NCBI GenBank assembly: GCA_020850575.1
Contig: JADZEJ010000001.1
Coordinates: forward strand, 1-64,000
Length of the DNA stretch: 64,000 nucleotides
DNA from: Candidatus Uhrbacteria bacterium
GTDB taxonomy: Bacteria; Patescibacteriota; Patescibacteriia; 2-12-FULL-60-25
Direction: 5' to 3'
The notes under the pieces are model-generated. The model was not told the origin of the DNA and did no database searches. It saw nothing but the letters and a program-made list of their open reading frames with translations. The translations under genes and the position numbers were made by a program. This document shows, one piece after another, positions 1 through 64,000 of the stretch. The stretch's first letter is position 1; each line of letters opens with the position of its first letter.

Positions 1-1181
1 ATGTCCACGCGGGCGGAAGATTCCGTACCGACAGTGAAGACATTACCGCGGACTGGGAATGAACCAGCAACCGTCGAGTTGCCTGAAACGACCACCGAAG
101 CGGCGTCAGTCAATTGGAAGGAGTGTTGGCCGCCAGTTGCCGTTGGGGAAGAGAAGTCGCCATAAATATAGACAGACTTGGTCATGCCAGCGTCAACCAT
201 CACATTGAGCGAGTTAAACTCGACAACGTTGGTCTGCGAGTTGATCGAGCGGCCGGTCGTGAGACGCAAACCGTCTTGGTCATACAAGTAGACATTTGAG
301 AAGTCGGAAGTTGAACCGATACCGATGCGCGTAAAGCGGAGACCTGTGACGGTCACGCCGTTCGAGCCAGCGGTCAAGTTAACTTTAACGAGCTTCACGG
401 AAGAAGCGTTCTTGGTCACCGTCATGCCGGCTGGCGTGTCGGAAGCCAAAGAAACGGTGAGGTTACCACCGACTGGAGTTGCCGTAGTGGAAACAGCGTC
501 AGCCAACCAAGCCTCGCGGCCAGTGACATCGGAGCCGTTACCATACACAACGGAAGTGGTGATTACATCAGCCATGTTGAGGCCGTTCGCAGCGAAAGCT
601 GCATCTGATGCAAGCTTGCGTTTGGCGCCGCCCTGAACCACATAAAGGGTTGGGTCGTTTTCGTACTTAATAACAGTGCCATCTGGGTGGACCATCGTCG
701 AAACGGATGAGCCAACGGTGTAATTGACAAAGAAGGCATCAGGTACGTCGATGACGCGTTGAGCCCAATTGTCACCAAAGAGGCCCTTCGCGACCGCTTC
801 GGATTCGATCCAGTGCAAGACGCCCCAGTTGGTGACGGCATACACCTTAGGATCAGTGGTGATCTTGATAAGTTTTGTACCAGCGCGTTCTGTGACGTTG
901 CCGCCAATCATAATCGCAGCCAATTCATCATCAGTAATGGTTTTTACTGAGTTGAAGTTTTGATACCAGGAGAAGAAGGTCTTCTCATTTGGGAACACAT
1001 AACGTTTACCATCAGTAGCGTAGTTATACACTGCTGGACCTGACGCCTTAATGAGGTCACCCGCCGAGAGTGTCGCAGCGGAAGCCACGCCTGGAAGGGC
1101 GAAGGTACCGGCGCCGACAGACCAGGCAATGGTCGTCAGGGAGACGAACGAAGAAAAAGCTTTCTTTAAGTTGTTAGCCAT
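1..1181 (-). CDS. S-layer-like secreted surface protein (3' end cut by window edge)
   Basis: The frame is open from the ATG at 1181 to base 1, giving 393 residues without a stop, so the C-terminus lies outside the window. Residues 1-36 form a signal peptide (MANNLKKAF start, then a hydrophobic run ending at GVASAA). Three related modules of about 45 residues follow, each with a V/L-Y-x-V/Y core and a later charged/aromatic segment (PAVYNYATDGKR, PKVYAVTNWGVLHW, PTLYVVQGGAKRK). After these comes a beta-rich, Thr/Val/Gly-rich region. Codons are strongly biased to GGC, ACC and GTC, as in a highly expressed gene. Known context: Patescibacteria often encode one abundant secreted protein with such repeats. 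Calling it S-layer-like is inference. Confidence 0.7.
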   Translation of the reverse strand, partial: MANNLKKAFSSFVSLTTIAWSVGAGTFALPGVASAATLSAGDLIKASGPAVYNYATDGKRYVFPNEKTFFSWYQNFNSVKTITDDELAAIMIGGNVTERAGTKLIKITTDPKVYAVTNWGVLHWIESEAVAKGLFGDNWAQRVIDVPDAFFVNYTVGSSVSTMVHPDGTVIKYENDPTLYVVQGGAKRKLASDAAFAANGLNMADVITTSVVYGNGSDVTGREAWLADAVSTTATPVGGNLTVSLASDTPAGMTVTKNASSVKLVKVNLTAGSNGVTVTGLRFTRIGIGSTSDFSNVYLYDQDGLRLTTGRSINSQTNVVEFNSLNVMVDAGMTKSVYIYGDFSSPTATGGQHSFQLTDAASVVVSGNSTVAGSFPVRGNVFTVGTESSARVD

Positions 1182-1185
1182 AGGA

Positions 1186-1199
1186 ACCCGTAAACGGGT
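1186..1199 (-). promoter_or_regulatory. Stem-loop just upstream of the surface-protein start codon
   Basis: On the minus strand ACCCGT-TT-ACGGGT forms a 6-bp hairpin that ends four bases before the ATG at 1181. There is no Shine-Dalgarno sequence. It could stabilise the mRNA 5' region or affect initiation; the role is inferred. Confidence 0.4.
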
Positions 1200-1461
1200 G
1201 TGTGGTACTTCGTTGATCCCTAAGTGGAATCGAACGAAGTAAATATTGTTTTTTTGTTGATAAAATTACGACTTCTGCCCTCGAAAACCGAGGGTTCGAC
1301 CTTGAAAGAAGGCGTTGGCGAGGATTGAAACGAGCGGGCGCTGAGTGACACGAATGTCGAACATTCTCTCTGCAGAGCTGTTTGACACGCATCCCATCCC
1401 CCACCCGTCAGGATGGCCATCCGAGGATTGCCACCCTGATCGTAGGGAATGTCAGGTCACT

Positions 1462-2706
1462 TTATTTTATTACATTGTTTTGAGTTGGTGTTTGAGTTGG
1501 AGTTGGAGGCGCTTCAATTGGAGTCGATTTTCCATTTTCAGGAATGATTTTTTCCGTTGTCGTATTTGTTTCTGATTGCGTAGAGTTCTCTGTCGGAATA
1601 GCTTGTTTCTCGGTTTGAGTAGCTGATTCATTTGCCGCAGCGGTATCTTGTTTATCCTTTGATTTCTGAAGATCAAAAGCCTGTGTAGTCGCCGTCCTTA
1701 ATTGATTTACCGCATCCGGAAGAGAAACCACCGGTATTTGTGTCGGATTCATGACGCTTGTTGTTGGTACTGAAGTATCAACGACCGGCATTGGAGCGAT
1801 CAATGTAATTTGTGAGGAACTGGAAGCGTCAACAGTTTGCACCGTTGGATTTATCAGTTCTGTTGTTGTGGACGCTACCTTCTCAACCACAAGAGAAACT
1901 GTTACTGGTTGGGCTGAAGTTACTTCAGAAACAATTTTTGCATGACTTTCTAATGCATCAGTAATATCACTCGCTGAAACAACCACGTTATCTTGTTGAT
2001 GTTTTTCAGCCAATACAGCAATAGCTTTTACACTCGTATCTGCGGCCACTGATTGGACTTCGGTAACTTTTTCGATGGTTTCTGGAGGTAACTGCTGCTT
2101 TGTTTGTTGTAAAGCACTCATAAATTCTCCACTTTTTTTATCTACCAAGCGTGCTGCGTCGGCGGTTTTTGTCGCTGATTCTTCTTTTGAAACCTCAATC
2201 AACTGGTTTTTCATGGTATCTAAATCACGTTTGATTATTTCAGCCACTTCAACCACGTGATTATTTTGCTTTGCATCAACCACTTGTTTTAATTCTTCAA
2301 CGCGACGCCCTGTAAACTCCGTTTTTAATTTTAATTTTTCATCTTTCGCAGAAGTCAAAGCAAGACGAGCTTGTTCGGTCGCTAATTTAAGACCATAAAA
2401 AAAATCTCCAGGTATTGAACGTTCGGCGGCAGAAACGGATAACAGTGATCCACCCGCTAAACCAATGATTGCTACTACACTTGCAAAAATAGGAAGACGC
2501 GCCCACTGAATAAACTGAGATGGGATTAATTGCCATAAAGCCTTCCATGTTTGAAGATGAACCGTTTTTGATTCATGAATTGGCTCTGTTTGTTTTATTT
2601 TCAATACCAAAAACTCCCGGGTTTTTGCGACCCAGTCCGGATCCGGCGAAAGCTCTCGTTCGGCAGAACGAAGGCTCCGCAGGCGGCGCAGGAGATCTTG
2701 TGACAT
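1462..2706 (-). CDS. DUF5667 membrane protein, probable anti-sigma partner
   Basis: 414 residues. Residues 1-70 are a charged cytoplasmic segment with an LRRLRSL start. Residues 71-93 are a single membrane helix (ASVVAIIGLAGGSLL). A DUF5667-type helical domain follows at about 95-215 (ERSIPGDFFYGLKLATEQ, then many Lys/Glu heptads). The C-terminal 200 residues are low-complexity Thr/Ser/Val/Gln/Pro, as expected outside the membrane. It starts 5 bases after the stop of the sigma-factor gene, so the two are co-transcribed. An ECF sigma gene followed by a single-pass DUF5667 protein suggests a sigma/anti-sigma pair sensing the envelope; that function is inferred, with no experimental family member that I can name. 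Confidence 0.7.
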   Translation of the reverse strand: MSQDLLRRLRSLRSAERELSPDPDWVAKTREFLVLKIKQTEPIHESKTVHLQTWKALWQLIPSQFIQWARLPIFASVVAIIGLAGGSLLSVSAAERSIPGDFFYGLKLATEQARLALTSAKDEKLKLKTEFTGRRVEELKQVVDAKQNNHVVEVAEIIKRDLDTMKNQLIEVSKEESATKTADAARLVDKKSGEFMSALQQTKQQLPPETIEKVTEVQSVAADTSVKAIAVLAEKHQQDNVVVSASDITDALESHAKIVSEVTSAQPVTVSLVVEKVASTTTELINPTVQTVDASSSSQITLIAPMPVVDTSVPTTSVMNPTQIPVVSLPDAVNQLRTATTQAFDLQKSKDKQDTAAANESATQTEKQAIPTENSTQSETNTTTEKIIPENGKSTPIEAPPTPTQTPTQNNVIK

Positions 2707-2711
2707 GATTT

Positions 2712-3302
2712 TTATGGAGAGTTTTTTTCGATTTCTTTGAGCGTTTTTACAGCTCGATGGAAGATGAGCCGAACATTGCCCGGTGTCTTATTTAAGATTT
2801 GAGCAATAATGCCAAAAGGCAATCCATCGATGTAACGCAGCGTTAAAATATCTCGGTAATCTGGTTTTAAGCGATCCAATTGTTCGAGCAAGAGGCTAAA
2901 ATCGGCTCTCGCCTCAAGCATCCGCTTGGCTCGACCCCGATCCCCTTCTTTGGGCTCTACTTGAGTAGACGGATCTTGAGACTCATTTGTTACAAGTCCG
3001 TAACTCACATGCGTTTTCATTTGTCGATATTTATCCGCAATAAGATTACGGGCAACCTGGTAAAAAAAAGCTCTCACATGGATGATTTCACCTCCTTGTT
3101 GGAGATGTGCCCAGACCTTTAAAAAAGTTTCCGATGTTACATCCTGAGCATCTTCTTCCGTAGGAAGTTTCAAAATCGCGAAACGATAAATCGCCTCCAC
3201 GTAGCGGTCATACAATCGCGTGAAGGCATCTGGATCCTGTTTCGAGCGAAGGCGAAAGAGGAAGTATTGGTCAAGAAGATTATGCATGCGCAAACGCACC
3301 AC
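2712..3302 (-). CDS. ECF-type RNA polymerase sigma factor
   Basis: 196 residues. Region 2 spans about residues 20-95, with the DAFTRLYDRYVEAIYRFA and DAQDVTSETFLKVW signatures (DA..V..TF..VW). Region 4 spans about 135-190, with LKPDYRDILTLRYIDGLPF and an HTH segment ending GNVRLIFHRAVKTL. Length and domain order fit ECF sigma-70 proteins with no extra domain. Possible starts are GTG 3302, GTG 3299 and ATG 3287. The ATG at 3287 has an AGGTGG 11 bases upstream and begins closer to the family N-terminus, so it may be the true start. It forms an operon with the DUF5667 gene, which probably controls it. Confidence 0.88.
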   Translation of the reverse strand: MVRLRMHNLLDQYFLFRLRSKQDPDAFTRLYDRYVEAIYRFAILKLPTEEDAQDVTSETFLKVWAHLQQGGEIIHVRAFFYQVARNLIADKYRQMKTHVSYGLVTNESQDPSTQVEPKEGDRGRAKRMLEARADFSLLLEQLDRLKPDYRDILTLRYIDGLPFGIIAQILNKTPGNVRLIFHRAVKTLKEIEKNSP

Positions 3303-3323
3303 CTACCTCTACATGTATGGCTA

Positions 3324-3352
3324 AGGTTAGCTAAAAGGATTCATCTTATCAA
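3324..3352 (-). promoter_or_regulatory. Predicted promoter of the sigma/DUF5667 operon
   Basis: TTGATA at 3347-3352, a 17-base spacer, and TAACCT at 3324-3329 on the minus strand. A short dyad TAGCTAA-cc-TTAGC overlaps the -10 region and could be an operator. Confidence 0.45.
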
Positions 3353-3396
3353 GCGGCACAATGAGAAAATAGCACTTTTTTATTTATTCTTAGCCA

Positions 3397-4980
3397 TTAT
3401 TTACTTATTCTTGGAAGGACTATTCCTGGTGATTTGTTTTTGAAATCAGAATCTAACAAGGATGTTAATGGATTTTTCCAATTTTGAACGAAGACGTTCT
3501 CGATGGTGCTGGTTGAGACCAGAGGAAGAACTTTTCCAACTTGTTCCGGTTTTGGCTTTACTTGAATTTCAAGTCCAAACTCAGCCTTTGTCCCCGCTTC
3601 AAGTCTGGGGATAAGCCAGTCCATCTCATTTTTATCCACTGAATTATTTTTCCCGAGAGAAGCGGTGAATGCCCCTGTGCGTTCAACACCCGATGCTAGC
3701 TTGGCATGAACGTGGAGATCATTCAGCTCTCGATCAACAGGACCGACACGCCATAAAACCCAATAACTCGTTAACTCTCCTTCACGCGGTGGAAGGGGTC
3801 CGATCCCAAGTTGATCTCCTGTCGCCGAGTAATATCGCACTTCAGCTTCGAATGGTAGCTGTACAGGAATCGGCAACAGTGTTGGTACAACAAGCTGCGA
3901 ACCATGACTTGATTCAATATACGGGAACACATATCCACCGATGGTAGCTTGTGAAGGATCGATTGTTCGTGATTGGTTTTGCGGTACATCAAATTCACCC
4001 TGCATGCCCACTATTTTTATGTCGGTATTGTTATTATTTTGTATTTCAATATTCTTTTCGTTTTTCTTAACAGTAACTTGCGGTGCAATGCCGACGGCTG
4101 ATTTCCAAATTCCGCTTTTGCGAAAAATAATGCGACCTTGTTGTTCGAGTTGCCAGGTAAGCTGTACTGAGTTTGATATTTCTTGATCAAGTTGAATACC
4201 GATAATCTTTTCTTCACCTGCTGCAAGTTTTTCCATTTGTACCATTGTTCCAAGATTTCCAAAGGACGCATTTGATCCTGTGTTGCGGATCAAGCGCAAT
4301 ATGAACGCATCCGTTTCTTCATTACCGGTATTTTTGATACGCAAAGGAATGGCCGCTCCAGGAAAAACTTCTTTCGCTTCTACCGCCGGTTCAGCATACA
4401 ATGCACCCGATTCTACTTGCCGAACTTCACCACCCTGAATTGTATTCCCCCATAAACCTTCTCGTACACGAAAACGTAAAGGAACTTTTGATCCGACTTC
4501 AGCATGTACTTGAATGCGAACTTTCGCATGTGCTTGACTCAGTGGTGAAATATCACCCAATTTAACCGAACCAAAGAGACCGGCAGCTGGACTCATTGCT
4601 TTGACATCAATTGACGGAGAAAATTCCCACGTTAACGACACGTCTCGATGAATACGACCGTCAGTTGATTTTATGACCACTTCGACTGGAATTGTTTGTG
4701 AAGCGATCATCACAGGTGCATGCACTTCTGCTTCAAGCCCACTTGTTTTTGAATTTGAACTTGCCCATAAGAATATATTTATTCCAAGGAGTGTCACAAT
4801 TATTCCAGTAAGAAAAGCATCAAATAAAAAAACTATAAAAGCAAAACGATATTGTCCCTGATATTTTTCATGATAGATACGACGCACATGCGATGACATG
4901 GCTCGTGCCGGTGCAAGTAAAACCGATGAAGTCGGTCTTAAGAATCCCGTCTGTGTTCGTATCGATGGTTTTTTTGCCAT
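3397..4980 (-). CDS. Membrane-anchored extracellular beta-domain protein, function unknown
   Basis: 527 residues with one membrane helix at about 45-73 (FAFIVFLFDAFLTGIIV). The N-terminus is short, basic and cytoplasmic; about 450 residues are outside. The outer part looks like repeated beta-sandwich domains: VPLRFRVREG, IPLRIKNTGNEETDAFILRL (resembling an adhesion or CARDB-type Ig fold) and the C-terminal GTKAEFGLEIQV. No catalytic motif is visible. It is the last gene of the polysaccharide operon, starting 3 bases after the preceding stop, which suggests a role in surface assembly or display. I do not recognise a named family. Confidence 0.6.
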   Translation of the reverse strand: MAKKPSIRTQTGFLRPTSSVLLAPARAMSSHVRRIYHEKYQGQYRFAFIVFLFDAFLTGIIVTLLGINIFLWASSNSKTSGLEAEVHAPVMIASQTIPVEVVIKSTDGRIHRDVSLTWEFSPSIDVKAMSPAAGLFGSVKLGDISPLSQAHAKVRIQVHAEVGSKVPLRFRVREGLWGNTIQGGEVRQVESGALYAEPAVEAKEVFPGAAIPLRIKNTGNEETDAFILRLIRNTGSNASFGNLGTMVQMEKLAAGEEKIIGIQLDQEISNSVQLTWQLEQQGRIIFRKSGIWKSAVGIAPQVTVKKNEKNIEIQNNNNTDIKIVGMQGEFDVPQNQSRTIDPSQATIGGYVFPYIESSHGSQLVVPTLLPIPVQLPFEAEVRYYSATGDQLGIGPLPPREGELTSYWVLWRVGPVDRELNDLHVHAKLASGVERTGAFTASLGKNNSVDKNEMDWLIPRLEAGTKAEFGLEIQVKPKPEQVGKVLPLVSTSTIENVFVQNWKNPLTSLLDSDFKNKSPGIVLPRISK

Positions 4981-4983
4981 AAT

Positions 4984-7002
4984 TTAAAATGCTGATTGTC
5001 CGGTGATAAAGATTTCGTCTTTTCCATCACCTTGAATATCCGTGGTTCCGACTGTTATGCCTTGTGCCAGTGGTACATTTCCAATACGAAACTCTTGCTT
5101 GAGCGTACCGCGAAAATCAAAGATGCGCACACGTGGAATACTACCTTGACCTGATCCAGCGATGATCTCCGCTTTCCCATCACCGTCCACATCACCGATT
5201 GCTATTGAAACACCTCCTACTTCACCGGGATCAAAAGCGAAGAAGCTACCACCCCAATTTTTACCATCAGTTTTCCAAATTTTTATATGCGGTCCACCAC
5301 CTGGACCAGGAGCGGTCACGATTTCACGCAAGCCATCGCCATCCACATCACCCACAGCGGTGCGAACACCGCCCAAAAAGGCTGGATTGTATGCTACCCA
5401 CGAAACTAATAACTTTCCTTTCATATTAAATACACGCACTTCACTCGGACCACCTCCATTACGCGCAACAATTATTTCTTTTTGCGGATCTCGATTCACA
5501 TTTCCAACGGAAAGCGTAAACGTTTGTTTTGATTTGCCGAACGGTTTAAAATTTATTACCTTGCCCCCTTTTCCAGGCTTCACAGTTACCGTATCTCCAT
5601 TCATATAAATTTGATCTTCACGTTCTTCACTATCAACATTTCCAATAAAAACCAAGGCGCCGGATGGTGCATCTTCGCGTTGCGCAAAAAATCCATTTTG
5701 AACAACCTGACCTTGACCATTAAAGATACGTACGAATGAACCATTTTGAAACGAGGTATTCTTTATATCGCTGACATCGCTGCGATTAAACAGAATGGCT
5801 CCATCTTGTGCGTCTAAATTAAGCGTTCGTATGAGACTCCCATCATTCGTCTGCGGATCTTGTTTGCCGCGCAACCGTTCAAATACGCCGGGCAAATTTA
5901 TACGTCTGGCTACATTGGTTCCGTTTACCACGGCTATTCCTTTTGTAAAACGTCGTAGCCAAACCGAACCTTCTGCCGTGGTCGGTTGTTCGATAATTTT
6001 TTTTGCCGCTCCTTGTGGCATTCCTAAATTTGCCTCGTATTCGTCATACCACCACATGACATGATGATTCCAATCGCCTTGATCAAAAGAATAATACCCG
6101 TCATCCATCAAGGTTGATGCTAAACCAAAACGCATGCGTTTAAAGTCTTGCGGTCGTGCTTCGTTTTTTGTATTCACATTAATTGAACCCAGTTTTGGTC
6201 CACGATTTTTTGTGAGTGCATCGCGATATTCGCGTAAATTTTCATTCCAATTCCAACTTGGAAAATTTTCAGACAAAATTCCATTCAATTGATCAGCATA
6301 CACCGTTCCTCCGTTGCCAATTAAAAGCGCATTAGGATTGAGTGCCCTAATGGCATGTATCAAAGAGCGTGTTCCCGCTTGCCATTTTGTGTTTGCATCC
6401 ACATCGGTTTCAGCACGACCATTCCGATCAAGATCCACTTGGCTACGTGCAAAGTATGAGATTCCAACAAAGGTATTATCTAAAAATATTCCATCCCAGA
6501 GACCTGTTGACATCACTTGATCACGAATAAAACGGGGAAGATATTCATTCCAGCGTTCTCCGGTACCAGAACTTAGATTTGTCACATTCAGTAACGATGA
6601 TCCTGGCCAAAATTCTGTTCGATTCCCGTTAGGCGCTCGAAGATACCACGCATCTTGTACATCCTTCGCTAAGCGACCCATCGGAAAATCAGTTGATTCC
6701 AGAAAACGAGCTTGCGCAATTTCGCTAGACGAAATATACGCAAGGATTATTATTTTTGGATTTCGCTCACGCAATTGGCGAATCAAATGCGGATAGCGTT
6801 GTTGTTGATCAACGTCCAACACCAACATATCCCATCGAGCCAACAGCGGAACATCACTTTCTTTTATTTCCCAACCTAAATACAGATTTAAAATCTTGGG
6901 AGATCCTCGTATACCTGAAGCCGCTGAAACAGAAACAGGCAGTACCAGAGTTACGGCAAGAAAACTGGCACACATCCGTTTCCAAAAAAACATATCATGC
7001 AT
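4984..7002 (-). CDS. Secreted putative glycoside hydrolase (GH15-like hypothetical family) with FG-GAP repeats
   Basis: 672 residues. Signal peptide at about 1-28. Residues 30-370 look like a TIM-barrel hydrolase: MLVLDVDQQ, IIILAYISSSE, a GLWDGIFLDN strand ending in an acidic residue, and ALLIGNGG. This resembles the hypothetical glycosyl hydrolase 15/GH114 group. Residues about 480-670 carry FG-GAP/VCBS calcium-binding repeats with DVDGDGLREI, DVDGDGKAEI and DIQGDGKDEI, which usually form a beta-propeller. The ATG overlaps the stop of the upstream GT4 gene by 8 bases. Likely job: trimming or binding exported polysaccharide. The fold assignment is moderate; the substrate is unknown. Confidence 0.7.
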   Translation of the reverse strand: MHDMFFWKRMCASFLAVTLVLPVSVSAASGIRGSPKILNLYLGWEIKESDVPLLARWDMLVLDVDQQQRYPHLIRQLRERNPKIIILAYISSSEIAQARFLESTDFPMGRLAKDVQDAWYLRAPNGNRTEFWPGSSLLNVTNLSSGTGERWNEYLPRFIRDQVMSTGLWDGIFLDNTFVGISYFARSQVDLDRNGRAETDVDANTKWQAGTRSLIHAIRALNPNALLIGNGGTVYADQLNGILSENFPSWNWNENLREYRDALTKNRGPKLGSINVNTKNEARPQDFKRMRFGLASTLMDDGYYSFDQGDWNHHVMWWYDEYEANLGMPQGAAKKIIEQPTTAEGSVWLRRFTKGIAVVNGTNVARRINLPGVFERLRGKQDPQTNDGSLIRTLNLDAQDGAILFNRSDVSDIKNTSFQNGSFVRIFNGQGQVVQNGFFAQREDAPSGALVFIGNVDSEEREDQIYMNGDTVTVKPGKGGKVINFKPFGKSKQTFTLSVGNVNRDPQKEIIVARNGGGPSEVRVFNMKGKLLVSWVAYNPAFLGGVRTAVGDVDGDGLREIVTAPGPGGGPHIKIWKTDGKNWGGSFFAFDPGEVGGVSIAIGDVDGDGKAEIIAGSGQGSIPRVRIFDFRGTLKQEFRIGNVPLAQGITVGTTDIQGDGKDEIFITGQSAF

Positions 7003-8224
7003 TTCGTATCACACCTCGATAAACTTGCTCAAGAGCAGAAAGATGTTTTGACCAACTATGCTTTTGTTCAACTAGCTTTCGTCCATTCTGACCAAGACGA
7101 TCACGCTCTGCCTGCGGTAATTGCCATAGTTGCTGCATAGCGGCAGCCAATCCATCACTGTCTCCAGGTTCAACTAACATTCCCGTCTGACCCGGGATTG
7201 CCTGTTCTGGTAAACCGCCAATGCGAGATGCGATCAATGGGACTCCATCAGCCAAGGCCTCTAGTGCCGTTAAAGAAGCATTTTCATATCCGATATTTGG
7301 CATAACCATTGCTACAGCTCCAGCACGAAGCGGAATCATGTCCGCTTTACGAACATATCCCAAAAATTCAACATTTTTTAATTTGAGTCGAACTACGGTT
7401 GCTTTTAAAGACGCTTCAAGCGGTCCAGTGCCGGCGATACGAATTAAAATATGAGGAACCTTTGCTGCCGCTTCGATTAAAATATTTATTCCTTTTTCCG
7501 TTGATAATCTCCCAGCAGAAAGAAGATACCCATTTTTCTCTTTTATAGTAAGTTCTTGAGGAATTTCAACCGGATTTGGAACCACTGTCATTTTTGGCGC
7601 AGGTTCGCCCCATTCCACCATTTTGTCGAGCATAAACTGCGACGGACAAATGAACATACCGACAGTTTTTTCATACGACTGAAAAAACTTCGTCATGCCC
7701 ATCTCAAGTGCCGCCAACATATTTGGTGCCATGGTGGGCGCAAGACAATGATGTGTTATAGCATTCCAATATTTCCCACCCAGACAACGATTGCATAATG
7801 CATTTTCGGTGTACATCCGATAATTCGGACAAGCTAGCTTCAAATCATGCAAGGTTTGTACGCAAGGAATTTTTGACGCACGTATAGGTCTGAGAACAGA
7901 TGAAGAAAGATGATGGTAAATATTGTGTAGATGAATCACGTCTGGTTTAAGCTCTTTAATTGCTTTTTCCGTCGCTTTTTTTGCTTCAACATTCCATAAA
8001 AAAGCAACCGCTTTTTTTGCATCTTTAACCAGACCCTCACGACGGTCCATATTAAATCTCTCAACAAAACGCGCTGCATCAACTGATGAATTGTTATTTG
8101 CGGATATTGTTGAAAGCGCGTGAACTTCATATCCTGCGGCTTTCTGTTTATCCATGAGCGCCTGAAGATATACTTCCGTGCCGCCATGGAGATCAAAAAA
8201 TTTATTTATATGAAGAATTTTCAT
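6995..8224 (-). CDS. GT4-family glycosyltransferase
   Basis: 409 residues with the GT-B fold. The N-domain starts MKILHINKFFDLHGGTEVY, the usual GT4 opening with GG near the sugar-acceptor loop. The C-domain has the linker SAGRLSTEKGINILIEAA and the nucleotide-sugar site MPNIGYENASLTALEALADGVP followed by GGLPE and G-MLVEPGD. It overlaps the preceding gene by the ATGA arrangement (start 8224, stop 8221), so the two are translationally coupled. It transfers a sugar from a nucleotide donor to a growing glycan at the cytoplasmic membrane face; donor and acceptor cannot be read from the sequence. Confidence 0.88.
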   Translation of the reverse strand: MKILHINKFFDLHGGTEVYLQALMDKQKAAGYEVHALSTISANNNSSVDAARFVERFNMDRREGLVKDAKKAVAFLWNVEAKKATEKAIKELKPDVIHLHNIYHHLSSSVLRPIRASKIPCVQTLHDLKLACPNYRMYTENALCNRCLGGKYWNAITHHCLAPTMAPNMLAALEMGMTKFFQSYEKTVGMFICPSQFMLDKMVEWGEPAPKMTVVPNPVEIPQELTIKEKNGYLLSAGRLSTEKGINILIEAAAKVPHILIRIAGTGPLEASLKATVVRLKLKNVEFLGYVRKADMIPLRAGAVAMVMPNIGYENASLTALEALADGVPLIASRIGGLPEQAIPGQTGMLVEPGDSDGLAAAMQQLWQLPQAERDRLGQNGRKLVEQKHSWSKHLSALEQVYRGVIRNA

Positions 8225-9900
8225 ACGGAAATAAGACGACGATACACGGCTGCATACCCAACAGTCATCCGTTCAATATTAAATCGTTGTTGAATTATTG
8301 GTGCTTCATGCAGCGCCTGTCGGATAGCTTGCTCTTGAAACATAACTCTTTTTTCAATCGCCTTTGTCCACGCTTCAACATCATCCGATGGAACAAAATT
8401 TATATTATCTTCTGAAGAGACTTCGCGTAATGCAGGTAAATCCGATGCGATAATCGGAATACCTGTTGCTGCTGCTTCAATCAATGCAAGCCCAAGACCT
8501 TCCCATTCAGAAGGAAAACAAAACAAATCCGCTTGAGATAATAACTCCGGTACATCTGTGCGATATCCGAGCCATTCAATACGAGATAATATTCCGAGTC
8601 TTTCAGCTTCAAAATGTAAAGCGGCTTCTTCTGGTCCACTTCCAACAACTTGTAAACGCCACGGTATAGATTCGATTCGTGAAAGCGCTTGGAATAAAAT
8701 ACGATGTCCTTTTGATGGAATGAGACGCGCGACAATAATCAGTTTTGGTTCGGTAGCAAACGGTCGATTTCCGCGCGTGATGATACGACTTGTATCGATC
8801 CCATTTTTTACGACGGATATCTTGTTAAAAGGAACTCCTTGAACAGCGTGCAGATATTGTTCCGTTTCAGTTGAGACGGCAACAAATTGACGGAATAAAG
8901 GAACTGCCCATCGTTTTATAAAAATATGCTTTGACGTGTAGTCTTTATTAATACTATGTTCGGTTGATACCAACTTACGGATGCCAGCCAATCGTGCTGC
9001 GATACCACCCCAAATATCTGCTCCAAATAAATGCGTATGTACAATTTGCGGATTCATGATCCGCATTATTCTCCACAATGCGTACATTGCTAAAATCCCA
9101 GCAAAACCTCGACGAAATAAAATACGTACATGTACATGAGCATCCAAAAATGTTTTTACCATCTCACCTCCACGAATAATCGAGATAACCTGAATTTCAT
9201 ATCCTTTATCGGGCAAAGTTTGTGCAATATCAAACACGACACGCTCTGCTCCTCCGGCTCCAAGAGTTGGCACCACATGCATTACTAAACTTTTTTTCGG
9301 ATCACACTGACGAGCAATGAAAAAAAACTCTGTTACGAACGTAAGCGGTGTCCATTTGCCAAAAAAAGTTACAACTGAATCCAGAGCATGAAATCTTTTT
9401 GGATGTGAATTAATCAATCCCGCCAGTGACTTAGCAAGGTACTGCGTACATCTATTGTGTAATGGTTCGATGTTTTCGAGTTGGAGAGATTTTTCACGCA
9501 AAAATATTTGCCCCTGAGATACCGACCGGCATGCAAGACGACCAATGATATGCGTAGCGGGAATCTTTTGCGAAAAAATAACATCACCTTCGATGCAAGC
9601 GATATCAAATATTTTTCCGGTGGGGATTTCGGATTGTATCTCGCATGAAAGTTGAGTTCCTTCCATATCCCGTTTCAATCTTTCAATAGCATCTCCTTGT
9701 CCGATAACGGTAATCTGGTAATTGAGCGCTGTAAGAGACAGAGCAATTTTCTCACTCCCAATACAAAGGATAGATATTTGATTTGCCGATTTGTTTTTTT
9801 GGAGCTCTCCGCACGTTTGGCGTACCAATTCTAAATATCTCAGACCGCCATATTCGCGATGAACAGAAGTATAAATATGGTGAGGTAGCCAAGGCTTCAC
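8221..9900 (-). CDS. Two-part protein: degenerate methyltransferase-like domain fused to GT4 glycosyltransferase
   Basis: 559 residues. Residues about 205-559 are a GT4 enzyme: HVVPTLGAGGAERV, IVHTHLFGADIWGG, IIVARLIPSKGH, and the donor site CFPSEWEGLGLALIEAAATG. Residues 1-200 are extra. They include a beta-alpha-beta segment (ISILCIGSEKIALSLTALNY, then TVIGQG) resembling motif I of Rossmann methyltransferases, but the glycine-rich loop is poor, so it may not bind SAM. The start is GTG at 9900, 4 bases after the stop of the O-antigen ligase-like gene, with no Shine-Dalgarno. The fusion is unusual for a GT4 enzyme. The methyltransferase call is tentative; the GT4 call is strong. Confidence 0.8.
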   Translation of the reverse strand: MKPWLPHHIYTSVHREYGGLRYLELVRQTCGELQKNKSANQISILCIGSEKIALSLTALNYQITVIGQGDAIERLKRDMEGTQLSCEIQSEIPTGKIFDIACIEGDVIFSQKIPATHIIGRLACRSVSQGQIFLREKSLQLENIEPLHNRCTQYLAKSLAGLINSHPKRFHALDSVVTFFGKWTPLTFVTEFFFIARQCDPKKSLVMHVVPTLGAGGAERVVFDIAQTLPDKGYEIQVISIIRGGEMVKTFLDAHVHVRILFRRGFAGILAMYALWRIMRIMNPQIVHTHLFGADIWGGIAARLAGIRKLVSTEHSINKDYTSKHIFIKRWAVPLFRQFVAVSTETEQYLHAVQGVPFNKISVVKNGIDTSRIITRGNRPFATEPKLIIVARLIPSKGHRILFQALSRIESIPWRLQVVGSGPEEAALHFEAERLGILSRIEWLGYRTDVPELLSQADLFCFPSEWEGLGLALIEAAATGIPIIASDLPALREVSSEDNINFVPSDDVEAWTKAIEKRVMFQEQAIRQALHEAPIIQQRFNIERMTVGYAAVYRRLISV

Positions 9901-9904
9901 GTAC

Positions 9905-11347
9905 TCAGTTTAGCATGCGAGTCGTCTCCGTTGCATCACGATCGGAATTTGTAGTACGTTTAGTAAGAATAGGAATAGAAGCAAGCGTAATCCCAATTGG
10001 TAACCACATTTTTCCGGTCCAATAATCTGTGTCAAAAACTTGATAAAATAAAACACCACACGCACCGGCTACAAGTAACACGAAGGCTCGATTCGCTGGA
10101 CCACGAAGAATCTTTTTTTTACCCTGATGCACAAGCCAAAAAAAGTGCAGTACAACGGCGGCTAGCGCTGCCAAACCGATTAAACCGGCTTCAGCTGCCA
10201 CTTTTTGAATAAAACCATGAGAATCGAGAGGCGCACCGAATTCAGTGACAAATAAATTCGTTGAGCCGACGCGATCAACAAAACTTCCTGCACCGGCACC
10301 AAGCCATGGACTTGATAGAAATAGATCTTGTGCGATTTCAGCTAAAACCAATCGCGTACTATTTGAACTCTTGGCAGTTTGAGATGCGAAAGCGAAATAA
10401 GACATGCCAAATACAAGCGGAATTGCAAATACAGACACTGTGAAAATCTGCGACAAATGTTTTTTCATGATCTCGCGCCACTCCGTAAAAAAAAGAAATA
10501 CAATTTGCAGAATAAAGACCAGCCACGTTGAGCGTGAAAACGTGAGTAGACCAATAAGAAACATGAAAGCAGCCGCTAAATGCAAGATGCGACGATGTCG
10601 TTCTTCACGAACTAATTCAGCAAGCGCAAGTGCAAACGGCACTGTTACCACCATTAAATCTCCAAGGGAATTATGATTTTCTCCCAAGGCACTATATCCA
10701 AAAATCGGCATGGGTCTAGCGCGACCGATAAATCCCCCACCCGGCGGGAAGAACATCGCAACTAATCCATTGGCGGCGGCAAAAACTCCGACACAAACCA
10801 GTATCGCTAAGATATTCATCAAACGACTGCGTGACTTAATCAAGTTGACCGGTAAAGCAATGAATGCAAGATAATCGAATAAAATTGGTCGCATTGCATA
10901 CTTCGCGACAAGTACCGGATCCGGAAGCAAGCGAGACAATCCACTTGAGAGATGCGCAAGTGTCATGGCGAAATAGGATTCTGCTAAAGGTAAACGTGGA
11001 TGCCACTGTTGATCTCCACGCTTTGACCAGAGAAAGAATAACTTGAATGCCCAAGCGGCGAGCACGACAAAGCAGACGAATTCAGCCAAACTGATATCAA
11101 TCGCTCCGCCAAAAGCTCGTTTTCCAAACAATAATTCTCCGGTTGGAATAGAAATGTTCAACCCCAAAAATGGCGTCAATGCAACTGCTAATCCAAAGGA
11201 TGTATAAATATATTGATATGCAAAAAAAATAGCGACAAGTCCACCAAATAAAACAACGGGAACAAATGGGATACTCGCTGCCACAAAAATTGCTATCAGA
11301 GAAGCGCAAAGAAAGAGGCCCCATGGCAAAGATGATATACGATTCAT
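9905..11347 (-). CDS. O-antigen ligase/polymerase-like membrane protein
   Basis: 480 residues from ATG 11347, with about 10-12 membrane helices. The Wzy_C signature is present: LFLSSPWLGAGAGSF, a large loop with DSHGFIQKVAAEAGLIGLAA, then further helices. It would join or polymerise lipid-linked glycan units outside the membrane. The open frame extends to 11494, but the upstream part reads through the terminator of the neighbouring lipoprotein gene and has no membrane or family features. I therefore chose ATG 11347 (or 11356, MHRM). It is first in the five-gene minus-strand operon down to 3397. Confidence 0.8.
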   Translation of the reverse strand: MNRISSLPWGLFLCASLIAIFVAASIPFVPVVLFGGLVAIFFAYQYIYTSFGLAVALTPFLGLNISIPTGELLFGKRAFGGAIDISLAEFVCFVVLAAWAFKLFFLWSKRGDQQWHPRLPLAESYFAMTLAHLSSGLSRLLPDPVLVAKYAMRPILFDYLAFIALPVNLIKSRSRLMNILAILVCVGVFAAANGLVAMFFPPGGGFIGRARPMPIFGYSALGENHNSLGDLMVVTVPFALALAELVREERHRRILHLAAAFMFLIGLLTFSRSTWLVFILQIVFLFFTEWREIMKKHLSQIFTVSVFAIPLVFGMSYFAFASQTAKSSNSTRLVLAEIAQDLFLSSPWLGAGAGSFVDRVGSTNLFVTEFGAPLDSHGFIQKVAAEAGLIGLAALAAVVLHFFWLVHQGKKKILRGPANRAFVLLVAGACGVLFYQVFDTDYWTGKMWLPIGITLASIPILTKRTTNSDRDATETTRMLN

Positions 11348-11354
11348 CCTGTGC

Positions 11355-11360
11355 ATTATA
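11355..11360 (-). promoter_or_regulatory. -10 box seven bases before the ATG (possible leaderless start)
   Basis: TATAAT at 11355-11360 with exactly seven bases to ATG 11347. No -35 is visible because the lipoprotein terminator lies directly upstream. It is one of several such boxes in the window. Confidence 0.4.
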
Positions 11361-11370
11361 ACGCAGAAAC

Positions 11371-11413
11371 AAAAAATCCTCGGTATTTTAGCTCGTAAGC
11401 TAAAATACCGAGG
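11371..11413 (-). terminator. Intrinsic terminator of the first GC-rich lipoprotein gene
   Basis: A perfect 16-bp stem (CCTCGGTATTTTAGCT and its complement, loop of 4) at 11378-11413, followed on the minus strand by a T-rich run at 11371-11377. It lies 10 bases after the CDS stop. Confidence 0.85.
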
Positions 11414-11423
11414 AAGATGAGTA

Positions 11424-13142
11424 TCATGGAACTTGGAACTGCAAGGCATACGTGTACTGACCGTACGCATTGCCGACGTCCTGGGAGTTGTCATAGTAAG
11501 TCACGGCGACCAAGGTCGAACCCTGGTAGACGTAGAACTTCCCCATGTACTTCCCCGAAACCGGCTGTGCGAGACCACGAGAGCCTCCGCACAGACCGAC
11601 ACCGAAGTCGCCGTGCCAACCGGGCGCGACCGACGCCGTTCCAGAGCAAGCGGCACTGAAGAACTTGACGTTCCCGTTGACGATGTTGTCACCGGTCACG
11701 AAGTTCACTGGGGTACTGTAGAAGTTCCCCGTCGGCGTGAGGGTCGCGAGCAAGCCGTACGGCTGGGTCACTGTCGTGCCCCAGAGTTCTGGATTGCCCG
11801 ATTCGACCCAAGCCGGCGCACCGACTTGATCTTGCGGAGAGTACGTGGTCGGGGGGACCCAGACCACGGTCAACGACGTCAACTGCGGCGAACCGCTGCT
11901 GCCGGCCGAACCCGCTGAACCCGAGGAACCGGCGGTCGAGCCGGCGGAACCAGCCGTGCCAGCGGAACCGGCGCCGGAAGAACCGGCGCTACCCGAGGCA
12001 CCCGCTGCGCCGCCTGCGTCGTCATAGGTGCACCAGGGCTGGATGTCGCTGCAGACCTCGTCGTCTTTCAGCAGATATCCGTAGGGCTTGGTACCAACCC
12101 AGCAATCGGTGCAGTAGCGCAAGATTGGCTTTGAGGTGTTCGCCTCGTAGGCAATACACACCTCGTTCTGCGTCCAGCAAGGATTGCCGGACTTGCACTC
12201 GATAGTCGTGCCTTGCACTGGGCACATCGGAGCGGCGCCACCAGAACCACCGAAACCGCCCGTTCCGACCGAGCCCGAGCTTCCGCCCGTGCCAGCCGAA
12301 CCCGAGGTGCCCGCCGTACCCGCGCCGCTGCTCCCCGAGGAACCGGCGGTCGAACCGGCGGAGCCAGCCGTACCAGCGGAACCAGCGGTACCGGCACCGG
12401 AAGAACCGGCACTCCCTGAGGAACCCGCCGCACCGCCCGCACCCGCGCTTCCGCAAGCCGAGAGTGCATCAGGCGTCCAAATGCCATTGTCGCAGCGCGT
12501 ATCGTTGCAATGGGCACACTGCCCCCACTGCGCACAAGACGTGCCAACGGTGACACCGGAGCAAGGGTCGGAACCCCCGCCGCCAGCCGAACCCGCAGAA
12601 CCGGAAGAACCGGCGGTCGAACCGGCGGAGCCAGCCGTACCAGCGGTACCGGCGCCGGAAGAACCGGCACTGCCCGAGGCACCCGCCGCACCGCCCGCAC
12701 CCGAGGTGTCGGGAACGAGAGTGTGGGTGGGATCGTCGCACATGAGTTGAGCCCCGGTCTTGGGGTTCACACAATGTGCAAGCTGAGGCGTGTCTTGCAC
12801 GTCGCAGTAAGCCGAGACGCCGAAGGCGTCGACCTGATCGTAGCAACCCGGGGTCTGAAAAGACGCCGGGAAGCCGTTGACCGGCTTGGTGAAATCGCAG
12901 ACGAGAACCGGCGACCCATTACCCACACCACTAAAGCAGTAGCTGGGGATGGGATTGCCGTCCACATCCTTGGACGCAATGTTGCACGGATTGTTGAGCG
13001 CGCACTGATTCAACTTCTCGCTGACCGTACCGGTCTCGATGCCCGACTTGGGTTGCTCATCCTTGGAAGATGCGCAACCGACGAAGGTGCACAAGGAGAC
13101 GACGGAAACGAGACTCATGATGAATAGAGACGAACTGGTCAT
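11424..13142 (-). CDS. GC-rich multi-module lipoprotein with Gly/Ser/Ala repeat linkers
   Basis: 572 residues from ATG 13142, chosen because GGAGG lies 5 bases upstream; in-frame ATG 13172 has none. Signal peptide with lipobox CTFVGC, lipid cysteine at about 23. Cys-rich modules (CALNNPCNIASKD; CAQWGQCAHCNDTRCDNG; GNPCWTQNEVC) are separated by three linkers built from GSAGSSGAGTAG-type triplets. The C-terminal module is a beta domain of about 150 residues with two cysteines. Composition and codons are much GC-richer than the flanking genes. Such linkers with Cys-rich modules are typical of Myxococcota surface lipoproteins, so transfer is likely (inference). It is paralogous to the next gene: CDNGIWTP here, CNGVWTP there. 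Confidence 0.75.
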   Translation of the reverse strand: MTSSSLFIMSLVSVVSLCTFVGCASSKDEQPKSGIETGTVSEKLNQCALNNPCNIASKDVDGNPIPSYCFSGVGNGSPVLVCDFTKPVNGFPASFQTPGCYDQVDAFGVSAYCDVQDTPQLAHCVNPKTGAQLMCDDPTHTLVPDTSGAGGAAGASGSAGSSGAGTAGTAGSAGSTAGSSGSAGSAGGGGSDPCSGVTVGTSCAQWGQCAHCNDTRCDNGIWTPDALSACGSAGAGGAAGSSGSAGSSGAGTAGSAGTAGSAGSTAGSSGSSGAGTAGTSGSAGTGGSSGSVGTGGFGGSGGAAPMCPVQGTTIECKSGNPCWTQNEVCIAYEANTSKPILRYCTDCWVGTKPYGYLLKDDEVCSDIQPWCTYDDAGGAAGASGSAGSSGAGSAGTAGSAGSTAGSSGSAGSAGSSGSPQLTSLTVVWVPPTTYSPQDQVGAPAWVESGNPELWGTTVTQPYGLLATLTPTGNFYSTPVNFVTGDNIVNGNVKFFSAACSGTASVAPGWHGDFGVGLCGGSRGLAQPVSGKYMGKFYVYQGSTLVAVTYYDNSQDVGNAYGQYTYALQFQVP

Positions 13143-13246
13143 GTGATCCTCCATGAAACGTAGTGAAGACACAAGAAATGTTTTTTTCCTGTGTCAGTTT
13201 GGAACGAACATTCGCCGCCCATTACTTGAGCTAATGACGATGTTTG

Positions 13247-13275
13247 AACCTACAGGAAAATAAAATTTTTGTCAA
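13247..13275 (-). promoter_or_regulatory. Promoter of the first GC-rich lipoprotein gene
   Basis: TTGACA at 13270-13275, a 17-base spacer, TAGGTT at 13247-13252. It predicts a 5' leader of roughly 100 bases ending in GGAGG. The promoter segment is AT-rich, unlike the gene it drives. Confidence 0.65.
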
Positions 13276-13295
13276 GGCATTAGCTTGGTTACGTA

Positions 13296-13337
13296 TAAAA
13301 AAAAGCCGACCGATCTCACTTTCGTGAAACCGGCCGG
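13296..13337 (-). terminator. Intrinsic terminator of the second GC-rich lipoprotein gene
   Basis: The arms GTGAAACCGGCCGG (13324-13337) and GCCGACCGATCTCAC (13305-13319) pair with a few G-U or mismatched positions. A run of nine T residues follows on the minus strand at 13296-13304. A smaller CTAGCG/CGCTAG hairpin lies just after the stop. Confidence 0.8.
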
Positions 13338-13361
13338 GAGGGAATCTAGCGAAGCGCTAGA

Positions 13362-14900
13362 TCAGTTGTAGGTTGCGAACCAGTGGCAGTCCTGGTTCAG
13401 CGAGAGAGCCGCCGTGGTGGCGACCGTGTTTGTCTCGGCATTGAACACCGAGACCGTGGAAACGTTTGAGATGCAGATACCACCCTGCAAACCCGCCGAA
13501 CTGTTCTTGCCGTTCACGCTGGGGGTCCAGGTGACGTAGAACGTCTTCGGCTTCGTCGAGAGGAGAACGGTGTCGTAGACGCCGTTCGAGACCTCGGTCA
13601 TCGCGATGCCGCCGTCGACCCAGTTGAGATCGTCGTAGAAGCGCGCGGTCACGCCGTGGGGCATGCCGGTCATCCTAACGTAGACCTGACCGAGATCACT
13701 GACGCTGGGATCGTAACTCCCATCGCAGTTGAGGTCGTCGGTGTCGTTGGCGGACTCGAGTGCGCCGGGGTAAGTTGCCTGTCCCTTGCCAATGCTCTGA
13801 TCACAGTCCCCTTGCGCGCCGGTTTTGCCGTCGCAGTCAGGATCCGCATCCGAGCCGCAGCTCTCGAGCATGAAGCGGAGGTGACAACCGCCGCCTTCGC
13901 TGATCGCGATCGGCGCCTTGAGCGCACGGACGATGCCGTCCGAGCCCTTGTAGGTAGCCCACATCGGCTCCGTTGCGGCACTGTTATTGCAGAGCTGCGA
14001 AGCACCGGTGTCGACGCTGCCGTTCAGCTGGACATAGGCACCCCAGTGGGCACCGACCTTCCAGGTGAACTTAGCGTCGGTCGCAGTGAAGTTGGGATCT
14101 GTTCCCCACACGATGCTGCCGTTGGACTCGAAGGCGTACAGCTTGAGGCTGTGCACACCCGACTCCTTGAGCGAGATGGTGAGCGAAAACTCGCCCAGCT
14201 CACCGACGACGGGACCAACGTTGGATCCAGCCGCACCCGCCGTACCAGCCGTGCCCGCACTCCCTGAGGAGCCTGAAGCACCAGCCGAACCGGCGTTGCC
14301 CGCGTTGCCGTTTGAGCCCGTCGGCGTCCAGACGCCGTTGCAGATCAAGGACCCGCAGACGACGCCGGATTGTGCGACTGCGCACCAGGCACCCGCCTGA
14401 GACGTCGAACAGACGTCGTCACTAGTCGAGCCAGCGCTGTTCGCCTTACCAGCCGTGCCTGCATTCCCGAAGGAATCCGAGGCACCAGCCGAACCAGCGC
14501 TGTTCGCCTTACCAGCCGTGCCTGCATTCCCGAAGGAATCCGAGGCACCAGCCGAACCGGCGGTTGAGGTCGAGCCCGACGAACCGGTTGCAGACGAACC
14601 AGAGCTTCCGCCCATGCCATCGTTCTTCGAGATACACCTGCCGAACCCACCCTGGTCGACAACGCAGATCTCGTTCGGATCGCAGGCGATTTTGCTGCAG
14701 ATCGAGACAGCCTGGTCGGCGCCAGCCGCGCCCGTACCGCTCATGCCGCCGGTGTTTGTGTTTTTACCGGAGCTGCCCGCCATCCCCGTTGGGTTTACCA
14801 CTTCGTCGGTATTGCCATCCGACGGATCCCCGCAGCCCACAAGGGCAACGAGAAAGACGAACACGAAGAAGACCAACTTCATCTTGTTGTAAATGTACAT
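13362..14900 (-). CDS. GC-rich lipoprotein with MopE-like metal-binding motif and tandem repeats
   Basis: 512 residues. The start is ATG 14900, with AGGAGG 6 bases upstream. Signal peptide with lipobox VALVGC, lipid cysteine at about 23. Residues 30-230 are Gly/Ser/Ala linkers with a Cys-rich module (CSKIACDPNEICVVDQGGFGRC), an exact 21-residue tandem duplication and a CNGVWTP module shared with the neighbour. Residues about 355-400 read DPDCDGKTGAQGDCD and then YPGALESANDTDDLNCDG, matching the putative metal-binding MopE-type motif common in Myxococcota. Composition is GC-rich like its neighbour. It has its own promoter and terminator. Likely a cell-surface protein; its ligand is unknown. 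Confidence 0.75.
   Translation of the reverse strand: MYIYNKMKLVFFVFVFLVALVGCGDPSDGNTDEVVNPTGMAGSSGKNTNTGGMSGTGAAGADQAVSICSKIACDPNEICVVDQGGFGRCISKNDGMGGSSGSSATGSSGSTSTAGSAGASDSFGNAGTAGKANSAGSAGASDSFGNAGTAGKANSAGSTSDDVCSTSQAGAWCAVAQSGVVCGSLICNGVWTPTGSNGNAGNAGSAGASGSSGSAGTAGTAGAAGSNVGPVVGELGEFSLTISLKESGVHSLKLYAFESNGSIVWGTDPNFTATDAKFTWKVGAHWGAYVQLNGSVDTGASQLCNNSAATEPMWATYKGSDGIVRALKAPIAISEGGGCHLRFMLESCGSDADPDCDGKTGAQGDCDQSIGKGQATYPGALESANDTDDLNCDGSYDPSVSDLGQVYVRMTGMPHGVTARFYDDLNWVDGGIAMTEVSNGVYDTVLLSTKPKTFYVTWTPSVNGKNSSAGLQGGICISNVSTVSVFNAETNTVATTAALSLNQDCHWFATYN
14431..14556. repeat. 63-bp perfect tandem repeat inside the second lipoprotein gene
   Basis: Two identical 63-base units (14431-14493 and 14494-14556), each encoding 21 residues containing SDSFGNAGTAGKANSAG. 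Exact identity at DNA level points to a recent duplication and a possible site of length variation. Confidence 0.9.
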
Positions 14901-14976
14901 TTACATCCTCCTTATCACGGTTGTAGTCACGTTTTGTCATGAATCTATCATGGATTTGCACTGATCATGACTTAAC

Positions 14977-15005
14977 AAGATAGCACAAAAAAGCCTTTTT
15001 GTCAA
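14977..15005 (-). promoter_or_regulatory. Promoter of the second GC-rich lipoprotein gene
   Basis: TTGACA at 15000-15005, a 17-base spacer, TATCTT at 14977-14982. It leads to a leader of about 70 bases ending in AGGAGG. The architecture matches the promoter of the sister gene. Confidence 0.7.
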
Positions 15006-15059
15006 GATATAAACTTACATTCCATTCATAGATAATTATGGCTTAATGGAGCCCAACTA

Positions 15060-15068
15060 TGCTATGAT
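15060..15068 (+). promoter_or_regulatory. Extended -10 promoter of a short plus-strand transcript
   Basis: TGC-TATGAT at 15060-15068 with no good -35. It lies about 30 bases upstream of a strong GGAGGT and points toward the terminator at 15305-15354, defining a transcript of roughly 280 bases. Confidence 0.4.
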
Positions 15069-15107
15069 TTTTTTGTTCGTTTGATTTCCCATTCCTCGGA
15101 GGTGAAT

Positions 15108-15146
15108 ATGCAGATTCAGGGCTCATTGCCCATTATTATCTCCTGA
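15108..15146 (+). CDS. Micro-ORF, 12 residues, with strong Shine-Dalgarno
   Basis: Encodes MQIQGSLPIIIS. GGAGGTGAAT immediately precedes the ATG, one of the best ribosome-binding sites in the window. A GGGC-TCATT-GCCC hairpin lies inside it. It may be a leader peptide or short toxin-like peptide; function unknown. Confidence 0.35.
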   Translation: MQIQGSLPIIIS

Positions 15147-15166
15147 GTCAGTTGAAGGATGGACGC

Positions 15167-15235
15167 ATGCAAAAAAGGATCGCGCTTCGGCGTTGGTTCC
15201 TGCGTCCGGTAGCCCATTGCCCCTGTGGCGCATAG
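15167..15235 (+). CDS. Second micro-ORF, 22 residues, basic
   Basis: Encodes a basic peptide (MQKRIALRRWFLRP, then VAHCPCGA) on the same predicted transcript as the first micro-ORF. AAGGAT lies about 5 bases upstream. Length and context alone cannot prove expression. Confidence 0.25.
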   Translation: MQKRIALRRWFLRPVAHCPCGA

Positions 15236-15304
15236 CGCCAAAACTCTGGGATTGTAATGCCTAGGCTCCTTCTTTCAACCTGATTCAGGATCTACATCAT
15301 CCTC

Positions 15305-15354
15305 AGCCGCCCACCTGCCACTATGTGCCAGGATACTGGGCGGCTATTTATTTT
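15305..15354 (+). terminator. Hairpin ending the short plus-strand transcript
   Basis: AGCCGCCCA at 15305-15313 pairs with TGGGCGGCT at 15337-15345, followed on the plus strand by ATTTATTTT. The minus-strand side has no T run, so it serves the plus-strand unit. The stop of the convergent TrmB-like gene overlaps its distal arm. Confidence 0.6.
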
Positions 15355-16114
15355 GTGATTTAAAATCCTCTCCTGACATCCAGGCGGCTTCAAACAGCGA
15401 ACGAAACAAAGCCACTAGCATGTGACTTTCGAGTATCAATCCCATTGGCTCGTCTTTTGTAATAAAAGCTGCAACAGTGTTTCCAAAGATATCAAGCTCG
15501 CCAGAAAACGGTGATCGTTCAAATGGAATTTGACGTATTTTCCATGAAGTAAAATCTGTTGATGGAATTTGCATTCCCGGTTTGATTGCAAGTATCAATC
15601 GACCGTGAAGTCGGCGAGCCATACGTTGTCGTTCGCGTTCTTCGATTTGCGCAACCTCATACAACCCTTCATCTATGCAAGTAAAGCTTAAATACTCTTC
15701 ATCTGGCGAATTTTCCATCAAAACTGATCTTGCGGCTGAAATACCTTTCATGCCCTCAAAATACCGAACTCGTGGCTTGTGTTCTATTGCATGAAATAAT
15801 GCCATAAAATCTGGCATCACCTCACCAAGTTTTTGTCTTCTTTTTTCGATTTCTTGTAATTCTTTCTCTAGTTGCTCATGTAAACGATGTGGTGATTCCG
15901 GAATAAAGACCGTGCGACTTTCTTGTTCCGCCTCGGAAACAAGCCCGCGTTGTTTCAACGTTTGGAATAAAGCATAAGCTGTTGAACGATTAATACCCGC
16001 TTTTTCTGCAACCGCCTGTACGCCCGATGGACCAAGTTCGAGTAAAGCGAGATAGACACCCGCCTCCTTCTCAGAGAGACCTAATTCCAGAAGATGGCGG
16101 ACTGATTCGTGCAT
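15344..16114 (-). CDS. TrmB-type transcriptional regulator
   Basis: 256 residues. Residues 1-75 are a winged helix: LLELGLSEKEAGVYLALLEL, GVQAVAEKAGINRSTAYALF, then the wing LKQRGLVSEAEQESRTVFIP. A short coiled coil follows at 80-110 (EQLEKELQEIEKRRQKLGEV). The remaining effector-like domain contains a phospholipase-D-like YLSFTCIDEGLYEVA segment. TrmB proteins bind DNA in response to sugars. The gene sits 4 bases after a GT4 gene in the same direction, so it may sense a glycan precursor and control surface-sugar genes; that link is inference. Confidence 0.82.
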   Translation of the reverse strand: MHESVRHLLELGLSEKEAGVYLALLELGPSGVQAVAEKAGINRSTAYALFQTLKQRGLVSEAEQESRTVFIPESPHRLHEQLEKELQEIEKRRQKLGEVMPDFMALFHAIEHKPRVRYFEGMKGISAARSVLMENSPDEEYLSFTCIDEGLYEVAQIEERERQRMARRLHGRLILAIKPGMQIPSTDFTSWKIRQIPFERSPFSGELDIFGNTVAAFITKDEPMGLILESHMLVALFRSLFEAAWMSGEDFKSQNK

Positions 16115-16117
16115 ATG

Positions 16118-17245
16118 TTATTCCCAGCGGTTTAGTACGGGAGCTGTTACTCGTGCCGTTTGCTCCCAAGTGTATTTCTTCGCGCGCTGAATACCTTTTT
16201 CGCGTAATCGAACTTTCATGCTCGGATCACTTACTACCTTATTCATAAGCGTAACACATTGTTCTAATTCATTTGGTGAGAAAAACTCGCCACCGTCGCC
16301 TATAATTTCTGGTAATGATGCGGCATTTGAAGAAAGTACGGGACAACCGGCGGCCATCGCCTGCACAACCGTCAATCCAAATCCTTCATACAATGATGGG
16401 TGAATCAATGCGTCTGCGCCACTTAACAAAAATGGCATATCAGTCTCTGGAACGTATCCCAGTTCAAAAATATCGGATCTAAACGTTGAATCCGCGATTG
16501 CGCGCTTGATTGCATCATAGCCAAAACCAGGCAAGCCAATCAATACAAGTCGATGCGGGTCACCTACTCCCAGACGATTTTTAAATTCTGTAAATGCTCG
16601 TATTAAAAAAGCTATGTTTTTTTTCGCTTCTAAGCGACCAACGTATATAAAATACGGTTGCGTTATTTGATATCTGCGCATACGATCTTCTATCTGTGTT
16701 CGATTATCAATCGGACGATAGAGATTATGATCAACACCGAGCGGTGTGATTGCAATTTTTCCTGGATCGATTCCGTACACTTCTGCTATTTCACGACCGG
16801 AAAATTCAGAAACGGTTATGATGCGTTGCGCTTTCTTTGCCACTTCTTTCATTGCATGTTCATGAATACGAACTTGTTGCGGTTTATATAATTTTGGCAT
16901 TCGATGAAAACCGATATCGTGCTCAGTTATAACCGTTCGTTTTGGCAAAAAACGTGGAAGAGTCGCACCTGGCATCCAAAGGACATCTGCCGGACGTTTG
17001 TACATTTCATATCCGAGACGAAATTGTGTCCATCCATATTTGAATGGCCATGTGGCGCGGACTTCATACCAATTTTCCGGCAGAGATTCTAAACCTCCGT
17101 TTAAAATGGAATTTGCATATAAAATCCATGAATTTCCATCGCCGGTCGTTTGACGCTTCAGTTCTTGAATGACGTGCCACGCATACCACTCAACTCCCGT
17201 CTTTGCAGGTTTATTAGCACGAGTCGCATCGATTCCAATTAACAT
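16118..17245 (-). CDS. GT4-family glycosyltransferase (mannosyltransferase-like)
   Basis: 375 residues, GT-B fold. Opening MLIGIDATRANKPAKTGVEW is the usual start of the WbaZ/mannosyltransferase branch. Mid-protein RTVITEHDIGFHRMP and ITVSEFSGREIAEVYGI follow. The donor domain has YFIYVGRLEAKKNIAFLIRA, ALIHPSLYEGFGLTVVQAMA and GCPVLSSNAASLPEIIGDGG, including the E-x7-E type pair. It is paired with the TrmB-like gene. An extended -10 box lies 12 bases upstream of the ATG, giving a leader of only a few bases. The sugar donor is not determinable here. Confidence 0.87.
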   Translation of the reverse strand: MLIGIDATRANKPAKTGVEWYAWHVIQELKRQTTGDGNSWILYANSILNGGLESLPENWYEVRATWPFKYGWTQFRLGYEMYKRPADVLWMPGATLPRFLPKRTVITEHDIGFHRMPKLYKPQQVRIHEHAMKEVAKKAQRIITVSEFSGREIAEVYGIDPGKIAITPLGVDHNLYRPIDNRTQIEDRMRRYQITQPYFIYVGRLEAKKNIAFLIRAFTEFKNRLGVGDPHRLVLIGLPGFGYDAIKRAIADSTFRSDIFELGYVPETDMPFLLSGADALIHPSLYEGFGLTVVQAMAAGCPVLSSNAASLPEIIGDGGEFFSPNELEQCVTLMNKVVSDPSMKVRLREKGIQRAKKYTWEQTARVTAPVLNRWE

Positions 17246-17257
17246 AGGAATAGCCTA

Positions 17258-17266
17258 AGTATAGCA
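17258..17266 (-). promoter_or_regulatory. Extended -10 box before the GT4/TrmB pair
   Basis: TGC-TATACT on the minus strand, 12 bases before ATG 17245, in the short gap after the antiporter stop. It predicts an mRNA leader of about 5 bases. Confidence 0.45.
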
Positions 17267-17267
17267 C

Positions 17268-18935
17268 TCACATGCGCGAAGCGAGATGTTCCTGATGCTG
17301 TTTTCTTTCAAGAGCGATTTTCTTTTGATCAATCCCAATTCGTTCAAGCATTAATGCGGCTTGGTTTCCACCTAAAAAGTGAGGCAAAATTACATAAGAA
17401 GCGCCTTGTTCGTATAGAATATTCGCATCAGGAATGGATTGAGCCGTAAGTAAAATATTTGCTTTTGGATTTTCTTTTTTCGCCTTTGCTAGTATTAATA
17501 AGTTCGTGTCCATATCAGGTATCGTCGAGATAATGAGTGACGCTTTTGAAAAATACAACTCATCTAAAAATTCATTATCCGCCGCATCACCGTAACGACA
17601 TGGAATACGCGCACGTGTTAAATCATCGATAACTTTAGGATCAAAATCAACAACAATTATTTTTTTCTTCTTCTTTGTTAGTGTCCGTAGAATATCACGG
17701 CCTACACGATGACATCCAAAAAGGATCGTATCCGCATGTAGCTTTTGTACACGATCTTTCTTTGTTTTTTTTCGTTCAAAAATGACTAATTTGTCCTGCA
17801 TGAATTCGTACAATGCATCAGCATTCAAAATTAAAATTGTTGAACCGGCTATCGTAATCATAGCAACTAACGTTGAAAGCGCGAGTAGATCAGCCGGTAT
17901 TCTTCCGGATTGGACTCCCAGCAAAATTAGTAATAGAGAAAATTCAGATATCTGAGCTACAGTTAAACCCGCATAGAAGCCCGTTTTTTTTGTATATCCC
18001 ATCAAACCCATGATGATCATAATGATCAGTGGATTACCGATTAGAATAAATGCTGAAAAAACCATTGCCGTCATCACATGTTTTTCAACACCGACAAAAT
18101 CTAAATGTGACCCTAATAAAATAAAAAATAGAACGATGAAAAAATCACGAACCAATTTCATTTTAGAACTAATTTCAAAATGATACGGTGAAGCAGCAAG
18201 CGTAATTCCTGCGGCTAAAGCACCAATTTCCAATCCGAGACCAACTTCTTGAAAGATGGCGGCTAAGCCCACACCCCAACCAATGGTAAAAAGGAATAAA
18301 AATTCTTGAGAGGTGGCAAAAAGCGGGGTAATTCGTGGTAGCAACCAGCGCGCGATGCCGTATAAAATTCCAGATGCAATACTGCCACGAATAAAGAGTG
18401 TGAATGTCGCTTGACCAATATCTTGACCTCCCCAAAATGCATTCGCCATGATCAGAATAATGGTTGCCACCAAATCTTGAACAAGTAAACAACCGATTGC
18501 GATTTTTCCGTATAATTTTCCGGTATCTCCTCTATCCGATAAAAGTTTCGTAACAATGATCGTACTTGAAAAAGTAAAAGCGATCGCGATCAAAAAACTA
18601 TGTATTGTTGTTAGACCCACTAATATCCCAATCAACCAACCAATGATTGCCGTAAACACAACCTGACCTAAACCAACCAATATAGATACTTTTCCAACAT
18701 CACGAATGACTTGCGGATTTAATCCAAGACCAACAATAAATAATAAAGCCGTGATACCAAGCTTTGAAAAAACAGTGAGCGTATCTTCGCTCTTTGCAAT
18801 GTTTAACACTAATGGACCAACAAAAATTCCTGTTACCAAATGACCCAAAATCAATGGAAGCCGTACTGCTTGCATGATGACAGAGACGCCTGTAGCAATG
18901 GCAAGAATGATGGAAATTTCAATGAATGACGACAT
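17268..18935 (-). CDS. Kef/CPA2-type cation:proton antiporter with TrkA-N domain
   Basis: 555 residues. Residues about 1-375 hold 11-13 membrane helices of the Na+/H+ exchanger fold, including FTFSSTIIVTKLLSDRG with its helix break and LEIGALAAGITLA. Residues about 400-520 are a RCK/TrkA-N nucleotide-binding domain: TILFGCHRVGRDILRTL (GxxxxG) followed by IIVVDFDPKVIDDL, the acidic residue that contacts NAD(H). It probably exchanges K+ or Na+ for H+ across the cytoplasmic membrane under nucleotide control. An extended -10 box sits seven bases before the ATG. Confidence 0.87.
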   Translation of the reverse strand: MSSFIEISIILAIATGVSVIMQAVRLPLILGHLVTGIFVGPLVLNIAKSEDTLTVFSKLGITALLFIVGLGLNPQVIRDVGKVSILVGLGQVVFTAIIGWLIGILVGLTTIHSFLIAIAFTFSSTIIVTKLLSDRGDTGKLYGKIAIGCLLVQDLVATIILIMANAFWGGQDIGQATFTLFIRGSIASGILYGIARWLLPRITPLFATSQEFLFLFTIGWGVGLAAIFQEVGLGLEIGALAAGITLAASPYHFEISSKMKLVRDFFIVLFFILLGSHLDFVGVEKHVMTAMVFSAFILIGNPLIIMIIMGLMGYTKKTGFYAGLTVAQISEFSLLLILLGVQSGRIPADLLALSTLVAMITIAGSTILILNADALYEFMQDKLVIFERKKTKKDRVQKLHADTILFGCHRVGRDILRTLTKKKKKIIVVDFDPKVIDDLTRARIPCRYGDAADNEFLDELYFSKASLIISTIPDMDTNLLILAKAKKENPKANILLTAQSIPDANILYEQGASYVILPHFLGGNQAALMLERIGIDQKKIALERKQHQEHLASRM

Positions 18936-18942
18936 TACCGAG

Positions 18943-18951
18943 AGTATACCA
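18943..18951 (-). promoter_or_regulatory. Extended -10 box of the antiporter gene, leaderless spacing
   Basis: TGG-TATACT on the minus strand with exactly seven bases to ATG 18935, so transcription would start at or next to the start codon. No Shine-Dalgarno is present. Confidence 0.5.
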
Positions 18952-18962
18952 AGATCACCTTT

Positions 18963-19208
18963 TTATGTATTGAGTTTCCATTTTTCGTAGCCGCCATCCA
19001 ATGATGAAGCGTGCGTATAGCCCAAGCGTTTTAAAATATCCGTCGCAACTTTTGAACGACGACCAGTTTGGCAATAGCATATTATTTCCGCTTGTTTGTC
19101 TGGCAATACGATAGGTGCAATATTTTCCAATTGTGCAACCGGGATGTGTATGGCATCCGGGATAAATCCGGATTCCAATTCTTCGGCATCGCGAACGTCG
19201 ATATACAT
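18963..19208 (-). CDS. Single-domain rhodanese-like protein
   Basis: 81 residues. MYIDVRDAEELESGFIPDAIHIP is the D-x-R motif with the G-H-I/IPGA segment. IICYCQTGRRSKVATDILKRLGY is the active-site loop, with Cys and CQTGRRS in place of the usual CxxGxRS. LDGGYEKWK closes the domain. It is short, lacking the first strand of longer rhodaneses, but the catalytic loop is intact. It would carry a sulfane sulfur on the cysteine. It starts 7 bases after the mreB stop, so it is co-transcribed with mreB. Confidence 0.85.
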   Translation of the reverse strand: MYIDVRDAEELESGFIPDAIHIPVAQLENIAPIVLPDKQAEIICYCQTGRRSKVATDILKRLGYTHASSLDGGYEKWKLNT

Positions 19209-19215
19209 ACTGTTT

Positions 19216-20220
19216 TTAACTTGAAAAAATGCTTCGTTTATATGAATCTAGATTTTCGAGCGCAATACCCGTTCCCTTCGCGACACACATTTGAGGATTA
19301 TCTGCGAGAAAAACCGGAACACCAGTAGCTTCAGCCAATAAACGTTCAAGATTTCTTAATTGCGATGAACCGCCGGACAACACCATTCCTTTTTCCATAA
19401 CATCGGCTGATAGTTCTGGCGGCGTATTGTGCAATACATCCTTAACAGCCTCAATGATACCTTGTAATTCATGTTGCACAGCATCAGTAACATCATCACT
19501 TGAAACGGTGATGATCCGAGGTAAACCATTAATCATGTCACGGCCTTTTGCTTGCATTTCAAGTTTTGTTTCCAAGTATAATGCAGAGCCAATACGAATT
19601 TTTATATCCTCGGCGGTGCGTTCGCCAATTGCGAGGCCATATTTACGACGTATGTGTTCTTGAATTGCAAGATCAAGTTTATTTCCACCAATTCGAACGG
19701 AAGTCGAAGACACGATACCACCCAAAGAAATCACTGCGATTTCGCTCGTCCCTCCGCCTATGTCTATAATCATATGTCCCGAAGGCGAACCAATCGGAAT
19801 ATCCGCTCCAATCGCTGCCACTACCGGTTCTTTGATAATATAGGCGGAACGAGCGCCAGCTGAAATAGTCGCATCTATCACCGCACGTCGTTCGGTGGAT
19901 GTTATTCCTCCGGGAACCGCCACCATTACTTCTGGACGAAAAATACGCATGCCTCCTAAAGCTTTATTAATAAAATATCGTAACATCGCTTCAGTTGTGC
20001 GATAGTCAGCGATTACGCCATCTTTCAATGGACGTTTAGCGACGATCGTATCTGGTGTACGACCAAGCATTTCTTTTGCTTCTTTGCCTACCGCAAGCAC
20101 GCGTTTATCCGCAATCGAAATTGCAACAACTGACGGTTCATTCAAAACAATTCCCTTTTTTGGGATGTACACGAGTACTGTCGTTGTTCCAAGATCGATA
20201 CCAATTTTTTTCGCAAACAT
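19216..20220 (-). CDS. mreB: Rod-shape-determining actin homologue MreB
   Basis: 334 residues, normal length. Phosphate loops and adenosine site of the actin/Hsp70 fold are visible: KIGIDLGTTTVLVYIPKKGI near the start, EPSVVAI, VMVAVPGGITSTERRAV, IIDIGGGTSEIAVISLGGIV and VLSGGSSQLRNLERLL. MreB forms membrane-bound filaments that guide lateral wall synthesis. It starts at ATG 20220 without a Shine-Dalgarno; TTAAAT lies 7 bases upstream as a possible weak -10. The neighbours encode envelope proteins, but mreC/mreD are not adjacent. Confidence 0.95.
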   Translation of the reverse strand: MFAKKIGIDLGTTTVLVYIPKKGIVLNEPSVVAISIADKRVLAVGKEAKEMLGRTPDTIVAKRPLKDGVIADYRTTEAMLRYFINKALGGMRIFRPEVMVAVPGGITSTERRAVIDATISAGARSAYIIKEPVVAAIGADIPIGSPSGHMIIDIGGGTSEIAVISLGGIVSSTSVRIGGNKLDLAIQEHIRRKYGLAIGERTAEDIKIRIGSALYLETKLEMQAKGRDMINGLPRIITVSSDDVTDAVQHELQGIIEAVKDVLHNTPPELSADVMEKGMVLSGGSSQLRNLERLLAEATGVPVFLADNPQMCVAKGTGIALENLDSYKRSIFSS

Positions 20221-20273
20221 AGCTCTAATTTAACCAGCTTGCCTGTGACGTCACCGATTGTCAAAATTATGCC

Positions 20274-22361
20274 TCATTGATCGCAGCTTGCGCCTGAAAT
20301 AGTGAAACTTTGATCAGTCGTTGAATCACTATTCACCTGATATCTTGCATCTCCCCATTTTGATTGGTCTTCCGGAGGTGATGCTTTTTTAATCGGTTTT
20401 GCAAATTGAAGATCAATCGCAATATCCGTTTCATCTGCACCGCTTTGCTTTGGAAAATCAAGATGATATTCGCCACAGGACGGGATCGTGTTTGGTGGTA
20501 GTTCGTACGTAAACTTCAACGTCCCGGTTCGACCAGGCTCAATGCTCCAAAAAGCACCAAAAACCGTTTTACCCAGTTCTTTCATCACATCGACTTTTCC
20601 ATTATTTTGTTTGTCTCCAGCCATTGCGCCTTGCGCTGAAATAAGACGACTTCCTTCCGGAACATAGACCCGTGTATAACTCCGATACCGAGTATAACGC
20701 CACGTTATTGTTCGATTTGTATTTTGATAAATTAACGTTACCGTTGCTATTGGCTTTGACGGATCACGTGCATCAAGGGAATAGGTTATTTTTTTATCCA
20801 TGACTCCATCTGTTTTAAGTGCCGCAAGGTTTGCATCTATGACTTGTACATAATCCCCATTCGTTGGTTTTACACGACCCGTCCACGAACGTGTATCAAG
20901 TATGGATAAAATATCTGGATTACGTGAATACGCCATGATCTGTTTACGCTCTAAGGCGAGGGTGACTAAGTCAACCAATTCCGGCCAACGTGATGCCGGT
21001 AAAACTTTTAAGCGTTCGACCATTTTTTGACCGATTTCAGAAACAATTTCTTTACGCTCTTCGGTTGGAATTCCTTTTTGATGAAACCCCATTTCCACTT
21101 CATATTGAATTTCATCAAAAAAATTTTGTGCCGTGTATACTTTTCCTCGAACAGTTATGGGACCTGTTATGCGCAACAAGCTTTTAAATAAACCGGGACC
21201 GAGCGCGATAACTGTCGATGGTGGTGATTTTTCTGGATTTCCAGCAGCTGCTTTTTCGCGGATATAAAAATCTAATACCCGTTCAGCGGAAGTTGGAAAA
21301 TCCGGTGACCAATTCGCATCGCGCATAAACCAAGCAGGAACGCCAAGATGTTTTGAAATAGGCTCCGGTGGAACTTCTTTCCACTTCGGAACAGCCGGAT
21401 TATCAATTGCGTACACATCTTGAAAGCCGAACTCCGTCAATTCGCCGGCATCCATGGTCATCGTGCCGACATTTCCAATAAATCCTCCGGAAGGTCTCAT
21501 TTCGTCAGCGTTCTGTAGAAAGACCAAATAACGAACAGGGTACGGATAGCCAGCTAATGGGACAGCAACTTCCAACATTGGAATTGCTTCATCCAAAGTC
21601 TTTTTGAGTACCGGTAAATTATCCGCTAAAGGTTTTAGCGCTTGTCGAAGAGGAGCGGCAAGCTTTTCTTGCGGTACACGCTCCCATAGGACGAGCGCCG
21701 TATCAATTTTGTCACGTGCAATACGCAGTCGTGGTAACGCATCATTAAATTTTGCCAACATGGCACGTTTTTCTTCACGTGTTATATCCGAAAAGCGTTT
21801 ATTGGGTGCGATATCCGTGTTTACATCTCCGGTCGCTTCTGTTCCTCCTTGAATTGCATCCGTAATAACCTGAAAAGCAGTCACGATATCCTCTGCACCT
21901 TCGAGCGTTCCAAGACCAGCAGCCGCCGCATCTTCTACGCCACGTAATTGAGTACCGACCCAAGGAGCGTCACGCCAAAATCCGACACGTCGCAAGGCAT
22001 CACGAACTTCTCCAGCTTTTTGTCTTGCCTCACTTAAATCCGTTAATACCAAATCTAATTGTAAATTTGCTCCATGCTCTTTTGCTCGGTTCAGTGCATC
22101 TTTCATTTGTCGCGCCGCAATACCCGCTTGAGCGAGAGCAATACCCGGAGGAATCGCAACTGTTACAAGTATCGCCAGGATCACAACAGTTATCCATCGT
22201 CCAAATCTAAAATGCCTAATTGGATTTTTCGTTTTTGGTTTTTCCGTTTTTTGTGGCTCATGCGGTTTCGTCTCAGGTAAAGACTCCACCTGATTTTCAG
22301 ATGGCGGTGGAAGCTCTTCAAAAGCAGGACAAGTTAGAAAGTTCGTTTGTTTTTCTGACAT
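20274..22361 (-). CDS. DUF4012 membrane-anchored extracellular protein
   Basis: 695 residues. A Pro-rich cytoplasmic N-terminus leads to one membrane helix at about 54-76 (WITVVILAILVTVAIPPGIA), then a large outer part. DUF4012 hallmarks are present: YLVFLQNADEMRPSGGFIG, VYAIDNPAVPKW, GVPAWFMRDANWSPDFP and a LytR/CpsA-like order of segments. Family members sit in polysaccharide loci and are suspected to act in cell-wall glycan attachment, but no reaction is proven. It follows a GT2 gene by 6 bases and closes the GT2 operon, consistent with an envelope-glycan role. Confidence 0.8.
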   Translation of the reverse strand: MSEKQTNFLTCPAFEELPPPSENQVESLPETKPHEPQKTEKPKTKNPIRHFRFGRWITVVILAILVTVAIPPGIALAQAGIAARQMKDALNRAKEHGANLQLDLVLTDLSEARQKAGEVRDALRRVGFWRDAPWVGTQLRGVEDAAAAGLGTLEGAEDIVTAFQVITDAIQGGTEATGDVNTDIAPNKRFSDITREEKRAMLAKFNDALPRLRIARDKIDTALVLWERVPQEKLAAPLRQALKPLADNLPVLKKTLDEAIPMLEVAVPLAGYPYPVRYLVFLQNADEMRPSGGFIGNVGTMTMDAGELTEFGFQDVYAIDNPAVPKWKEVPPEPISKHLGVPAWFMRDANWSPDFPTSAERVLDFYIREKAAAGNPEKSPPSTVIALGPGLFKSLLRITGPITVRGKVYTAQNFFDEIQYEVEMGFHQKGIPTEERKEIVSEIGQKMVERLKVLPASRWPELVDLVTLALERKQIMAYSRNPDILSILDTRSWTGRVKPTNGDYVQVIDANLAALKTDGVMDKKITYSLDARDPSKPIATVTLIYQNTNRTITWRYTRYRSYTRVYVPEGSRLISAQGAMAGDKQNNGKVDVMKELGKTVFGAFWSIEPGRTGTLKFTYELPPNTIPSCGEYHLDFPKQSGADETDIAIDLQFAKPIKKASPPEDQSKWGDARYQVNSDSTTDQSFTISGASCDQ

Positions 22362-22367
22362 ACCGTG

Positions 22368-23168
22368 TTACCGCGGCATGCTCTGACCACGGTATTTACG
22401 AAAATAGTGTAGCGCACTTGCAAGATGTGCGCGCGATGTGCGCTGTGTAAAAATTTGCCAAGGCCACTTTATCGCACTTTCTCGTTGATGATAATGCACG
22501 AAATGTGCCACAGGAACATAGCAAACACGCCAGCCTTTTTGCCAAGCACGACGACATAAATCAATATCTTCAAAATACATAAAAAACAGTTCATCAAAAT
22601 ACCCAAATTCTTCTAAAGCTTGTTTTCGGATCAGTATTGCCGCGCCGAATAGTCCGTCTACATCGCGAACGTTCTCGCCATCGAAATCATGCATTTGGTA
22701 TGTGGCGATTGCACGTTTTCCCCAAGAGGTTTTGCCCAGAAAGGTACGTCGGTAGGCCGGTATTAAAAAAGAAGGAAACCGATAAAAATTTCGTTGTATC
22801 GTTCGATTTGGATTCAATAGTTTTGGTCCGATGATACCTGCTTTTTTATCTGCATCTGCATACGCTAGCAATTTTTCCATTTGACCAGGAAAAAAAGTTA
22901 AATCCGGATTAGTACACATGATGTACTCACCCTTTGCCATGCGAAAGCCTATATTATTCCCTGCACCAAAACCTACATTATGTGGAGCATTCACAAATGT
23001 TGCCCAAGGAAATCTTTCTTGGAGCGACTCTTCGAGTCCATCGCTTGGATTATTGTTCACGATAATATACTCAAAAGCATAATCCGGTTTTGTTAGTTCC
23101 AGACTTTTGAGAAGGTTTCGAATAAGTTCCGGTGTCTTATACGCGACTGTTACGAAAGTTACTTTCAT
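22368..23168 (-). CDS. GT2-family glycosyltransferase (rhamnosyltransferase-like)
   Basis: 266 residues from ATG 23168, whose ATGA overlaps the stop of the upstream gene; this decides the start over 23201. GT-A features: VTFVTVAYKTPELIRNLL at the N-terminus, YIIVNNNPSDGLEE, the NVGFGAGNNIGFRMAKGEY donor loop, the metal-binding CTNPDLTF variant of D-x-D, then DGLFGAAILIRKQALEEFG and the acceptor-side FFMYFEDIDLCRRAWQKG. It matches the WcaA/rhamnosyltransferase branch. A soluble or peripheral cytoplasmic enzyme acting on lipid-linked glycans. Confidence 0.87.
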   Translation of the reverse strand: MKVTFVTVAYKTPELIRNLLKSLELTKPDYAFEYIIVNNNPSDGLEESLQERFPWATFVNAPHNVGFGAGNNIGFRMAKGEYIMCTNPDLTFFPGQMEKLLAYADADKKAGIIGPKLLNPNRTIQRNFYRFPSFLIPAYRRTFLGKTSWGKRAIATYQMHDFDGENVRDVDGLFGAAILIRKQALEEFGYFDELFFMYFEDIDLCRRAWQKGWRVCYVPVAHFVHYHQRESAIKWPWQIFTQRTSRAHLASALHYFRKYRGQSMPR

Positions 23169-24229
23169 ATAAACCATTTCCGTATATTTTTGCCTCGACA
23201 CACAACTTTTTGCGCATCCAATGAACGTTTATGTCGCATCTTTGATAATCCAGCAAATGCTTGAAACCAAGCATTCCAGGTCGCCGCACTCCAAAAACCA
23301 ACAAACACTTTTCCAGTCTCATACAAAAAAATCCAAGGGAAGTGCCATATTCTATTTTGCCATTCATCATTCTTCCAGTTTAACCAAAGATGATTTCTGG
23401 TTGATAATGAATTTATATATGCAGGTTTTTTCATGCGAGCAAAAAAAGCTTTTAACCATAAAAATCCCTGGGCTCTTGAAACCGCTCTACGATGATGCCA
23501 AGCAACCGCTTCAGGTAGATATTGTGTTCGAAAACCAAAACGTTGCGTACGCCATGCAAAATCCACATCTTCCTTGTACGCGAAAAAATCTTCATCAAAC
23601 CATTCACTCCCCTGTTTCAGAGTGCCGAGTACTGATGCACGAATCAACATACACGCGCCGGAAATACCAAATACATCCCTATCTTGATCATATTGCCCTT
23701 GATCCTGTTCACCGGCTCCACGATCCGCATGACGGCGTGACCGATACATCACTATACCCGTTGAATCGATAACATTTGTTCTTTCCGTTTGACGCTCATC
23801 AGACTCAGTTTCTGTTTTTGCTCTTGCCAATAACAACTTTGGACCAGTAATGGCAATATCCGGATTTGTATCCATGAATTTCATCAAACGCTCCAAACAA
23901 TCAGGCGAGAATTCGATATCGGGATTACACATTAACACGTAGCATTGTGACAAGTCTGTTTCTGCCCAACGAGAAAGACTTAATGAGATCGCTTGATTAT
24001 GCGCACGTGAAAATCCTTGATTTTTAAAATTACGCAGCACCACTGTTCCAAATGAATTACGTTCAATCCAGCCCTGCGTATCGTCACTTGACGCATTATC
24101 CACAACTATCAAACTCCAGTCTTTTGACGTCTGATCTTCAAGTGATGCAAATAAACCGGGAAGATACGGAGACGAGTTCCAGGTTACAAGATGAATCGCA
24201 AGACGCTTTGCTTGTTGCATATTTTTCAT
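23165..24229 (-). CDS. GT2-family glycosyltransferase
   Basis: 354 residues, a homologue of the next gene in the operon. LAIHLVTWNSSPYLPGLFAS, LIVVDNASSDDTQGWIERN, NQGFSRAHNQAISL, the donor site CYVLMCNPDIEFSPDCLERL, and FGISGACMLIRASVL with FFAYKEDVDFAWRTQRFGF. Its C-terminus is longer than its sister's, with an HLWLNWKNDEW segment and a hydrophobic stretch (FPWIFLYETGKVFVGFW) that may sit on the membrane. The start overlaps the upstream stop by ATGA. Donor sugar unknown. Confidence 0.86.
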   Translation of the reverse strand: MKNMQQAKRLAIHLVTWNSSPYLPGLFASLEDQTSKDWSLIVVDNASSDDTQGWIERNSFGTVVLRNFKNQGFSRAHNQAISLSLSRWAETDLSQCYVLMCNPDIEFSPDCLERLMKFMDTNPDIAITGPKLLLARAKTETESDERQTERTNVIDSTGIVMYRSRRHADRGAGEQDQGQYDQDRDVFGISGACMLIRASVLGTLKQGSEWFDEDFFAYKEDVDFAWRTQRFGFRTQYLPEAVAWHHRRAVSRAQGFLWLKAFFARMKKPAYINSLSTRNHLWLNWKNDEWQNRIWHFPWIFLYETGKVFVGFWSAATWNAWFQAFAGLSKMRHKRSLDAQKVVCRGKNIRKWFI

Positions 24230-25716
24230 GTTTTGCGTTTTGGCGAAACATTAAATCCTAGTGACTTACCGAGCATGAATCGCGTTTGCGCATCGATCGC
24301 CGGAATCGATCCGAATAATATAAATGTTACCGGCAAAAGTACCCATTGCAACACGGTCACGATTACTGTTTGATGCCGTGGTATATGGTGCGGTCTTGGT
24401 GGTAGCAATGAGTACGACAAACCCGCAGAAACAAATACACCAATCGTCGCAAAACGCATCAACCATTCCAGGGTAAACGGCGTATTTTGAAAAAGAGCAA
24501 ATTCACGAAATCGATCTGGCGCAACCCAAAACGGCAAACGACCGAGCACAAAAATTAAAATCGGAGCTGTTGCCCAGGTATACATTCCTTCAAGTTGTTT
24601 CCAGATAAAAGAAAATTTAATACTCAAAGGCATTTCTCGATCTTTTGCAAACGCTCTTACCATGAAAGGAAAATTCTCGACGCCCCAAGCCCAACGACGT
24701 AATTGTTTATACAATGAAATTAACGCCTTCCAATAGTCTCCTGTCATGACGGTATCCATCGAAACAGGTATATACATCGGCACAACTTTATATGCTCCGT
24801 GATAGTGAATCAGCGCTTGCAAAAAAATACGTGAATCTTCACTCACAATATCTTTCTGCCAAAAACCGACATCAACCAGCATTCGAAGACTCATCGAATG
24901 TGATGAAAATGTCATCATACCTTCAGGACGTGATAATTCCGTCATGAGCCACGTCGTGGTGCCAAACATTGAAACACGAACAGCCGCAGGAGATTCCCAC
25001 AAATTATTATTATACAGAGGGATTGGTTGATACGAAGTACGTGTCGGGTTTGGTGTTGTGAGATATAAATACGTGAGATAAGAAAAATACTGTGGATGAA
25101 TAATCGTATCCACATCAAAAGACGAAACAATGGTCGTTTCCGGATCCAAACCCATGGCAGTAACCTGTGGTAGAACTTGATGACCAGACCAATTTAAATT
25201 AGAACCCTTCCCGATAATTTCATCGGGTAAATCTTTCGGGTGAAGAGTCGTTATAAAACCAAGAAAAAGTCCTTTGAATTCCGATTCAAGTTTTGTCGAT
25301 ACTTCTTCAAAACGCTCGACACCTGCTCGTGCTTCACCGGCAATGACGACGATCATCCGTTCTGCCGGATATGAGCTATTTGCAATTCGCTGTAACGTTT
25401 CACGAATTACACTGATATCTTCTTTGACAGTTGGTAAGAAAATAAGATGACGAATTGCATCGTACCCAGGTCGAGATTCTGCAATTTTTTGCCATTCCTT
25501 TTTGCTATCTCTACGATAACGCCACCAAGAAATAATCAAAAATGGCATAAAATAAAAAACTCGAAACAACCAATACAAATCAAAAATGATGACAAAATAA
25601 ATCACCCATAATGGACGTACAAAAGAAAGAAAAATTGCAAAAAAAATGGTCGACCACACAAGGGCACCAGGAATTATTTCGAGTACGCGCTGAATTCGCA
25701 TTTCATTCTTCGTCAT
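24226..25716 (-). CDS. Membrane-integrated GT2 glycosyltransferase (cellulose-synthase-like)
   Basis: 496 residues. Two N-terminal helices (LVWSTIFFAIFLSFV; IYFVIIFDLYWLFRVFYF) and three or four C-terminal helices flank a GT-A core. The core has MIVVIAGEARAGVERFEE, the metal site SSFDVDTIIHPQYF (D-x-D), PEGMMTFSSHSMSLRML and the Q/RxxRW-like KQLRRWAWGVENFP motif of processive transferases. That motif suggests a processive or polyprenyl-linked enzyme that polymerises sugars across the membrane. It overlaps tsaB upstream by 4 bases and the GT2 gene downstream by 4 bases. Confidence 0.82.
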   Translation of the reverse strand: MTKNEMRIQRVLEIIPGALVWSTIFFAIFLSFVRPLWVIYFVIIFDLYWLFRVFYFMPFLIISWWRYRRDSKKEWQKIAESRPGYDAIRHLIFLPTVKEDISVIRETLQRIANSSYPAERMIVVIAGEARAGVERFEEVSTKLESEFKGLFLGFITTLHPKDLPDEIIGKGSNLNWSGHQVLPQVTAMGLDPETTIVSSFDVDTIIHPQYFSYLTYLYLTTPNPTRTSYQPIPLYNNNLWESPAAVRVSMFGTTTWLMTELSRPEGMMTFSSHSMSLRMLVDVGFWQKDIVSEDSRIFLQALIHYHGAYKVVPMYIPVSMDTVMTGDYWKALISLYKQLRRWAWGVENFPFMVRAFAKDREMPLSIKFSFIWKQLEGMYTWATAPILIFVLGRLPFWVAPDRFREFALFQNTPFTLEWLMRFATIGVFVSAGLSYSLLPPRPHHIPRHQTVIVTVLQWVLLPVTFILFGSIPAIDAQTRFMLGKSLGFNVSPKRKT

Positions 25717-26108
25717 GTGATTTTTGCTTTTGGTAACGTAATATTCGGTTCCGTATCGTATTCCGGTTTCACATACGCCCGATATGGAAATGCATTATTT
25801 TGCAAACCATTCGCAACTTCTGCCAAGTCCTTCACTTGATCAAGATGCAGACCAACGAGCGGAATTTTTTCAAGTCGTGCCAATACGTTCGCGATTAAAA
25901 CTCCAGTACGAATCGACGTAAATGAACCGGGACCGGAGACAACACAAACTCCATTAAGCTTTTTATGCTTTACTTCTTTTAAACGTGAAATGGTATTTAA
26001 AATTTTATGCGAACGTCCAGTAACCCGTGTGATGCGTCTGGTCGCATTCGTAATGATCCCAACATCGCTCGCATCCGGTTGAGCGGAGTTAATATAAAGC
26101 CATGTCAT
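25713..26108 (-). CDS. tsaB: Short TsaB-like protein (tRNA t6A synthesis partner)
   Basis: 131 residues from ATG 26108; the frame runs to 26165, but the family start MTWLYINSAQPDA is here, just after the upstream stop. LNGVCVVSGPGSFTSIRTGVLIANVLA is the diagnostic TsaB segment, followed by KIPLVGLHLDQV. The protein is far shorter than typical TsaB (about 220-230), lacking most of the second actin-like lobe. TsaB supports TsaD in making threonylcarbamoyl-adenosine at A37 of ANN-decoding tRNAs. Short TsaB may be normal in reduced genomes. Confidence 0.75.
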   Translation of the reverse strand: MTWLYINSAQPDASDVGIITNATRRITRVTGRSHKILNTISRLKEVKHKKLNGVCVVSGPGSFTSIRTGVLIANVLARLEKIPLVGLHLDQVKDLAEVANGLQNNAFPYRAYVKPEYDTEPNITLPKAKIT

Positions 26109-26112
26109 ACCT

Positions 26113-26718
26113 CTAATGCAAACCTCGAATATCAAGAGTGTTGATCGAGACTGTTTTTGGCGCATCCATAATCCCTTTTAAGAAACGATCTGCCATATCC
26201 ATACGATATGTAAACTCCTTGAGCGGCAAACAGGTGTAGTTAATTTCGATACCTAACTCTTTTTCAATTTTTGTCACTAATTTTTTTAACGCAATTTTAT
26301 CAACATCGCCAACCAAAAACATGTCAACAGGTTGATTGCGCTGACCCATGAAAATCCCTAAAAATGACAAATAGCGGACGTCGCCCAAATCGCGAATCTG
26401 TTCATCCAACTTCCATTCTATGAGTACATTCGCTTTTGTCAGTAATGCACGGACTTCTTGCATCAATGGAAAATTCGTATTCGCCTGATAGTACTTTCGT
26501 TTTAAGCCAGGTCTCTTGGTTTGTGTGGTTTCGTCCTTTTCAGCTCCTTCGATAATCATGCCAATTTTGACCAGGTTTTGAATTTCACGACGGACGGCAT
26601 TAATTTGGGTATCGATCGTACGAGTCAATTCGCGTATGTAGAACACGTCCTCCGGGTGATGGAGAAACAGACTCATGAGTCGGACTCTGGTCCGTGAACC
26701 AAAAACGTGTTCAAGCAT
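26113..26718 (-). CDS. Winged-helix regulator with nucleotidyltransferase-like C-domain
   Basis: 201 residues from ATG 26718 (MLEHVFGSRTRVRLM), preferred over 26772 because the family-like start and an AGGAAAG 6 bases upstream are here. Residues 1-80 are a winged helix: TRVRLMSLFLHHPEDVFYIRELTR, INAVRREIQNLVKIGMI, wing with KRPGLKRKYYQANTN. Residues about 110-180 resemble a MNT-type nucleotidyltransferase core: VRYLSFLGIFMG, VDMFLVGDVDKIALKKLV, LGIEINYTCLP; the usual GSxARGE is replaced by GIFMGQRN, so catalysis is doubtful. It is divergent from the phosphatase-like gene, with dyads between them. Confidence 0.7.
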   Translation of the reverse strand: MLEHVFGSRTRVRLMSLFLHHPEDVFYIRELTRTIDTQINAVRREIQNLVKIGMIIEGAEKDETTQTKRPGLKRKYYQANTNFPLMQEVRALLTKANVLIEWKLDEQIRDLGDVRYLSFLGIFMGQRNQPVDMFLVGDVDKIALKKLVTKIEKELGIEINYTCLPLKEFTYRMDMADRFLKGIMDAPKTVSINTLDIRGLH

Positions 26719-26752
26719 AGAAATCTTTCCTATCCTGCCCGTTGGGACACCC

Positions 26753-26790
26753 CTTGACAAGAGGGAGGTCAAATGATTGCTAACGGGTTA
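26753..26790. promoter_or_regulatory. Divergent control region with two dyads
   Basis: TTGAC at 26753-26757 is mirrored by GTCAA about 9 bases on, and GCTAAC-GG-GTTAGC is a clear palindrome further downstream. They lie between the divergent winged-helix gene (start 26718) and the phosphatase-like gene (start 26850), so they are candidate operators for the winged-helix protein. Confidence 0.45.
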
Positions 26791-26849
26791 GCATGGACGT
26801 GGAAACGGTTGGTCAAGTATACTCCGTACGGAGCCGTTGCCGCAAAACC

Positions 26850-28934
26850 ATGGATAAACCTCTGCAACAATTCCGCATCGCGGAAATCGAGGTAAGTAAG
26901 GGAAACACCAATGATAAAATCGTTGGTTTTTTCCGATTTGAAAGCCCAGCTCGTGGAAAACCAGGTCCAGTACTGGTGATTATCGCTGAAATTACTTCAA
27001 CATTATACGCATATGAACGTTTACTCGACTGCTTAAACCAAGCAGCCGAACAAACCCGTCAACTCATGACAGACGTTGCTCAGGATCCACTTACCCGTTT
27101 TGAAAAGCTTGTTCAACGTTTAAATGAAAGTATTGCAGCTTTTACAGCCAGTGAAGGATCTGCCGTGAGCTGGCGTCGGGTAAATTTGTTCGTCATGGAA
27201 TTTTCTGAAGGACATTTGTGCCTATCAGGAACAGGACATGTCATGAACATGTTCTTGCAAAAACAAGCTGATGGCAGTTTTCGTGCTTTCGATCTCTTTG
27301 GTTCACTTGAACAACCCGATGAAACCGATCCTCGTAAACCGTTTTCTTCAATCATTTGTGGAGACATGAATATTGGGGATATATTATTTATTGGTTCCAC
27401 AAATTTCGAACGTCTTCGTTCAGAACTAAAAATAAAAGAACGTTTAACAAGCATACCAACCGTCAGTGCAGCACTTGAAATCAAACAAGATTTAGAAAAG
27501 CGTCATATCCCAGATGACTTCATGGCAGCAGCCATCACTTGCACTGAAATGAAGTTGCCTCAGCCTCTCCCAACACCTACACCTGAAGTCAAAAAAGAAA
27601 CCAGCACTTCTTCAATTGAAAAGCTTGTTGAACAAGAAAAAGAAGCTGATAATCACCTCGGTCCAAGTACAGCGCCGACTAAGGAAATTATCGCGATCAA
27701 AGATAAAATTGTCACTCTATTTAAGAAAGTGTCGGGACTCGTTTCTCTACCCCAAGCTCGATCAAGTTCAGCTATTAAGGATCCGGTTACACTTACCGGT
27801 TTACGAGGAATGAATGCCGGACATGGCAGTGCTTTTAAAAGAAAACATAAACTTATTATTGGTATTGCTTGCGTTGCAATCATCTTATCTATTAGCGGCT
27901 ATGCGTATTGGAAACGCGCGCAACGCATCACCGCGGAAATCGCTTCATGGAATTCACAATTCGATTCTGCAACAGACCAACGTAATCGTGCCGAATCAGA
28001 TTTGACGTATGGTAATGAACCAAAAGCAAAGAGTGAAATCGCTTCCGCCGAACAAGCACTCAATACACTCCCTACAAACACACCGGAACGTAAAGCAAAA
28101 ATAGAGAAGCTTCAAAATGAAGTCCGCGATCTTAAAGAACGCCTAAAACGAATCGTTAAACTAGATGCGGCAGAACTTATCAACCTTCCACCAAATGCGG
28201 CTGCCGGTAGTCTTGCCGCACCAGTTCTTGATAAAGATTCAGCCTATGCCGTCGATAATGCCACGCACCAAATTTTGAAGATTACGTTGTCAACAAAAAA
28301 TACGAAACAGATTCAATTACCAACGAATGCGGGTAAAATTATTTCAGGCACAGTCGGAAAAGATACAATTCTTTTTGCAACTGAAGATGGGCAATTATTT
28401 TCTTTGAATAAAGCGACTGATCTCGTGAAGTCACTTACATGGGCAGGCGTATCATCTACAGCAGACATTACATTATACGCTTCGCGCCTCTATAGTCTTG
28501 ATCCTGTTCAAAGTAAAATCATGCGTTATACCGGATCGGCTTCAGAATTTGGATCTGGTACTTCGTACATTAAAGCAGGAAGCGCGCAATTGAATGATGC
28601 GGTTGCGATTTCCATTGACAGCAATGTGTACGTTCTAAAAAGCTCTGGACAACTTGTTCAATATTTTCAGGGGGCAGAAGCCGGATTCAACTTAGCACAG
28701 ATCGATCCCCCAGCTCGTTCAGCATCAGGCATGTGGACGGATGTTGATGTACCACTGATTGCAATTACAGATCCAGCGGATCGGCGTGTCTTGGTGTACG
28801 ATAAGAGCGGTCAGTTACGAGCACAGCTCAATGCTCCCCAATTCCTAGCACCAAAAGATATCTTTGGCGACTATAGTAATAAGCGTTTGCTTGTGGTTGA
28901 TGGAAATCGCCTCCTCTTGGTACCGATGCCGTAA
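26850..28934 (+). CDS. PP2C-like domain, membrane helix and beta-propeller protein
   Basis: 694 residues from ATG 26850 (MDKPLQQFRIAEIEV); an in-frame ATG at 26793 adds 19 residues but overlaps the control region. Residues about 1-230 resemble a PP2C/SpoIIE-type phosphatase fold: VLVIIAEITSTLYAYERL, LFVMEFSEGHLCLSGTGHVMNMFL, SSIICGDMNIGDILFIGSTN, PDDFMAAAITC. The usual metal-binding Asp pairs (DGxG) are not evident, so it may be inactive. One membrane helix (LIIGIACVAIILSISGYAYW) at about 335-355, a coiled segment, then a likely extracytoplasmic beta-propeller (AVDNATHQILKITL, SLDPVQSKIMRYTG, VLVYDKSGQLRAQL). Probable sensor; function unproven. Confidence 0.6.
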   Translation: MDKPLQQFRIAEIEVSKGNTNDKIVGFFRFESPARGKPGPVLVIIAEITSTLYAYERLLDCLNQAAEQTRQLMTDVAQDPLTRFEKLVQRLNESIAAFTASEGSAVSWRRVNLFVMEFSEGHLCLSGTGHVMNMFLQKQADGSFRAFDLFGSLEQPDETDPRKPFSSIICGDMNIGDILFIGSTNFERLRSELKIKERLTSIPTVSAALEIKQDLEKRHIPDDFMAAAITCTEMKLPQPLPTPTPEVKKETSTSSIEKLVEQEKEADNHLGPSTAPTKEIIAIKDKIVTLFKKVSGLVSLPQARSSSAIKDPVTLTGLRGMNAGHGSAFKRKHKLIIGIACVAIILSISGYAYWKRAQRITAEIASWNSQFDSATDQRNRAESDLTYGNEPKAKSEIASAEQALNTLPTNTPERKAKIEKLQNEVRDLKERLKRIVKLDAAELINLPPNAAAGSLAAPVLDKDSAYAVDNATHQILKITLSTKNTKQIQLPTNAGKIISGTVGKDTILFATEDGQLFSLNKATDLVKSLTWAGVSSTADITLYASRLYSLDPVQSKIMRYTGSASEFGSGTSYIKAGSAQLNDAVAISIDSNVYVLKSSGQLVQYFQGAEAGFNLAQIDPPARSASGMWTDVDVPLIAITDPADRRVLVYDKSGQLRAQLNAPQFLAPKDIFGDYSNKRLLVVDGNRLLLVPMP

Positions 28935-29130
28935 ATATAAAGAGGTGACGGATTTCTTGTACAACTATCTCTCTGAGCGTGAATAATGTCGCATTCTGTC
29001 GAGTGATTTGGTTCTACTAACAAAGAATTATCCGCCGGAACTTGTTAGAAAATGGCATGTTGAACCGATGACGGCTAATTGAGGAATATATCGTGATCAC
29101 TAAAGCGTATCGAGAAAATTAAAAATAGCT
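28935..29130. other. Intergenic stretch without recognisable features
   Basis: About 200 AT-rich bases between the propeller-protein gene and the terminator of the convergent CYTH remnant. I see no gene, RNA or clear promoter here. Confidence 0.5.
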
Positions 29131-29165
29131 AAAAAAAATAACTCTGATATACCGGAGTTATTTTT
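29131..29165 (-). terminator. Terminator at the end of the CYTH remnant, usable in both directions
   Basis: AAATAACTC and GAGTTATTT pair around a 10-base loop, with a T run of eight on the minus strand and TTTTTATTT on the plus strand. It directly follows the minus-strand stop and also faces the end of the plus-strand propeller gene. Confidence 0.75.
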
Positions 29166-29737
29166 ATTTGTTCCGTTTCAGAAATCCACTACGAAGCAGC
29201 AACTCTGGTTTACCTGCATTTTCTTCTTCCCTGACTTCCAACTGAAGATCGTATATACATTTTCTCATTTCTTCTTTTATCGTTTCCACTTTATTGTATG
29301 GATCACTTCCTTGATACTCAATTTCAAGAAATAGACCAAGAACGTCAACATCTTCCAAGATAATTTCGCATGCTCCAAATATGTATATCGTTTTCTGCAC
29401 AGCAACTGTGACCAGTAACTCCATCCCTATGGATTGAAGGATGTTTTTTGTTTTTTCTGGATTTTCCACTGAAGTTTCAATTTCATCTGAATACACCCAT
29501 TTTTCTCCTTCAAAGTGATCTTTTTTATAGGTCATAGCTGCTCCGGCATCGGATGATCTGACACTCAGACAAGCGGATAAACGCTCTTGTTCATTAGGTC
29601 GCAGTTCTTTTCTTAATGGATCAAACAAGTAATGATCTAGAATCTTTTTTTCTTTTATAAAAGAAGACTGCTAGCTTTTTCAAAGCCGCCTCTTTAGCTT
29701 CAAGTAATCTCCACAGAATTTCAATTTCTTGTTTCAT
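29164..29737 (-). pseudogene. CYTH-domain protein gene split by a frameshift
   Basis: From ATG 29737 one frame reads MKQEIEILWRLLEAKEAALK and reaches LAVFFYKRKKD before stopping after 38 codons. The frame shifted by one base continues directly as IKEKKILDHYLFDPLRKEL and runs 150 residues to 29164. Together they give a CYTH (adenylate-cyclase-like/thiamine-triphosphatase) layout: EIEI strand, ILDHYLFDP, LSACLSVRS, MTYKKD, then CEIILEDVDVLGLFLEIEYQG and a C-terminal helix. The break lies in a T4/A4/A7 homopolymer patch near 29655-29665. It could be a sequencing indel, a real pseudogene or programmed slippage. A TTG at 29628 could start the second part alone. Confidence 0.6.
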
Positions 29738-29814
29738 GTTTTTGGAGGATTTTTTTATATCTTGTTTCGTGTTTAAGGTTATACTCAGAGACATCTTCCA
29801 TTCTGTACTATTGT

Positions 29815-29980
29815 TTAGAATACTATATTTTTTAACTGTGTATCCACATACTCACACATTTGCCTACTCGTATTGACTACAAGCGATACTCCTCGAGATC
29901 TCGCCTTATCCATTACCTTCAAGAATATTCTTTACAATTTCAAAATAGACATTCTGATGATCTTCAGACTGACTGAACAT
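29815..29980 (-). pseudogene. Remnant small ORFs upstream of the CYTH gene
   Basis: ATG 29980, with AAAGGA 6 bases upstream, starts a 24-codon ORF (MFSQSEDHQNVYFEIVKNIL, ending at 29906). A second frame from ATG 29913 continues for 32 codons (MDKARSRGVSLVVNTSRQM) to 29815. Joined by a one-base shift they vaguely resemble the start of DUF1016/YhcG-type nucleases (Y..I..IL then K.R...LV). The resemblance is weak; decay of an accessory gene is the simplest reading. Confidence 0.25.
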
Positions 29981-30064
29981 ATCGTATCCTTTTGCATAAA
30001 CTTTTTCTTTTCATTTTATTTTTTCATTTTTTATTGAAAGTCATAACTTTAAATTACTGTACAT

Positions 30065-30098
30065 AAAAAATCCCTCCGACATGTCGGAGGGATTTTTT
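30065..30098 (-). terminator. Terminator of the rplJ-rplL operon
   Basis: A self-complementary hairpin (AAAAAATCCCTCCGAC and its complement) 18 bases after the rplL stop, with a T6 tail on the minus strand. The preceding 80 bases are AT-rich and hold no other gene. Confidence 0.9.
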
Positions 30099-30115
30099 AT
30101 GTGGATCCGTCTGAA

Positions 30116-30511
30116 TTACTTCAAAACGACTTTACCACCAGCTTCTTCAATCTTCTTCTTGATGTCTTCGGCAGTTGCTTTATCAGCACCTTCCTTGACC
30201 ATCTTAGGAGCGCCGTCAACGAGGTCTTTTGCTTCCTTCAAGCCAAGACCAGTGACTTCACGAACCACCTTGATAACGCCGATCTTATTGGCACCGGCTT
30301 CGGTAAGTTCGACATTGAATGAGGATTTTTCTTCCGCAGCGGCTGCACCGGTGTCAGCGCCAGCCATCATGACTGGAGCAGCAGCGGATACGCCGAATTT
30401 ATCTTCGAGAACCTTCACGAGTTCAGCGAGGTCGAGAACGGACAACTTTTCAACGGATTCGACGAGGGCCTTGAATTTCTCAGGCACTACGACGTCTTTC
30501 ATGTCTGACAT
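30116..30511 (-). CDS. rplL: Ribosomal protein bL12 (L7/L12)
   Basis: 131 residues. N-terminal dimer domain ([33 protein letters not shown]), Ala-rich hinge ([21 protein letters not shown]), and the C-terminal factor-binding domain with the hallmark [21 protein letters not shown] and [17 protein letters not shown]. Forms the ribosomal stalk that recruits elongation factors. It is second in the operon, 26 bases after rplJ, with no Shine-Dalgarno; the ATG at 30511 gives the usual N-terminus. Confidence 0.97.
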
Positions 30512-30537
30512 AGTATTGTTTTAGAGTATGAGGATTA

Positions 30538-31128
30538 TTAGACAGTAGGTTCAGCAGCTGGAGCTTCAGCTTCTGGAGCTGGAGCGGCAGGAGTAGCTTC
30601 GACAACTGGGGCGGCTTCTGGAGCAGGTGCTGGAGCAGCTGGAGTTCCGTTCTTTTCTGCAATCGCATTAAGCGCGCGCACAAAGGCGGAGACTGGAGCG
30701 TACATAGTGCCGACGAGCATGCCCAAGAGTTGTTGTTTACCTGGCAATTTAGACAAGGCATTCACCTTTTCCGCATCGACAGCGGCACCTTCAAAGATAC
30801 CACCGACGAGCTTCAACGTTGTTCCCTTGCTTGCATCACCGAGGACTTTTGCCGGAGCCACTTCGTCTTCTTTACCGAAGGCGGCGCCGAGCATTCCCGG
30901 GAAATTCTTCGCATCGATATTAATACCGGCTTCTTTGGCAGCGAGTGTGAACAAGCTCTTTTTTGCAACAATGTATTGTATATTTGCTTCGCGGGCGTGT
31001 TTGCGTAAGGAATCTGCTTGAGGAACTTTTAAACCTTGATAGTCAGCAAAGACAACGGACTTGGCGCCCTTAAAGGCAGAGACGAGCTGTTCTTTGGTTA
31101 ATTCTTTCTGTTGGCGTGATTTTGCCAT
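30538..31128 (-). CDS. rplJ: Ribosomal protein uL10
   Basis: 196 residues from ATG 31128 (MAKSRQQKELTKEQLVSAFK); the longer frame to 31182 runs into the leader hairpin. SVVFADYQGLKVPQADSLRKHAREA and YIVAKKSLFTLAAKEAGI match the rRNA-binding domain. FPGMLGAAFGKEDEVAPAKVL and LSKLPGKQQLLGMLVGTMYAPVSAFVRALNAI follow, the last being the bL12-binding region. The C-terminal tail is unusually Pro/Ala/Glu-rich (about 45 residues), longer than in many bacteria. It anchors the bL12 dimers to the ribosome. Confidence 0.96.
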   Translation of the reverse strand: MAKSRQQKELTKEQLVSAFKGAKSVVFADYQGLKVPQADSLRKHAREANIQYIVAKKSLFTLAAKEAGINIDAKNFPGMLGAAFGKEDEVAPAKVLGDASKGTTLKLVGGIFEGAAVDAEKVNALSKLPGKQQLLGMLVGTMYAPVSAFVRALNAIAEKNGTPAAPAPAPEAAPVVEATPAAPAPEAEAPAAEPTV

Positions 31129-31177
31129 AGCGTAGTTTTCTTTCGTTTTTTTGAAATCGACCTTTGGATAAAAAACA

Positions 31178-31305
31178 CCCACAGTCGGTCCTGTGGGCTT
31201 TTCGGCATCAAAATGATGGTCGATCAGCGGCCTCGGCAGGGCAAGCTTTTGGCTTGTTTGAGCCTCTTTTACGAAGCCCCTACGGTCTCAGGACGTGAGT
31301 GTTGG
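31178..31305 (-). promoter_or_regulatory. L10 leader with downstream attenuator hairpin
   Basis: The minus-strand leader contains GAGACCGTAGGGGC and CCTGCCGAGGCC, the two conserved parts of the uL10(bL12)4-binding L10 leader. Downstream CCCACAG (31191-31197) pairs with CTGTGGG (31178-31184), followed by TTTTTT, a Rho-independent attenuator. Excess L10-L12 would bind the leader and favour termination before rplJ. Confidence 0.8.
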
Positions 31306-31309
31306 CGCT

Positions 31310-31338
31310 ATAATAAGCGGAAAAAGAGACGCTGTCAA
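31310..31338 (-). promoter_or_regulatory. Promoter of rplJ-rplL
   Basis: TTGACA at 31333-31338, a 17-base spacer, TATTAT at 31310-31315. Close to consensus, as expected for ribosomal protein genes. Confidence 0.75.
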
Positions 31339-31370
31339 GCTCTTTATTCGTCCAGCAAAAAAACGTACGA

Positions 31371-31399
31371 TTGACTTTTTTCCTCTTTATTGCGATAAA
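31371..31399 (+). promoter_or_regulatory. Promoter of the 151-residue secreted-protein cassette
   Basis: TTGACT at 31371-31376, a 17-base spacer, GATAAA at 31394-31399, with TGC before the -10. The leader is about 50 bases and ends in GGAG. Confidence 0.55.
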
Positions 31400-31455
31400 A
31401 ACAGCGTTTGTCGTTCTTTCGAACTCTCAATTCACTGCATCACGGAGATCCGTTT

Positions 31456-31911
31456 ATGAAAAGCACCCTTGCCGCCGTCTGTTTTGGAACTGTCCTTGTA
31501 GCAGGATTCCTTGTTGCCGGAATCGGCTATTCAGGAGATCGCTTTTTGTATGACCATGTCAGCTTTCGGGTCTGCATCATGACACAAGCGGATGCACAGA
31601 CCATTCGGCATGTACTGATCTACACCGGGGTAGACGGACATTTCGAGGTGCAGTTTACACCAGCCTCGGACACTCCATTCGGCAAGAATATACCCTGTAC
31701 TGATTCACTCAAGGTCAAACTACCTAAGGGACAAGTGAATCACATGATGGCAACAAATTACCAAGGCAATACTGAGTTCCACGAGCTCAAGATTGGCTCT
31801 GGCAACCACTGGACCAGCATCCCTGAAACAACGGACCATGGTCGTTTTGTATGGGATGTTCTCCCCGTGGCTACTGATCGACCCACGATCAACATGACTC
31901 CAGAAAAATGA
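31456..31911 (+). CDS. Small secreted or membrane-anchored protein, function unknown
   Basis: 151 residues from ATG 31456, which has GGAG 8 bases upstream; the open frame begins at 31408 without such support. Residues 1-24 form a signal anchor (STLAAVCFGTVLVAGFLVAGIGY). The rest is beta-rich (FRVCIMTQADAQTIRHVLIY, FEVQFTPASDTPFG, FHELKIGSGNHWTSI) with two cysteines and ends in NMTPEK. No family recognised. It is a self-contained unit with its own promoter, Shine-Dalgarno and terminator, between the rplJ operon and the giant gene. Confidence 0.65.
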   Translation: MKSTLAAVCFGTVLVAGFLVAGIGYSGDRFLYDHVSFRVCIMTQADAQTIRHVLIYTGVDGHFEVQFTPASDTPFGKNIPCTDSLKVKLPKGQVNHMMATNYQGNTEFHELKIGSGNHWTSIPETTDHGRFVWDVLPVATDRPTINMTPEK

Positions 31912-31940
31912 AGAAGTTTTTTGTTTACCGGCTCACCCTG

Positions 31941-31972
31941 CCCGCATCGCAACTCGCATGCGGGCGTTTTTG
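31941..31972 (+). terminator. Terminator of the 151-residue cassette
   Basis: CCCGCAT at 31941-31947 pairs with ATGCGGG at 31958-31964, followed by CGTTTTTGT. Confidence 0.8.
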
Positions 31973-31986
31973 TAATTAGATTTTTT

Positions 31987-34900
31987 TTATCGTTTCGCTA
32001 ACTCTTCCCTTTGCCAAACAACAACAGTCTCATTTGCGCGATATACGTTATATCCATTAAATGATGTTTCTCGAGTCTCAACCAGATCTTCCGTTGCACG
32101 CTTAAATCCTTTTTGTTGAATGAGTTTCATTTCTGCTTGAAAAATTGCATTTCGATTCGTCGAATGACCCCCGCAATGATCATGACATAGACGAACTTCG
32201 TCCATATTGCGTGCCTTTGCAATAAAAATAGCACGCTCAATCGTTGCATCTACAAGATGATCCGCGCGAAGCTCTCGATTCAACACATCATCACGTGGAT
32301 TCAAAGCTCGGATTAGTAAAACCTTTTTATTTTCTCGCGTCTTGCCTTCAATCCAAAGCGTTGAACCCAATATGTCTATGCGACCTTCCCCTTCTTCAAC
32401 AAGTAGGTCAGCGTGCAAGTTCTGATATTCATTTCTCGCTAGATTATGACTCAATTTATTGTAGCAAGCATTTGCCAAGTCCGCAGAAAAAATGCGCCCC
32501 ATTCCATGAACTGGATAGTATCCAACCGTGGTTGTTTCTGTGTTTCCCTGTCCGCTTATTCGCTCTTTTTCAAATTTTCGAATAACATCATAGAATGGAT
32601 GCGCAGGCGCTTTCTTTGAATCATCCATCTTTTTTGTCGCAATTAAACTCTCTCGAATACCGTTCAAGCGCAATACTTTTTGAATAGTTTCCAATGCTTC
32701 CTTCGAAATCGGGCGCTCGTTCTGCTTCGTGAGATGCTCAAGTGCCTCCTCTTCAAACCAATTTGTCCATGCTTCTCTTTCTCGTGTTGAGATTTTGCCA
32801 TCCGTAGATTCCTTCATCGCATCCTTGATTCGAGTGACATGTTCTGGCGCACGGTCTTTTGCCATCATCATGACAATGCGATTCAACTCTGGTGCCGCAT
32901 GGTTCAAAACTTCTTTTCCGAAAATACGTACCATACTTTCAAGAGCAATTTCCGGCAGTGTCCATTTTTTACGTTTTTCTTGGTCTACACATGCTTCTTG
33001 GAAAGAACCCAAAGATCGACGTGACAGGTCGAGAATATTTTGCAATTTTTTTAAAGCAATTTTAATGCCTTGTATTTTCTTTTCCTCTAGACCTTGCTGT
33101 TGTGCCTTTTCAAGCATCTGCTCACGTTCCGCGATCGCATCCAGAGCTCGCATTTCGCAACGTAAAAACAAGCTATCGAATGTCTGAGGATCGTCTTCAG
33201 ATGAGACCTCTTCTTCTAAGGCTTTTCGGAGTGGAACCAGGAAGCTTGTCAATGTTTCTTTCTTTGCCTCTTTTTCAATACTTTCGTCTATCTTTTTTAG
33301 CCTTTCTGTTTCAGCAGACATGCGTTCACGCTCATCGCTTGATGCGAGTAGCGCTTCTAATGAAGCTGAAGAATTGCCTATTTTACCAATTTGAAACCTT
33401 TGTACTTCATACCCACTTGGTAATCTTGATTCCTGACCTCTCCCCTCTGACTCCAACTCATGAACTGTAGCTCTCCATTGCGTGATACGATCGCCGCGAT
33501 CTTGATATGAGCCATAACTCCCAGAGACAGGAATCATCGCATTTAATAAATCCATGTGTAGAGATGAGGAATCTAACGCTTTCGGAACTTGATCAGAAAT
33601 TAATTCCTGTCTTAGGCGATTGATTGCTTCTTGGAACTTCTTGTATATCTCTTCAATTTCTTCTGGCGATGCTGATTCAGCCAGTTGACTCCCGTCATGG
33701 ACACGGAGAAACGTATCGACTTTTTCTCGATGCTTAGATGGTATTTGTATCATTTTTCCCTGCTTTTTTTGTATGCGATATTTTTCTAAAACAATAAATG
33801 TTTGAAAGAGACCTGGAATTGGCTGAGCGCCGTACATGCGCACATATGGCACTAGAGCCGTCATGTCTTCGTTTTTATTTGACATCATTCTAATGAGCTG
33901 TGGAATCTGTTTTTCATATGGACAGAATTCCTTGCGTGCCGATGGTCCGATATTATTCAGGAGCTCAGGGAGTATTTTTACTTCTGGACTATCCGATGTT
34001 CGGAGCCAGGCTAGACACATGTCTCGCTCCTTTCCCGTAGGAAGAAGGTTTTGAATAACGATTGCTCGATCACGAGTTGTGTAGGTAAGCTTAAAATACT
34101 CAATAAATTCTTGTCTTGTCTTCGCTCTTTCCATTCGAACTCCTGAAAACTCTATCCATCCCTGAAAAAGATCCATTTGCGCAGAGAGAAAAAGCTTCGG
34201 CAGATGCTTCTTTATTATTGGTCTTATCTGCTGAAGAATATTTTCTGAATTACCTATTTTTTCCAAGAGTCCACGGAGAGCTTCTGGCTCTTGTGAGATT
34301 AAATTCTCTTCTTCTAAAGCCTTTTGAATTCTTTCTATTCCCGTTTTTTCACGAAAATCTTTTGGAATTGGAAAAGCATCAATACTTTGTTCGAACCGCT
34401 TTGCGAATGCTTCTTCGCAGAATGCCCACACGATCATCTTCATGCGGTGCTCCGTTAACCACTCTCCAGCTTTTTCTTTTGTTAGTTTCTCAAAATAACC
34501 TGACACTCGATTCAGTGATCTTCCTGCCAACATTTTATCCATTATTTTTTGCTGTTCTTTCCAAAATGTATTAGGCAAGTCTTCGCTGGCGCATTTTAAA
34601 ACTTCAATAGGATCTGCTCCTTCTTGTAAGATTAGCCTATGTTCCTCGTTGAACTCATCGACACATTGACCTCCATTTTTCTTATACACCGTCTTCCAAA
34701 AATCTTCTTTTTTTTCACTTTCGTATATTGCTCCAATTGCAACAAATTTTTTCATATCAGGACGCTTCACAAATTCTTCGAATGGCAGTCCTGTCAGTTC
34801 CTCAACGAACAATGTACCCATATGCATATCAAACCCTGTTACAAAGCCCTTGCCCATGCCATACCCAATAAAATCAATTATTTCTGATTGTTTGGTGACT

Positions 34901-36222
34901 TCATGAAAAAATGATTGACCAACTTCTTGGCGCAACTTCCGTAGCCTATACGCATAAACTAATTTCTCAATATTATCATATGCATTCCAGGTTGATGCCC
35001 AATTTGTATCTAGCCGATCTCTTGTCTGAAGAGATTCCTTCGTATATTTTTTATGAAACGAATACCCGCTTACGATTTTTTTCGCATAATTCAATAATAC
35101 CGAATGTACCTCTTCTGATTTTTTTGGGTTAAATTTTACTCCAAGCAAACGTGAAAATTCAAAAACTTCTTCAGCAAAATAATAATCAAAATTTTCTGCA
35201 TACATCTTTTGAATCTGCTCTTGTTGCCATGCATCAAATTCAACACGCACGCCCGTTCCACGTAAAATACGTTTAATCCGTTGCATGTTGACGCTATACC
35301 CATATCGACCTATTCCTAGGTAGTCCCAGACTAAAGACCTTACCTTCTTTTCCAGTCTTCCATTCCAATCTGGTTTGGCACCAATTATTTCCGTTAGTCG
35401 ATCTATATTTTTTGTGTCATCTTCTGTTTCTATATATCTAATAAATGCATCATCAATCGCCCCTGATAAAGGTCCATTTGGATCTATTTTTACCTTCGTT
35501 AATTCATACAATCTCTGGATCCCATCCAGGTACGGAGATTCATCTAAAAGAAGACTTTCGTAGCCCTCAATGACTTCATGCGTGCTGATACGGACTTCAA
35601 TTCCACTCGTTTTTAAGCGACTTATTAGTTCGTGAGCAGAGACCACATCTCCGCGTCGAATACATGAACGGAGACATTTTATCGCTTCGTCTTTTACTTC
35701 CTCAATGGCAATACCCCCCACATCAAGATAATCCTCCGCGGCGAGATATCCTTCATCGTCACGAAAATAACCACGACTTAAATGCTCTTTTGTATTCAAA
35801 ACCAAAGTTGATCTTACTCGTTCATCACGCCAAAACTCTTTTGGCATCAGTCCAAATAAATCCCGAGCATCCACTGAGTTTATTGCGGATGATGCCAGAT
35901 CTTGTATATCTTCATCTGTAAAATCTTCGATAACAGATTCTATATCCGACTTTTTTTGATTCCATATAACCGGAAGATTATCCCTAATATATTCTGCAAC
36001 TGCATTCCGATGAAAATACCCTGATTCATCATCGTCTTTTTCTTTACGAATCCTTTGTAGATCCTCATGCACTTCTTTTCCTGCCTTTGTCACAAATATG
36101 CTTTCATCCTCTGATATTATTCCCTCCATCAAACCTTCTTGTACATGAAAGCGCTCAACAGCTCCACGCGTCTGCTTACTGGTAGTTTCAAATGGATTCA
36201 TTTTCATATTTACTCTATTCAT
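31987..36222 (-). CDS. Giant (about 1,410 residues) helical protein of unknown function
   Basis: 1,411 residues from ATG 36222, which overlaps the stop of the SelO-like gene by 8 bases; in-frame ATGs at 36207 and 36201 are alternatives. Most of it is charged and alpha-helical with no signal peptide or membrane helix, consistent with a HEAT- or TPR-like solenoid. The last 200 residues look different: ADLLVEEGEGRIDILGSTLW, then KKVLLIRALNPRDDVLNREL, RAIFIAKARNMDEVRLCHDH and CGGHSTNRNAIF. This is a compact alpha/beta domain faintly like an acetyltransferase, with a His/Cys cluster that could bind metal. It starts with the same NPF motif as its operon partner. I do not recognise a family. Confidence 0.6.
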   Translation of the reverse strand: MNRVNMKMNPFETTSKQTRGAVERFHVQEGLMEGIISEDESIFVTKAGKEVHEDLQRIRKEKDDDESGYFHRNAVAEYIRDNLPVIWNQKKSDIESVIEDFTDEDIQDLASSAINSVDARDLFGLMPKEFWRDERVRSTLVLNTKEHLSRGYFRDDEGYLAAEDYLDVGGIAIEEVKDEAIKCLRSCIRRGDVVSAHELISRLKTSGIEVRISTHEVIEGYESLLLDESPYLDGIQRLYELTKVKIDPNGPLSGAIDDAFIRYIETEDDTKNIDRLTEIIGAKPDWNGRLEKKVRSLVWDYLGIGRYGYSVNMQRIKRILRGTGVRVEFDAWQQEQIQKMYAENFDYYFAEEVFEFSRLLGVKFNPKKSEEVHSVLLNYAKKIVSGYSFHKKYTKESLQTRDRLDTNWASTWNAYDNIEKLVYAYRLRKLRQEVGQSFFHEVTKQSEIIDFIGYGMGKGFVTGFDMHMGTLFVEELTGLPFEEFVKRPDMKKFVAIGAIYESEKKEDFWKTVYKKNGGQCVDEFNEEHRLILQEGADPIEVLKCASEDLPNTFWKEQQKIMDKMLAGRSLNRVSGYFEKLTKEKAGEWLTEHRMKMIVWAFCEEAFAKRFEQSIDAFPIPKDFREKTGIERIQKALEEENLISQEPEALRGLLEKIGNSENILQQIRPIIKKHLPKLFLSAQMDLFQGWIEFSGVRMERAKTRQEFIEYFKLTYTTRDRAIVIQNLLPTGKERDMCLAWLRTSDSPEVKILPELLNNIGPSARKEFCPYEKQIPQLIRMMSNKNEDMTALVPYVRMYGAQPIPGLFQTFIVLEKYRIQKKQGKMIQIPSKHREKVDTFLRVHDGSQLAESASPEEIEEIYKKFQEAINRLRQELISDQVPKALDSSSLHMDLLNAMIPVSGSYGSYQDRGDRITQWRATVHELESEGRGQESRLPSGYEVQRFQIGKIGNSSASLEALLASSDERERMSAETERLKKIDESIEKEAKKETLTSFLVPLRKALEEEVSSEDDPQTFDSLFLRCEMRALDAIAEREQMLEKAQQQGLEEKKIQGIKIALKKLQNILDLSRRSLGSFQEACVDQEKRKKWTLPEIALESMVRIFGKEVLNHAAPELNRIVMMMAKDRAPEHVTRIKDAMKESTDGKISTREREAWTNWFEEEALEHLTKQNERPISKEALETIQKVLRLNGIRESLIATKKMDDSKKAPAHPFYDVIRKFEKERISGQGNTETTTVGYYPVHGMGRIFSADLANACYNKLSHNLARNEYQNLHADLLVEEGEGRIDILGSTLWIEGKTRENKKVLLIRALNPRDDVLNRELRADHLVDATIERAIFIAKARNMDEVRLCHDHCGGHSTNRNAIFQAEMKLIQQKGFKRATEDLVETRETSFNGYNVYRANETVVVWQREELAKR

Positions 36223-37609
36223 CGTCCCCCGGGATTGGAGAGTAATGCCCACCTCGTTCAATTAATTCTTCTGACATTTTTGAGCACACTTCGATTAAAC
36301 GCTCTTTTGTTAATCCGATTTGTTCAAAAGCTTTTCCTTCGCCCAGACCCTCCATATACCCACGGATGAATTCTTGAGACATTTTTCTACGTGTCTCTGG
36401 ATGATATTTTTCTTTCAGATTTTTTAGCATTCCGCGTGTCGAGAAGCAAATGTCACGAATATCTTTCAAGAGGCACCGTGGAATACCAAACTCGGCATCT
36501 GGTGTTTGATGGAGTCCTACCGCAGGATCAATGAAAACGCAGCCATTTTCCGTTTCTCTGAAAGATGGCCGTCCAAGATACGGCCCGTCTTCATCGCCTT
36601 TTTCGAGCCATTTTTGCTTGTTTTCTGGCTTACCGGTGAATACTTTCTTTTTTAAGACATCACTAATTGAATCCAGATCTACAACTTCGCCTGCCAAGGT
36701 TACGTTTCCCATATGTAAAAACATATGTACTAAGCCTTCACGCTGGAGAATTCCTAGATTTTTTCCATATTCCATTCCGACACGCAGAAGCCAACGATCG
36801 ACACCTGATTTTGTTTCAGCTTCATATCCGCCAAGCTGATTCAAGCCCCTTGCCTCATTGTTGAGGCTTTGACAAGCCTCCGCAATCATCTGGTCAATCT
36901 TTTCTGACTCCTCACCTAAATCACGAACACGTAATACGGAACGCATCAGACGCACCATGAGAACAGGCTGAAAATTGTCACGTACATCGCGCGCCATTGT
37001 TATCAAATGAGCTCGCTCCTCTTTGTTTGTTTCCGCTTTTGCCATTTTGACAATGCGGTCAATATTTTGTTGCTTGAAAGACTTAGTCGTCACTTCTTTA
37101 CCATCCAACACTAGGCTATGCAGCCGATACACCGCTGCGACAGCTTCGGTACGCATGCCGGCAGCTGATAAACGGTCTGCGATTTTTACCGTAAAATCAA
37201 CCGAACGTTCGTCCATTAAGCCCATTGGTTCATAGCCCCAGGGCGTTTCTTGTGAACCGGTCAAAATATAGGCTTCAGGCGTACCAGACATCATTCCTCT
37301 TGGGACATTGCTCTTTTTAGATTCGTAACTTTCTGGAAACTGAAAACCAGAACCTTTTAAATCAATCTGACAGTACACATGATGCCGTTTTGCATCTTTT
37401 TCTTGAATAATCGTATTTACTCCGAGATCTGCACTCCGATGATGATAATCCAAGACTCGCAGCTTGGTCTGGCCCGATTTCCGATCTAAAAACATTCCAA
37501 CATCCTTTCCATCAAATGGAAGCTTGATGCATGGATTCTTAAAGGTTTCTTCAAGAGAGGATTCTGGCAAATTACGGAAACGTTCGACGGCAAACGGATT
37601 GCGCTCCAT
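36215..37609 (-). CDS. SelO-like (pseudokinase/AMPylase fold) protein
   Basis: 464 residues from ATG 37609 (MERNPFAVERF), or 470 from 37627. Segments in SelO order: VYCQIDLKGSGFQFPE (SelO has LKGAG with the nucleotide-binding Lys), RSVDFTVKIADRLSAAGMRT (SelO: REYLASEAMHALGIPTT), then GLVHMFLHMGNVTLAGEVVD followed by LDSI (SelO: GFAHGVMNTDNMSLLG, LDYGP). So Lys, Asn and a metal-type Asp are kept, but the GDGRA arginine loop is not clear. SelO proteins AMPylate other proteins. Activity here is inference. It is the first gene of a two-gene operon with the giant protein; a TATACT box lies 8 bases before the ATG. Confidence 0.5.
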   Translation of the reverse strand: MERNPFAVERFRNLPESSLEETFKNPCIKLPFDGKDVGMFLDRKSGQTKLRVLDYHHRSADLGVNTIIQEKDAKRHHVYCQIDLKGSGFQFPESYESKKSNVPRGMMSGTPEAYILTGSQETPWGYEPMGLMDERSVDFTVKIADRLSAAGMRTEAVAAVYRLHSLVLDGKEVTTKSFKQQNIDRIVKMAKAETNKEERAHLITMARDVRDNFQPVLMVRLMRSVLRVRDLGEESEKIDQMIAEACQSLNNEARGLNQLGGYEAETKSGVDRWLLRVGMEYGKNLGILQREGLVHMFLHMGNVTLAGEVVDLDSISDVLKKKVFTGKPENKQKWLEKGDEDGPYLGRPSFRETENGCVFIDPAVGLHQTPDAEFGIPRCLLKDIRDICFSTRGMLKNLKEKYHPETRRKMSQEFIRGYMEGLGEGKAFEQIGLTKERLIEVCSKMSEELIERGGHYSPIPGDDE

Positions 37610-37617
37610 ATTCGTTA

Positions 37618-37623
37618 AGTATA
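37618..37623 (-). promoter_or_regulatory. -10 box eight bases before the SelO-like gene
   Basis: TATACT on the minus strand, 8 bases upstream of ATG 37609, directly after the fusA terminator. No convincing -35. It supports an independent, nearly leaderless transcript for the SelO-like/giant operon. Confidence 0.4.
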
Positions 37624-37637
37624 TCATTATGGTAAAT

Positions 37638-37669
37638 AAAAAATCGCCCCGTTATCGGAGCGATTTTTT
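37638..37669 (-). terminator. Terminator of fusA
   Basis: AAAAAATCGCTCCG and CGGGGCGATTTTTT pair around a short loop, with a T6 tail on the minus strand, 10 bases after the fusA stop. Confidence 0.85.
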
Positions 37670-37678
37670 ATTTGATGT

Positions 37679-39760
37679 TTATTTCTTGGTACGACCTTCG
37701 ATGATGGCAGCCTGCACGTTTTGTGGCGTTTCTGCGTAGTGGTGGAATTCCATGGAGTAGGAACCGCGACCCTGAGTCATCGAGCGGAGGCCGGTGGCAT
37801 AGCCGAACATTTCGGACAATGGCACATAGGCTTCGATAATCTTTGCGCCCATACGTTCGGTCATTTCGTTGATTTGACCACGCTTGGAGTTCAAGTCACC
37901 GATCACGTCACCCATATAGGTTTCTGGAGTGACACATTCGACTTTCATGATTGGCTCAAGAATGGAGACGCCACCCTTGCGGCAGGCTTCCTTAAAGGCC
38001 ATCGAAGCAGCGATTTTAAAGGCGGCTTCGGAAGAGTCGACATCGTGGTAGGAACCATCAAACACGGTTGCTTTGACGTCAACGAAGGTGAATCCAGCGA
38101 CGACACCGCGCGTCATCGCTTCTTGAATACCCGCATTGATTGGCTTGATAAATTCACGAGGAATAACACCGCCTTTAATTTCATCAACAAATTCATAGCC
38201 TTTTCCACGCTCAAGCGGTTCAACCTTCAACCAGCAATGGCCGTATTGTCCACGACCACCAGATTGGCGAACAAATTTCCCTTCCGCTTCAGCCGGAGCT
38301 TTTAGACATTCCTTGTAAGAAACTTGCGGCTTACCTACATTAGCTTCAACTTTAAATTCACGTCTCATGCGATCGACGATGATATCAAGGTGAAGTTCAC
38401 CCATACCAGCGATGAGTGTTTGCAAGGTTTCTTCATCGGTACGGACACGGAAAGAAGGATCTTCTTCAGCGAGCTTTTGTAAAGCGACACCCATTTTTTC
38501 TTGGTCAGCCTTGGTTTTTGGTTCGATGGCAATTTCGATAACCGGTTCTGGAATCGTAATTGATTCAAGCACAATCGGATGCGCCTCGTCACACAAGGTG
38601 TGTCCAGTGAAGGTTGACTTCAAGCCAACAGCGGCAGCAATTTCACCAGAAAAAACTTCTTCCACATCTTCTCGTTCATTCGAGTGCATACGCACAATAC
38701 GACCGATACGTTCGCGTTCTCCGGTTGTGGTATTAAGCACATATGAACCGGAAGATAATTTACCGGAGTACACACGGAAAAAGACAAGTTTACCCACAAA
38801 TGGATCAGACATGACCTTAAATGCAAGAGCTGCAAATGGTTCATTATCATCAGCTTTGCGTTCTGAAATTGCCGTTTCGTCATCAACATCATGACCCTTA
38901 ACCGGTGGAACATCGAGTGGAGATGGTAAATAATCAACAACCGCATCGAGCATAAGCTGAACACCCTTGTTTTTCAAAGCAGAGCCGCACAAAATTGGGA
39001 ACAAATCGAGACCAATAACTGCCTTGCGCAAAGCAGCCTTGATTTCGTCAATCGAAAGTGTTTCGCCGGCAAGATATCGTTCCATCATTTTTTCGTCCGT
39101 TTCGCACAAAGCTTCAAGGAACTCACCGCGATACTTTTTTGCAACTTCAACCATGTCATCAGGAATTTCACGCTCTTCAATTTTTTGACCCAAATCATCC
39201 ATGTAGAACTCCGCCTTCATGGTGATAAGGTCGATGATGGCATTAAAATTAGACTCTGAACCGATAGGAAACTGAATCGGATAGGCGCGTTTATTCAAAC
39301 GAGAGCGGATCGATTCAATATCTTTCACAAAATCAGCGCCCATGCGGTCGAGTTTATTAACAAAACAAATACGAGGTACTTGATATTTATCAGCCTGACG
39401 CCACACGGTTTCTGATTGAGCTTCCACACCAGCTACTCCGTCAAACACGGTTACGGCACCGTCCAAAACACGCAATGAACGCTGAACTTCAATCGTAAAA
39501 TCGATGTGTCCTGGAGTGTCGATCAAATTCATCCGCTTCCCTTTCCAAAAACACGTGGTTGCAGCGGCCGTGATGGTAATGCCACGTTCACGCTCTTGAG
39601 CCATCCAGTCCATCGTCGCTTCACCTTCATGCACTTCACCGATCTTGTGCTTGCGACCAGTGTAAAACAACACACGTTCAGATGTAGTGGTCTTACCGGC
39701 ATCAATATGTGCGATAATCCCGAAATTACGGGTATCTTTAAGGGAATATTCACGAGGCAT
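37679..39760 (-). CDS. fusA: Elongation factor G
   Basis: 693 residues, normal length. G1 [20 protein letters not shown]2 region [15 protein letters not shown]3 [15 protein letters not shown]4 [10 protein letters not shown]. Domain II with [14 protein letters not shown], domain IV with [15 protein letters not shown] and [19 protein letters not shown], domain V ending [19 protein letters not shown]. It drives tRNA-mRNA translocation. A terminator lies between rpsG and fusA, so fusA may be partly uncoupled from the str operon. No Shine-Dalgarno precedes ATG 39760. Confidence 0.98.
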
Positions 39761-39830
39761 ATGTAGTAGGGTTTACACGATAAGATGAAGTGTTGGAAAA
39801 AATTAAAGTGTTGAAGAGAAACTGAGATGA

Positions 39831-39856
39831 AAAAGACGGCGACATGGTCAGCCGTC
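39831..39856 (-). terminator. Terminator or attenuator between rpsG and fusA
   Basis: GACGGC (39835-39840) and GCCGTC (39851-39856) pair around a 10-base loop, with a TTTTT-type tail on the minus strand, just after the rpsG stop. Confidence 0.6.
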
Positions 39857-39869
39857 CTTTTGAAACAAC

Positions 39870-40337
39870 CTAGCGAGCGAAGTGAGCGAAGGCGCGATTA
39901 GCTTCAGCCATGCGTTGCACATCTTGTTTCTTTTTGACGGCATCGCCTTCGTTTTTTGAAGCAGAGAGTAATTCATTCGCTAATTTTTCTGCCATAGGCT
40001 TTCCCTTTTTGCTACGAGCAGCGCTCAAAATCCAACGGAAAGCGAGCTGTTGACGGCGCTCTGCACGAACTTGAATAGGCACTTGATAGTTGGCGCCACC
40101 TACACGCTTTGACTTAACTTCTAAAAGAGGTGAAATGTTTTTTAGGGCTTCATTGAAGATATCCAGAGCCGGGGTCTTGGTTTTTTCTTCAAGAACATTA
40201 AAAGCCTCATACACAATCTTTTGTGCTGTTGATTTTTTTCCACGCTCCATCACGTAGTTAATAAACTTCGCGACAACTTGGGATGAATATTTCGGATCCG
40301 ATAGGATTTTTCGTTTTGGTGCTTGTTTTCCGCGCAT
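39870..40337 (-). CDS. rpsG: Ribosomal protein uS7
   Basis: 155 residues. KRKILSDPKYSSQVVAKFINYVMERGKKSTAQKIVYEAF, NISPLLEVKSKRVGGANYQVP, and the conserved RRQQLAFRWILSAARSKKGKPMAEKLANELL. It nucleates assembly of the 30S head. It follows rpsL by 15 bases in the usual str order. The ATG at 40337 gives the expected N-terminus. Confidence 0.97.
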   Translation of the reverse strand: MRGKQAPKRKILSDPKYSSQVVAKFINYVMERGKKSTAQKIVYEAFNVLEEKTKTPALDIFNEALKNISPLLEVKSKRVGGANYQVPIQVRAERRQQLAFRWILSAARSKKGKPMAEKLANELLSASKNEGDAVKKKQDVQRMAEANRAFAHFAR

Positions 40338-40352
40338 ATTTTAGTTCTTCAA

Positions 40353-40778
40353 TTACTTCTTTTCTTTTGGACGCTTTGCACCGTAAATGGAACGACCACG
40401 ACGGCGAGCTGAGACACCTTGCGCATCGTACACACCGCGAACAACGTGATAACGCACACCAGGGAGGTCTTTCACACGACCACCACGTAACATGACAATG
40501 GAGTGCTCTTGCAAGTTGTGACCTTCACCAGGAATGTAAGCTGTTACTTCCATTTGGTTTGATAAACGCACACGAGCAATTTTACGGATAGCTGAGTTTG
40601 GCTTTTTTGGCGTCATGGTTGTCACCTTGGTGCACACCCCACGTTTAAAAGGAGATCCGCGACGATATTCTGTGCGTTTACGATGGAGACCATCGTATTT
40701 GAACTGCATGGCTGGGCTCTTAGACTTTGTCTTTAGCGAGCGGCGACCACTTTTGACGAGTTGGTTGATAGTAGGCAT
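40353..40778 (-). CDS. rpsL: Ribosomal protein uS12
   Basis: 141 residues. [23 protein letters not shown], then an insertion ([22 protein letters not shown]) of the length seen in Firmicutes S12, then [30 protein letters not shown]. The loop [32 protein letters not shown] follows. The TPKKPNSA decoding-centre loop is intact, with Lys at the position where streptomycin-resistance changes occur. First gene of the str operon; its promoter lies 20 bases upstream. Confidence 0.97.
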
Positions 40779-40797
40779 GTCGGAAAAATATGGCGGA

Positions 40798-40827
40798 AAT
40801 ATAGCAGGGTTATGCGAAAAACGTCAA
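40798..40827 (-). promoter_or_regulatory. Promoter of rpsL-rpsG
   Basis: TTGACG at 40822-40827, an 18-base spacer, TATATT at 40798-40803 preceded by TGC. It predicts a leader of about 12 bases without a Shine-Dalgarno. The further 200 bases to 41038 show no gene. Confidence 0.65.
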
Positions 40828-41038
40828 GGGTTTCTGTCGATACTATATATGATTACAGATTAATTGGAAGAAAAGAAGGCAGAATACAGCCAAATAATAC
40901 ACCAAAAAGAATCACAAGGTTGTCGCTAGAAGCGTCTATTTATGAAAAATTTTTTAAAGTTTTAACAAAAAGAATACGGTTACCTCTATCCTGTTACGAG
41001 CTAAAACAAATTTTTTGACGATAGCGAAGTCTCACTCT

Positions 41039-41689
41039 TTACATTAAGCTAGTCACGCCATCCGCAATACCAAGAACAATACGCGATGTAAAGTTCATAA
41101 ATACGGAAAACAATCCCAAGTTAGCAAAACTGTCCATTATTATCAGAATTAGCAATATCATCGATCCCTTTGTTTCAATAAAATTTCGGATATCGTGATA
41201 CTTTGGAGCGGATAAGAATGCGAGAAGCAATTTCGATCCATCCAATGGCGGAAGTGGAACTAAATTAAACGCACAAAGGGCGATATTTATTTGTGCAAAG
41301 ACCATGAGAAAAATTGTAAGTAAATTTGAAAGACCTAAATGTGGCGCAAATATGCCAAAAGCAATTGCAGACATTACGGCGAGGATCAAATTACTTGTCG
41401 GACCGGCAAAAGCAATAGCTACCGGTCCCCATTTTTGCCAGCGGAGATTGTACGGATTATAAGGAACTGGTTTACCCCAACCAAAACCGATCAATGTTAC
41501 GGTCAATAAACCCAACGGATCGACGTGAGCGGCCGGATTTAGAGTTAAACGACCAAGTCTTTTTGCAGTTTGATCCCCCAAATAATTACCGATTAGCGCA
41601 TGTGCAAATTCATGAACTGATAAAGAAAGTAAGAATGCTAAGAGCCAAACGGCAAAAACCATCGGTTGTTCGAATAGAAGTTTAATCAT
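41039..41689 (-). CDS. M50-family membrane metalloprotease (site-2-protease type)
   Basis: 216 residues from ATG 41689 (MIKLLFEQPMVFAVWLLAF); the open frame to 41767 would overlap the divergent bL28 gene. Five or so membrane helices. The zinc site HEFAH (HExxH) lies in helix 1-2 (SLSVHEFAHALIGNYLGD), followed by GRLTLNPAAHVDPLG. The third ligand motif LVPLPPLDGSKLL (N/xxPxxxxDG) is near the middle. It fits the short M50B/YwhC-like branch without a PDZ domain, cleaving substrates within the membrane. Substrate unknown. Confidence 0.88.
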   Translation of the reverse strand: MIKLLFEQPMVFAVWLLAFLLSLSVHEFAHALIGNYLGDQTAKRLGRLTLNPAAHVDPLGLLTVTLIGFGWGKPVPYNPYNLRWQKWGPVAIAFAGPTSNLILAVMSAIAFGIFAPHLGLSNLLTIFLMVFAQINIALCAFNLVPLPPLDGSKLLLAFLSAPKYHDIRNFIETKGSMILLILIIMDSFANLGLFSVFMNFTSRIVLGIADGVTSLM

Positions 41690-41695
41690 AGAGAC

Positions 41696-41724
41696 TTGCA
41701 AATCATAGCGCACTCGTGTAACCT
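41696..41724 (+). promoter_or_regulatory. Promoter of rpmB
   Basis: TTGCAA at 41696-41701, a 17-base spacer, TAACCT at 41719-41724. The start codon is 14 bases further, so the leader would be only a few bases. Confidence 0.5.
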
Positions 41725-41738
41725 CTCGCCATATTGAT

Positions 41739-41993
41739 ATGTCCAGAATCGACCAACTGACCGGCAAGCGTGCAAACTTCGGTCAATCACGCAGCCACTC
41801 TAACCGAGCTACTAAACGTCGTCAAAACGTCAATTTACAGACGATTCGTTTAGCCGGAACGAAAGTGCGCGTCAGTACACGCACGATTAAAACCCTCAAG
41901 CGTATTACAGCTCAATTGGAAGGCAAACTCCCAACTCTGAAGCAAAAAAGGGCTCAAAAACGTGCTACTCGCGCAGCAGCCGCTAAGGTTTAA
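41739..41993 (+). CDS. rpmB: Ribosomal protein bL28
   Basis: 84 residues. The opening [22 protein letters not shown] resembles the bL28 signature (C-x-x-TGK-x-x-x-GN-x-x-SHS-x-x), and [13 protein letters not shown] is the conserved core. The first strand carries SRID where zinc-binding bL28 has Cys, so it is the Cys-free form. The C-terminus is long and basic ([15 protein letters not shown]). It is monocistronic, divergent from the M50 protease, with its own terminator. Confidence 0.95.
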
Positions 41994-42016
41994 ATTTTAC
42001 TTTTGATTAATGAACA

Positions 42017-42043
42017 AGCTCAGGATTGACTTCTGAGCTTTTT
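42017..42043 (+). terminator. Terminator of rpmB
   Basis: AGCTCAG (42017-42023) and CTGAGCT (42033-42039) with a T5 tail. Its loop holds the -35 box of the next gene's promoter. Confidence 0.8.
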
Positions 42044-42054
42044 CATGTTATTAG
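42026..42054 (+). promoter_or_regulatory. Promoter of the zinc-finger cassette, overlapping the rpmB terminator
   Basis: TTGACT at 42026-42031 inside the terminator loop, a 17-base spacer, TATTAG at 42049-42054. Transcription would start about 18 bases before the ATG, just upstream of AGGAGG. Confidence 0.5.
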
Positions 42055-42078
42055 GGATACAGCCTACAGGAGGCAAAA

Positions 42079-42579
42079 ATGACCAATCCGAAAGATACCG
42101 GTTCACGCTCAAAACGTTCACACCTCTCACTCGTCTCTGGTTCGGTGACTTCCCGGAATGATCCGGCTGAATCACACGAACGGCATCTGAATTTTCAGAT
42201 TTGTACTTTTTGTAAAAAGCCCATCATGGACGACGAATACGTCGCTCATATTGAGGAACAGCCATACCACGAAGAGTGCCAATATATCGAGTATGATAGA
42301 TTTGCCTGGACGGCTACCAAGGATGCGATTTTCTATGGGCTCGGTTCGGAAATTCGAAGCGTTTACCCAGGCGGACACACAAAACTCAATCAGATCCGAG
42401 AGCGACTGCGGGACGAGAATATTCGATATTCGGACGTCCTGACTGTCTTGATGACGATTTCGTATCGGATCAGAGGATCGCTTGATAAATGCGGTTTCTC
42501 AAAAGAACGTCGTAAACGGTGCGATGACAATCTTACAGGTCTCGCACGAACCTTGAGTGATTTCCTCAAGAATCGCTAG
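42079..42579 (+). CDS. LIM-like zinc-finger protein, function unknown
   Basis: 166 residues. The start ATG has AGGAGG 6 bases upstream. Residues about 40-65 read FQICTFCKKPIMDDEYVAHI and then PYHEEC, giving C-x2-C-x17-H-x2-C, half of a LIM or treble-clef zinc site. The rest is helical and basic (FAWTATKDAIFYGLGSEIRS, LSDFLKNR end) without a known domain. It is an isolated unit with promoter, Shine-Dalgarno and terminator, between bL28 and a coiled-coil gene. It may bind nucleic acid or protein; no partner is visible. Confidence 0.65.
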   Translation: MTNPKDTGSRSKRSHLSLVSGSVTSRNDPAESHERHLNFQICTFCKKPIMDDEYVAHIEEQPYHEECQYIEYDRFAWTATKDAIFYGLGSEIRSVYPGGHTKLNQIRERLRDENIRYSDVLTVLMTISYRIRGSLDKCGFSKERRKRCDDNLTGLARTLSDFLKNR

Positions 42580-42592
42580 TAAGCAATGCCAT

Positions 42593-42630
42593 GTCCTACA
42601 ACCCTTCTCTTGTTGTAGGACTTTTTGTTT
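42593..42630 (+). terminator. Terminator of the zinc-finger cassette
   Basis: GTCCTACAAC (42593-42602) and GTTGTAGGAC (42612-42621), followed by TTTTTGTTTTT. It abuts the stop of the convergent coiled-coil gene. Confidence 0.88.
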
Positions 42631-44106
42631 TTATGATGCTCTCCGTTTATTTCTTTGGGACGTACGTTTTTCTTTCTTTTTTTCATGCGGCTCAATCGAC
42701 GGATTACTTTGTTCAAAAATCGGACCGACTGCTTCAAGACGCTCGTCTACATTTTTCAACTGTTTTGAAATTCCGTCTAAAGATTTAGTTAACTCTTGTG
42801 CTTTTTTTTCTTGCCGTTGACTTTCCTCCGCAGCCAACTCCGCTCCGCGAGCATCTAGATATTTAAAGTTCTCCAACCATGCAATATCCTCCCTTTCGGT
42901 TTCAAAATGTTTTTGTGCATTCAATATATCTTCATCACTTCGACGCGATAACCGAGCACGTCGTTCTTTTTCTCGCTCTTGAAAAGCCGGTTCTATACCC
43001 TTTAGTATATCTTGATCTTTCATCGCCCAGCGGCGATCTTCGGCGGCAATTTTGAGGTGTCTATCATTCATGCTGTCAAGCGCTTTTTTTTCAGAATAAT
43101 CGGCAACCTTGGAACTCAAGTACGCGTGATGTCCCAAACGCTCTATATCTTGATCACGTTGCACCGCATCTTCATAACTCTCTTGAAGCATACGTTCTAC
43201 TTCATCTTCTGATGGAATACGCGTTTTTCTTTGGAGATCCGATTCCATGATTCCTGCTCTCAGGCGACGTAGATTTATTTGTTCCTCTTTTAACGCAGAC
43301 GCGTGGTGTAACTCTGCCGCTTTTTTCTTCGTGCTCTCATACATCCTCGTGATTTGATCCAACTCTTTTAAGATTGCTTCGCGGCGATGTGAAAGCTCCT
43401 CACGTAAAGATACTAGAGAATATATCTTTTCATATTTTGCAACACGTTCTTCCGCATCGTCCACCTCATCTAGAACTTCGCGTAATTTTTCACTGATGCC
43501 CATTTCGCTCTTTTGTTTTCTGGCTTTTTCATCTTCATCCAGTACTGCATTTTTTGCCCAAGCTAATTCATTCTGTAATTTTTCACCGGTTGCTAGTGTT
43601 CGAAGTTCTTGAACATGTTGTAAATATTCATTTGCATCCGTAGACTTTTCATCAATTTGTTGTATTTGATTCATGATCGCACTTCGTGCTTCTAACGCCT
43701 CATTTTTACTCTGGATTGCTTGCTTGAGCATCTCAGACGCTTCATCTTTTGTAAGATGCGTGAATCCAATTTCTATAGATCCATCGAAGTATGGATTTTC
43801 GATTAATACATTTTCACCGTCTTCAGCGATTTCATGTTGAACTTTCTGTTTAAAATTTAGTAATGCATTCATTTCCTGTTCTAATTCTTCACGATCTTCA
43901 TGAGGAATATCTTGTAAACGTGATTTTAAATATTGTGTACGCTTCGTAATAAAATCATTCGCTTCCTCTGGAGTAACGTAGGCTTCAGATGATTGAAGTT
44001 TTTGCGGAGTTTCTTCAAAATGAATCATTCCACTTTTTTCGGGTAATGCTTCTGGTGATGAAGATGCCCGAGGTAAAAATGGATTTTGGAACTTTTCTGG
44101 CTTCAT
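42631..44106 (-). CDS. Long coiled-coil cytoplasmic protein
   Basis: 491 residues, almost entirely charged alpha-helix with heptad patterns from about 45 to 470 (for example LEQEMNALLNFKQKVQHEI, EAILKELDQITRMYESTKKK, ERERRARLSRRSDEDILNAQ). No signal peptide or membrane helix. It starts MKPEKFQNPFLPRASSS, an NPF-type N-terminus also seen in the SelO-like and giant proteins, and ends in a basic tail (KKKEKRTSQRNKRRAS). Probably structural or scaffold-like. No family recognised. Confidence 0.6.
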   Translation of the reverse strand: MKPEKFQNPFLPRASSSPEALPEKSGMIHFEETPQKLQSSEAYVTPEEANDFITKRTQYLKSRLQDIPHEDREELEQEMNALLNFKQKVQHEIAEDGENVLIENPYFDGSIEIGFTHLTKDEASEMLKQAIQSKNEALEARSAIMNQIQQIDEKSTDANEYLQHVQELRTLATGEKLQNELAWAKNAVLDEDEKARKQKSEMGISEKLREVLDEVDDAEERVAKYEKIYSLVSLREELSHRREAILKELDQITRMYESTKKKAAELHHASALKEEQINLRRLRAGIMESDLQRKTRIPSEDEVERMLQESYEDAVQRDQDIERLGHHAYLSSKVADYSEKKALDSMNDRHLKIAAEDRRWAMKDQDILKGIEPAFQEREKERRARLSRRSDEDILNAQKHFETEREDIAWLENFKYLDARGAELAAEESQRQEKKAQELTKSLDGISKQLKNVDERLEAVGPIFEQSNPSIEPHEKKKEKRTSQRNKRRAS

Positions 44107-44115
44107 ATTAAAACC

Positions 44116-44124
44116 AGTATACCA
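44116..44124 (-). promoter_or_regulatory. Extended -10 box of the coiled-coil gene
   Basis: TGG-TATACT on the minus strand, 9 bases before ATG 44106; predicts a leader of about two bases. Confidence 0.5.
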
Positions 44125-44141
44125 GAATTTCTTACTCTTTT

Positions 44142-45287
44142 TTATTTCACACTTTTAGCCATCGCCTCATGTAAACCTTTTTCAAACATATTTGGCACAA
44201 TGCGATCTGAGGTTGGATTTTTAATAAAACCAGCTAATGCCTTTGCGGCACGAAGCTTAATCTCATCAGTCACTCTTGAAACACGCTTGTCGAGCATGCC
44301 ACGAAATAACCCCGGATAACACAAGGCATTGTTTAATTGATTTGGAAAATCACTGCGACCTGTAGCCACAACGGCTGCACCCGCTTTACGTGCTACGTCA
44401 GGCAAGATTTCTGGAACAGGATTTGCAAGAGCAAAGATAATTGGATTTTTTGCCATGGTATGTACCATGTCACTCGTTAAGGCTCCGGCTGAAGATATGC
44501 CAATAAAAACATCTGCCCCAATCAATGCATCTGATAAACTTCCTTTGATTTTTGATCTATTCGTAATGGCAGAGAGTTTCTTTTTTTCCTCGTTTAAATC
44601 TGGACGACCACGCCAAATTATTCCCGCACGATCACAAACAATGATATCGGTAAAACCAGCAACAAGGAGCAAACGAGCGATTGCTGTACCTGCCGCACCG
44701 GCACCATTCAACACGATACGAACTGATCCAAGATCTTTCCGTTTCGTCAATTTTGTCGCATTCAATAAACCAGCAAGTGCAATGATTGCAGTACCATGTT
44801 GATCATCATGCATGATAGGAATATTCAACATTTCGGACAAACGCTCCTCTATTTCAAAACAACGTGGGGCAGAAATATCTTCCAATTGAATTGCGCCAAA
44901 AGACGGCGCTATCGATTTTATGGTGGTAATGATCTCCTCAGTGTTCTGTGTAGACAATACGATCGGAATTGCATCAATATTCGTGAATCGTTTAAAAATG
45001 GCAGCTTTCCCTTCCATTACGGGCAGCGCGGCAGAGGGACCAATATTTCCCAAACCCAAAACAGCCGAGCCATCCGAAATAACAGCAACCGTGTTTCGAC
45101 GCCATGTTAGCGCATCTACCTGTGACTGATCTTTCACGATAGCCAACGAAGCTGCGCCGACTCCCGGAGAATAGATTAAAGATAAATCTTCAGGTGTCTT
45201 AATGGAGGCTTTTGTAACAACACTAATTTTTCCGCGCAATTTTTTATGGAGCGCTAAAGATTTCTTTGGGATATCCGAAGTTTTTAA
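44142..45287 (-). CDS. NAD(P)-dependent malic enzyme
   Basis: 381 residues from ATG 45287 (MLKTSDIPKKSLALHKKLRG); a TTG at 45299 would add four residues. Malate-binding domain: LSLIYSPGVGAASLAI, VAVISDGSAVLGLGNIGPSA, EGKAAIFKRFTNIDAIPIVL, IQLEDISAPRCFEIEERL and the metal-site MHDDQHGTAI. NAD-binding domain: RIVLNGAGAAGTAIARLLLV, IIVCDRAGI. It is the short bacterial form. It decarboxylates malate to pyruvate with NAD(P)H production, one of the few carbon-metabolism enzymes in this window. Confidence 0.93.
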   Translation of the reverse strand, partial: LKTSDIPKKSLALHKKLRGKISVVTKASIKTPEDLSLIYSPGVGAASLAIVKDQSQVDALTWRRNTVAVISDGSAVLGLGNIGPSAALPVMEGKAAIFKRFTNIDAIPIVLSTQNTEEIITTIKSIAPSFGAIQLEDISAPRCFEIEERLSEMLNIPIMHDDQHGTAIIALAGLLNATKLTKRKDLGSVRIVLNGAGAAGTAIARLLLVAGFTDIIVCDRAGIIWRGRPDLNEEKKKLSAITNRSKIKGSLSDALIGADVFIGISSAGALTSDMVHTMAKNPIIFALANPVPEILPDVARKAGAAVVATGRSDFPNQLNNALCYPGLFRGMLDKRVSRVTDEIKLRAAKALAGFIKNPTSDRIVPNMFEKGLHEAMAKSVK

Positions 45288-45320
45288 CATAATTATCAAT
45301 GTGAGAAATATCTACCCTGT

Positions 45321-46094
45321 TTAGCCAAACTCTCGTTCGCTCGTCGTTTTATGGATAATATCGAACGCTTCCTGTGCAGAATCTACAATATGCACGAAAT
45401 GTAACTCATCTTTGTCCACAAAACGTTGTTCGTCAATTACCGTTTGTACAATCCAATCCATGAAAGGTTGCCAGAACTTTTTTCCAACTAAAATCACTGG
45501 AACGGAAGATGGAATTTTTCCGGTTTGAATTAACGTGATCATTTCTGTCATTTCATCTAACGTACCGAAGCCTCCAGGCATAATGACATATGCCTGTGCA
45601 CTTGCAGAAAGCATCACCTTGCGCGTAAAAAAATAATGAAAACCCATCCCCTTTTTTACAAATTGATTTCGACGCTGCTCCATTGGTAATTCAATATCGA
45701 GACCTATGGAACTTCCTCCTGCTTCAAATGCACCCCAGTTTCCAGCTTCCATTATTCCGGGACCGCCGCCAGTAACAACCGTGTAACCATTCTTACCCAA
45801 CATATACCCAAGCTCTTTTGCGATTTTATAATATGGGTTTCCAGGAAGAGCACGTGCGCTACCAAAAATCGTCACTTCACTTTTAAGTTTTGAAAGAAAT
45901 TCAAAACCTTCAATAAACTCAGCCATGATGCGAAAAATTCGCCAATTTAGATTGTCGGTAAACACTTCATCTTTTAAAGGCACGCATTTGTTTCCCGGTG
46001 AACAGATCCAATGTACGTAATGTTTTACCCCTTTTTCATTCACGCTAACAGAAACTTTTTTCTTGGAAGATGCCACTTTCTTTTTAGATTTCAT
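45321..46094 (-). CDS. LOG-family (TIGR00730-like) nucleotide phosphoribohydrolase
   Basis: 257 residues from ATG 46094 (MKSKKKVASSKKKVSV), with a Lys-rich tail before the domain. VTIFGSARALPGNPYYKIAKELG, the nucleotide-binding VVTGGGPGIMEAGNWGAFEAGG and the catalytic VIMPGGFGTLDEMTEMITL (PGGxGTxxE) identify the lysine-decarboxylase-like/LOG fold. Known members cleave the N-glycosidic bond of nucleoside 5-monophosphates. The N-terminal basic extension is unusual. An extended -10 (TGC-TACACT) lies 9 bases before the ATG. Confidence 0.88.
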   Translation of the reverse strand: MKSKKKVASSKKKVSVSVNEKGVKHYVHWICSPGNKCVPLKDEVFTDNLNWRIFRIMAEFIEGFEFLSKLKSEVTIFGSARALPGNPYYKIAKELGYMLGKNGYTVVTGGGPGIMEAGNWGAFEAGGSSIGLDIELPMEQRRNQFVKKGMGFHYFFTRKVMLSASAQAYVIMPGGFGTLDEMTEMITLIQTGKIPSSVPVILVGKKFWQPFMDWIVQTVIDEQRFVDKDELHFVHIVDSAQEAFDIIHKTTSEREFG

Positions 46095-46103
46095 ATCGCT
46101 TTC

Positions 46104-46112
46104 AGTGTAGCA
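46104..46112 (-). promoter_or_regulatory. Extended -10 box of the LOG gene
   Basis: TGC-TACACT on the minus strand, 9 bases before ATG 46094; it lies inside the 3' end of, or just after, the upstream gene. Confidence 0.4.
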
Positions 46113-46116
46113 CAAA

Positions 46117-46629
46117 TTAACGCACCTCCTCCAAAAGATGCGGATCATTTAACGCCAGTTCTACCGAATGTAAAAAATCTTCCAAGCGATGCCTACGCCA
46201 ACAAGGACCCAGTGTAATATGATCTGGTTCAAAACCGTGACGGCGGAACTCAATACTTTGCATCCCCTGTTCAAGATTAAAACCTTGTTGCACCAAGATC
46301 ATTGCTTCAAGTTCGATTAATGGAATCGCACGATGCCGTGAAAAAAAAGAACGAAAATGTACTTCTTTGTTTACCAAGGTTAGGCGCTCGGAGAGTGAAT
46401 CTATGGCGTACAACCAAGAACCAAATGCAAGTAATCCTATTATCCCACGCTGCGCTGAAGTAATGGTCATTGATTCCAGCATTAACAGAGCAACGACCGT
46501 CAAAATTACGCAAATTGCAATCAGAATAACTCCTCCAATAGAAATGGCTTGCGCACGCACATCACGAACACAACTTACGCGTAAATCCTGAAAGATTCTT
46601 GGAGCGTAGGCGCCTGTTATTTTTTTCAT
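46117..46629 (-). CDS. Small two-helix membrane protein, PH-like tail
   Basis: 170 residues from ATG 46629 (MKKITGAYAPRIF). Two membrane helices: ISIGGVILIAICVILTVVALLM and a second around GIIGLLAFGSWLYAI. The C-terminal 90 residues (VHFRSFFSRHRAIPLIELEA, FNLEQGMQSIEFRRHGF) resemble a small beta-rich cytoplasmic domain like those of bPH/YdbS-type proteins. A near-consensus promoter puts transcription start at the ATG. Function unknown. Confidence 0.6.
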   Translation of the reverse strand: MKKITGAYAPRIFQDLRVSCVRDVRAQAISIGGVILIAICVILTVVALLMLESMTITSAQRGIIGLLAFGSWLYAIDSLSERLTLVNKEVHFRSFFSRHRAIPLIELEAMILVQQGFNLEQGMQSIEFRRHGFEPDHITLGPCWRRHRLEDFLHSVELALNDPHLLEEVR

Positions 46630-46636
46630 ACGGCAA

Positions 46637-46665
46637 ATTATACGATTAAAACCTGTGAAAAACAA
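46637..46665 (-). promoter_or_regulatory. Promoter placing transcription start at the start codon
   Basis: TTGTTT at 46660-46665, a 17-base spacer, TATAAT at 46637-46642, seven bases before ATG 46629. The -35 lies in the T tail of the HU-gene terminator. The clearest leaderless candidate in the window. Confidence 0.65.
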
Positions 46666-46697
46666 AAACTCCTTCAAATATTTCGAAGGAGTTTTTG
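46664..46697 (-). terminator. Terminator of the HU gene
   Basis: AAAAACTCCTTC and GAAGGAGTTTTT pair around a 9-base loop with T-rich flanks; 9 bases after the HU stop. Confidence 0.88.
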
Positions 46698-46705
46698 TTT
46701 AAAAT

Positions 46706-46987
46706 CTAGAGGACGGCGTCCTTAGCAGCCTTGGCAACACGGAATTTAACCACGGTCTTTGCTGGAATAGTGATCGTTTCACCCGTTGCTGGATTTCGAC
46801 CTTGACGAGCCTTGCGCTTCACTTTCACGAGTTTGCCAAATCCCGGAACCACGAATTCGCCGGCAGTCTTAACTTGTTTGTAGGCTAAGGCGACCATGGT
46901 GTCGAGCAGAGTCTGCACATCTTTCTTAGACATGCTAGTCTTTTCGGCCAACGTTTTTACCATCTGTGATTTTGTCATTTTTGCCAT
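46706..46987 (-). CDS. hup: HU-family DNA-binding protein
   Basis: 93 residues. MAKMTKSQMVKTLAEKTSMSKKDVQTLLDTMVALAYKQV is the dimer-forming helical part. EFVVPGFGKLVKVKRKARQGRNPATGETITIPAKTVVKFR carries the DNA-binding arm with the GRNPxTGE signature and the intercalating Pro. Histone-like protein that bends and compacts DNA. Monocistronic, with promoter TTGTTA-17-TATTAT at 47030-47058 and a strong terminator. Confidence 0.96.
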   Translation of the reverse strand: MAKMTKSQMVKTLAEKTSMSKKDVQTLLDTMVALAYKQVKTAGEFVVPGFGKLVKVKRKARQGRNPATGETITIPAKTVVKFRVAKAAKDAVL

Positions 46988-47029
46988 ATAGCGAAAGAAA
47001 AAAAATTAACAAATTGAATTATGTCCGCA

Positions 47030-47058
47030 ATAATAGGGCATTTGCGAACAGGTAACAA
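47030..47058 (-). promoter_or_regulatory. Promoter of the HU gene
   Basis: TTGTTA at 47053-47058, a 17-base spacer, TATTAT at 47030-47035. Leader of about 37 bases with no Shine-Dalgarno. Confidence 0.6.
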
Positions 47059-47091
47059 GCGAAACGTCAAGTCTCGCATGGTTTTACAAAC

Positions 47092-47119
47092 AAAAATCCC
47101 CACGCTATTCGAGGTGGGG
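47092..47119 (-). terminator. Terminator of the 71-residue cassette
   Basis: CCCCAC (47114-47119 on the minus strand) and GTGGGG (47098-47103) pair around a 10-base loop, followed by ATTTTTG. A second stem, CGATACAA/TTGTATCG, lies upstream near 47153-47179. Confidence 0.75.
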
Positions 47120-47217
47120 TTATCTCCTTTTGAGGAGAAATGAGGATGCACGATCGATACAACTATGTGTTTTTGTATCGTGTACGAAACGTCTCTTTTA
47201 CATGACGATGTAATTGG

Positions 47218-47433
47218 TTAACGTCGCGATGATACTCGTGCAAGTTCTTGAGCCGCCGAACTTGCCACAGCGCGTTCGTAGACAACTTCTGCGTCACGAG
47301 GATCATCCGGATTAGTGATCTTGCGCGGGCGTCGATCACTCGAACGAGGCGGCGGGATCTCAACTACACAGACAAGACTCACTCCCAGAAGACCATCATC
47401 CGAACCGTTGTCCTGATTTTCAGTTTGCTCCAT
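47218..47433 (-). CDS. Small acidic/basic soluble protein, 71 residues, unknown
   Basis: Start ATG 47433 has AGGAGG 5 bases upstream; the longer frame to 47451 has no such site. The N-terminus is acidic and polar (MEQTENQDNGSDDGLLGVSL), followed by a Pro/Arg-rich middle (PPPRSSDRRPRKITNPDDPR) and a helical end (AASSAAQELARVSSRR is approximate). No signal peptide survives scrutiny and no family is recognised. It has a near-consensus promoter and its own terminator. Confidence 0.6.
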   Translation of the reverse strand: MEQTENQDNGSDDGLLGVSLVCVVEIPPPRSSDRRPRKITNPDDPRDAEVVYERAVASSAAQELARVSSRR

Positions 47434-47492
47434 ACAACCTCCTAAACGCATGAATGTACTGATGAGAAAACAAAAGCTTTCCGATAAAAAAC

Positions 47493-47521
47493 ATCATAAG
47501 CGTGACCTCCATAAACGTCAA
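47493..47521 (-). promoter_or_regulatory. Promoter of the 71-residue cassette
   Basis: TTGACG at 47516-47521, a 17-base spacer, TATGAT at 47493-47498. Leader of about 55 bases ending in AGGAGG. Confidence 0.65.
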
Positions 47522-47756
47522 GGACTACCCCATCCTCATTTTTCTTGAAGGTTTCTAACTTTTGCAGTTCTAAAATTTTTAGATGTCATTATGTATCTCA
47601 TCTTGCTGTCAATGAAATACCGTTCAGTTCTGAGGAATGCGCTATTTAATGGATCCATTATTTGTTCAAAATATATGATCTCGCGATAGTTATATGATTC
47701 AAAGCAAAATATATTTTTAGAGTTTTATTTTGATCAATTGTGAGATTATTATGTAT
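47522..47756. other. AT-rich spacer without recognisable features
   Basis: About 235 bases between the small cassette's promoter and the 3' end of the candidate RNA. Several short palindromic AT patches (for example around 47655-47700) but no gene or strong promoter that I can support. Confidence 0.4.
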
Positions 47757-47986
47757 CAAAAACCGGGGTGGTGAGATTATCGGTATATTCACGTAAGTGA
47801 GCACAACGTCGCAAGTTGCGAGCCTATCAGCATATGCCGACTGACACGCATCTATTGAGTGAACGCTGCTGGGGCAGTCATCGCGAAGCCACGGCTTCGA
47901 GACCTGATTGGCCGCTGTCGACGAATCAACAACGAAATCGTTGCCCCAATAACACGATTTAGCCCGAAATCTCAGCCATACCCGGT
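47757..47986 (-). ncRNA. Candidate structured non-coding RNA, about 230 nt
   Basis: Minus-strand ends pair: the 5' segment ACCGGG-TATGGCTGAGATT-TCGG matches the 3' segment CCGATAATCTCACCACCCCGGT over about 19 bp, followed by TTTTT. Inside, TGGGGCA pairs with TGCCCCA around hairpins CAACG/CGTTG, TGATT/AATCA and CGAAGCC/GGCTTCG. Further 3' are TCGCAA-C-TTGCGA and TCAC-TTAC-GTGA. A promoter lies just upstream. No credible ORF. It lacks the conserved cores of RNase P, SRP and tmRNA that I looked for. 6S RNA is not excluded, though the branched fold is unlike a 6S rod. The boundaries are predicted. Confidence 0.55.
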
Positions 47987-47992
47987 ATATAA

Positions 47993-48021
47993 AATATGAA
48001 TCGTAAACAAAACTTCGTCAA
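47993..48021 (-). promoter_or_regulatory. Promoter of the candidate RNA
   Basis: TTGACG at 48016-48021, a 17-base spacer, CATATT at 47993-47998. It would start RNA at about 47986, right at the closing stem. Confidence 0.5.
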
Positions 48022-48030
48022 CTCACATAC

Positions 48031-48060
48031 AAAAAAGCTCCACATTGAGTACTGTAGAGC
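48031..48060 (-). terminator. Terminator of the RelA/SpoT-like gene
   Basis: GCTCTACA (48053-48060 on the minus strand) and TGTGGAGC (48037-48044) with one G-U pair, then TTTTTT. It separates this gene from the RNA promoter. Confidence 0.8.
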
Positions 48061-48063
48061 GAA

Positions 48064-49338
48064 TTACACGATACCCGTATCTTTCCCTATACGATGCAGC
48101 ATTGATTCATGCAAACGGTGACACAAAGTAGAATCAGACCAATCGATGTCGTAAATCACTTGCGGCCAAAGTCGAGGAAAGAGACTTTCTAGAAATGCAC
48201 GCAGCTTATAAAGATCATGATTCTCTTTACCGTGCGAAGCCCACTCGTTTACCCAGTCCTCAATCAACATAAATTGTAGTTCGAAGTAACGCCCGAGGAA
48301 GAGAATATTGAACTTCCAGGCACGAAACTCATCTGCACTAGACGTATTTTCTTTATCAAGGACACCAGATCGTTCGAGACTTGAGGCTTCACCAAAAACG
48401 CAACCCGGAAAACGTACCAAAGCTTTTCGCAATGTATGTACCGCATCTTTCAAATCTTTCTCGGCGAAGAAGACGAACTTCGCACCACAGAGATCATGCA
48501 AGGCGCGTGGATCACGCTCACATTTTCTAATCAATTTTAGCGAGAGAAAATCCTTGACACGAGTATCGTAGAATACGGGAATTTTACGATTAAACGCCTC
48601 AACAAAACGAACATCCAGCGGAAATGTCGTTCGTTCGTAGCCATTAACACGTTCGCCGATTGATTCGTTTTTTTTGCGAATACGTGGATGACGAATGACA
48701 CGATAGGTATTTCTTGGATCTAGATCCGCCTCAATCAAAAAACGTTCACTCTGCTGTCGCGCGAAAAATACTTCTTCGAGCTTAGCCGTAAACAACCTCA
48801 TCTTGTCGGTCAAATTTTCTTTTGACAGACCATGTAGACTCGCTTCGAATTCAAGTTGAGCCAATCGCAAAACCCTACCCCCTTCAAACGCTATACGCCC
48901 AGACAAGACATCGTGTGGATATCGAGCTGCAACACCTACTGCAACTGCGGTTAGTTGAATCAAGCGTACTGGGTCGCGAGTAGTAGCTACATCCGAAATC
49001 ATGTCAAGATTTACTTGCTCGCGCTTGGTCAGATATCCACGTAGAAGATGATCATGTGCATCATGAGCCGTCTGGATTGCAATCGCCAGATATTGGCAGT
49101 CACGTTCATAGTTTTCCTGTTTTAGATCGTAAGCATCTTGGAAATAGCTATGCAATGCCTGCATTGCCACCTCACCCTGCTTTTCTTTCAAGGCCTTCAA
49201 GAGCAGCCCATTCCGAATCGCCTCCCCGTAGAGCACGGAATGTTCACTCAAGAATTCATGTCGCACCTTCAGTCCAGGCGGTAGTGGAATCAATTGAGGA
49301 TGCGTGTTCAGGAATTTGAAATCATCTTTGTCTTTCAT
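48064..49338 (-). CDS. Divergent RelA/SpoT-like nucleotidyltransferase-domain protein
   Basis: 424 residues. The N-terminal 230 residues are helical with no named domain (LLLKALKEKQGEVAMQALHS, RLIQLTAVAVGVAARYPHDV). Residues about 255-400 follow the RelA synthetase order: YDTRVKDFLSLKLIRKCERD, ALHDLCGAKFVFFAEKDLKD (cf. DIAGIRI then V..L), RYFELQFMLIEDWVNEWASH (cf. EIQIRT..M..WA) and GKENHDLYKLR (cf. EH.YK). The key residues are only partly kept, so (p)ppGpp synthesis is uncertain. GGAG lies about 9 bases before the ATG. A promoter about 210 bases upstream implies a long leader. Alternative: an unrelated helical protein. Confidence 0.45.
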   Translation of the reverse strand: MKDKDDFKFLNTHPQLIPLPPGLKVRHEFLSEHSVLYGEAIRNGLLLKALKEKQGEVAMQALHSYFQDAYDLKQENYERDCQYLAIAIQTAHDAHDHLLRGYLTKREQVNLDMISDVATTRDPVRLIQLTAVAVGVAARYPHDVLSGRIAFEGGRVLRLAQLEFEASLHGLSKENLTDKMRLFTAKLEEVFFARQQSERFLIEADLDPRNTYRVIRHPRIRKKNESIGERVNGYERTTFPLDVRFVEAFNRKIPVFYDTRVKDFLSLKLIRKCERDPRALHDLCGAKFVFFAEKDLKDAVHTLRKALVRFPGCVFGEASSLERSGVLDKENTSSADEFRAWKFNILFLGRYFELQFMLIEDWVNEWASHGKENHDLYKLRAFLESLFPRLWPQVIYDIDWSDSTLCHRLHESMLHRIGKDTGIV

Positions 49339-49547
49339 TTAGATCCACTCCAACAATTTCTATCGTCTTTTTTGTTTAATGAACTTGTTACAAATGAATA
49401 AGCCGTCAGAAGGCGGGGCTTGCATTCTTTGAATAGCGCAATGTCTCGAAAACTTCAACCTAATCTCGAGTGATGACTTTAACAAAACACTTTGTCTGCT
49501 TTGTTATACGAGATGCATCAAAAGCTGCTGTGTCATGTCATTTATCT
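49339..49547 (-). promoter_or_regulatory. Long 5' leader of the RelA/SpoT-like gene
   Basis: About 205 bases lie between the predicted transcription start and ATG 49338, much longer than other leaders here. It contains AAGCC...GGCTT and other weak stems; I cannot assign a riboswitch class. Confidence 0.35.
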
Positions 49548-49576
49548 AAATTACTTAATAGAAAAATGGCTGTCAA
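49548..49576 (-). promoter_or_regulatory. Promoter upstream of the RelA/SpoT-like gene
   Basis: TTGACA at 49571-49576, a 17-base spacer, TAATTT at 49548-49553 on the minus strand. Confidence 0.55.
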
Positions 49577-49601
49577 ACCTATTTTTTCTTTACACATTTC
49601 A

Positions 49602-49630
49602 AAAAACACTCATTATGAATGAGTATTTTT
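49602..49630 (-). terminator. Terminator of ndk
   Basis: ACTCATT and AATGAGT pair around three bases (49608-49624), with T-rich flanks on both strands; 10 bases after the ndk stop. Confidence 0.8.
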
Positions 49631-49639
49631 GAATTTTTT

Positions 49640-50224
49640 TTAGAGAAAACGCTTTTCGTCGTACATGATTGGATCAAGTGCGCCGTTTACTTTGGAAATC
49701 TCAGCGGGTGCGAACCAAATTGGAACTTCATTTTTCGCTTCATCAAGATTACCTGAAGCATGAATTAAATTCCGAAGCGGACGATTTTGAGAATTAGATA
49801 AAGCGTACGTATCAAGTGAATAATCGCCGCGAATTGTGCCAGGAGCGGAAGATGCGGGTTCCGTTGCACCCACGATTTTGCGTGTTAACGAAATAGCAAG
49901 CTCTCCTTCTAGAACAAAGGCGACGACAGGACCAGAAGCTAAAAAGGTCACAAGGCCGTCTTTTATGGAGCTGCCATATGCTTTATAGTCCGGGTAAGGA
50001 AACACTTCATTATTCGCGTCATACTTTGCTTTGGCTTTCGTATAAACCATCTGCATCCACTCTTCGGTTAACGCATAATGACGATCAGCTTGATCCTTAC
50101 TTGGGATAACCATCTTCAAAGCCACTACCTTGAGCCCCGTTCGTTCGAAACGTGTCAAAATTTCACCAATTATACTACGTTGTACGCCATCCGGCTTCAC
50201 AAGGACGAGGGTTTGTTCGATCAT
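49640..50224 (-). CDS. ndk: Nucleoside diphosphate kinase (long form)
   Basis: 194 residues from ATG 50224 (MIEQTLVLVKPDGVQRSIIG). The phosphate site RPLRNLIHASGN contains the catalytic His, and GTIRGDYSL matches the nucleotide loop. It is about 50 residues longer than typical Ndk (about 140), with insertions near MQMVYTKAKAKYDANNEVFP, before the catalytic His (LDTYALSNSQN), and a C-terminal tail. It balances NTP pools by transferring the gamma-phosphate, useful in a cell relying on salvage. TGC-TATACT lies 32 bases upstream. Confidence 0.94.
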   Translation of the reverse strand: MIEQTLVLVKPDGVQRSIIGEILTRFERTGLKVVALKMVIPSKDQADRHYALTEEWMQMVYTKAKAKYDANNEVFPYPDYKAYGSSIKDGLVTFLASGPVVAFVLEGELAISLTRKIVGATEPASSAPGTIRGDYSLDTYALSNSQNRPLRNLIHASGNLDEAKNEVPIWFAPAEISKVNGALDPIMYDEKRFL

Positions 50225-50256
50225 ATCAGTGTCGTTAAAGGGGTAAATTTGACCGA

Positions 50257-50265
50257 AGTATAGCA
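50257..50265 (-). promoter_or_regulatory. Extended -10 box of ndk
   Basis: TGC-TATACT on the minus strand, 32 bases before ATG 50224; TTGATT lies 16 bases further upstream as a -35. Confidence 0.45.
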
Positions 50266-50303
50266 ACTATTTACAAAAAATCAAGATTTTCATTGAATAA
50301 GAC

Positions 50304-50332
50304 TTGCCAAATCCAAAAATTCTTGCTAAGAT
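50304..50332 (+). promoter_or_regulatory. Promoter of rpmF-nusB-rnc
   Basis: TTGCCA at 50304-50309, a 17-base spacer, TAAGAT at 50327-50332; divergent from ndk. Confidence 0.6.
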
Positions 50333-50355
50333 AGCGACATAATCAACATTTTTCT

Positions 50356-50622
50356 ATGGGACTTCCTGGACATCGCCGAACAAGCTCTGATAAACGCCGC
50401 CGTGCGGCACATTTTGCACTAAAAAAAGAAATTTTGGTTGTGGATAAAAAAACTGGTGCTACGCACCGTCCACACCGAGCCGCTCCTGGTGCTTTAACGT
50501 ATAATGGACACAAAATACACCGTAAAGGTGCTGATAAAAAAATGGAAAAGTTGCTTAAAAAAGTTAAAACATCCAAAAAAACCGCCGAACACGACCACGC
50601 TCACGAAGGTCACACGCACTAG
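50356..50622 (+). CDS. rpmF: Ribosomal protein bL32 with His-rich tail
   Basis: 88 residues. MGLPGHRRTSSDKRRRAAHF, KTGATHRPHRAAPGALTYNGHKI match bL32, but the four zinc-binding Cys of the C+ form are absent. The C-terminus is extended by a Lys-rich helix and ends HDHAHEGHTH, which could bind metal. It is upstream of nusB and rnc in one direction; bL32 next to rnc is a common bacterial arrangement. No Shine-Dalgarno. Confidence 0.9.
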   Translation: MGLPGHRRTSSDKRRRAAHFALKKEILVVDKKTGATHRPHRAAPGALTYNGHKIHRKGADKKMEKLLKKVKTSKKTAEHDHAHEGHTH

Positions 50623-50665
50623 CGTGTTCCGCAGCTTATCAATCGCCATCGCTCTTTTTTGACTT

Positions 50666-51175
50666 ATGTCTAATCGCCATCTTGCTCGTGCTATTGCACT
50701 GCAATCACTCTATGAGTGGGATTTTCATGAAGGAAAAAACGATGCGATCGCAATCATGGAGCGTAATTTAGAGGAATTTGCTTCTGAGCTTGATGAAAAA
50801 GAATTTGGACTTAATTTACTTAAGGGTGTTTTAGCAAACCGCACCATAATTGATGATCTGATAACGCAATTTGCGCCTGATTGGCCGTTACAAAAAATTA
50901 CAACGGTAGATCGTAATGTTTTACGAATGGGGTGCTTTGAATTAAAATTTGACGCCTCTATTCCATCTAAAGTCGCTATAAATGAAGCCATTGAACTTGC
51001 TAAGACTTTTGGCGGAGAATCTTCTGGAAAATTTGTAAATGGCGTGTTGGGAGCGATCTTTCGTGATCAAATGGCAAACGGGATAGAAAAAGAAGCTGAT
51101 AAACAAAAACCCAAGGAAGAGACGGAAACCCTTATTGACACTGAAGGAGACGCGCTTCCTCAAGAACCTGTCTAA
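50666..51175 (+). CDS. nusB: Transcription antitermination factor NusB
   Basis: 169 residues. [22 protein letters not shown] is the RNA-binding N-terminal helix. [52 protein letters not shown] is the diagnostic NusB core. The C-terminal tail of about 35 residues is acidic and beyond the family core. NusB with NusE (uS10) binds boxA in rRNA leaders. Its stop lies 4 bases before the rnc start, so the two are coupled. No Shine-Dalgarno. Confidence 0.94.
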
Positions 51176-51179
51176 CCAT

Positions 51180-51926
51180 ATGGAAGAGTACAAGATTGAA
51201 AACCTTGATGTCCTTGAAAAACGTCTTGGATACTCCTTCAAAGACCAAAGTCTTATTATCCAGGCAATTACACATCGTTCCTACATTAATGAACACGCGG
51301 ATTTTTCATATCCACACAACGAGCGTTTAGAATTTTTAGGCGATGCGGTTCTCGAACTTATCGTAACTGAGCATCTATTTCGTAATTACGCTAATCCAGA
51401 AGGTGAATTAACCAATTGGCGTGCAGCTTTGGTGAATGCTAAAACATTGGCTGGAATTGCTACCCAATTACAATTTGAGGAATTCCTTCTTCTCTCAAAA
51501 GGAGAAGCGCGTGATAAAAACTCTAAGGCTCGCATGTATATTTTGGCGAATGCCATTGAAGCGATTATTGGCGCTATTTACATGGACGGTGGGATTAAAC
51601 CATCTGAGGACTTTATCAATACACATATCCTATCCCATCTTGAATTCATCTTGAAAAATGAGCTCTATGTTGATCCAAAGAGTAAGTTCCAAGAGACATC
51701 TCAAGAAATGCTTGGCGTGACTCCAACATACAAAGTATTGGAAGAACGCGGACCGGATCATAATAAAGAGTTTACGGTTGGCGTCTTTCTTGATAAAGAA
51801 ATGGTCTCGGTGGGTCGGGGCACTTCGAAGCAAGAAGCCCAGGTCGCTGCCGCACAAGCCGGTCTTGAGGCTAAAGGTTGGAATACCGGTACAAAGATGA
51901 TGAAAATCGAAAAAGAACAAAGTTAA
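51180..51926 (+). CDS. rnc: Ribonuclease III
   Basis: 248 residues from ATG 51180 (MEEYKIENLDVLEKRLGY); the open frame from 51135 overlaps nusB. The RNase III signature HNERLEFLGDAVLELIVTEHLF contains the metal-binding Glu and Asp. The second site ANAIEAIIGAIYMDGG carries the second Glu. A double-stranded RNA-binding domain is at about 165-240 (SKFQETSQEMLGVTPTYKVL, GRGTSKQEAQVAAAQAGLEAKGW). It cleaves dsRNA in rRNA maturation. Confidence 0.97.
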   Translation: MEEYKIENLDVLEKRLGYSFKDQSLIIQAITHRSYINEHADFSYPHNERLEFLGDAVLELIVTEHLFRNYANPEGELTNWRAALVNAKTLAGIATQLQFEEFLLLSKGEARDKNSKARMYILANAIEAIIGAIYMDGGIKPSEDFINTHILSHLEFILKNELYVDPKSKFQETSQEMLGVTPTYKVLEERGPDHNKEFTVGVFLDKEMVSVGRGTSKQEAQVAAAQAGLEAKGWNTGTKMMKIEKEQS

Positions 51927-51933
51927 CAACCTT

Positions 51934-52010
51934 GCACCCCTAGCTCAGTTGGATAGAGCGCGTGGCTTCGAACCACGAGGTCGGGGGTTCGATCCCCTCG
52001 GGGTGCACCA
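51934..52010 (+). tRNA. tRNA-Arg (anticodon TCG), CCA encoded
   Basis: GCACCCC acceptor pairs with GGGGTGC; D-arm with AGCTCAGTTGGATAGAGC; anticodon loop CTTCGAA gives TCG (CGA codons); T-loop TTCGATC; ends ACCA. 77 bases. Confidence 0.96.
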
Positions 52011-52011
52011 T

Positions 52012-52040
52012 GTAAAACCCACGTATTGCGTGGGTTTTAC
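52012..52040 (+). terminator. Terminator after tRNA-Arg
   Basis: GTAAAACCCACG and CGTGGGTTTTAC pair around five bases, two bases after the tRNA CCA end. Confidence 0.75.
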
Positions 52041-52073
52041 ATTTACAAAAACTTGATGTTCTGTGATATTTTT

Positions 52074-53927
52074 CTATTCCTTGATTACTACTACCCCTTT
52101 TTTGATTTCTGATGACAGCACACTATCAGAAATACTTGCCAAGTTTTCTAAACGTGCCTTTCTTGCGTCTCCAGTAAGTAATTGTGGACGACTTTGATCG
52201 ATTTTTATTGGGAATAAATGCAATTCGGTTTGCTTTTGCTTAAAAACTAAACCAGCTGTAAGACCAAATTTGGTTTCTACGGACCAATCTTGATCAAAGA
52301 TAAAATTTCCGAGCGAGTAAGCAATCGGTTTATTTTTATACACTTCAATTGACTGAACCCAGTGCGGATGCGCGCCGATCACAGCATCGACTCCTGTATC
52401 AATAAAACGATGCGCAAGCTCAACTTGCTGCTGACTTGGTTTAGCCTGATACTCATTTCCCCAGTGCATGAAAACAATAATTTTTTGAGATGGATTTTGT
52501 GAGCGTAGTTTTTTAATACTTGCTTCGGCTTCACTCCAAACGATCGGGTTATCGCTTGTATTAAAACCAAGCAAACTTACTTCTTGACCACGACGTGTGA
52601 TAGTTACGTTCGATGACTCGTAATCATCTTTTACCTGATCACCGAAAACCGCTATACCTGCTTCGGAGATATTATTTTTTGACTCCCATGCCTCGCCTCT
52701 TCCTTGGTCAAGACTGTGATTATTTGCTTGTGAAAGTGCGCTAAAACCGAGTTTTTTGATAATGCCGAGAACGAGCAGATTGCAGGCGAAGTCTATTTCT
52801 TTTACCGGAGGCAGGCGCTTGTTTGTCGCAGGACATTCAAAGTTTCCGATGACTACATCCATTCCTTTAAAAAAACGGTCTTCACTTCCACGAATAAAAC
52901 TAAACGGATAAGCAAGATCTTTTTTTGAACGATCAGCAACCTTGCGATCAAACATCATATCTCCGACAAAAAACAACGAAAGTGTTTTTTGTGGTTGAAC
53001 TACTCCAGGAGCAAACGAAGCAAGGATTTGACTGGTTGAGTCCTGTGCGATTTCTGCTTTGAGAATACGGAGTGAATTGGTGTGTGCGTGAACAGTTACA
53101 TTTCCTAATCCAAGTTCACGAGCGACTTTTAACGTAATTGCTAAAGCTCCGGGAGAATCAAGTTCGACTCGATCTGCTTCGTTATCAGCGAGGCTTTGAA
53201 TAACATCTAAGGCGAGTTCATCGTGTAAATCTGCGACTTCCGCCGGTTGATAGTGCGAAAAATCAACGGTTGATATCAACAGAGCTTGTGGATCTTTTTT
53301 CAGTTCATCCACAAGGGCGGCGGATAGAGCGTCTCGATCTGCCTGCGCCGCATCCAAGCGTATAATGATGGGCATAAAAGGAACTTCAGGCCACTGCTTG
53401 GCAATGAAAGGTGTAAGGCCTATTACGCCCTGTTCTTTTTGAAAAGGGGTTGCGTCAGAACGGAGAGATGGAATTGTAGAAAAAGTGGAAAAAGTGGTCA
53501 GACCCTCAAATGCTGCATCCGTTGTCGTAAGCGTTGTTTTTCCTTGCGAAAAATGATCTGGAGAAAGGAAAAAGATCTTACTCGGACGCGAAGGAATCGA
53601 GCTTAAAAGTGAAGCAATCTCCTTTGCAGTAACGAGATTATGCGGGACGAGTAAAACGCGCGTTCCCGGTTGAATTTTCCAAGCTTGGCGCGCATTCCAG
53701 GCTTCTAAAAACAATGTCTGATGTAAAACAGATTCTGGCGTTTGGATTTTTACTGATGGTATTTTTCCATCTTGAGATGGAGCCATTGTGCCACCTGTTG
53801 TTCCATTTTTGATGGCTGATTTTCTCGAGCTAACCGTTTCTACTTTTTGCATTGAAAATAACAGAAAACTAAGCAAGCCAACAACGAAACCTGTTAGAGA
53901 GACTGCGACTAATTCGCGACGATCCAT
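52074..53927 (-). CDS. MEMO-like (AmmeMemoRadiSam B) domain fused to CapA-type metallophosphatase
   Basis: 617 residues from ATG 53927 (MDRRELVAVSLTGFVV), which overlaps the stop of the preceding gene. N-terminal membrane anchor at about 8-28. MEMO-like domain at about 70-300: RVLLVPHNLVTAKEIASLLS, PSKIFFLSPDHFSQGK, ALLISTVDFSHYQPAEVADL. CapA domain at about 310-590: SLFFVGDMMFDRKVADRSKK, VIGNFECPATNKR, FSALSQANNHSLDQGRG, IIVFMHWGNEY and VIGAHPHWVQSIEVYKNKPI, keeping GDxM, NxE, NNH, HWG and AHPH metal motifs. Anchored outside, it may act on envelope polymers. Substrate unknown. Confidence 0.85.
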   Translation of the reverse strand: MDRRELVAVSLTGFVVGLLSFLLFSMQKVETVSSRKSAIKNGTTGGTMAPSQDGKIPSVKIQTPESVLHQTLFLEAWNARQAWKIQPGTRVLLVPHNLVTAKEIASLLSSIPSRPSKIFFLSPDHFSQGKTTLTTTDAAFEGLTTFSTFSTIPSLRSDATPFQKEQGVIGLTPFIAKQWPEVPFMPIIIRLDAAQADRDALSAALVDELKKDPQALLISTVDFSHYQPAEVADLHDELALDVIQSLADNEADRVELDSPGALAITLKVARELGLGNVTVHAHTNSLRILKAEIAQDSTSQILASFAPGVVQPQKTLSLFFVGDMMFDRKVADRSKKDLAYPFSFIRGSEDRFFKGMDVVIGNFECPATNKRLPPVKEIDFACNLLVLGIIKKLGFSALSQANNHSLDQGRGEAWESKNNISEAGIAVFGDQVKDDYESSNVTITRRGQEVSLLGFNTSDNPIVWSEAEASIKKLRSQNPSQKIIVFMHWGNEYQAKPSQQQVELAHRFIDTGVDAVIGAHPHWVQSIEVYKNKPIAYSLGNFIFDQDWSVETKFGLTAGLVFKQKQTELHLFPIKIDQSRPQLLTGDARKARLENLASISDSVLSSEIKKGVVVIKE

Positions 53928-54343
53928 AAACGCATGGTAAACCAAAAAAGTATTCCCCAAAAGATATTAGACATTAATAAATCGAAGGGAAACCATACAT
54001 CTTCTTTGATTCCAAAAAGACCATGCCCTTCCAAGGGGATAATCACACCTCCCATAAAAACAAATAAAACAGTGCTCCAAATCAAGATCGGGAGAAAATC
54101 AAAACTCAAAAAAATACCTGATTGAACCAAAATCGCATACCAGCATCCAAAGACACCTGAAATCAAAAGATGCACAAAAATACCTATCAAATGAGACTCT
54201 CGACGTGTCACCTCTTTTCCTAAAATACGAGGTTGATCTAAATCTCTCACAAAATTTCCGGCACCAAAATGAGGTGCGATGTGCGCCAGGAACAGAATAA
54301 TCACTCCTGCAATAATTCCGGCTGAAGTAGCAATGAGATACAT
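53909..54343 (-). CDS. Four-helix membrane protein, unknown
   Basis: 144 residues with four predicted membrane helices: MYLIATSAGIIAGVIILFLA, LIGIFVHLLISGVFGCWYAIL, FLPILIWSTVLFVFMGGVII and LLMSNIFWGILFWFTMRLWI. Short loops with a GHGLFGIKEDVWFPFD segment. No motif tells its function. It sits between the GerMN lipoprotein-like gene (3 bases upstream) and MEMO-CapA (overlapping), so it belongs to an envelope operon. Confidence 0.65.
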   Translation of the reverse strand: MYLIATSAGIIAGVIILFLAHIAPHFGAGNFVRDLDQPRILGKEVTRRESHLIGIFVHLLISGVFGCWYAILVQSGIFLSFDFLPILIWSTVLFVFMGGVIIPLEGHGLFGIKEDVWFPFDLLMSNIFWGILFWFTMRLWIVAN

Positions 54344-54346
54344 GTT

Positions 54347-55318
54347 TTATGGTTGTAATATTACATTCGTGTCACCTCTAACACCTATTCCAATTCCAGC
54401 TTCGACAGTCTTTTCAAATTGTGCGCGAATTGCCTTTACGCGACATGAACCGGAAACTCCTTCAAAACCAGAAGAAAAATCTAAGAATTTACCCTGTGCA
54501 TTATGATGAATGTTCGGTGTCGTTAAACCCTCAGGGATATTTGTTGTGTAGCCTTTGGTTTTTTCCCACGCTGTTGGACCCTTGAGCAATTCATGAACGG
54601 CGATCAATTGATTCGCTGAAGAATCTCCGCAAACCGTATGTGTTACGGGAAACACTTCTTCACAATCATATTCATTTTTTTGCTTTTGCATATTACTCCA
54701 ATAAACGACGATTTTGCTTCCGCTTAATTCGTCGCATCCATTTAATTTTCCGATTTTATACAAAAAAGTAACAGGAAAAACAACTTCATGTATCGGCTCG
54801 CCGTCTTTTGCAGAAGCTTCATACACCATCAAGGTTCCTGAGGCTGTTTTTGGTGTTGCATCATAAAATAACCAAGCGCTAAAAGGACCAGGAATACCAA
54901 CATCAGGACTTGCAACCGTATAGAATCCTTGAGAGATTACCGTGCCCTTACCGTCTACAACTTTCCAATTGGCAACATTTTCAAAAGCAGTTGTTGTGCC
55001 ATACATAAGAGTTGGATTATCAAATGTGATACTTCCTTCCGCATCCGCAGCAACACCGCCACCGATACAAGCCGTCATCACACCATCTTTACTTTTTTTA
55101 CAGAGCGTTTTTTGTTCTATTTTTTCCGGTTGTGGATTAATGTCTGGCGGATTTTGTTCAACCGGTTTCGTACTCGAAGATTGAGATGTGGGCTCATCTT
55201 TATCTCCATTATTCCAACTAATTCGATACATACTTGATTCACGAACTACAAATGCCGTTAGCGTAGCCATGAGGCAAAAGATGAAAGTCGTGAGCGCGGC
55301 TTTTGCTTTAATATTCAT
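54347..55318 (-). CDS. Gmad2-GerMN domain envelope protein
   Basis: 323 residues. Signal anchor at about 7-26 (LTTFIFCLMATLTAFVV). Residues about 95-190 match the Gmad2 Ig-like domain (FENVANWKVVDGKGTVISQG, FSAWLFYDATPKTASGTLMV). Residues about 195-320 match GerMN (KIVVYWSNMQ, ANQLIAVHELLKGPTAWEK, LDFSSGFEGVSGSCRVKAIR). The pair is known from spore-germination proteins, but in non-sporulating bacteria it occurs as an envelope module of unknown role. A Cys pair may form a disulfide. Confidence 0.8.
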   Translation of the reverse strand: MNIKAKAALTTFIFCLMATLTAFVVRESSMYRISWNNGDKDEPTSQSSSTKPVEQNPPDINPQPEKIEQKTLCKKSKDGVMTACIGGGVAADAEGSITFDNPTLMYGTTTAFENVANWKVVDGKGTVISQGFYTVASPDVGIPGPFSAWLFYDATPKTASGTLMVYEASAKDGEPIHEVVFPVTFLYKIGKLNGCDELSGSKIVVYWSNMQKQKNEYDCEEVFPVTHTVCGDSSANQLIAVHELLKGPTAWEKTKGYTTNIPEGLTTPNIHHNAQGKFLDFSSGFEGVSGSCRVKAIRAQFEKTVEAGIGIGVRGDTNVILQP

Positions 55319-55322
55319 ACCA

Positions 55323-56189
55323 TTATTTCATTTTCGGCATTACAATTACCATCACAGCCGGACCATCGGCTTTTTTTCCAGTCCAATCATGAGCTGCATT
55401 CAATATTTGATCGAATGTATAGGTATAATCCTTTCCTTTACGCGTCCCCGGATCATTGGTAATGAAACGACCTTTGCTGTAGCCCTTTACTACAAGGACA
55501 TGATACAGAGGTCCCCCATTACGGAAATTTGGATTTGCAAGCTTTTTACCATCTACTAAAATTAGTGCCGGATACCCGTTTGCAACAACCCTTTGAATAT
55601 CTTCTGCATTACGTATAGGTATCGCCCGAACATCTTCATACCCAAAATAGCCAGTGATCCATTGTTTCATCTCTGAACTCGAAGTATCTTCATAATGACC
55701 AACGGTTTTTATTTCATACTCCACGATATCCTTGATGCTTTTTTCTACTTCCGTTTTTGATAATATCCCTGTCTGACCTCGATAATACGCATCAACCATT
55801 ATGGCAGAAACTTCTTCACATGCTTCTTGAAAAGGCATGTCCCAATTTTGCGTTGGTGCTTGCGTGGTAAAAGGAACGTCTAAATTTATTTCATCCGGCA
55901 ACCCTTGTTTTATCTCCATTGGATCAAGTGGTGCTGGTTTTGATTTTGGTGGATTTGAAACTAAAACAAAGTTTTGAGAAGTTGCCATCCCTCCTTCAAC
56001 CGGAGAAGCATCCTGTAGATTTAACGTCGTATCTGAATTTGATTGCTGCGGCACCTTATGAATTGCGATTGGTAACACCGGTGCGTTTTGTAAATCCCAC
56101 CAATCACGAATTGGCGTGCGAAAAGCATATACAAAACCACCGAGGATAATGACCCCGGCGGTAATGGCGAAAAGAAGAGGGCGCTTCAT
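55323..56189 (-). CDS. Membrane-anchored C39-like cysteine peptidase
   Basis: 288 residues. N-terminal membrane helix at about 5-23 (LLFAITAGVIILGGFVYAF). The papain-like C39_2 domain spans about 95-280: LDVPFTTQAPTQNWDMPFQE leads to ACEEVSAIMVDAYY (catalytic Cys), NGYPALILVDGKKL, GPLYHVLVVKGYSKG (His) and FITNDPGTRKGK (Asn/Asp). The full triad is present. Located outside the cell, it may process exported peptides or wall proteins. It starts 4 bases before the next gene in the run. Confidence 0.85.
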   Translation of the reverse strand: MKRPLLFAITAGVIILGGFVYAFRTPIRDWWDLQNAPVLPIAIHKVPQQSNSDTTLNLQDASPVEGGMATSQNFVLVSNPPKSKPAPLDPMEIKQGLPDEINLDVPFTTQAPTQNWDMPFQEACEEVSAIMVDAYYRGQTGILSKTEVEKSIKDIVEYEIKTVGHYEDTSSSEMKQWITGYFGYEDVRAIPIRNAEDIQRVVANGYPALILVDGKKLANPNFRNGGPLYHVLVVKGYSKGRFITNDPGTRKGKDYTYTFDQILNAAHDWTGKKADGPAVMVIVMPKMK

Positions 56190-56206
56190 CCCTCTAGAAT
56201 ACCTTT

Positions 56207-56935
56207 TTATTTACTGTCTTCCAAGGTGACACTTGTCATGACATCACCAACAGTAATTTTTCTCACTACATCCAAACCAGTGACTACTCGACCAAAAATG
56301 GAATAACTCGGTGGAAGTGGGTTATCTTCAAGCATTATAAAAAATTGAGAACCATTGGTGTTTGGACCCGCATTAGCCATTGCAACAATACCCGCATTGT
56401 ATGGGAGATTCACTTTATCGTCTTCAAATTGATATCCAGGACCACCCATGCCTGATCCTTCTGGATCACCACCCTGAATCACGAAACCCGGGACAACACG
56501 ATGAAAGGTTAACCCATCGTAAAATTTCTTTTTGGTTAGGTACACGAAGTTTGAAGCTGCCTTTGGACCCTGGTCGGGTAAGATTTCAAATACGATCTCT
56601 CCCTTTGTTGTTTTAAGATGTACCATCTTTTTGGTTTCGGAGACGGGTAGAACTCCTGGAAAAGCAAGTTTTTCATTCATAGTATTTGTTGGTTGAGTTG
56701 GGGTTGTGGGTTTTTCTGGTGCGGGCGTTGGTTCAGACGCAGGAACTGATCCTGTAGCCGATTCATCCGCATTCTTATTTTGCTCAGCAACCTGATTTTG
56801 CGCTGCAGCCTGGTTGTCCTTATTGGTTTCAACCTGGAGATTCCCTTGTTTCGCTGTAGGGTTTTCTGAGGTGCACCCTGCGCCAAGAGTGGCAAAAACC
56901 GCCAGAAAAAGTAGAAAAGAAATATTTTTTAACAT
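56207..56935 (-). CDS. Lipoprotein cyclophilin-type peptidyl-prolyl isomerase
   Basis: 242 residues from ATG 56935. Signal peptide with lipobox LGAGC, lipid cysteine at about 21. Residues 22-85 are a Gln/Pro/Thr-rich linker. The cyclophilin domain at 90-240 has VFEILPDQGPKAASNFVYLT, FYDGLTFHRVVPGFVIQGGD (FHRVxxxFxxQGGD), GMGGPGYQFEDD, GIVAMANAGPNTNGSQFFIM and PPSYSIFGRVVTGLDVV. The active-site Arg, Phe, Gln and Asn are present. It would help fold proteins outside the membrane, fitting with the surrounding envelope genes. Confidence 0.93.
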   Translation of the reverse strand: MLKNISFLLFLAVFATLGAGCTSENPTAKQGNLQVETNKDNQAAAQNQVAEQNKNADESATGSVPASEPTPAPEKPTTPTQPTNTMNEKLAFPGVLPVSETKKMVHLKTTKGEIVFEILPDQGPKAASNFVYLTKKKFYDGLTFHRVVPGFVIQGGDPEGSGMGGPGYQFEDDKVNLPYNAGIVAMANAGPNTNGSQFFIMLEDNPLPPSYSIFGRVVTGLDVVRKITVGDVMTSVTLEDSK

Positions 56936-56950
56936 AGCCACATTAGCGTA

Positions 56951-57919
56951 TCACATTTCCCAAGGAAGCGCTTCACCGCCCATCCTTTGATCCAAATAGG
57001 CAGCCACATTTAAACCGGGACGCCACCAAGATTGAATTACCTTATCAAGATGGAGTTGTTCAATCGAAATTTGTTGCTCGAGCCGTTCTCCTTTTTCGTT
57101 TTTGGCAATTATCGCAAACGGATCTTTTCTGCCAGGCTCGTATGCAAGCTGGATAAGAACAGCTTCGTGACCATTCTTTACCAGTTCTCTTGCGACTGAT
57201 CGAGCTAGCCATGTTCCGGCTTTTTGAGGATCGTGTGGATCATACCCGATCATAGAGGTCATTGCTACACCCGTTGTTCCATACATTGGTACTTGATGCG
57301 CACTTGAACCGAGCATGGCATGCAGACCTCGACGTTCAACGACTCCGCCATCATTCGTACGTACTTTTGCGCCGTGAAAAATTCCTGAAATGCATGAAGA
57401 TACCTCCGAACGGACTTCATCAATATTTTTTGATCCTTGTTCCACCTGTAAAAAAATTTGTGGAATTTTATTTTTTTGAAGCATGACTGATCCTTCAAAG
57501 TCCGGTCCCATCCAAAAACCTCGCTCATTTGTTTGACGGTACGCTTCAAGTGTTGACACGATACGTTTTGCATACACGCTTGCGAGTGGTAAATACTCTG
57601 GTGTCTCATTCGTTGCATAGGCAATCACATGACGCATCGGTTCAGTAAGCCAAGAAGTAACATTTTCAATCGAGACAAATGGTTCAATTTCCAAGCCCGC
57701 CCCAAAACGTCCGAGTTGTCGACGGACAACGGAAGCCACATCGATATCAGCCGTACTTTTTACCATTCCAGTGATGAACAACGCATCGAAACCCCCTGAA
57801 ACTTCAATACGTACGCGTGATGTTTTATCACGTTCAATGTAGGCATCAATAATCGCTTCAGCACAAATTGCGCATAAAGCGTTTGGAGAACCGGGAGCGT
57901 AAAATTTTGCAGATTGCAT
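56951..57919 (-). CDS. Divergent S-adenosylmethionine synthetase-like protein
   Basis: 322 residues (typical MetK about 380). APGSPNALCAICAEAIIDAY aligns with the MetK opening ESVxEGHPDKxxDxISDAI but with GSPN in place of GHPDK. FITGMVKSTADIDVASVVRR, EYLPLASVYAKRIVSTLEAY, then HAMLGSSAHQVPMYGTTGVA and KAGTWLARSVARELVKNGHE align with later MetK segments (DTYGG, FSGKDPxKVDRSAAYxAR). The catalytic His of GHPDK and the DTYGG loop are altered, so SAM synthesis is doubtful. Adjacent to UvrD (3 bases). Confidence 0.6.
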   Translation of the reverse strand: MQSAKFYAPGSPNALCAICAEAIIDAYIERDKTSRVRIEVSGGFDALFITGMVKSTADIDVASVVRRQLGRFGAGLEIEPFVSIENVTSWLTEPMRHVIAYATNETPEYLPLASVYAKRIVSTLEAYRQTNERGFWMGPDFEGSVMLQKNKIPQIFLQVEQGSKNIDEVRSEVSSCISGIFHGAKVRTNDGGVVERRGLHAMLGSSAHQVPMYGTTGVAMTSMIGYDPHDPQKAGTWLARSVARELVKNGHEAVLIQLAYEPGRKDPFAIIAKNEKGERLEQQISIEQLHLDKVIQSWWRPGLNVAAYLDQRMGGEALPWEM

Positions 57920-57922
57920 ACA

Positions 57923-60073
57923 TTACATTTTCTTTTTCCAGACTGTTGAAGATGGAGTTGAACGTATTGATCGCTCTCCTTGATCGTCAATTGAAATAGT
58001 TGGCTCATCCCATGACCAATCCGTACGATCTTCATCGTTCAACATGTCTCTTTGTTTATGCGAATTTTTTTGATTCATGAAAAACCCTTTGGATAATCCT
58101 GTAGAACGAGCTTCACGCAATTCAATACGTTCCATGAGTGTTTTTGGAATCTCTTCAAGAAATAACGAAGGTTGATTTAGTACAAGAGTATCAAAACCAC
58201 TCGTGATCGGATAAGACAAAAATAATCTACGACGTGCACGTGTAACTGCGACATAAAATAAACGTCGTTCTTCTTCTAGGCCATCGCGCTCACCTAAGGA
58301 ACGTTTGGATGGAAAGGATCCGTCCGCTAAATGTAAAATAAAAACCGTATCCCATTCAAGACCTTTTGCCTGATGGATCGTGGACAAAACCATGCGTTCA
58401 TTGCCGCTTACGGATTGATTACTTCGTCCTCCGATTACATCATCATACAGAGCGATATCAGCAAGAAACGTCGTAGGATCCTGATAGCTTTCAGCAAAGA
58501 GTACAAGCTGTTCCAAATCTTCTAAACGATCCCTCCAATCCGGATATTCACGTTCTAGATATTCTTGATATGTCGACTCAATAACTCCTTTTAAAATATC
58601 TGACGGACGAGATGACCGATTTGTGATATTACGTAAAATTTCTACACATTCATTCCAACCATCCCGTGCACGTGCTGACAATCGAATCATTATCGTGTTC
58701 TTCACAATCGTTTGGATATCGCCAGCTCGTTTTACTTCTTTTGTGATACTTCCTGCGGTTGTTGCCCCGATGCCAGTTTGTAAGCCAAGAATGCGCAGCC
58801 AGGCGGCTTCGTCTGCCGTATTTTGAATTACACGAATGAAGCAAATTACATCTTTAATATGTGCGCGTTCAAAAAACTTCATGCCACCACGATATTCATA
58901 CGGTATATCTCGTTTTATGAGTTCAAATTCTAACACTTGAGAATGAGCCGATGAACGAAATAAAACCGCCATATTTGTAAGTGCGATGCCCTCGGCGCGC
59001 AGGGCTACGATTTGTTCAGCGATATATTGCGCTTCTTGGCGAGTCGAAGCGCATGCGATGATATTCGGTTTAGTCCCTTTTGGCAAAACGGCAATTAACT
59101 CTTTTTGAAATTGTTTGGAATTATGGAGCAAGGATTCATTTGCTACGTCTAAAATTTGTGGTACAGACCGATAATTAGTCACTAATTTAAAAATCTTTGT
59201 TTCAGGAAATACATGTGGAAAATCCAAAATATTGTGAACATCCGCACCTCGAAAAGCATAAATAGATTGTGCGTCATCGCCAACAACGACAACGTTTTTA
59301 TGAACTTTAGCCATTTCCATTACGATACTCGCTTGAATCGCATTGGTATCTTGATACTCATCAACTAAGATAAACCTAAATTGTGATCGCAGGTGTTCGC
59401 CGATCGTTGCGTGTTGCAAGAGGCGCAACCAATTTACAAGTAAATCATCGAAATCCATGGCGTTCGCGGATTGTTTACGATTAGCATAATCACGCGCTAT
59501 ATCCCCAATTTCTCCTGCAAAATTAACGAAACTCGGATGTTTTTCTTCGAGGGCTTCGTCTATAGATCGTAAGGTGTTGCGACTATACGATATGATATTT
59601 TGTAATACGGATGCCGTTGGAAAACGCTGTGCTTTTGGATCAATATTGCGGTCTTTCATGATCGCCTTTAGCAAACTCTGACCATCGTCTTGATCGAAAA
59701 TCGTAAATGATGAGGTATATCCAAGTTCTTCCGCGAAAGCACGAAGCATGCGATTGCCGATGGAGTGGAATGTTCCTCCCCATAACCCACGAGTCTCATC
59801 ACCCAAAAGTAGATTGACACGTTGCAGCATTTCCTTTGAGGCTTTATTGGTAAATGTCAACAGTAAAATTTGTGATGGATCCGTTCCTTGTTCGAGTAAA
59901 TACGCGACCCTGTAAGTAACTGTACGAGTCTTTCCTGAACCGGCACCAGCCAAAACTAAACAAGGTCCGTCGCCGTGCAGCACAACATCGAGCTGTTCTT
60001 GATTAAGCTCGGTGTGATAATTAATGCGACGATTGAGGCTTGGGTCTGACCCCTGAAGAACAAAGATGGACAT
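57923..60073 (-). CDS. uvrD: UvrD/PcrA-type DNA helicase
   Basis: 716 residues from ATG 60073 (MSIFVLQGSDPSLNRRIN); the frame to 60118 overlaps the upstream gene. Motifs in order: Q-motif LNQEQLDVVLHGDG, I LAGAGSGKTRTV, Ia LTFTNKASKEML, II FILVDEYQDTN, III VVGDDAQSIYAFRGA, IV NYRSV, V STIHQAKGLEWDTVFI, VI YVAVTRARRRLFLSY. Length and order match SF1A UvrD/PcrA. It unwinds DNA in excision repair. The C-terminal tail is acidic/polar without the usual PcrA RNA-polymerase-binding end being evident. Confidence 0.95.
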   Translation of the reverse strand: MSIFVLQGSDPSLNRRINYHTELNQEQLDVVLHGDGPCLVLAGAGSGKTRTVTYRVAYLLEQGTDPSQILLLTFTNKASKEMLQRVNLLLGDETRGLWGGTFHSIGNRMLRAFAEELGYTSSFTIFDQDDGQSLLKAIMKDRNIDPKAQRFPTASVLQNIISYSRNTLRSIDEALEEKHPSFVNFAGEIGDIARDYANRKQSANAMDFDDLLVNWLRLLQHATIGEHLRSQFRFILVDEYQDTNAIQASIVMEMAKVHKNVVVVGDDAQSIYAFRGADVHNILDFPHVFPETKIFKLVTNYRSVPQILDVANESLLHNSKQFQKELIAVLPKGTKPNIIACASTRQEAQYIAEQIVALRAEGIALTNMAVLFRSSAHSQVLEFELIKRDIPYEYRGGMKFFERAHIKDVICFIRVIQNTADEAAWLRILGLQTGIGATTAGSITKEVKRAGDIQTIVKNTIMIRLSARARDGWNECVEILRNITNRSSRPSDILKGVIESTYQEYLEREYPDWRDRLEDLEQLVLFAESYQDPTTFLADIALYDDVIGGRSNQSVSGNERMVLSTIHQAKGLEWDTVFILHLADGSFPSKRSLGERDGLEEERRLFYVAVTRARRRLFLSYPITSGFDTLVLNQPSLFLEEIPKTLMERIELREARSTGLSKGFFMNQKNSHKQRDMLNDEDRTDWSWDEPTISIDDQGERSIRSTPSSTVWKKKM

Positions 60074-60083
60074 AGGGATAAGC

Positions 60084-61385
60084 TTAGCGGAACAAACGAA
60101 AAACGAAAAATCCCACACCGTATGATGTGGGAGAACGTTTTCCTTTATTCAAAGTAGCGGTTAACAGTGTGTCCATAACGGACTCCAACGCCGCAAGGCA
60201 CGATGCCCATTTCTTTTGCTCGAAAAAAGAAATGGCTTGCGTGAATTTCTTTGAAGCGTTTTCTTTTACCAGTACGTCCATCTTCTGATCTGAAAGGCTG
60301 TACAAACGCCTAGGCAGTTCAGCCAATGCTTTTCGCAAACGCTGATATTCCGCATTATCAAAACTATCAGTTTGTTTCGAGTATTTGTTTTTTATTTGTG
60401 TAAAATGATCTGATATCAAACCAAGCGGCATTACAATTTCACACTGAACTGAATTCAACATGAGAATCCAGTGAAGCCTTTGACGCAGACGAATCAATCC
60501 TTCAAGAGTTGATTTATCGTAGCCAAACATTAGAGCATCTTGAATCATCTGCGCATCCCGGATCGCACGATGCGCATTATTGCGAAAAGGTCGGAAATGT
60601 ATCATGCGAGCTGAAGATATGAACGCTTCCAAAACCGTATTCAACTCCAAACGATGCTTTGTGCTGCGCAGGTAAAATTCTGGTTCCGTCAGAACTCTCC
60701 AGAGTTCTTTATAGATAGCTATCGTTCGACCAATGAGAACATAGATCTTCGCTATCCGATATTCGAGCCAGTCCGCATTTGATTCCATTGTTTCAAGATG
60801 TCGAAGATGATCACGATTTCCTGAATCATCATCCGTTTTCGCAATTGATCGAATCGATTTTTGTTCAGAGAATCGTTCGTTCTCAATAGGAATATCGATT
60901 CTAAGATGCTGATTGAACGCGTGTATCGATTGTACAAAACGCTTACAAGCGGTTGTTCTATTTTCATCACTCTTCTTTGAATCGTTGGATGTTAGACGAA
61001 GATTGATTGCTGCATTGAGACCCGTATCCATTTCGGAGATGTCTCGCAAGGCGAGAACGGTATGCGTCACCAATCGAGCATCTTCAATATCAGATATGGG
61101 GTGTTTATAGCCTGAGGACTTAGCCGAATGACACATCTCGTATGTATCACGAATTTTTAGACCAGAACTGAGCAATGAATAGACATCCGTATACAATCGA
61201 TGCGTTGTTTGACCTTTAGTATGCATGGTCAGAGCTTGATCGGAATGCCAAATAGATCCAGCTTCAATTCCCTGAATCGTTTCGTCTTGCAAAATATCTC
61301 CCCACGGAAGCTCGATTTGCGCCCCGGGAATAGGCTTTCCAAATCTACGTACGATCTTTTTTTGAGAAAAGGACGGTCGTGTCAT
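60084..61385 (-). CDS. Helical protein of unknown function with stop downstream of its own terminator
   Basis: 433 residues from ATG 61385, with GGAG 6 bases upstream (the frame to 61403 lacks it). Mostly alpha-helical with charged and aromatic residues (TVLEAFISSARMIHFRPFRN, RLRQRLHWILMLNSVQCEIV). No membrane helix or known domain. The last 17 codons read through a strong hairpin and its T run (60105-60132), so the stop at 60084 lies beyond the predicted transcript end. In the +1 frame a TGA occurs just before the hairpin, so a one-base change may have removed an earlier stop. It is an accessory-type gene between mltG and uvrD. Confidence 0.55.
   Translation of the reverse strand: MTRPSFSQKKIVRRFGKPIPGAQIELPWGDILQDETIQGIEAGSIWHSDQALTMHTKGQTTHRLYTDVYSLLSSGLKIRDTYEMCHSAKSSGYKHPISDIEDARLVTHTVLALRDISEMDTGLNAAINLRLTSNDSKKSDENRTTACKRFVQSIHAFNQHLRIDIPIENERFSEQKSIRSIAKTDDDSGNRDHLRHLETMESNADWLEYRIAKIYVLIGRTIAIYKELWRVLTEPEFYLRSTKHRLELNTVLEAFISSARMIHFRPFRNNAHRAIRDAQMIQDALMFGYDKSTLEGLIRLRQRLHWILMLNSVQCEIVMPLGLISDHFTQIKNKYSKQTDSFDNAEYQRLRKALAELPRRLYSLSDQKMDVLVKENASKKFTQAISFFEQKKWASCLAALESVMDTLLTATLNKGKRSPTSYGVGFFVFRLFR
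60105..60132 (-). terminator. Terminator hairpin inside the 3' end of the 60084 gene
   Basis: TCCCACA and TGTGGGA pair around 8 bases, followed by TTTTTCG on the minus strand. It lies within the coding frame, 21 bases or more upstream of the stop. Confidence 0.7.
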
Positions 61386-61435
61386 GTGAATCTCCGCGAG
61401 CACAACCTAGCATATTATCCTTTTTCGTCTAGTTT

Positions 61436-62440
61436 TTATTCTCCATAGACCTTACGACGATTTTGTTTATGTTCATCAAAACTTTTAGCATAAAACGCTT
61501 TTCCATTGTTATCCGTGAGAAAAAAACGATACCCATGATCATCCGGATGGAGAACTGCATCAATCGCAGCATCTCCAGGATTTGAAATCGGACCAGGAGG
61601 AAGTCCTTTGTTGCGATATGTATTATACGGTGAATCAACCGCAAGATCGGTAAACGTTGGACGAGCTCGTCCACCCATGGTGACATAGTTAATCGTCGCA
61701 TCAGACTGAAGCGGCATTTTTTCACGCAAACGACGAAGAAAAATTCCAGCAACAATCTTTCGGTCCGCATCGCCCGCAACTTCACGTTCAACAATTGATG
61801 CGATGGTAATTATTTCATGTACGGTCTTTCCTTGTGCGTTTGCTTGTTTTTCAATTTCCGGCAAGCGTTTACTGAATTCATTCAATTGTTTTCGAATTAA
61901 TCCTTCCGGTAGTTGTTCGCGCCATACTCGATAGGTACTTGGAAAAAGATATCCTTCAAGTGTTGATCCCGTTGGTAAATTTGAGATCCAGGGAAAATCA
62001 TTTTTCCATTTCTTTGGATCAATCGCTTCTACAAAAATCTTTGGATCCACCCCTTGTAAACCTGTCATTTCTGCCTCTTGTTTTACTGTTTTTCCTTCAG
62101 GTATGGTGATTGAAATTTCATCTTTGGTTGGACCGATTGCGAGAATATTTGCAATATTTCGAAAATTCATTCCATTTTTTAGCACGTATGACCCAGGCTT
62201 GATATGTGCAGCATTGGCGTCAAACCAAGCATATTTTTTAAATGCCCACGAGGAAACAATGATTCCACGTTGCTGTAATTCCGATGCAATTTGATCAATT
62301 GAATCACCTGATTTAATGGTTATGCCCACGCTGGCTGCATCTGACTTGGGATTCGATGTCAAAGCTTGTGGAACGAACCACATTAAAAATATAGCTGAAC
62401 AAAAACATAGGAGTGAGAATATGAAGGCTATTTTTTTCAT
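61436..62440 (-). CDS. mltG: Endolytic transglycosylase MltG (YceG-like)
   Basis: 334 residues from ATG 62440 (MKKIAFIFSLLCFCSAIFL). Membrane helix at about 5-22. LysM-like N-part (VGITIKSGDSIDQIASELQQ, RGIIVSSWAFKKYAWF). The catalytic domain has TLEGYLFPSTYRV, ITIASIVEREVAGDADRKIV (catalytic Glu in the E-R-E segment), FLRRLREKMPLQSDATINYV and SPYNTYRNKGLPPGPISNPG. MltG cuts nascent peptidoglycan strands to end polymerisation. It starts 3 bases after the PAP2 gene. Confidence 0.95.
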   Translation of the reverse strand: MKKIAFIFSLLCFCSAIFLMWFVPQALTSNPKSDAASVGITIKSGDSIDQIASELQQRGIIVSSWAFKKYAWFDANAAHIKPGSYVLKNGMNFRNIANILAIGPTKDEISITIPEGKTVKQEAEMTGLQGVDPKIFVEAIDPKKWKNDFPWISNLPTGSTLEGYLFPSTYRVWREQLPEGLIRKQLNEFSKRLPEIEKQANAQGKTVHEIITIASIVEREVAGDADRKIVAGIFLRRLREKMPLQSDATINYVTMGGRARPTFTDLAVDSPYNTYRNKGLPPGPISNPGDAAIDAVLHPDDHGYRFFLTDNNGKAFYAKSFDEHKQNRRKVYGE

Positions 62441-62445
62441 ATCAC

Positions 62446-62973
62446 TTATTGCTTTTTCCAAATTTGCTTATGCATGAATTTAACAAGAAAAAAAACAACT
62501 GCCGCAATCATCATGCCACCAAAAATGTCCGATGGATAATGGACTCCAACTGCAATACGTCCTATAGCGATCACGCCAGCGATACCAAAAGCGATTGTTC
62601 CCAAGGAACGATCAAAAGATAAGAGAATAGCGGCGATCGCAAAACTTACTGAAGTATGACTGGAAGGAAACGAAGAATTAAACGGTTCCGGAATGAGATT
62701 TGAAATACCACTTCCTTCGACTGAAAAAGGACGAAGTCGAGTGACGATCCGTGATATTCCCGCCGTGAGCAACAGAGCTCCTCCTCCAGACCATACTACT
62801 TCAGACAGGATATGTTTTCCCTGTTTTCCTCTGTTCCAGAGTACGGGGAAGAAAAACAATAAGCTTAGAATCAGATAACGAGCGGCACCTATTGCGATCC
62901 AGGTCGCCACCGAAGATGAAAGTGCCATGGATTGAAGGAGAGAAACCATGGCTTGGTCTCCAGGAATAAACAT
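62446..62973 (-). CDS. PAP2-family lipid phosphatase
   Basis: 175 residues, start ATG 62973. Five or six membrane helices. Phosphatase motifs: TRLRPFSVEGS (K/R-x6-RP like), PSSHTSVSFAIAAILL (SGH-type with SSHTS) and GRIAVGVHYPSDIFGG (SR-x5-H-x3-D like). Likely a undecaprenyl-diphosphate or lipid phosphatase recycling carrier lipid for wall glycans, fitting next to mltG. In-frame ATG 62949 has GGAG upstream, but the longer N-terminus matches the family and TGA-TATCAT lies 9 bases before 62973. Confidence 0.87.
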   Translation of the reverse strand: MFIPGDQAMVSLLQSMALSSSVATWIAIGAARYLILSLLFFFPVLWNRGKQGKHILSEVVWSGGGALLLTAGISRIVTRLRPFSVEGSGISNLIPEPFNSSFPSSHTSVSFAIAAILLSFDRSLGTIAFGIAGVIAIGRIAVGVHYPSDIFGGMMIAAVVFFLVKFMHKQIWKKQ

Positions 62974-62982
62974 TTAGTTGAA

Positions 62983-62991
62983 ATGATATCA
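62983..62991 (-). promoter_or_regulatory. Extended -10 box of the PAP2-mltG operon
   Basis: TGA-TATCAT on the minus strand, 9 bases before ATG 62973; predicts a leader of about two bases. Confidence 0.45.
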
Positions 62992-63067
62992 CGTATAACT
63001 TCCTTTCGGTACAGGACGTATTGTATTCAAATATATGAAAAACTTCGGAAATACCGAAGTTTTTACA

Positions 63068-63144
63068 TGGTGGGCGTGCCAAGAGTCGAACTTGGGACCT
63101 CCACATTATCAGTGTGGCGCTCTAACCAACTGAGCTACACGCCC
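63068..63144 (-). tRNA. tRNA-Ile (anticodon GAT), CCA encoded
   Basis: Minus strand: GGGCGTG acceptor with CACGCCC, D-arm AGCTCAGTTGGTTAGAGC, anticodon loop CTGATAA (GAT), T-loop TTCGACT, ends ACCA. 77 bases. Confidence 0.96.
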
Positions 63145-63227
63145 GTATCTTTATTTGTGCCGGAATCATAGCTAATACCACTCAAATTGGCAAGAGGTTT
63201 CATAATACCTTACTTGCGAAACAAAGC

Positions 63228-63256
63228 TTGCCAGAAGTCTATAGAATCGGTATGAT
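63228..63256 (+). promoter_or_regulatory. Promoter of the MgtC-like gene
   Basis: TTGCCA at 63228-63233, a 17-base spacer, TATGAT at 63251-63256; ATG 63270 follows 13 bases later. Confidence 0.6.
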
Positions 63257-63269
63257 CCTTTCCGTTCCT

Positions 63270-63743
63270 ATGGATCTTTCCTTCGTAGAAATTGCCTTCC
63301 GTTTGATCGCTGCTACGATTTTAAGCGGTTTAATTGGGATTGAGCGTGAAATACGTCAAAAACCAGCAGGTGTAAGAACGAATGCTCTTATCGGGTTAGG
63401 TTCTGCGGTTATGACTCTAGCCGGTATCCTGATTTATTCCATGTATCCTCAGTCATCGGATGCATCTCGTATCGCTTCGGTTGTCGTTCAAGGTGTCGGT
63501 TTTCTTGGTGCAGGTGCTATTATACAATCCTCTGGTACTGTTCATGGATTAACCACGGCAGCAACCATGTGGGTTGTGGCCGGTATCGGTATCGCTTGCG
63601 GTTTTGGTCTTTATCCCCTCGCCGGAATTACAGCTTTGATTGTCCTCATGTTACTGGTTATCTTTGGTCCGTTAGACGCACGCATTATGGGTGATGAAGC
63701 AAAACAAGAAGCTCGTGGCGTTGGAAAATTCTTCAAAAAATAA
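63270..63743 (+). CDS. MgtC/SapB-family membrane protein
   Basis: 157 residues from ATG 63270 (MDLSFVEIAFRLIAATILSG). Five membrane helices with the MgtC N-domain signature: LIGIEREIRQKPAGVRTNALIGLGSAVM (ER and RT of the family), VVQGVGFLGAGAIIQSSGTV and GLTTAATMWVVAGIGIACGFG. It lacks the cytoplasmic ACT-like C-domain of the long MgtC. Family members relate to Mg2+ limitation and ATP-synthase modulation; the role here is unknown. Confidence 0.93.
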   Translation: MDLSFVEIAFRLIAATILSGLIGIEREIRQKPAGVRTNALIGLGSAVMTLAGILIYSMYPQSSDASRIASVVVQGVGFLGAGAIIQSSGTVHGLTTAATMWVVAGIGIACGFGLYPLAGITALIVLMLLVIFGPLDARIMGDEAKQEARGVGKFFKK

Positions 63744-63751
63744 TCTACCAT

Positions 63752-63826
63752 GCCGAGATAGCTCAGTGGTAGAGCGAAGGACTGAAAATCCTTGCGTCGC
63801 CAGTTCAATCCTGGCTCTCGGCACCA
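63752..63826 (+). tRNA. tRNA-Phe (anticodon GAA), CCA encoded
   Basis: GCCGAGA acceptor with TCTCGGC, D-arm AGCTCAGTGGTAGAGC, anticodon loop CTGAAAA (GAA), T-loop TTCAATC, ends ACCA. 75 bases. Confidence 0.96.
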
Positions 63827-63872
63827 TTACGGATGCGTTCTGGGTGACCGGAATGCGTCAGTGCCAAAGAAG

Positions 63873-63900
63873 ACCCGGATCTGCAAAGGCCCGGGTTTTT
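63873..63900 (+). terminator. Terminator after tRNA-Phe
   Basis: ACCCGG (63873-63878) and CCGGGT (63891-63896) followed by TTTTT. The remaining 100 bases to the window end are AT-rich with no gene seen. Confidence 0.65.
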
Positions 63901-64000
63901 GTTTACCTACGTTTTTGCTTCTTTTTTTTGATCACGAGCTTTCTATTTTTGACAATAATTCTATTTCTGAGTTGATCCAAGAGCTTTCATTTTTCTTCCT

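What the first reader, a model, noticed from the sequence alone, without database searches (positions are those of the whole stretch)
11424..14900. GC-rich Myxococcota-like lipoprotein pair embedded in a Patescibacteria-type genome
Seen: two adjacent lipoprotein genes, much GC-richer than both flanks, with Gly/Ser/Ala triplet linkers, Cys-rich modules and (second gene) a MopE-type DPDCDG...GDCD...DLNCDG motif. Known: such modular lipoproteins are characteristic of Myxococcota. Inferred: horizontal transfer, perhaps from a host or prey, with AT-rich promoters acquired or kept upstream. A surface protein copied from a bacterial partner would be notable in an episymbiont lineage.
Basis: partly seen in the sequence, partly recalled or inferred. 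Interest (0 to 1): 0.75.

Follow-up and report, generated by a model that had tools for sequence, protein, structure and literature searches.

The report
Inherited surface-lipoprotein locus in a Patescibacteria family
Two odd, GC-rich surface-protein genes in a tiny presumed parasitic bacterium were not recently stolen from another bacterium: they sit at a chromosomal spot that most of its relatives with a readable copy of it fill with fast-changing, apparently strongly expressed surface proteins, probably used to stick to other cells.

Summary
Two adjacent minus-strand lipoprotein genes (GC 0.63 and 0.62, in a 0.41-GC genome) have lipoboxes, Gly/Ser/Ala triplet linkers and Cys modules; the second carries a degenerate MopE-like motif. 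Fourfold-site GC outside the linkers is 0.71 and 0.80, against 0.365 (max 0.48) in 39 window genes.

Recent transfer and misassembly are not supported. The slot (between a TrmB-type regulator and an O-antigen ligase) recurs in related Patescibacteria genomes. It usually holds one or two Cys-rich lipoproteins that are GC-richer than their flanks (21 of 22). The LIPO2 beta-domain occurs once in 13 of 41 family genomes, always in this slot. Its tree largely follows the flanking genes (AU p=0.03 against identity). It was not found in 269 genomes of a Deltaproteobacteria (probably Myxococcota) phylum. LIPO1's C-terminal domain has no relative found.

The lineage does use Myxococcota-type modules (MopE, TSP3, Cys repeats). 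A second conserved slot (Wzz to HolB) holds similar genes. Slot genes share a near-consensus promoter, TTGACA-N14-TGnTAnnnT: 34 in 31 slots, none in adjoining flanks.

Best reading: an inherited, strongly transcribed, fast-diversifying surface-adhesin locus. Function is inferred. Why high GC persists is unexplained.

The parts
13362..14900 (-). LIPO2 coding sequence, 512 aa: signal peptide and lipobox LVGC, Cys modules, Gly triplet linkers, beta-rich C-terminal region
13365..14201 (-). LIPO2 C-terminal region (about 279 aa) shared by positional orthologues in 12 other genomes of the family
   Evidence: leave-one-out HMM 82.0 bits, best of 200 shuffles 4.4; A5 search 13/41 genomes, all in this slot
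13713..13847 (-). Degenerate MopE-like (DxDxDG...DC...E...D..C) motif of LIPO2
   Evidence: alignment A4 invariant columns; not reported for this protein by Pfam at E<=1
11424..13142 (-). LIPO1 coding sequence with inferred start (ORF as listed reaches 13172): signal peptide and lipobox FVGC, Cys modules, three triplet linkers
11427..11891 (-). LIPO1 C-terminal domain, 155 aa, no relative found
11892..12707 (-). LIPO1 region with the three Gly/Ser/Ala/Thr triplet linkers and Cys modules; one module is shared with the lipoprotein at G000:C2:78266
   Evidence: linker map; (56% identity, E 4.7e-25)
14977..15005 (-). LIPO2 promoter: TTGACA-N17-TATCTT with extended -10 TG
   Evidence: motif class 34 in slots, 0 outside
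13247..13275 (-). LIPO1 promoter: TTGACAAAAA...TAGGTT, spacer 17
13306..13337 (-). Intrinsic-terminator-like hairpin after LIPO2, 14 pairs then T run
   Evidence: class not above shuffles overall; strong individual stem
11377..11414 (-). Intrinsic-terminator-like hairpin after LIPO1, 17 pairs then T run
15344..16114 (-). TrmB-type regulator gene, upstream border of the slot
   Evidence: Pfam TrmB E 1.6e-15; found in 35 of 41 family genomes
9905..11356 (-). O-antigen ligase (Wzy_C) gene, downstream border of the slot; start inferred inside the longer listed ORF
   Evidence: Pfam Wzy_C E 8e-13; syntenic in relatives

Best explanation
The two genes occupy a conserved surface-protein slot of one Patescibacteria family, inherited with the chromosome and not recently transferred. 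Each gene is its own transcription unit with a near-consensus sigma-70 promoter and a terminator-like hairpin. The product is secreted, given a lipid anchor at its N-terminal cysteine and tethered to the outside of the membrane; flexible Gly-rich linkers and disulfide-rich modules present a C-terminal beta-rich head (Ca-binding-type MopE-like motif in LIPO2). The head most likely binds another cell or its polymers, as an adhesin of a cell-attached lifestyle. Shown: position, inheritance of LIPO2, promoter class, presence of lipoprotein maturation genes. Inferred: surface exposure, high expression, adhesion.
For: Same slot in related genomes with 1-2 long Cys-rich lipobox proteins. LIPO2 domain: 82.0 bits against a model built without it, best of 200 shuffles 4.4; single copy in 13/41 family genomes, all in the slot. 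LIPO2 tree recovers G000 with genus g14 and G008 (support 97) and the g14 topology of the flanking-gene tree; RF distance 4. Only MopE-motif-sized hits in 380 genomes of its own phylum apart from family members. Promoter TTGACA-N14-TGnTAnnnT: 34 in slots, 0 in flanks, p=2.3e-16. Lgt and LspA are encoded (Pfam E 1.1e-47 and 4.3e-22). Second heads of the slot fall into at least three unrelated types while scaffold and linkers persist. Surface proteins predicted as adhesins are needed by cultivated Patescibacteria (PMC11665869).
Against: The exact flanking-gene topology is rejected for LIPO2 at AU p=0.031, so some exchange inside the family is possible. The LIPO1 head is an orphan. Codon usage remains foreign to the AT-rich genome, which simple vertical descent does not explain. 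No structure was obtained (pLDDT 35). No expression or binding data exist. The slot is empty in G016 and not intact in several others.
Confidence: 0.66

Rival explanations
1. Recent horizontal transfer of both genes from a Myxococcota host or prey.
For: GC and codon usage far from the genome; Myxococcota-type modules in slot proteins of neighbouring genera; LIPO1 head without relatives in the family.
Against: LIPO2 has positional orthologues in 12 other family genomes and none in 269 genomes of the UBA796 phylum (with the positive control); the same GC excess occurs at this slot in almost all relatives.
Confidence: 0.08
2. Ancient acquisition of Myxococcota-type modules by the family ancestor, followed by vertical descent, duplication and module shuffling between the two slots.
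For: MopE in 14/37, TSP3 in 4/37 slot proteins, MtsC-like score E 8e-91, myxo_disulf_rpt; modules shared between LIPO1 and the gene at C2:78266 (56% identity) and between LIPO2 and genes at C2:76.4 kb; such modules also occur in other classes of the phylum.
Against: MopE and TSP3 are short, widespread Ca-binding repeats also seen in Bacteroidota and others, so convergence or another donor is possible; no donor was identified.
Confidence: 0.35
3. The slot is a hotspot that is repeatedly refilled by exchange within the family or from a GC-rich gene pool, which would keep the genes GC-rich.
For: Unrelated head domains at the same place; AU p=0.031 against the flanking topology; most reported gene transfer into Patescibacteria is from Patescibacteria (PMC12455944).
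Against: LIPO2 is single-copy, always in the slot, and its tree mostly follows the flanks; slot GC3 partly tracks flank GC3 (r=0.53).
Confidence: 0.25
4. Assembly chimera placing myxobacterial DNA in a Patescibacteria bin.
For: Sharp GC steps at 11.3 and 15.0 kb.
Against: Same gene order with GC-rich lipoproteins in many independently assembled genomes; native-style AT-rich promoters; a second such cluster inside another contig.
Confidence: 0.01

Closest known systems
Modular Cys-rich lipoproteins of Myxococcota (MopE motif, myxo_disulf_rpt, MtsC/TSP3 type)
   Same: Lipobox, Gly/Ser/Ala triplet linkers, disulfide-rich modules, DxDxDG Ca-binding-type motifs; some slot proteins of neighbouring genera score with these models
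   Different: The LIPO2 head is family-restricted in the searches made; genes lie in fixed slots of a roughly 1 Mb Patescibacteria genome under a shared promoter type
MopE / PF11617 metal-binding motif proteins
   Same: LIPO2 has the spacing and acidic pattern in a region aligned with PF11617-positive orthologues
   Different: The window copy is degenerate and not reported by Pfam at E<=1
Collagen-like adhesins (SclA/SclB/Lcl)
   Same: G-X-Y-like triplets and surface presentation; weak model hits
   Different: Below curated cut-offs (21.4 of 27.2 bits; 17.9 of 400 bits), lipid anchor and no LPXTG, almost no proline in the triplets
Adhesin-like and highly expressed secreted proteins of cultivated or enriched Patescibacteria (PMC11665869, PMC10936435)
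   Same: Secreted or surface proteins of a lineage expected to live attached to other cells
   Different: Those described carry peptidoglycan-binding, Ig-like or PKD domains; Cys-rich MopE/TSP3 lipoprotein slots were not found described in the papers searched

Membership tests
Bacterial lipoprotein | Hydrophobic signal peptide followed by a lipobox cysteine | tested here: met
   LVGC in LIPO2, FVGC in LIPO1; the lipobox Cys column is conserved in at least 90% of 37 slot proteins
Bacterial lipoprotein | Lgt and LspA encoded in the genome | tested here: met
   C3:111544-112287 LGT E 1.1e-47; C4:24532-25038 Peptidase_A8 E 4.3e-22
Bacterial lipoprotein | Lipid-modified and surface-exposed in cells | not testable with these tools
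   needs proteomics or labelling
PF11617 Cu-binding_MopE | Pfam gathering score reached | tested here: not met
   LIPO2 not reported at E<=1; 14 of 37 slot proteins are reported
Collagen-like PF01391 | Pfam gathering score reached | tested here: not met
   21.4 and 10.2 bits, cut-off 27.2
Recent transfer from Myxococcota | Closest full-length homologue in Myxococcota, absent from sister lineages | tested here: not met
   LIPO2: 13/41 family genomes, 0/269 genomes of the UBA796 phylum; that this phylum is Myxococcota rests on memory
Recent transfer from Myxococcota | The same for LIPO1 | tested here: inconclusive
   Head domain orphan in family and plasmids; the Myxococcota search failed twice
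Adhesin of an attached lifestyle | Binds another cell or surface | not testable with these tools
   inferred from architecture only

The most novel reading that the evidence does not exclude
The family keeps two dedicated chromosomal slots for Cys-rich surface proteins under one near-consensus extended -10 promoter type, with interchangeable head domains. The same promoter type also drives the GC-rich target of a diversity-generating retroelement in this genome. Together these would form a promoter-defined surface regulon for recognising partners, in which high GC is actively kept against an AT-biased genome.
Probability: 0.3. Interest if true: 0.8.

Novelty: new variant of a known kind. Interest (0 to 1): 0.6.

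Why it matters
How small, host-dependent bacteria outside Saccharibacteria attach to partners is largely unknown. Two positionally fixed, strongly promoted and fast-diversifying surface slots give concrete candidate attachment genes across about 20 genera. The promoter motif offers a sequence handle for finding the rest of the surface set. The persistent GC excess of vertically inherited genes is also a warning: base composition alone would wrongly call them recent imports.

Tried and rejected
A chimeric assembly and a recent transfer were tested and rejected for LIPO2. Linker composition as the cause of high GC was rejected: non-linker codons are GC-richer than linker codons. Codon selection for high expression does not fit, since ribosomal protein genes of this genome have GC3 of about 0.35-0.45. 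AlphaFold models of both heads were useless (mean pLDDT 35.7 and 34.6), so no fold search was run. The first genome-contig query had no conserved stretch. My first motif searches for Lgt/LspA missed both genes; E. coli proteins then found them. ARAGORN's tRNA-Arg at 12601-12697 is a false call inside a linker (not in Rfam). E. coli BamA found nothing convincing (E 0.65), a weak test for an outer membrane. Literature searches returned no paper describing these slots.

Full report
What is there. The window holds two adjacent minus-strand genes, LIPO1 (11424-13172 as an ORF; the start is probably the ATG at 13142, preceded by GGAGG) and LIPO2 (13362-14900). Both begin with a signal peptide and lipobox and carry Cys modules and Gly/Ser/Ala/Thr triplet linkers. 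LIPO2 ends in a beta-rich region with a degenerate MopE-like motif. The GC peak (0.673 per kb) stands about seven standard deviations above the genome mean of 0.413. The excess is in codon choice and not only in the linkers: fourfold-site GC outside the linkers is 0.71 and 0.80, against 0.365 +/- 0.037 in 39 other window genes.

The slot. The pair lies between a TrmB-type regulator (15344-16114) and an O-antigen ligase (9905 to about 11356). TrmB relatives were found in 35 of 41 family genomes, and 28 loci were read. In most loci where the region is intact, the space between TrmB and the ligase holds one or two long proteins with a lipobox and 15-70 cysteines. In 21 of 22 lipobox-positive cases their GC3 exceeds that of the flanking genes, by 0.19 on average (r = 0.53 with flank GC3). 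The space is empty in G016 and not intact in several others. One family member, G031, is in GenBank as 'Patescibacteria group bacterium isolate C14-29', which fixes the phylum of the window.

LIPO2 is inherited. Thirteen slot proteins align along the whole LIPO2 architecture. A model of the C-terminal region built without the window protein scores it at 82.0 bits; the best of 200 shuffles scores 4.4. The part of this region without the MopE motif (alignment A5) finds 13 of 41 family genomes, one hit each, and every hit lies in the slot. In 380 genomes drawn from the phylum, only members of the family match beyond the short MopE stretch. In 269 genomes of the phylum of 'Deltaproteobacteria bacterium UBA796' the same model finds nothing at E<=0.01, and the full model finds only MopE-sized pieces. 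I believe UBA796 belongs to Myxococcota, from memory of GTDB; NCBI lists it only as an unclassified deltaproteobacterium. The LIPO2 tree groups the window genome with genus g14 and G008 (support 97), as the flanking genes do, with an RF distance of 4. The AU test rejects the exact flanking topology at p = 0.031, so it is mostly but not provably strictly vertical.

LIPO1 differs. Its 155-residue C-terminal head shows no similarity above shuffles to the second slot genes of relatives, which themselves fall into at least three unrelated types. One Cys module is 56% identical to a lipoprotein in the second cluster of the same genome, so modules are shared or shuffled inside this genome.

A second slot. 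A GC-rich cluster at C2:74605-79438 of the same genome lies between a Wzz-like gene and HolB/RRF/GlyRS. That place is also conserved in the family. It usually holds a secreted protein that looks like a small beta-barrel (my reading of the sequence, not tested) and one or two Cys-rich lipoproteins. Further relatives in this genome are at C2:206795-208726 and C7:65953-66717.

Module content. Among 37 slot proteins, Pfam reports the MopE motif in 14 and TSP3 repeats in 4. NCBIfam reports MtsC-like in 4, and myxo_disulf_rpt and MXAN_6577-like in one each.

Promoters. LIPO2 has TTGACA-N17-TATCTT with an extended -10 TG, and LIPO1 has TTGACA-N17-TAGGTT. Other GC-rich surface genes of the genome share TTGACAAAAA. 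The motif was noticed in this genome and then tested on the other genomes: TTGACA-N14-TGnTAnnnT occurs 34 times in 31 slots and not once in the adjoining flanks (slots are 35% of that sequence, p = 2.3e-16). TTGACAAAA occurs 34 times in slots and 5 outside, while 200 permuted 9-mers average 0.6 in slots (max 11, for a 9-mer overlapping the motif). Over 95% of the window's own genome the 9-mer is less exclusive: by my count 12 of 36 occurrences precede GC-rich island genes, and several others precede other secreted proteins. I read this as a strong sigma-70 promoter used for the surface set.

How it most likely works. Lgt and LspA are encoded, so the proteins can be lipid-anchored. The linkers and disulfide modules would hold a variable head away from the membrane. 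Conserved place, strong promoters, fast sequence change and head replacement fit an adhesin that must keep up with partner cells. This step is inference. Cultivated Patescibacteria are known to need surface proteins predicted as adhesins (PMC11665869), and enriched ones express secreted proteins of unknown function highly (PMC10936435).

What remains strange. Vertically inherited genes should drift towards the genome's composition. Here GC3 stays at about 0.6-0.88 in genomes whose flanks range from 0.34 to 0.77. Neither linker composition nor codon selection in highly expressed genes accounts for it. Repeated exchange within the family, GC-biased gene conversion or selection on the mRNA are possible and untested.

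Noticed in passing
G000:C2:258259-266212 (locus L095), outside the window: Tyrosine integrase, reverse transcriptase (RVT_1 E 1.2e-24) and a template/variable repeat pair of about 135 bases, 21 of 23 mismatches at T of the template copy as read on + (A on the other strand): a diversity-generating retroelement. Its target gene (GC3 0.90) has the same TTGACA...TGCTATCTT promoter as the slot genes.
   Followed up: partly
G000:C2:74605-79438 (locus L015): Second conserved slot; its first gene and homologues in relatives look like secreted proteins with a C-terminal beta-barrel, odd for a phylum thought to lack an outer membrane; E. coli BamA found no convincing match.
   Followed up: partly
G000:C2:206795-208726 (locus L092): Lipoprotein with triplet linkers and W-G-D-W repeat units resembling a beta-propeller, GC-rich, same promoter.
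   Followed up: no
G000:C1:65155-66189 (locus L077), just past the window: GC-rich (0.55) radical-SAM-like gene followed by kinase- and Nudix-like sequence in an otherwise AT-rich stretch.
   Followed up: no
window 3-1181 (-): Secreted protein cut by the contig end, GC 0.53, resembling surface-layer-type proteins of Patescibacteria.
   Followed up: no
window 12601-12697 (-): ARAGORN calls a tRNA-Arg inside the LIPO1 linker; Rfam does not support it, so a false positive.
   Followed up: yes
L018 and L020 (G031): Tandem paralogous lipoproteins (about 510-535 aa) with C-terminal triplet tails in a relative, showing local expansion.
   Followed up: no
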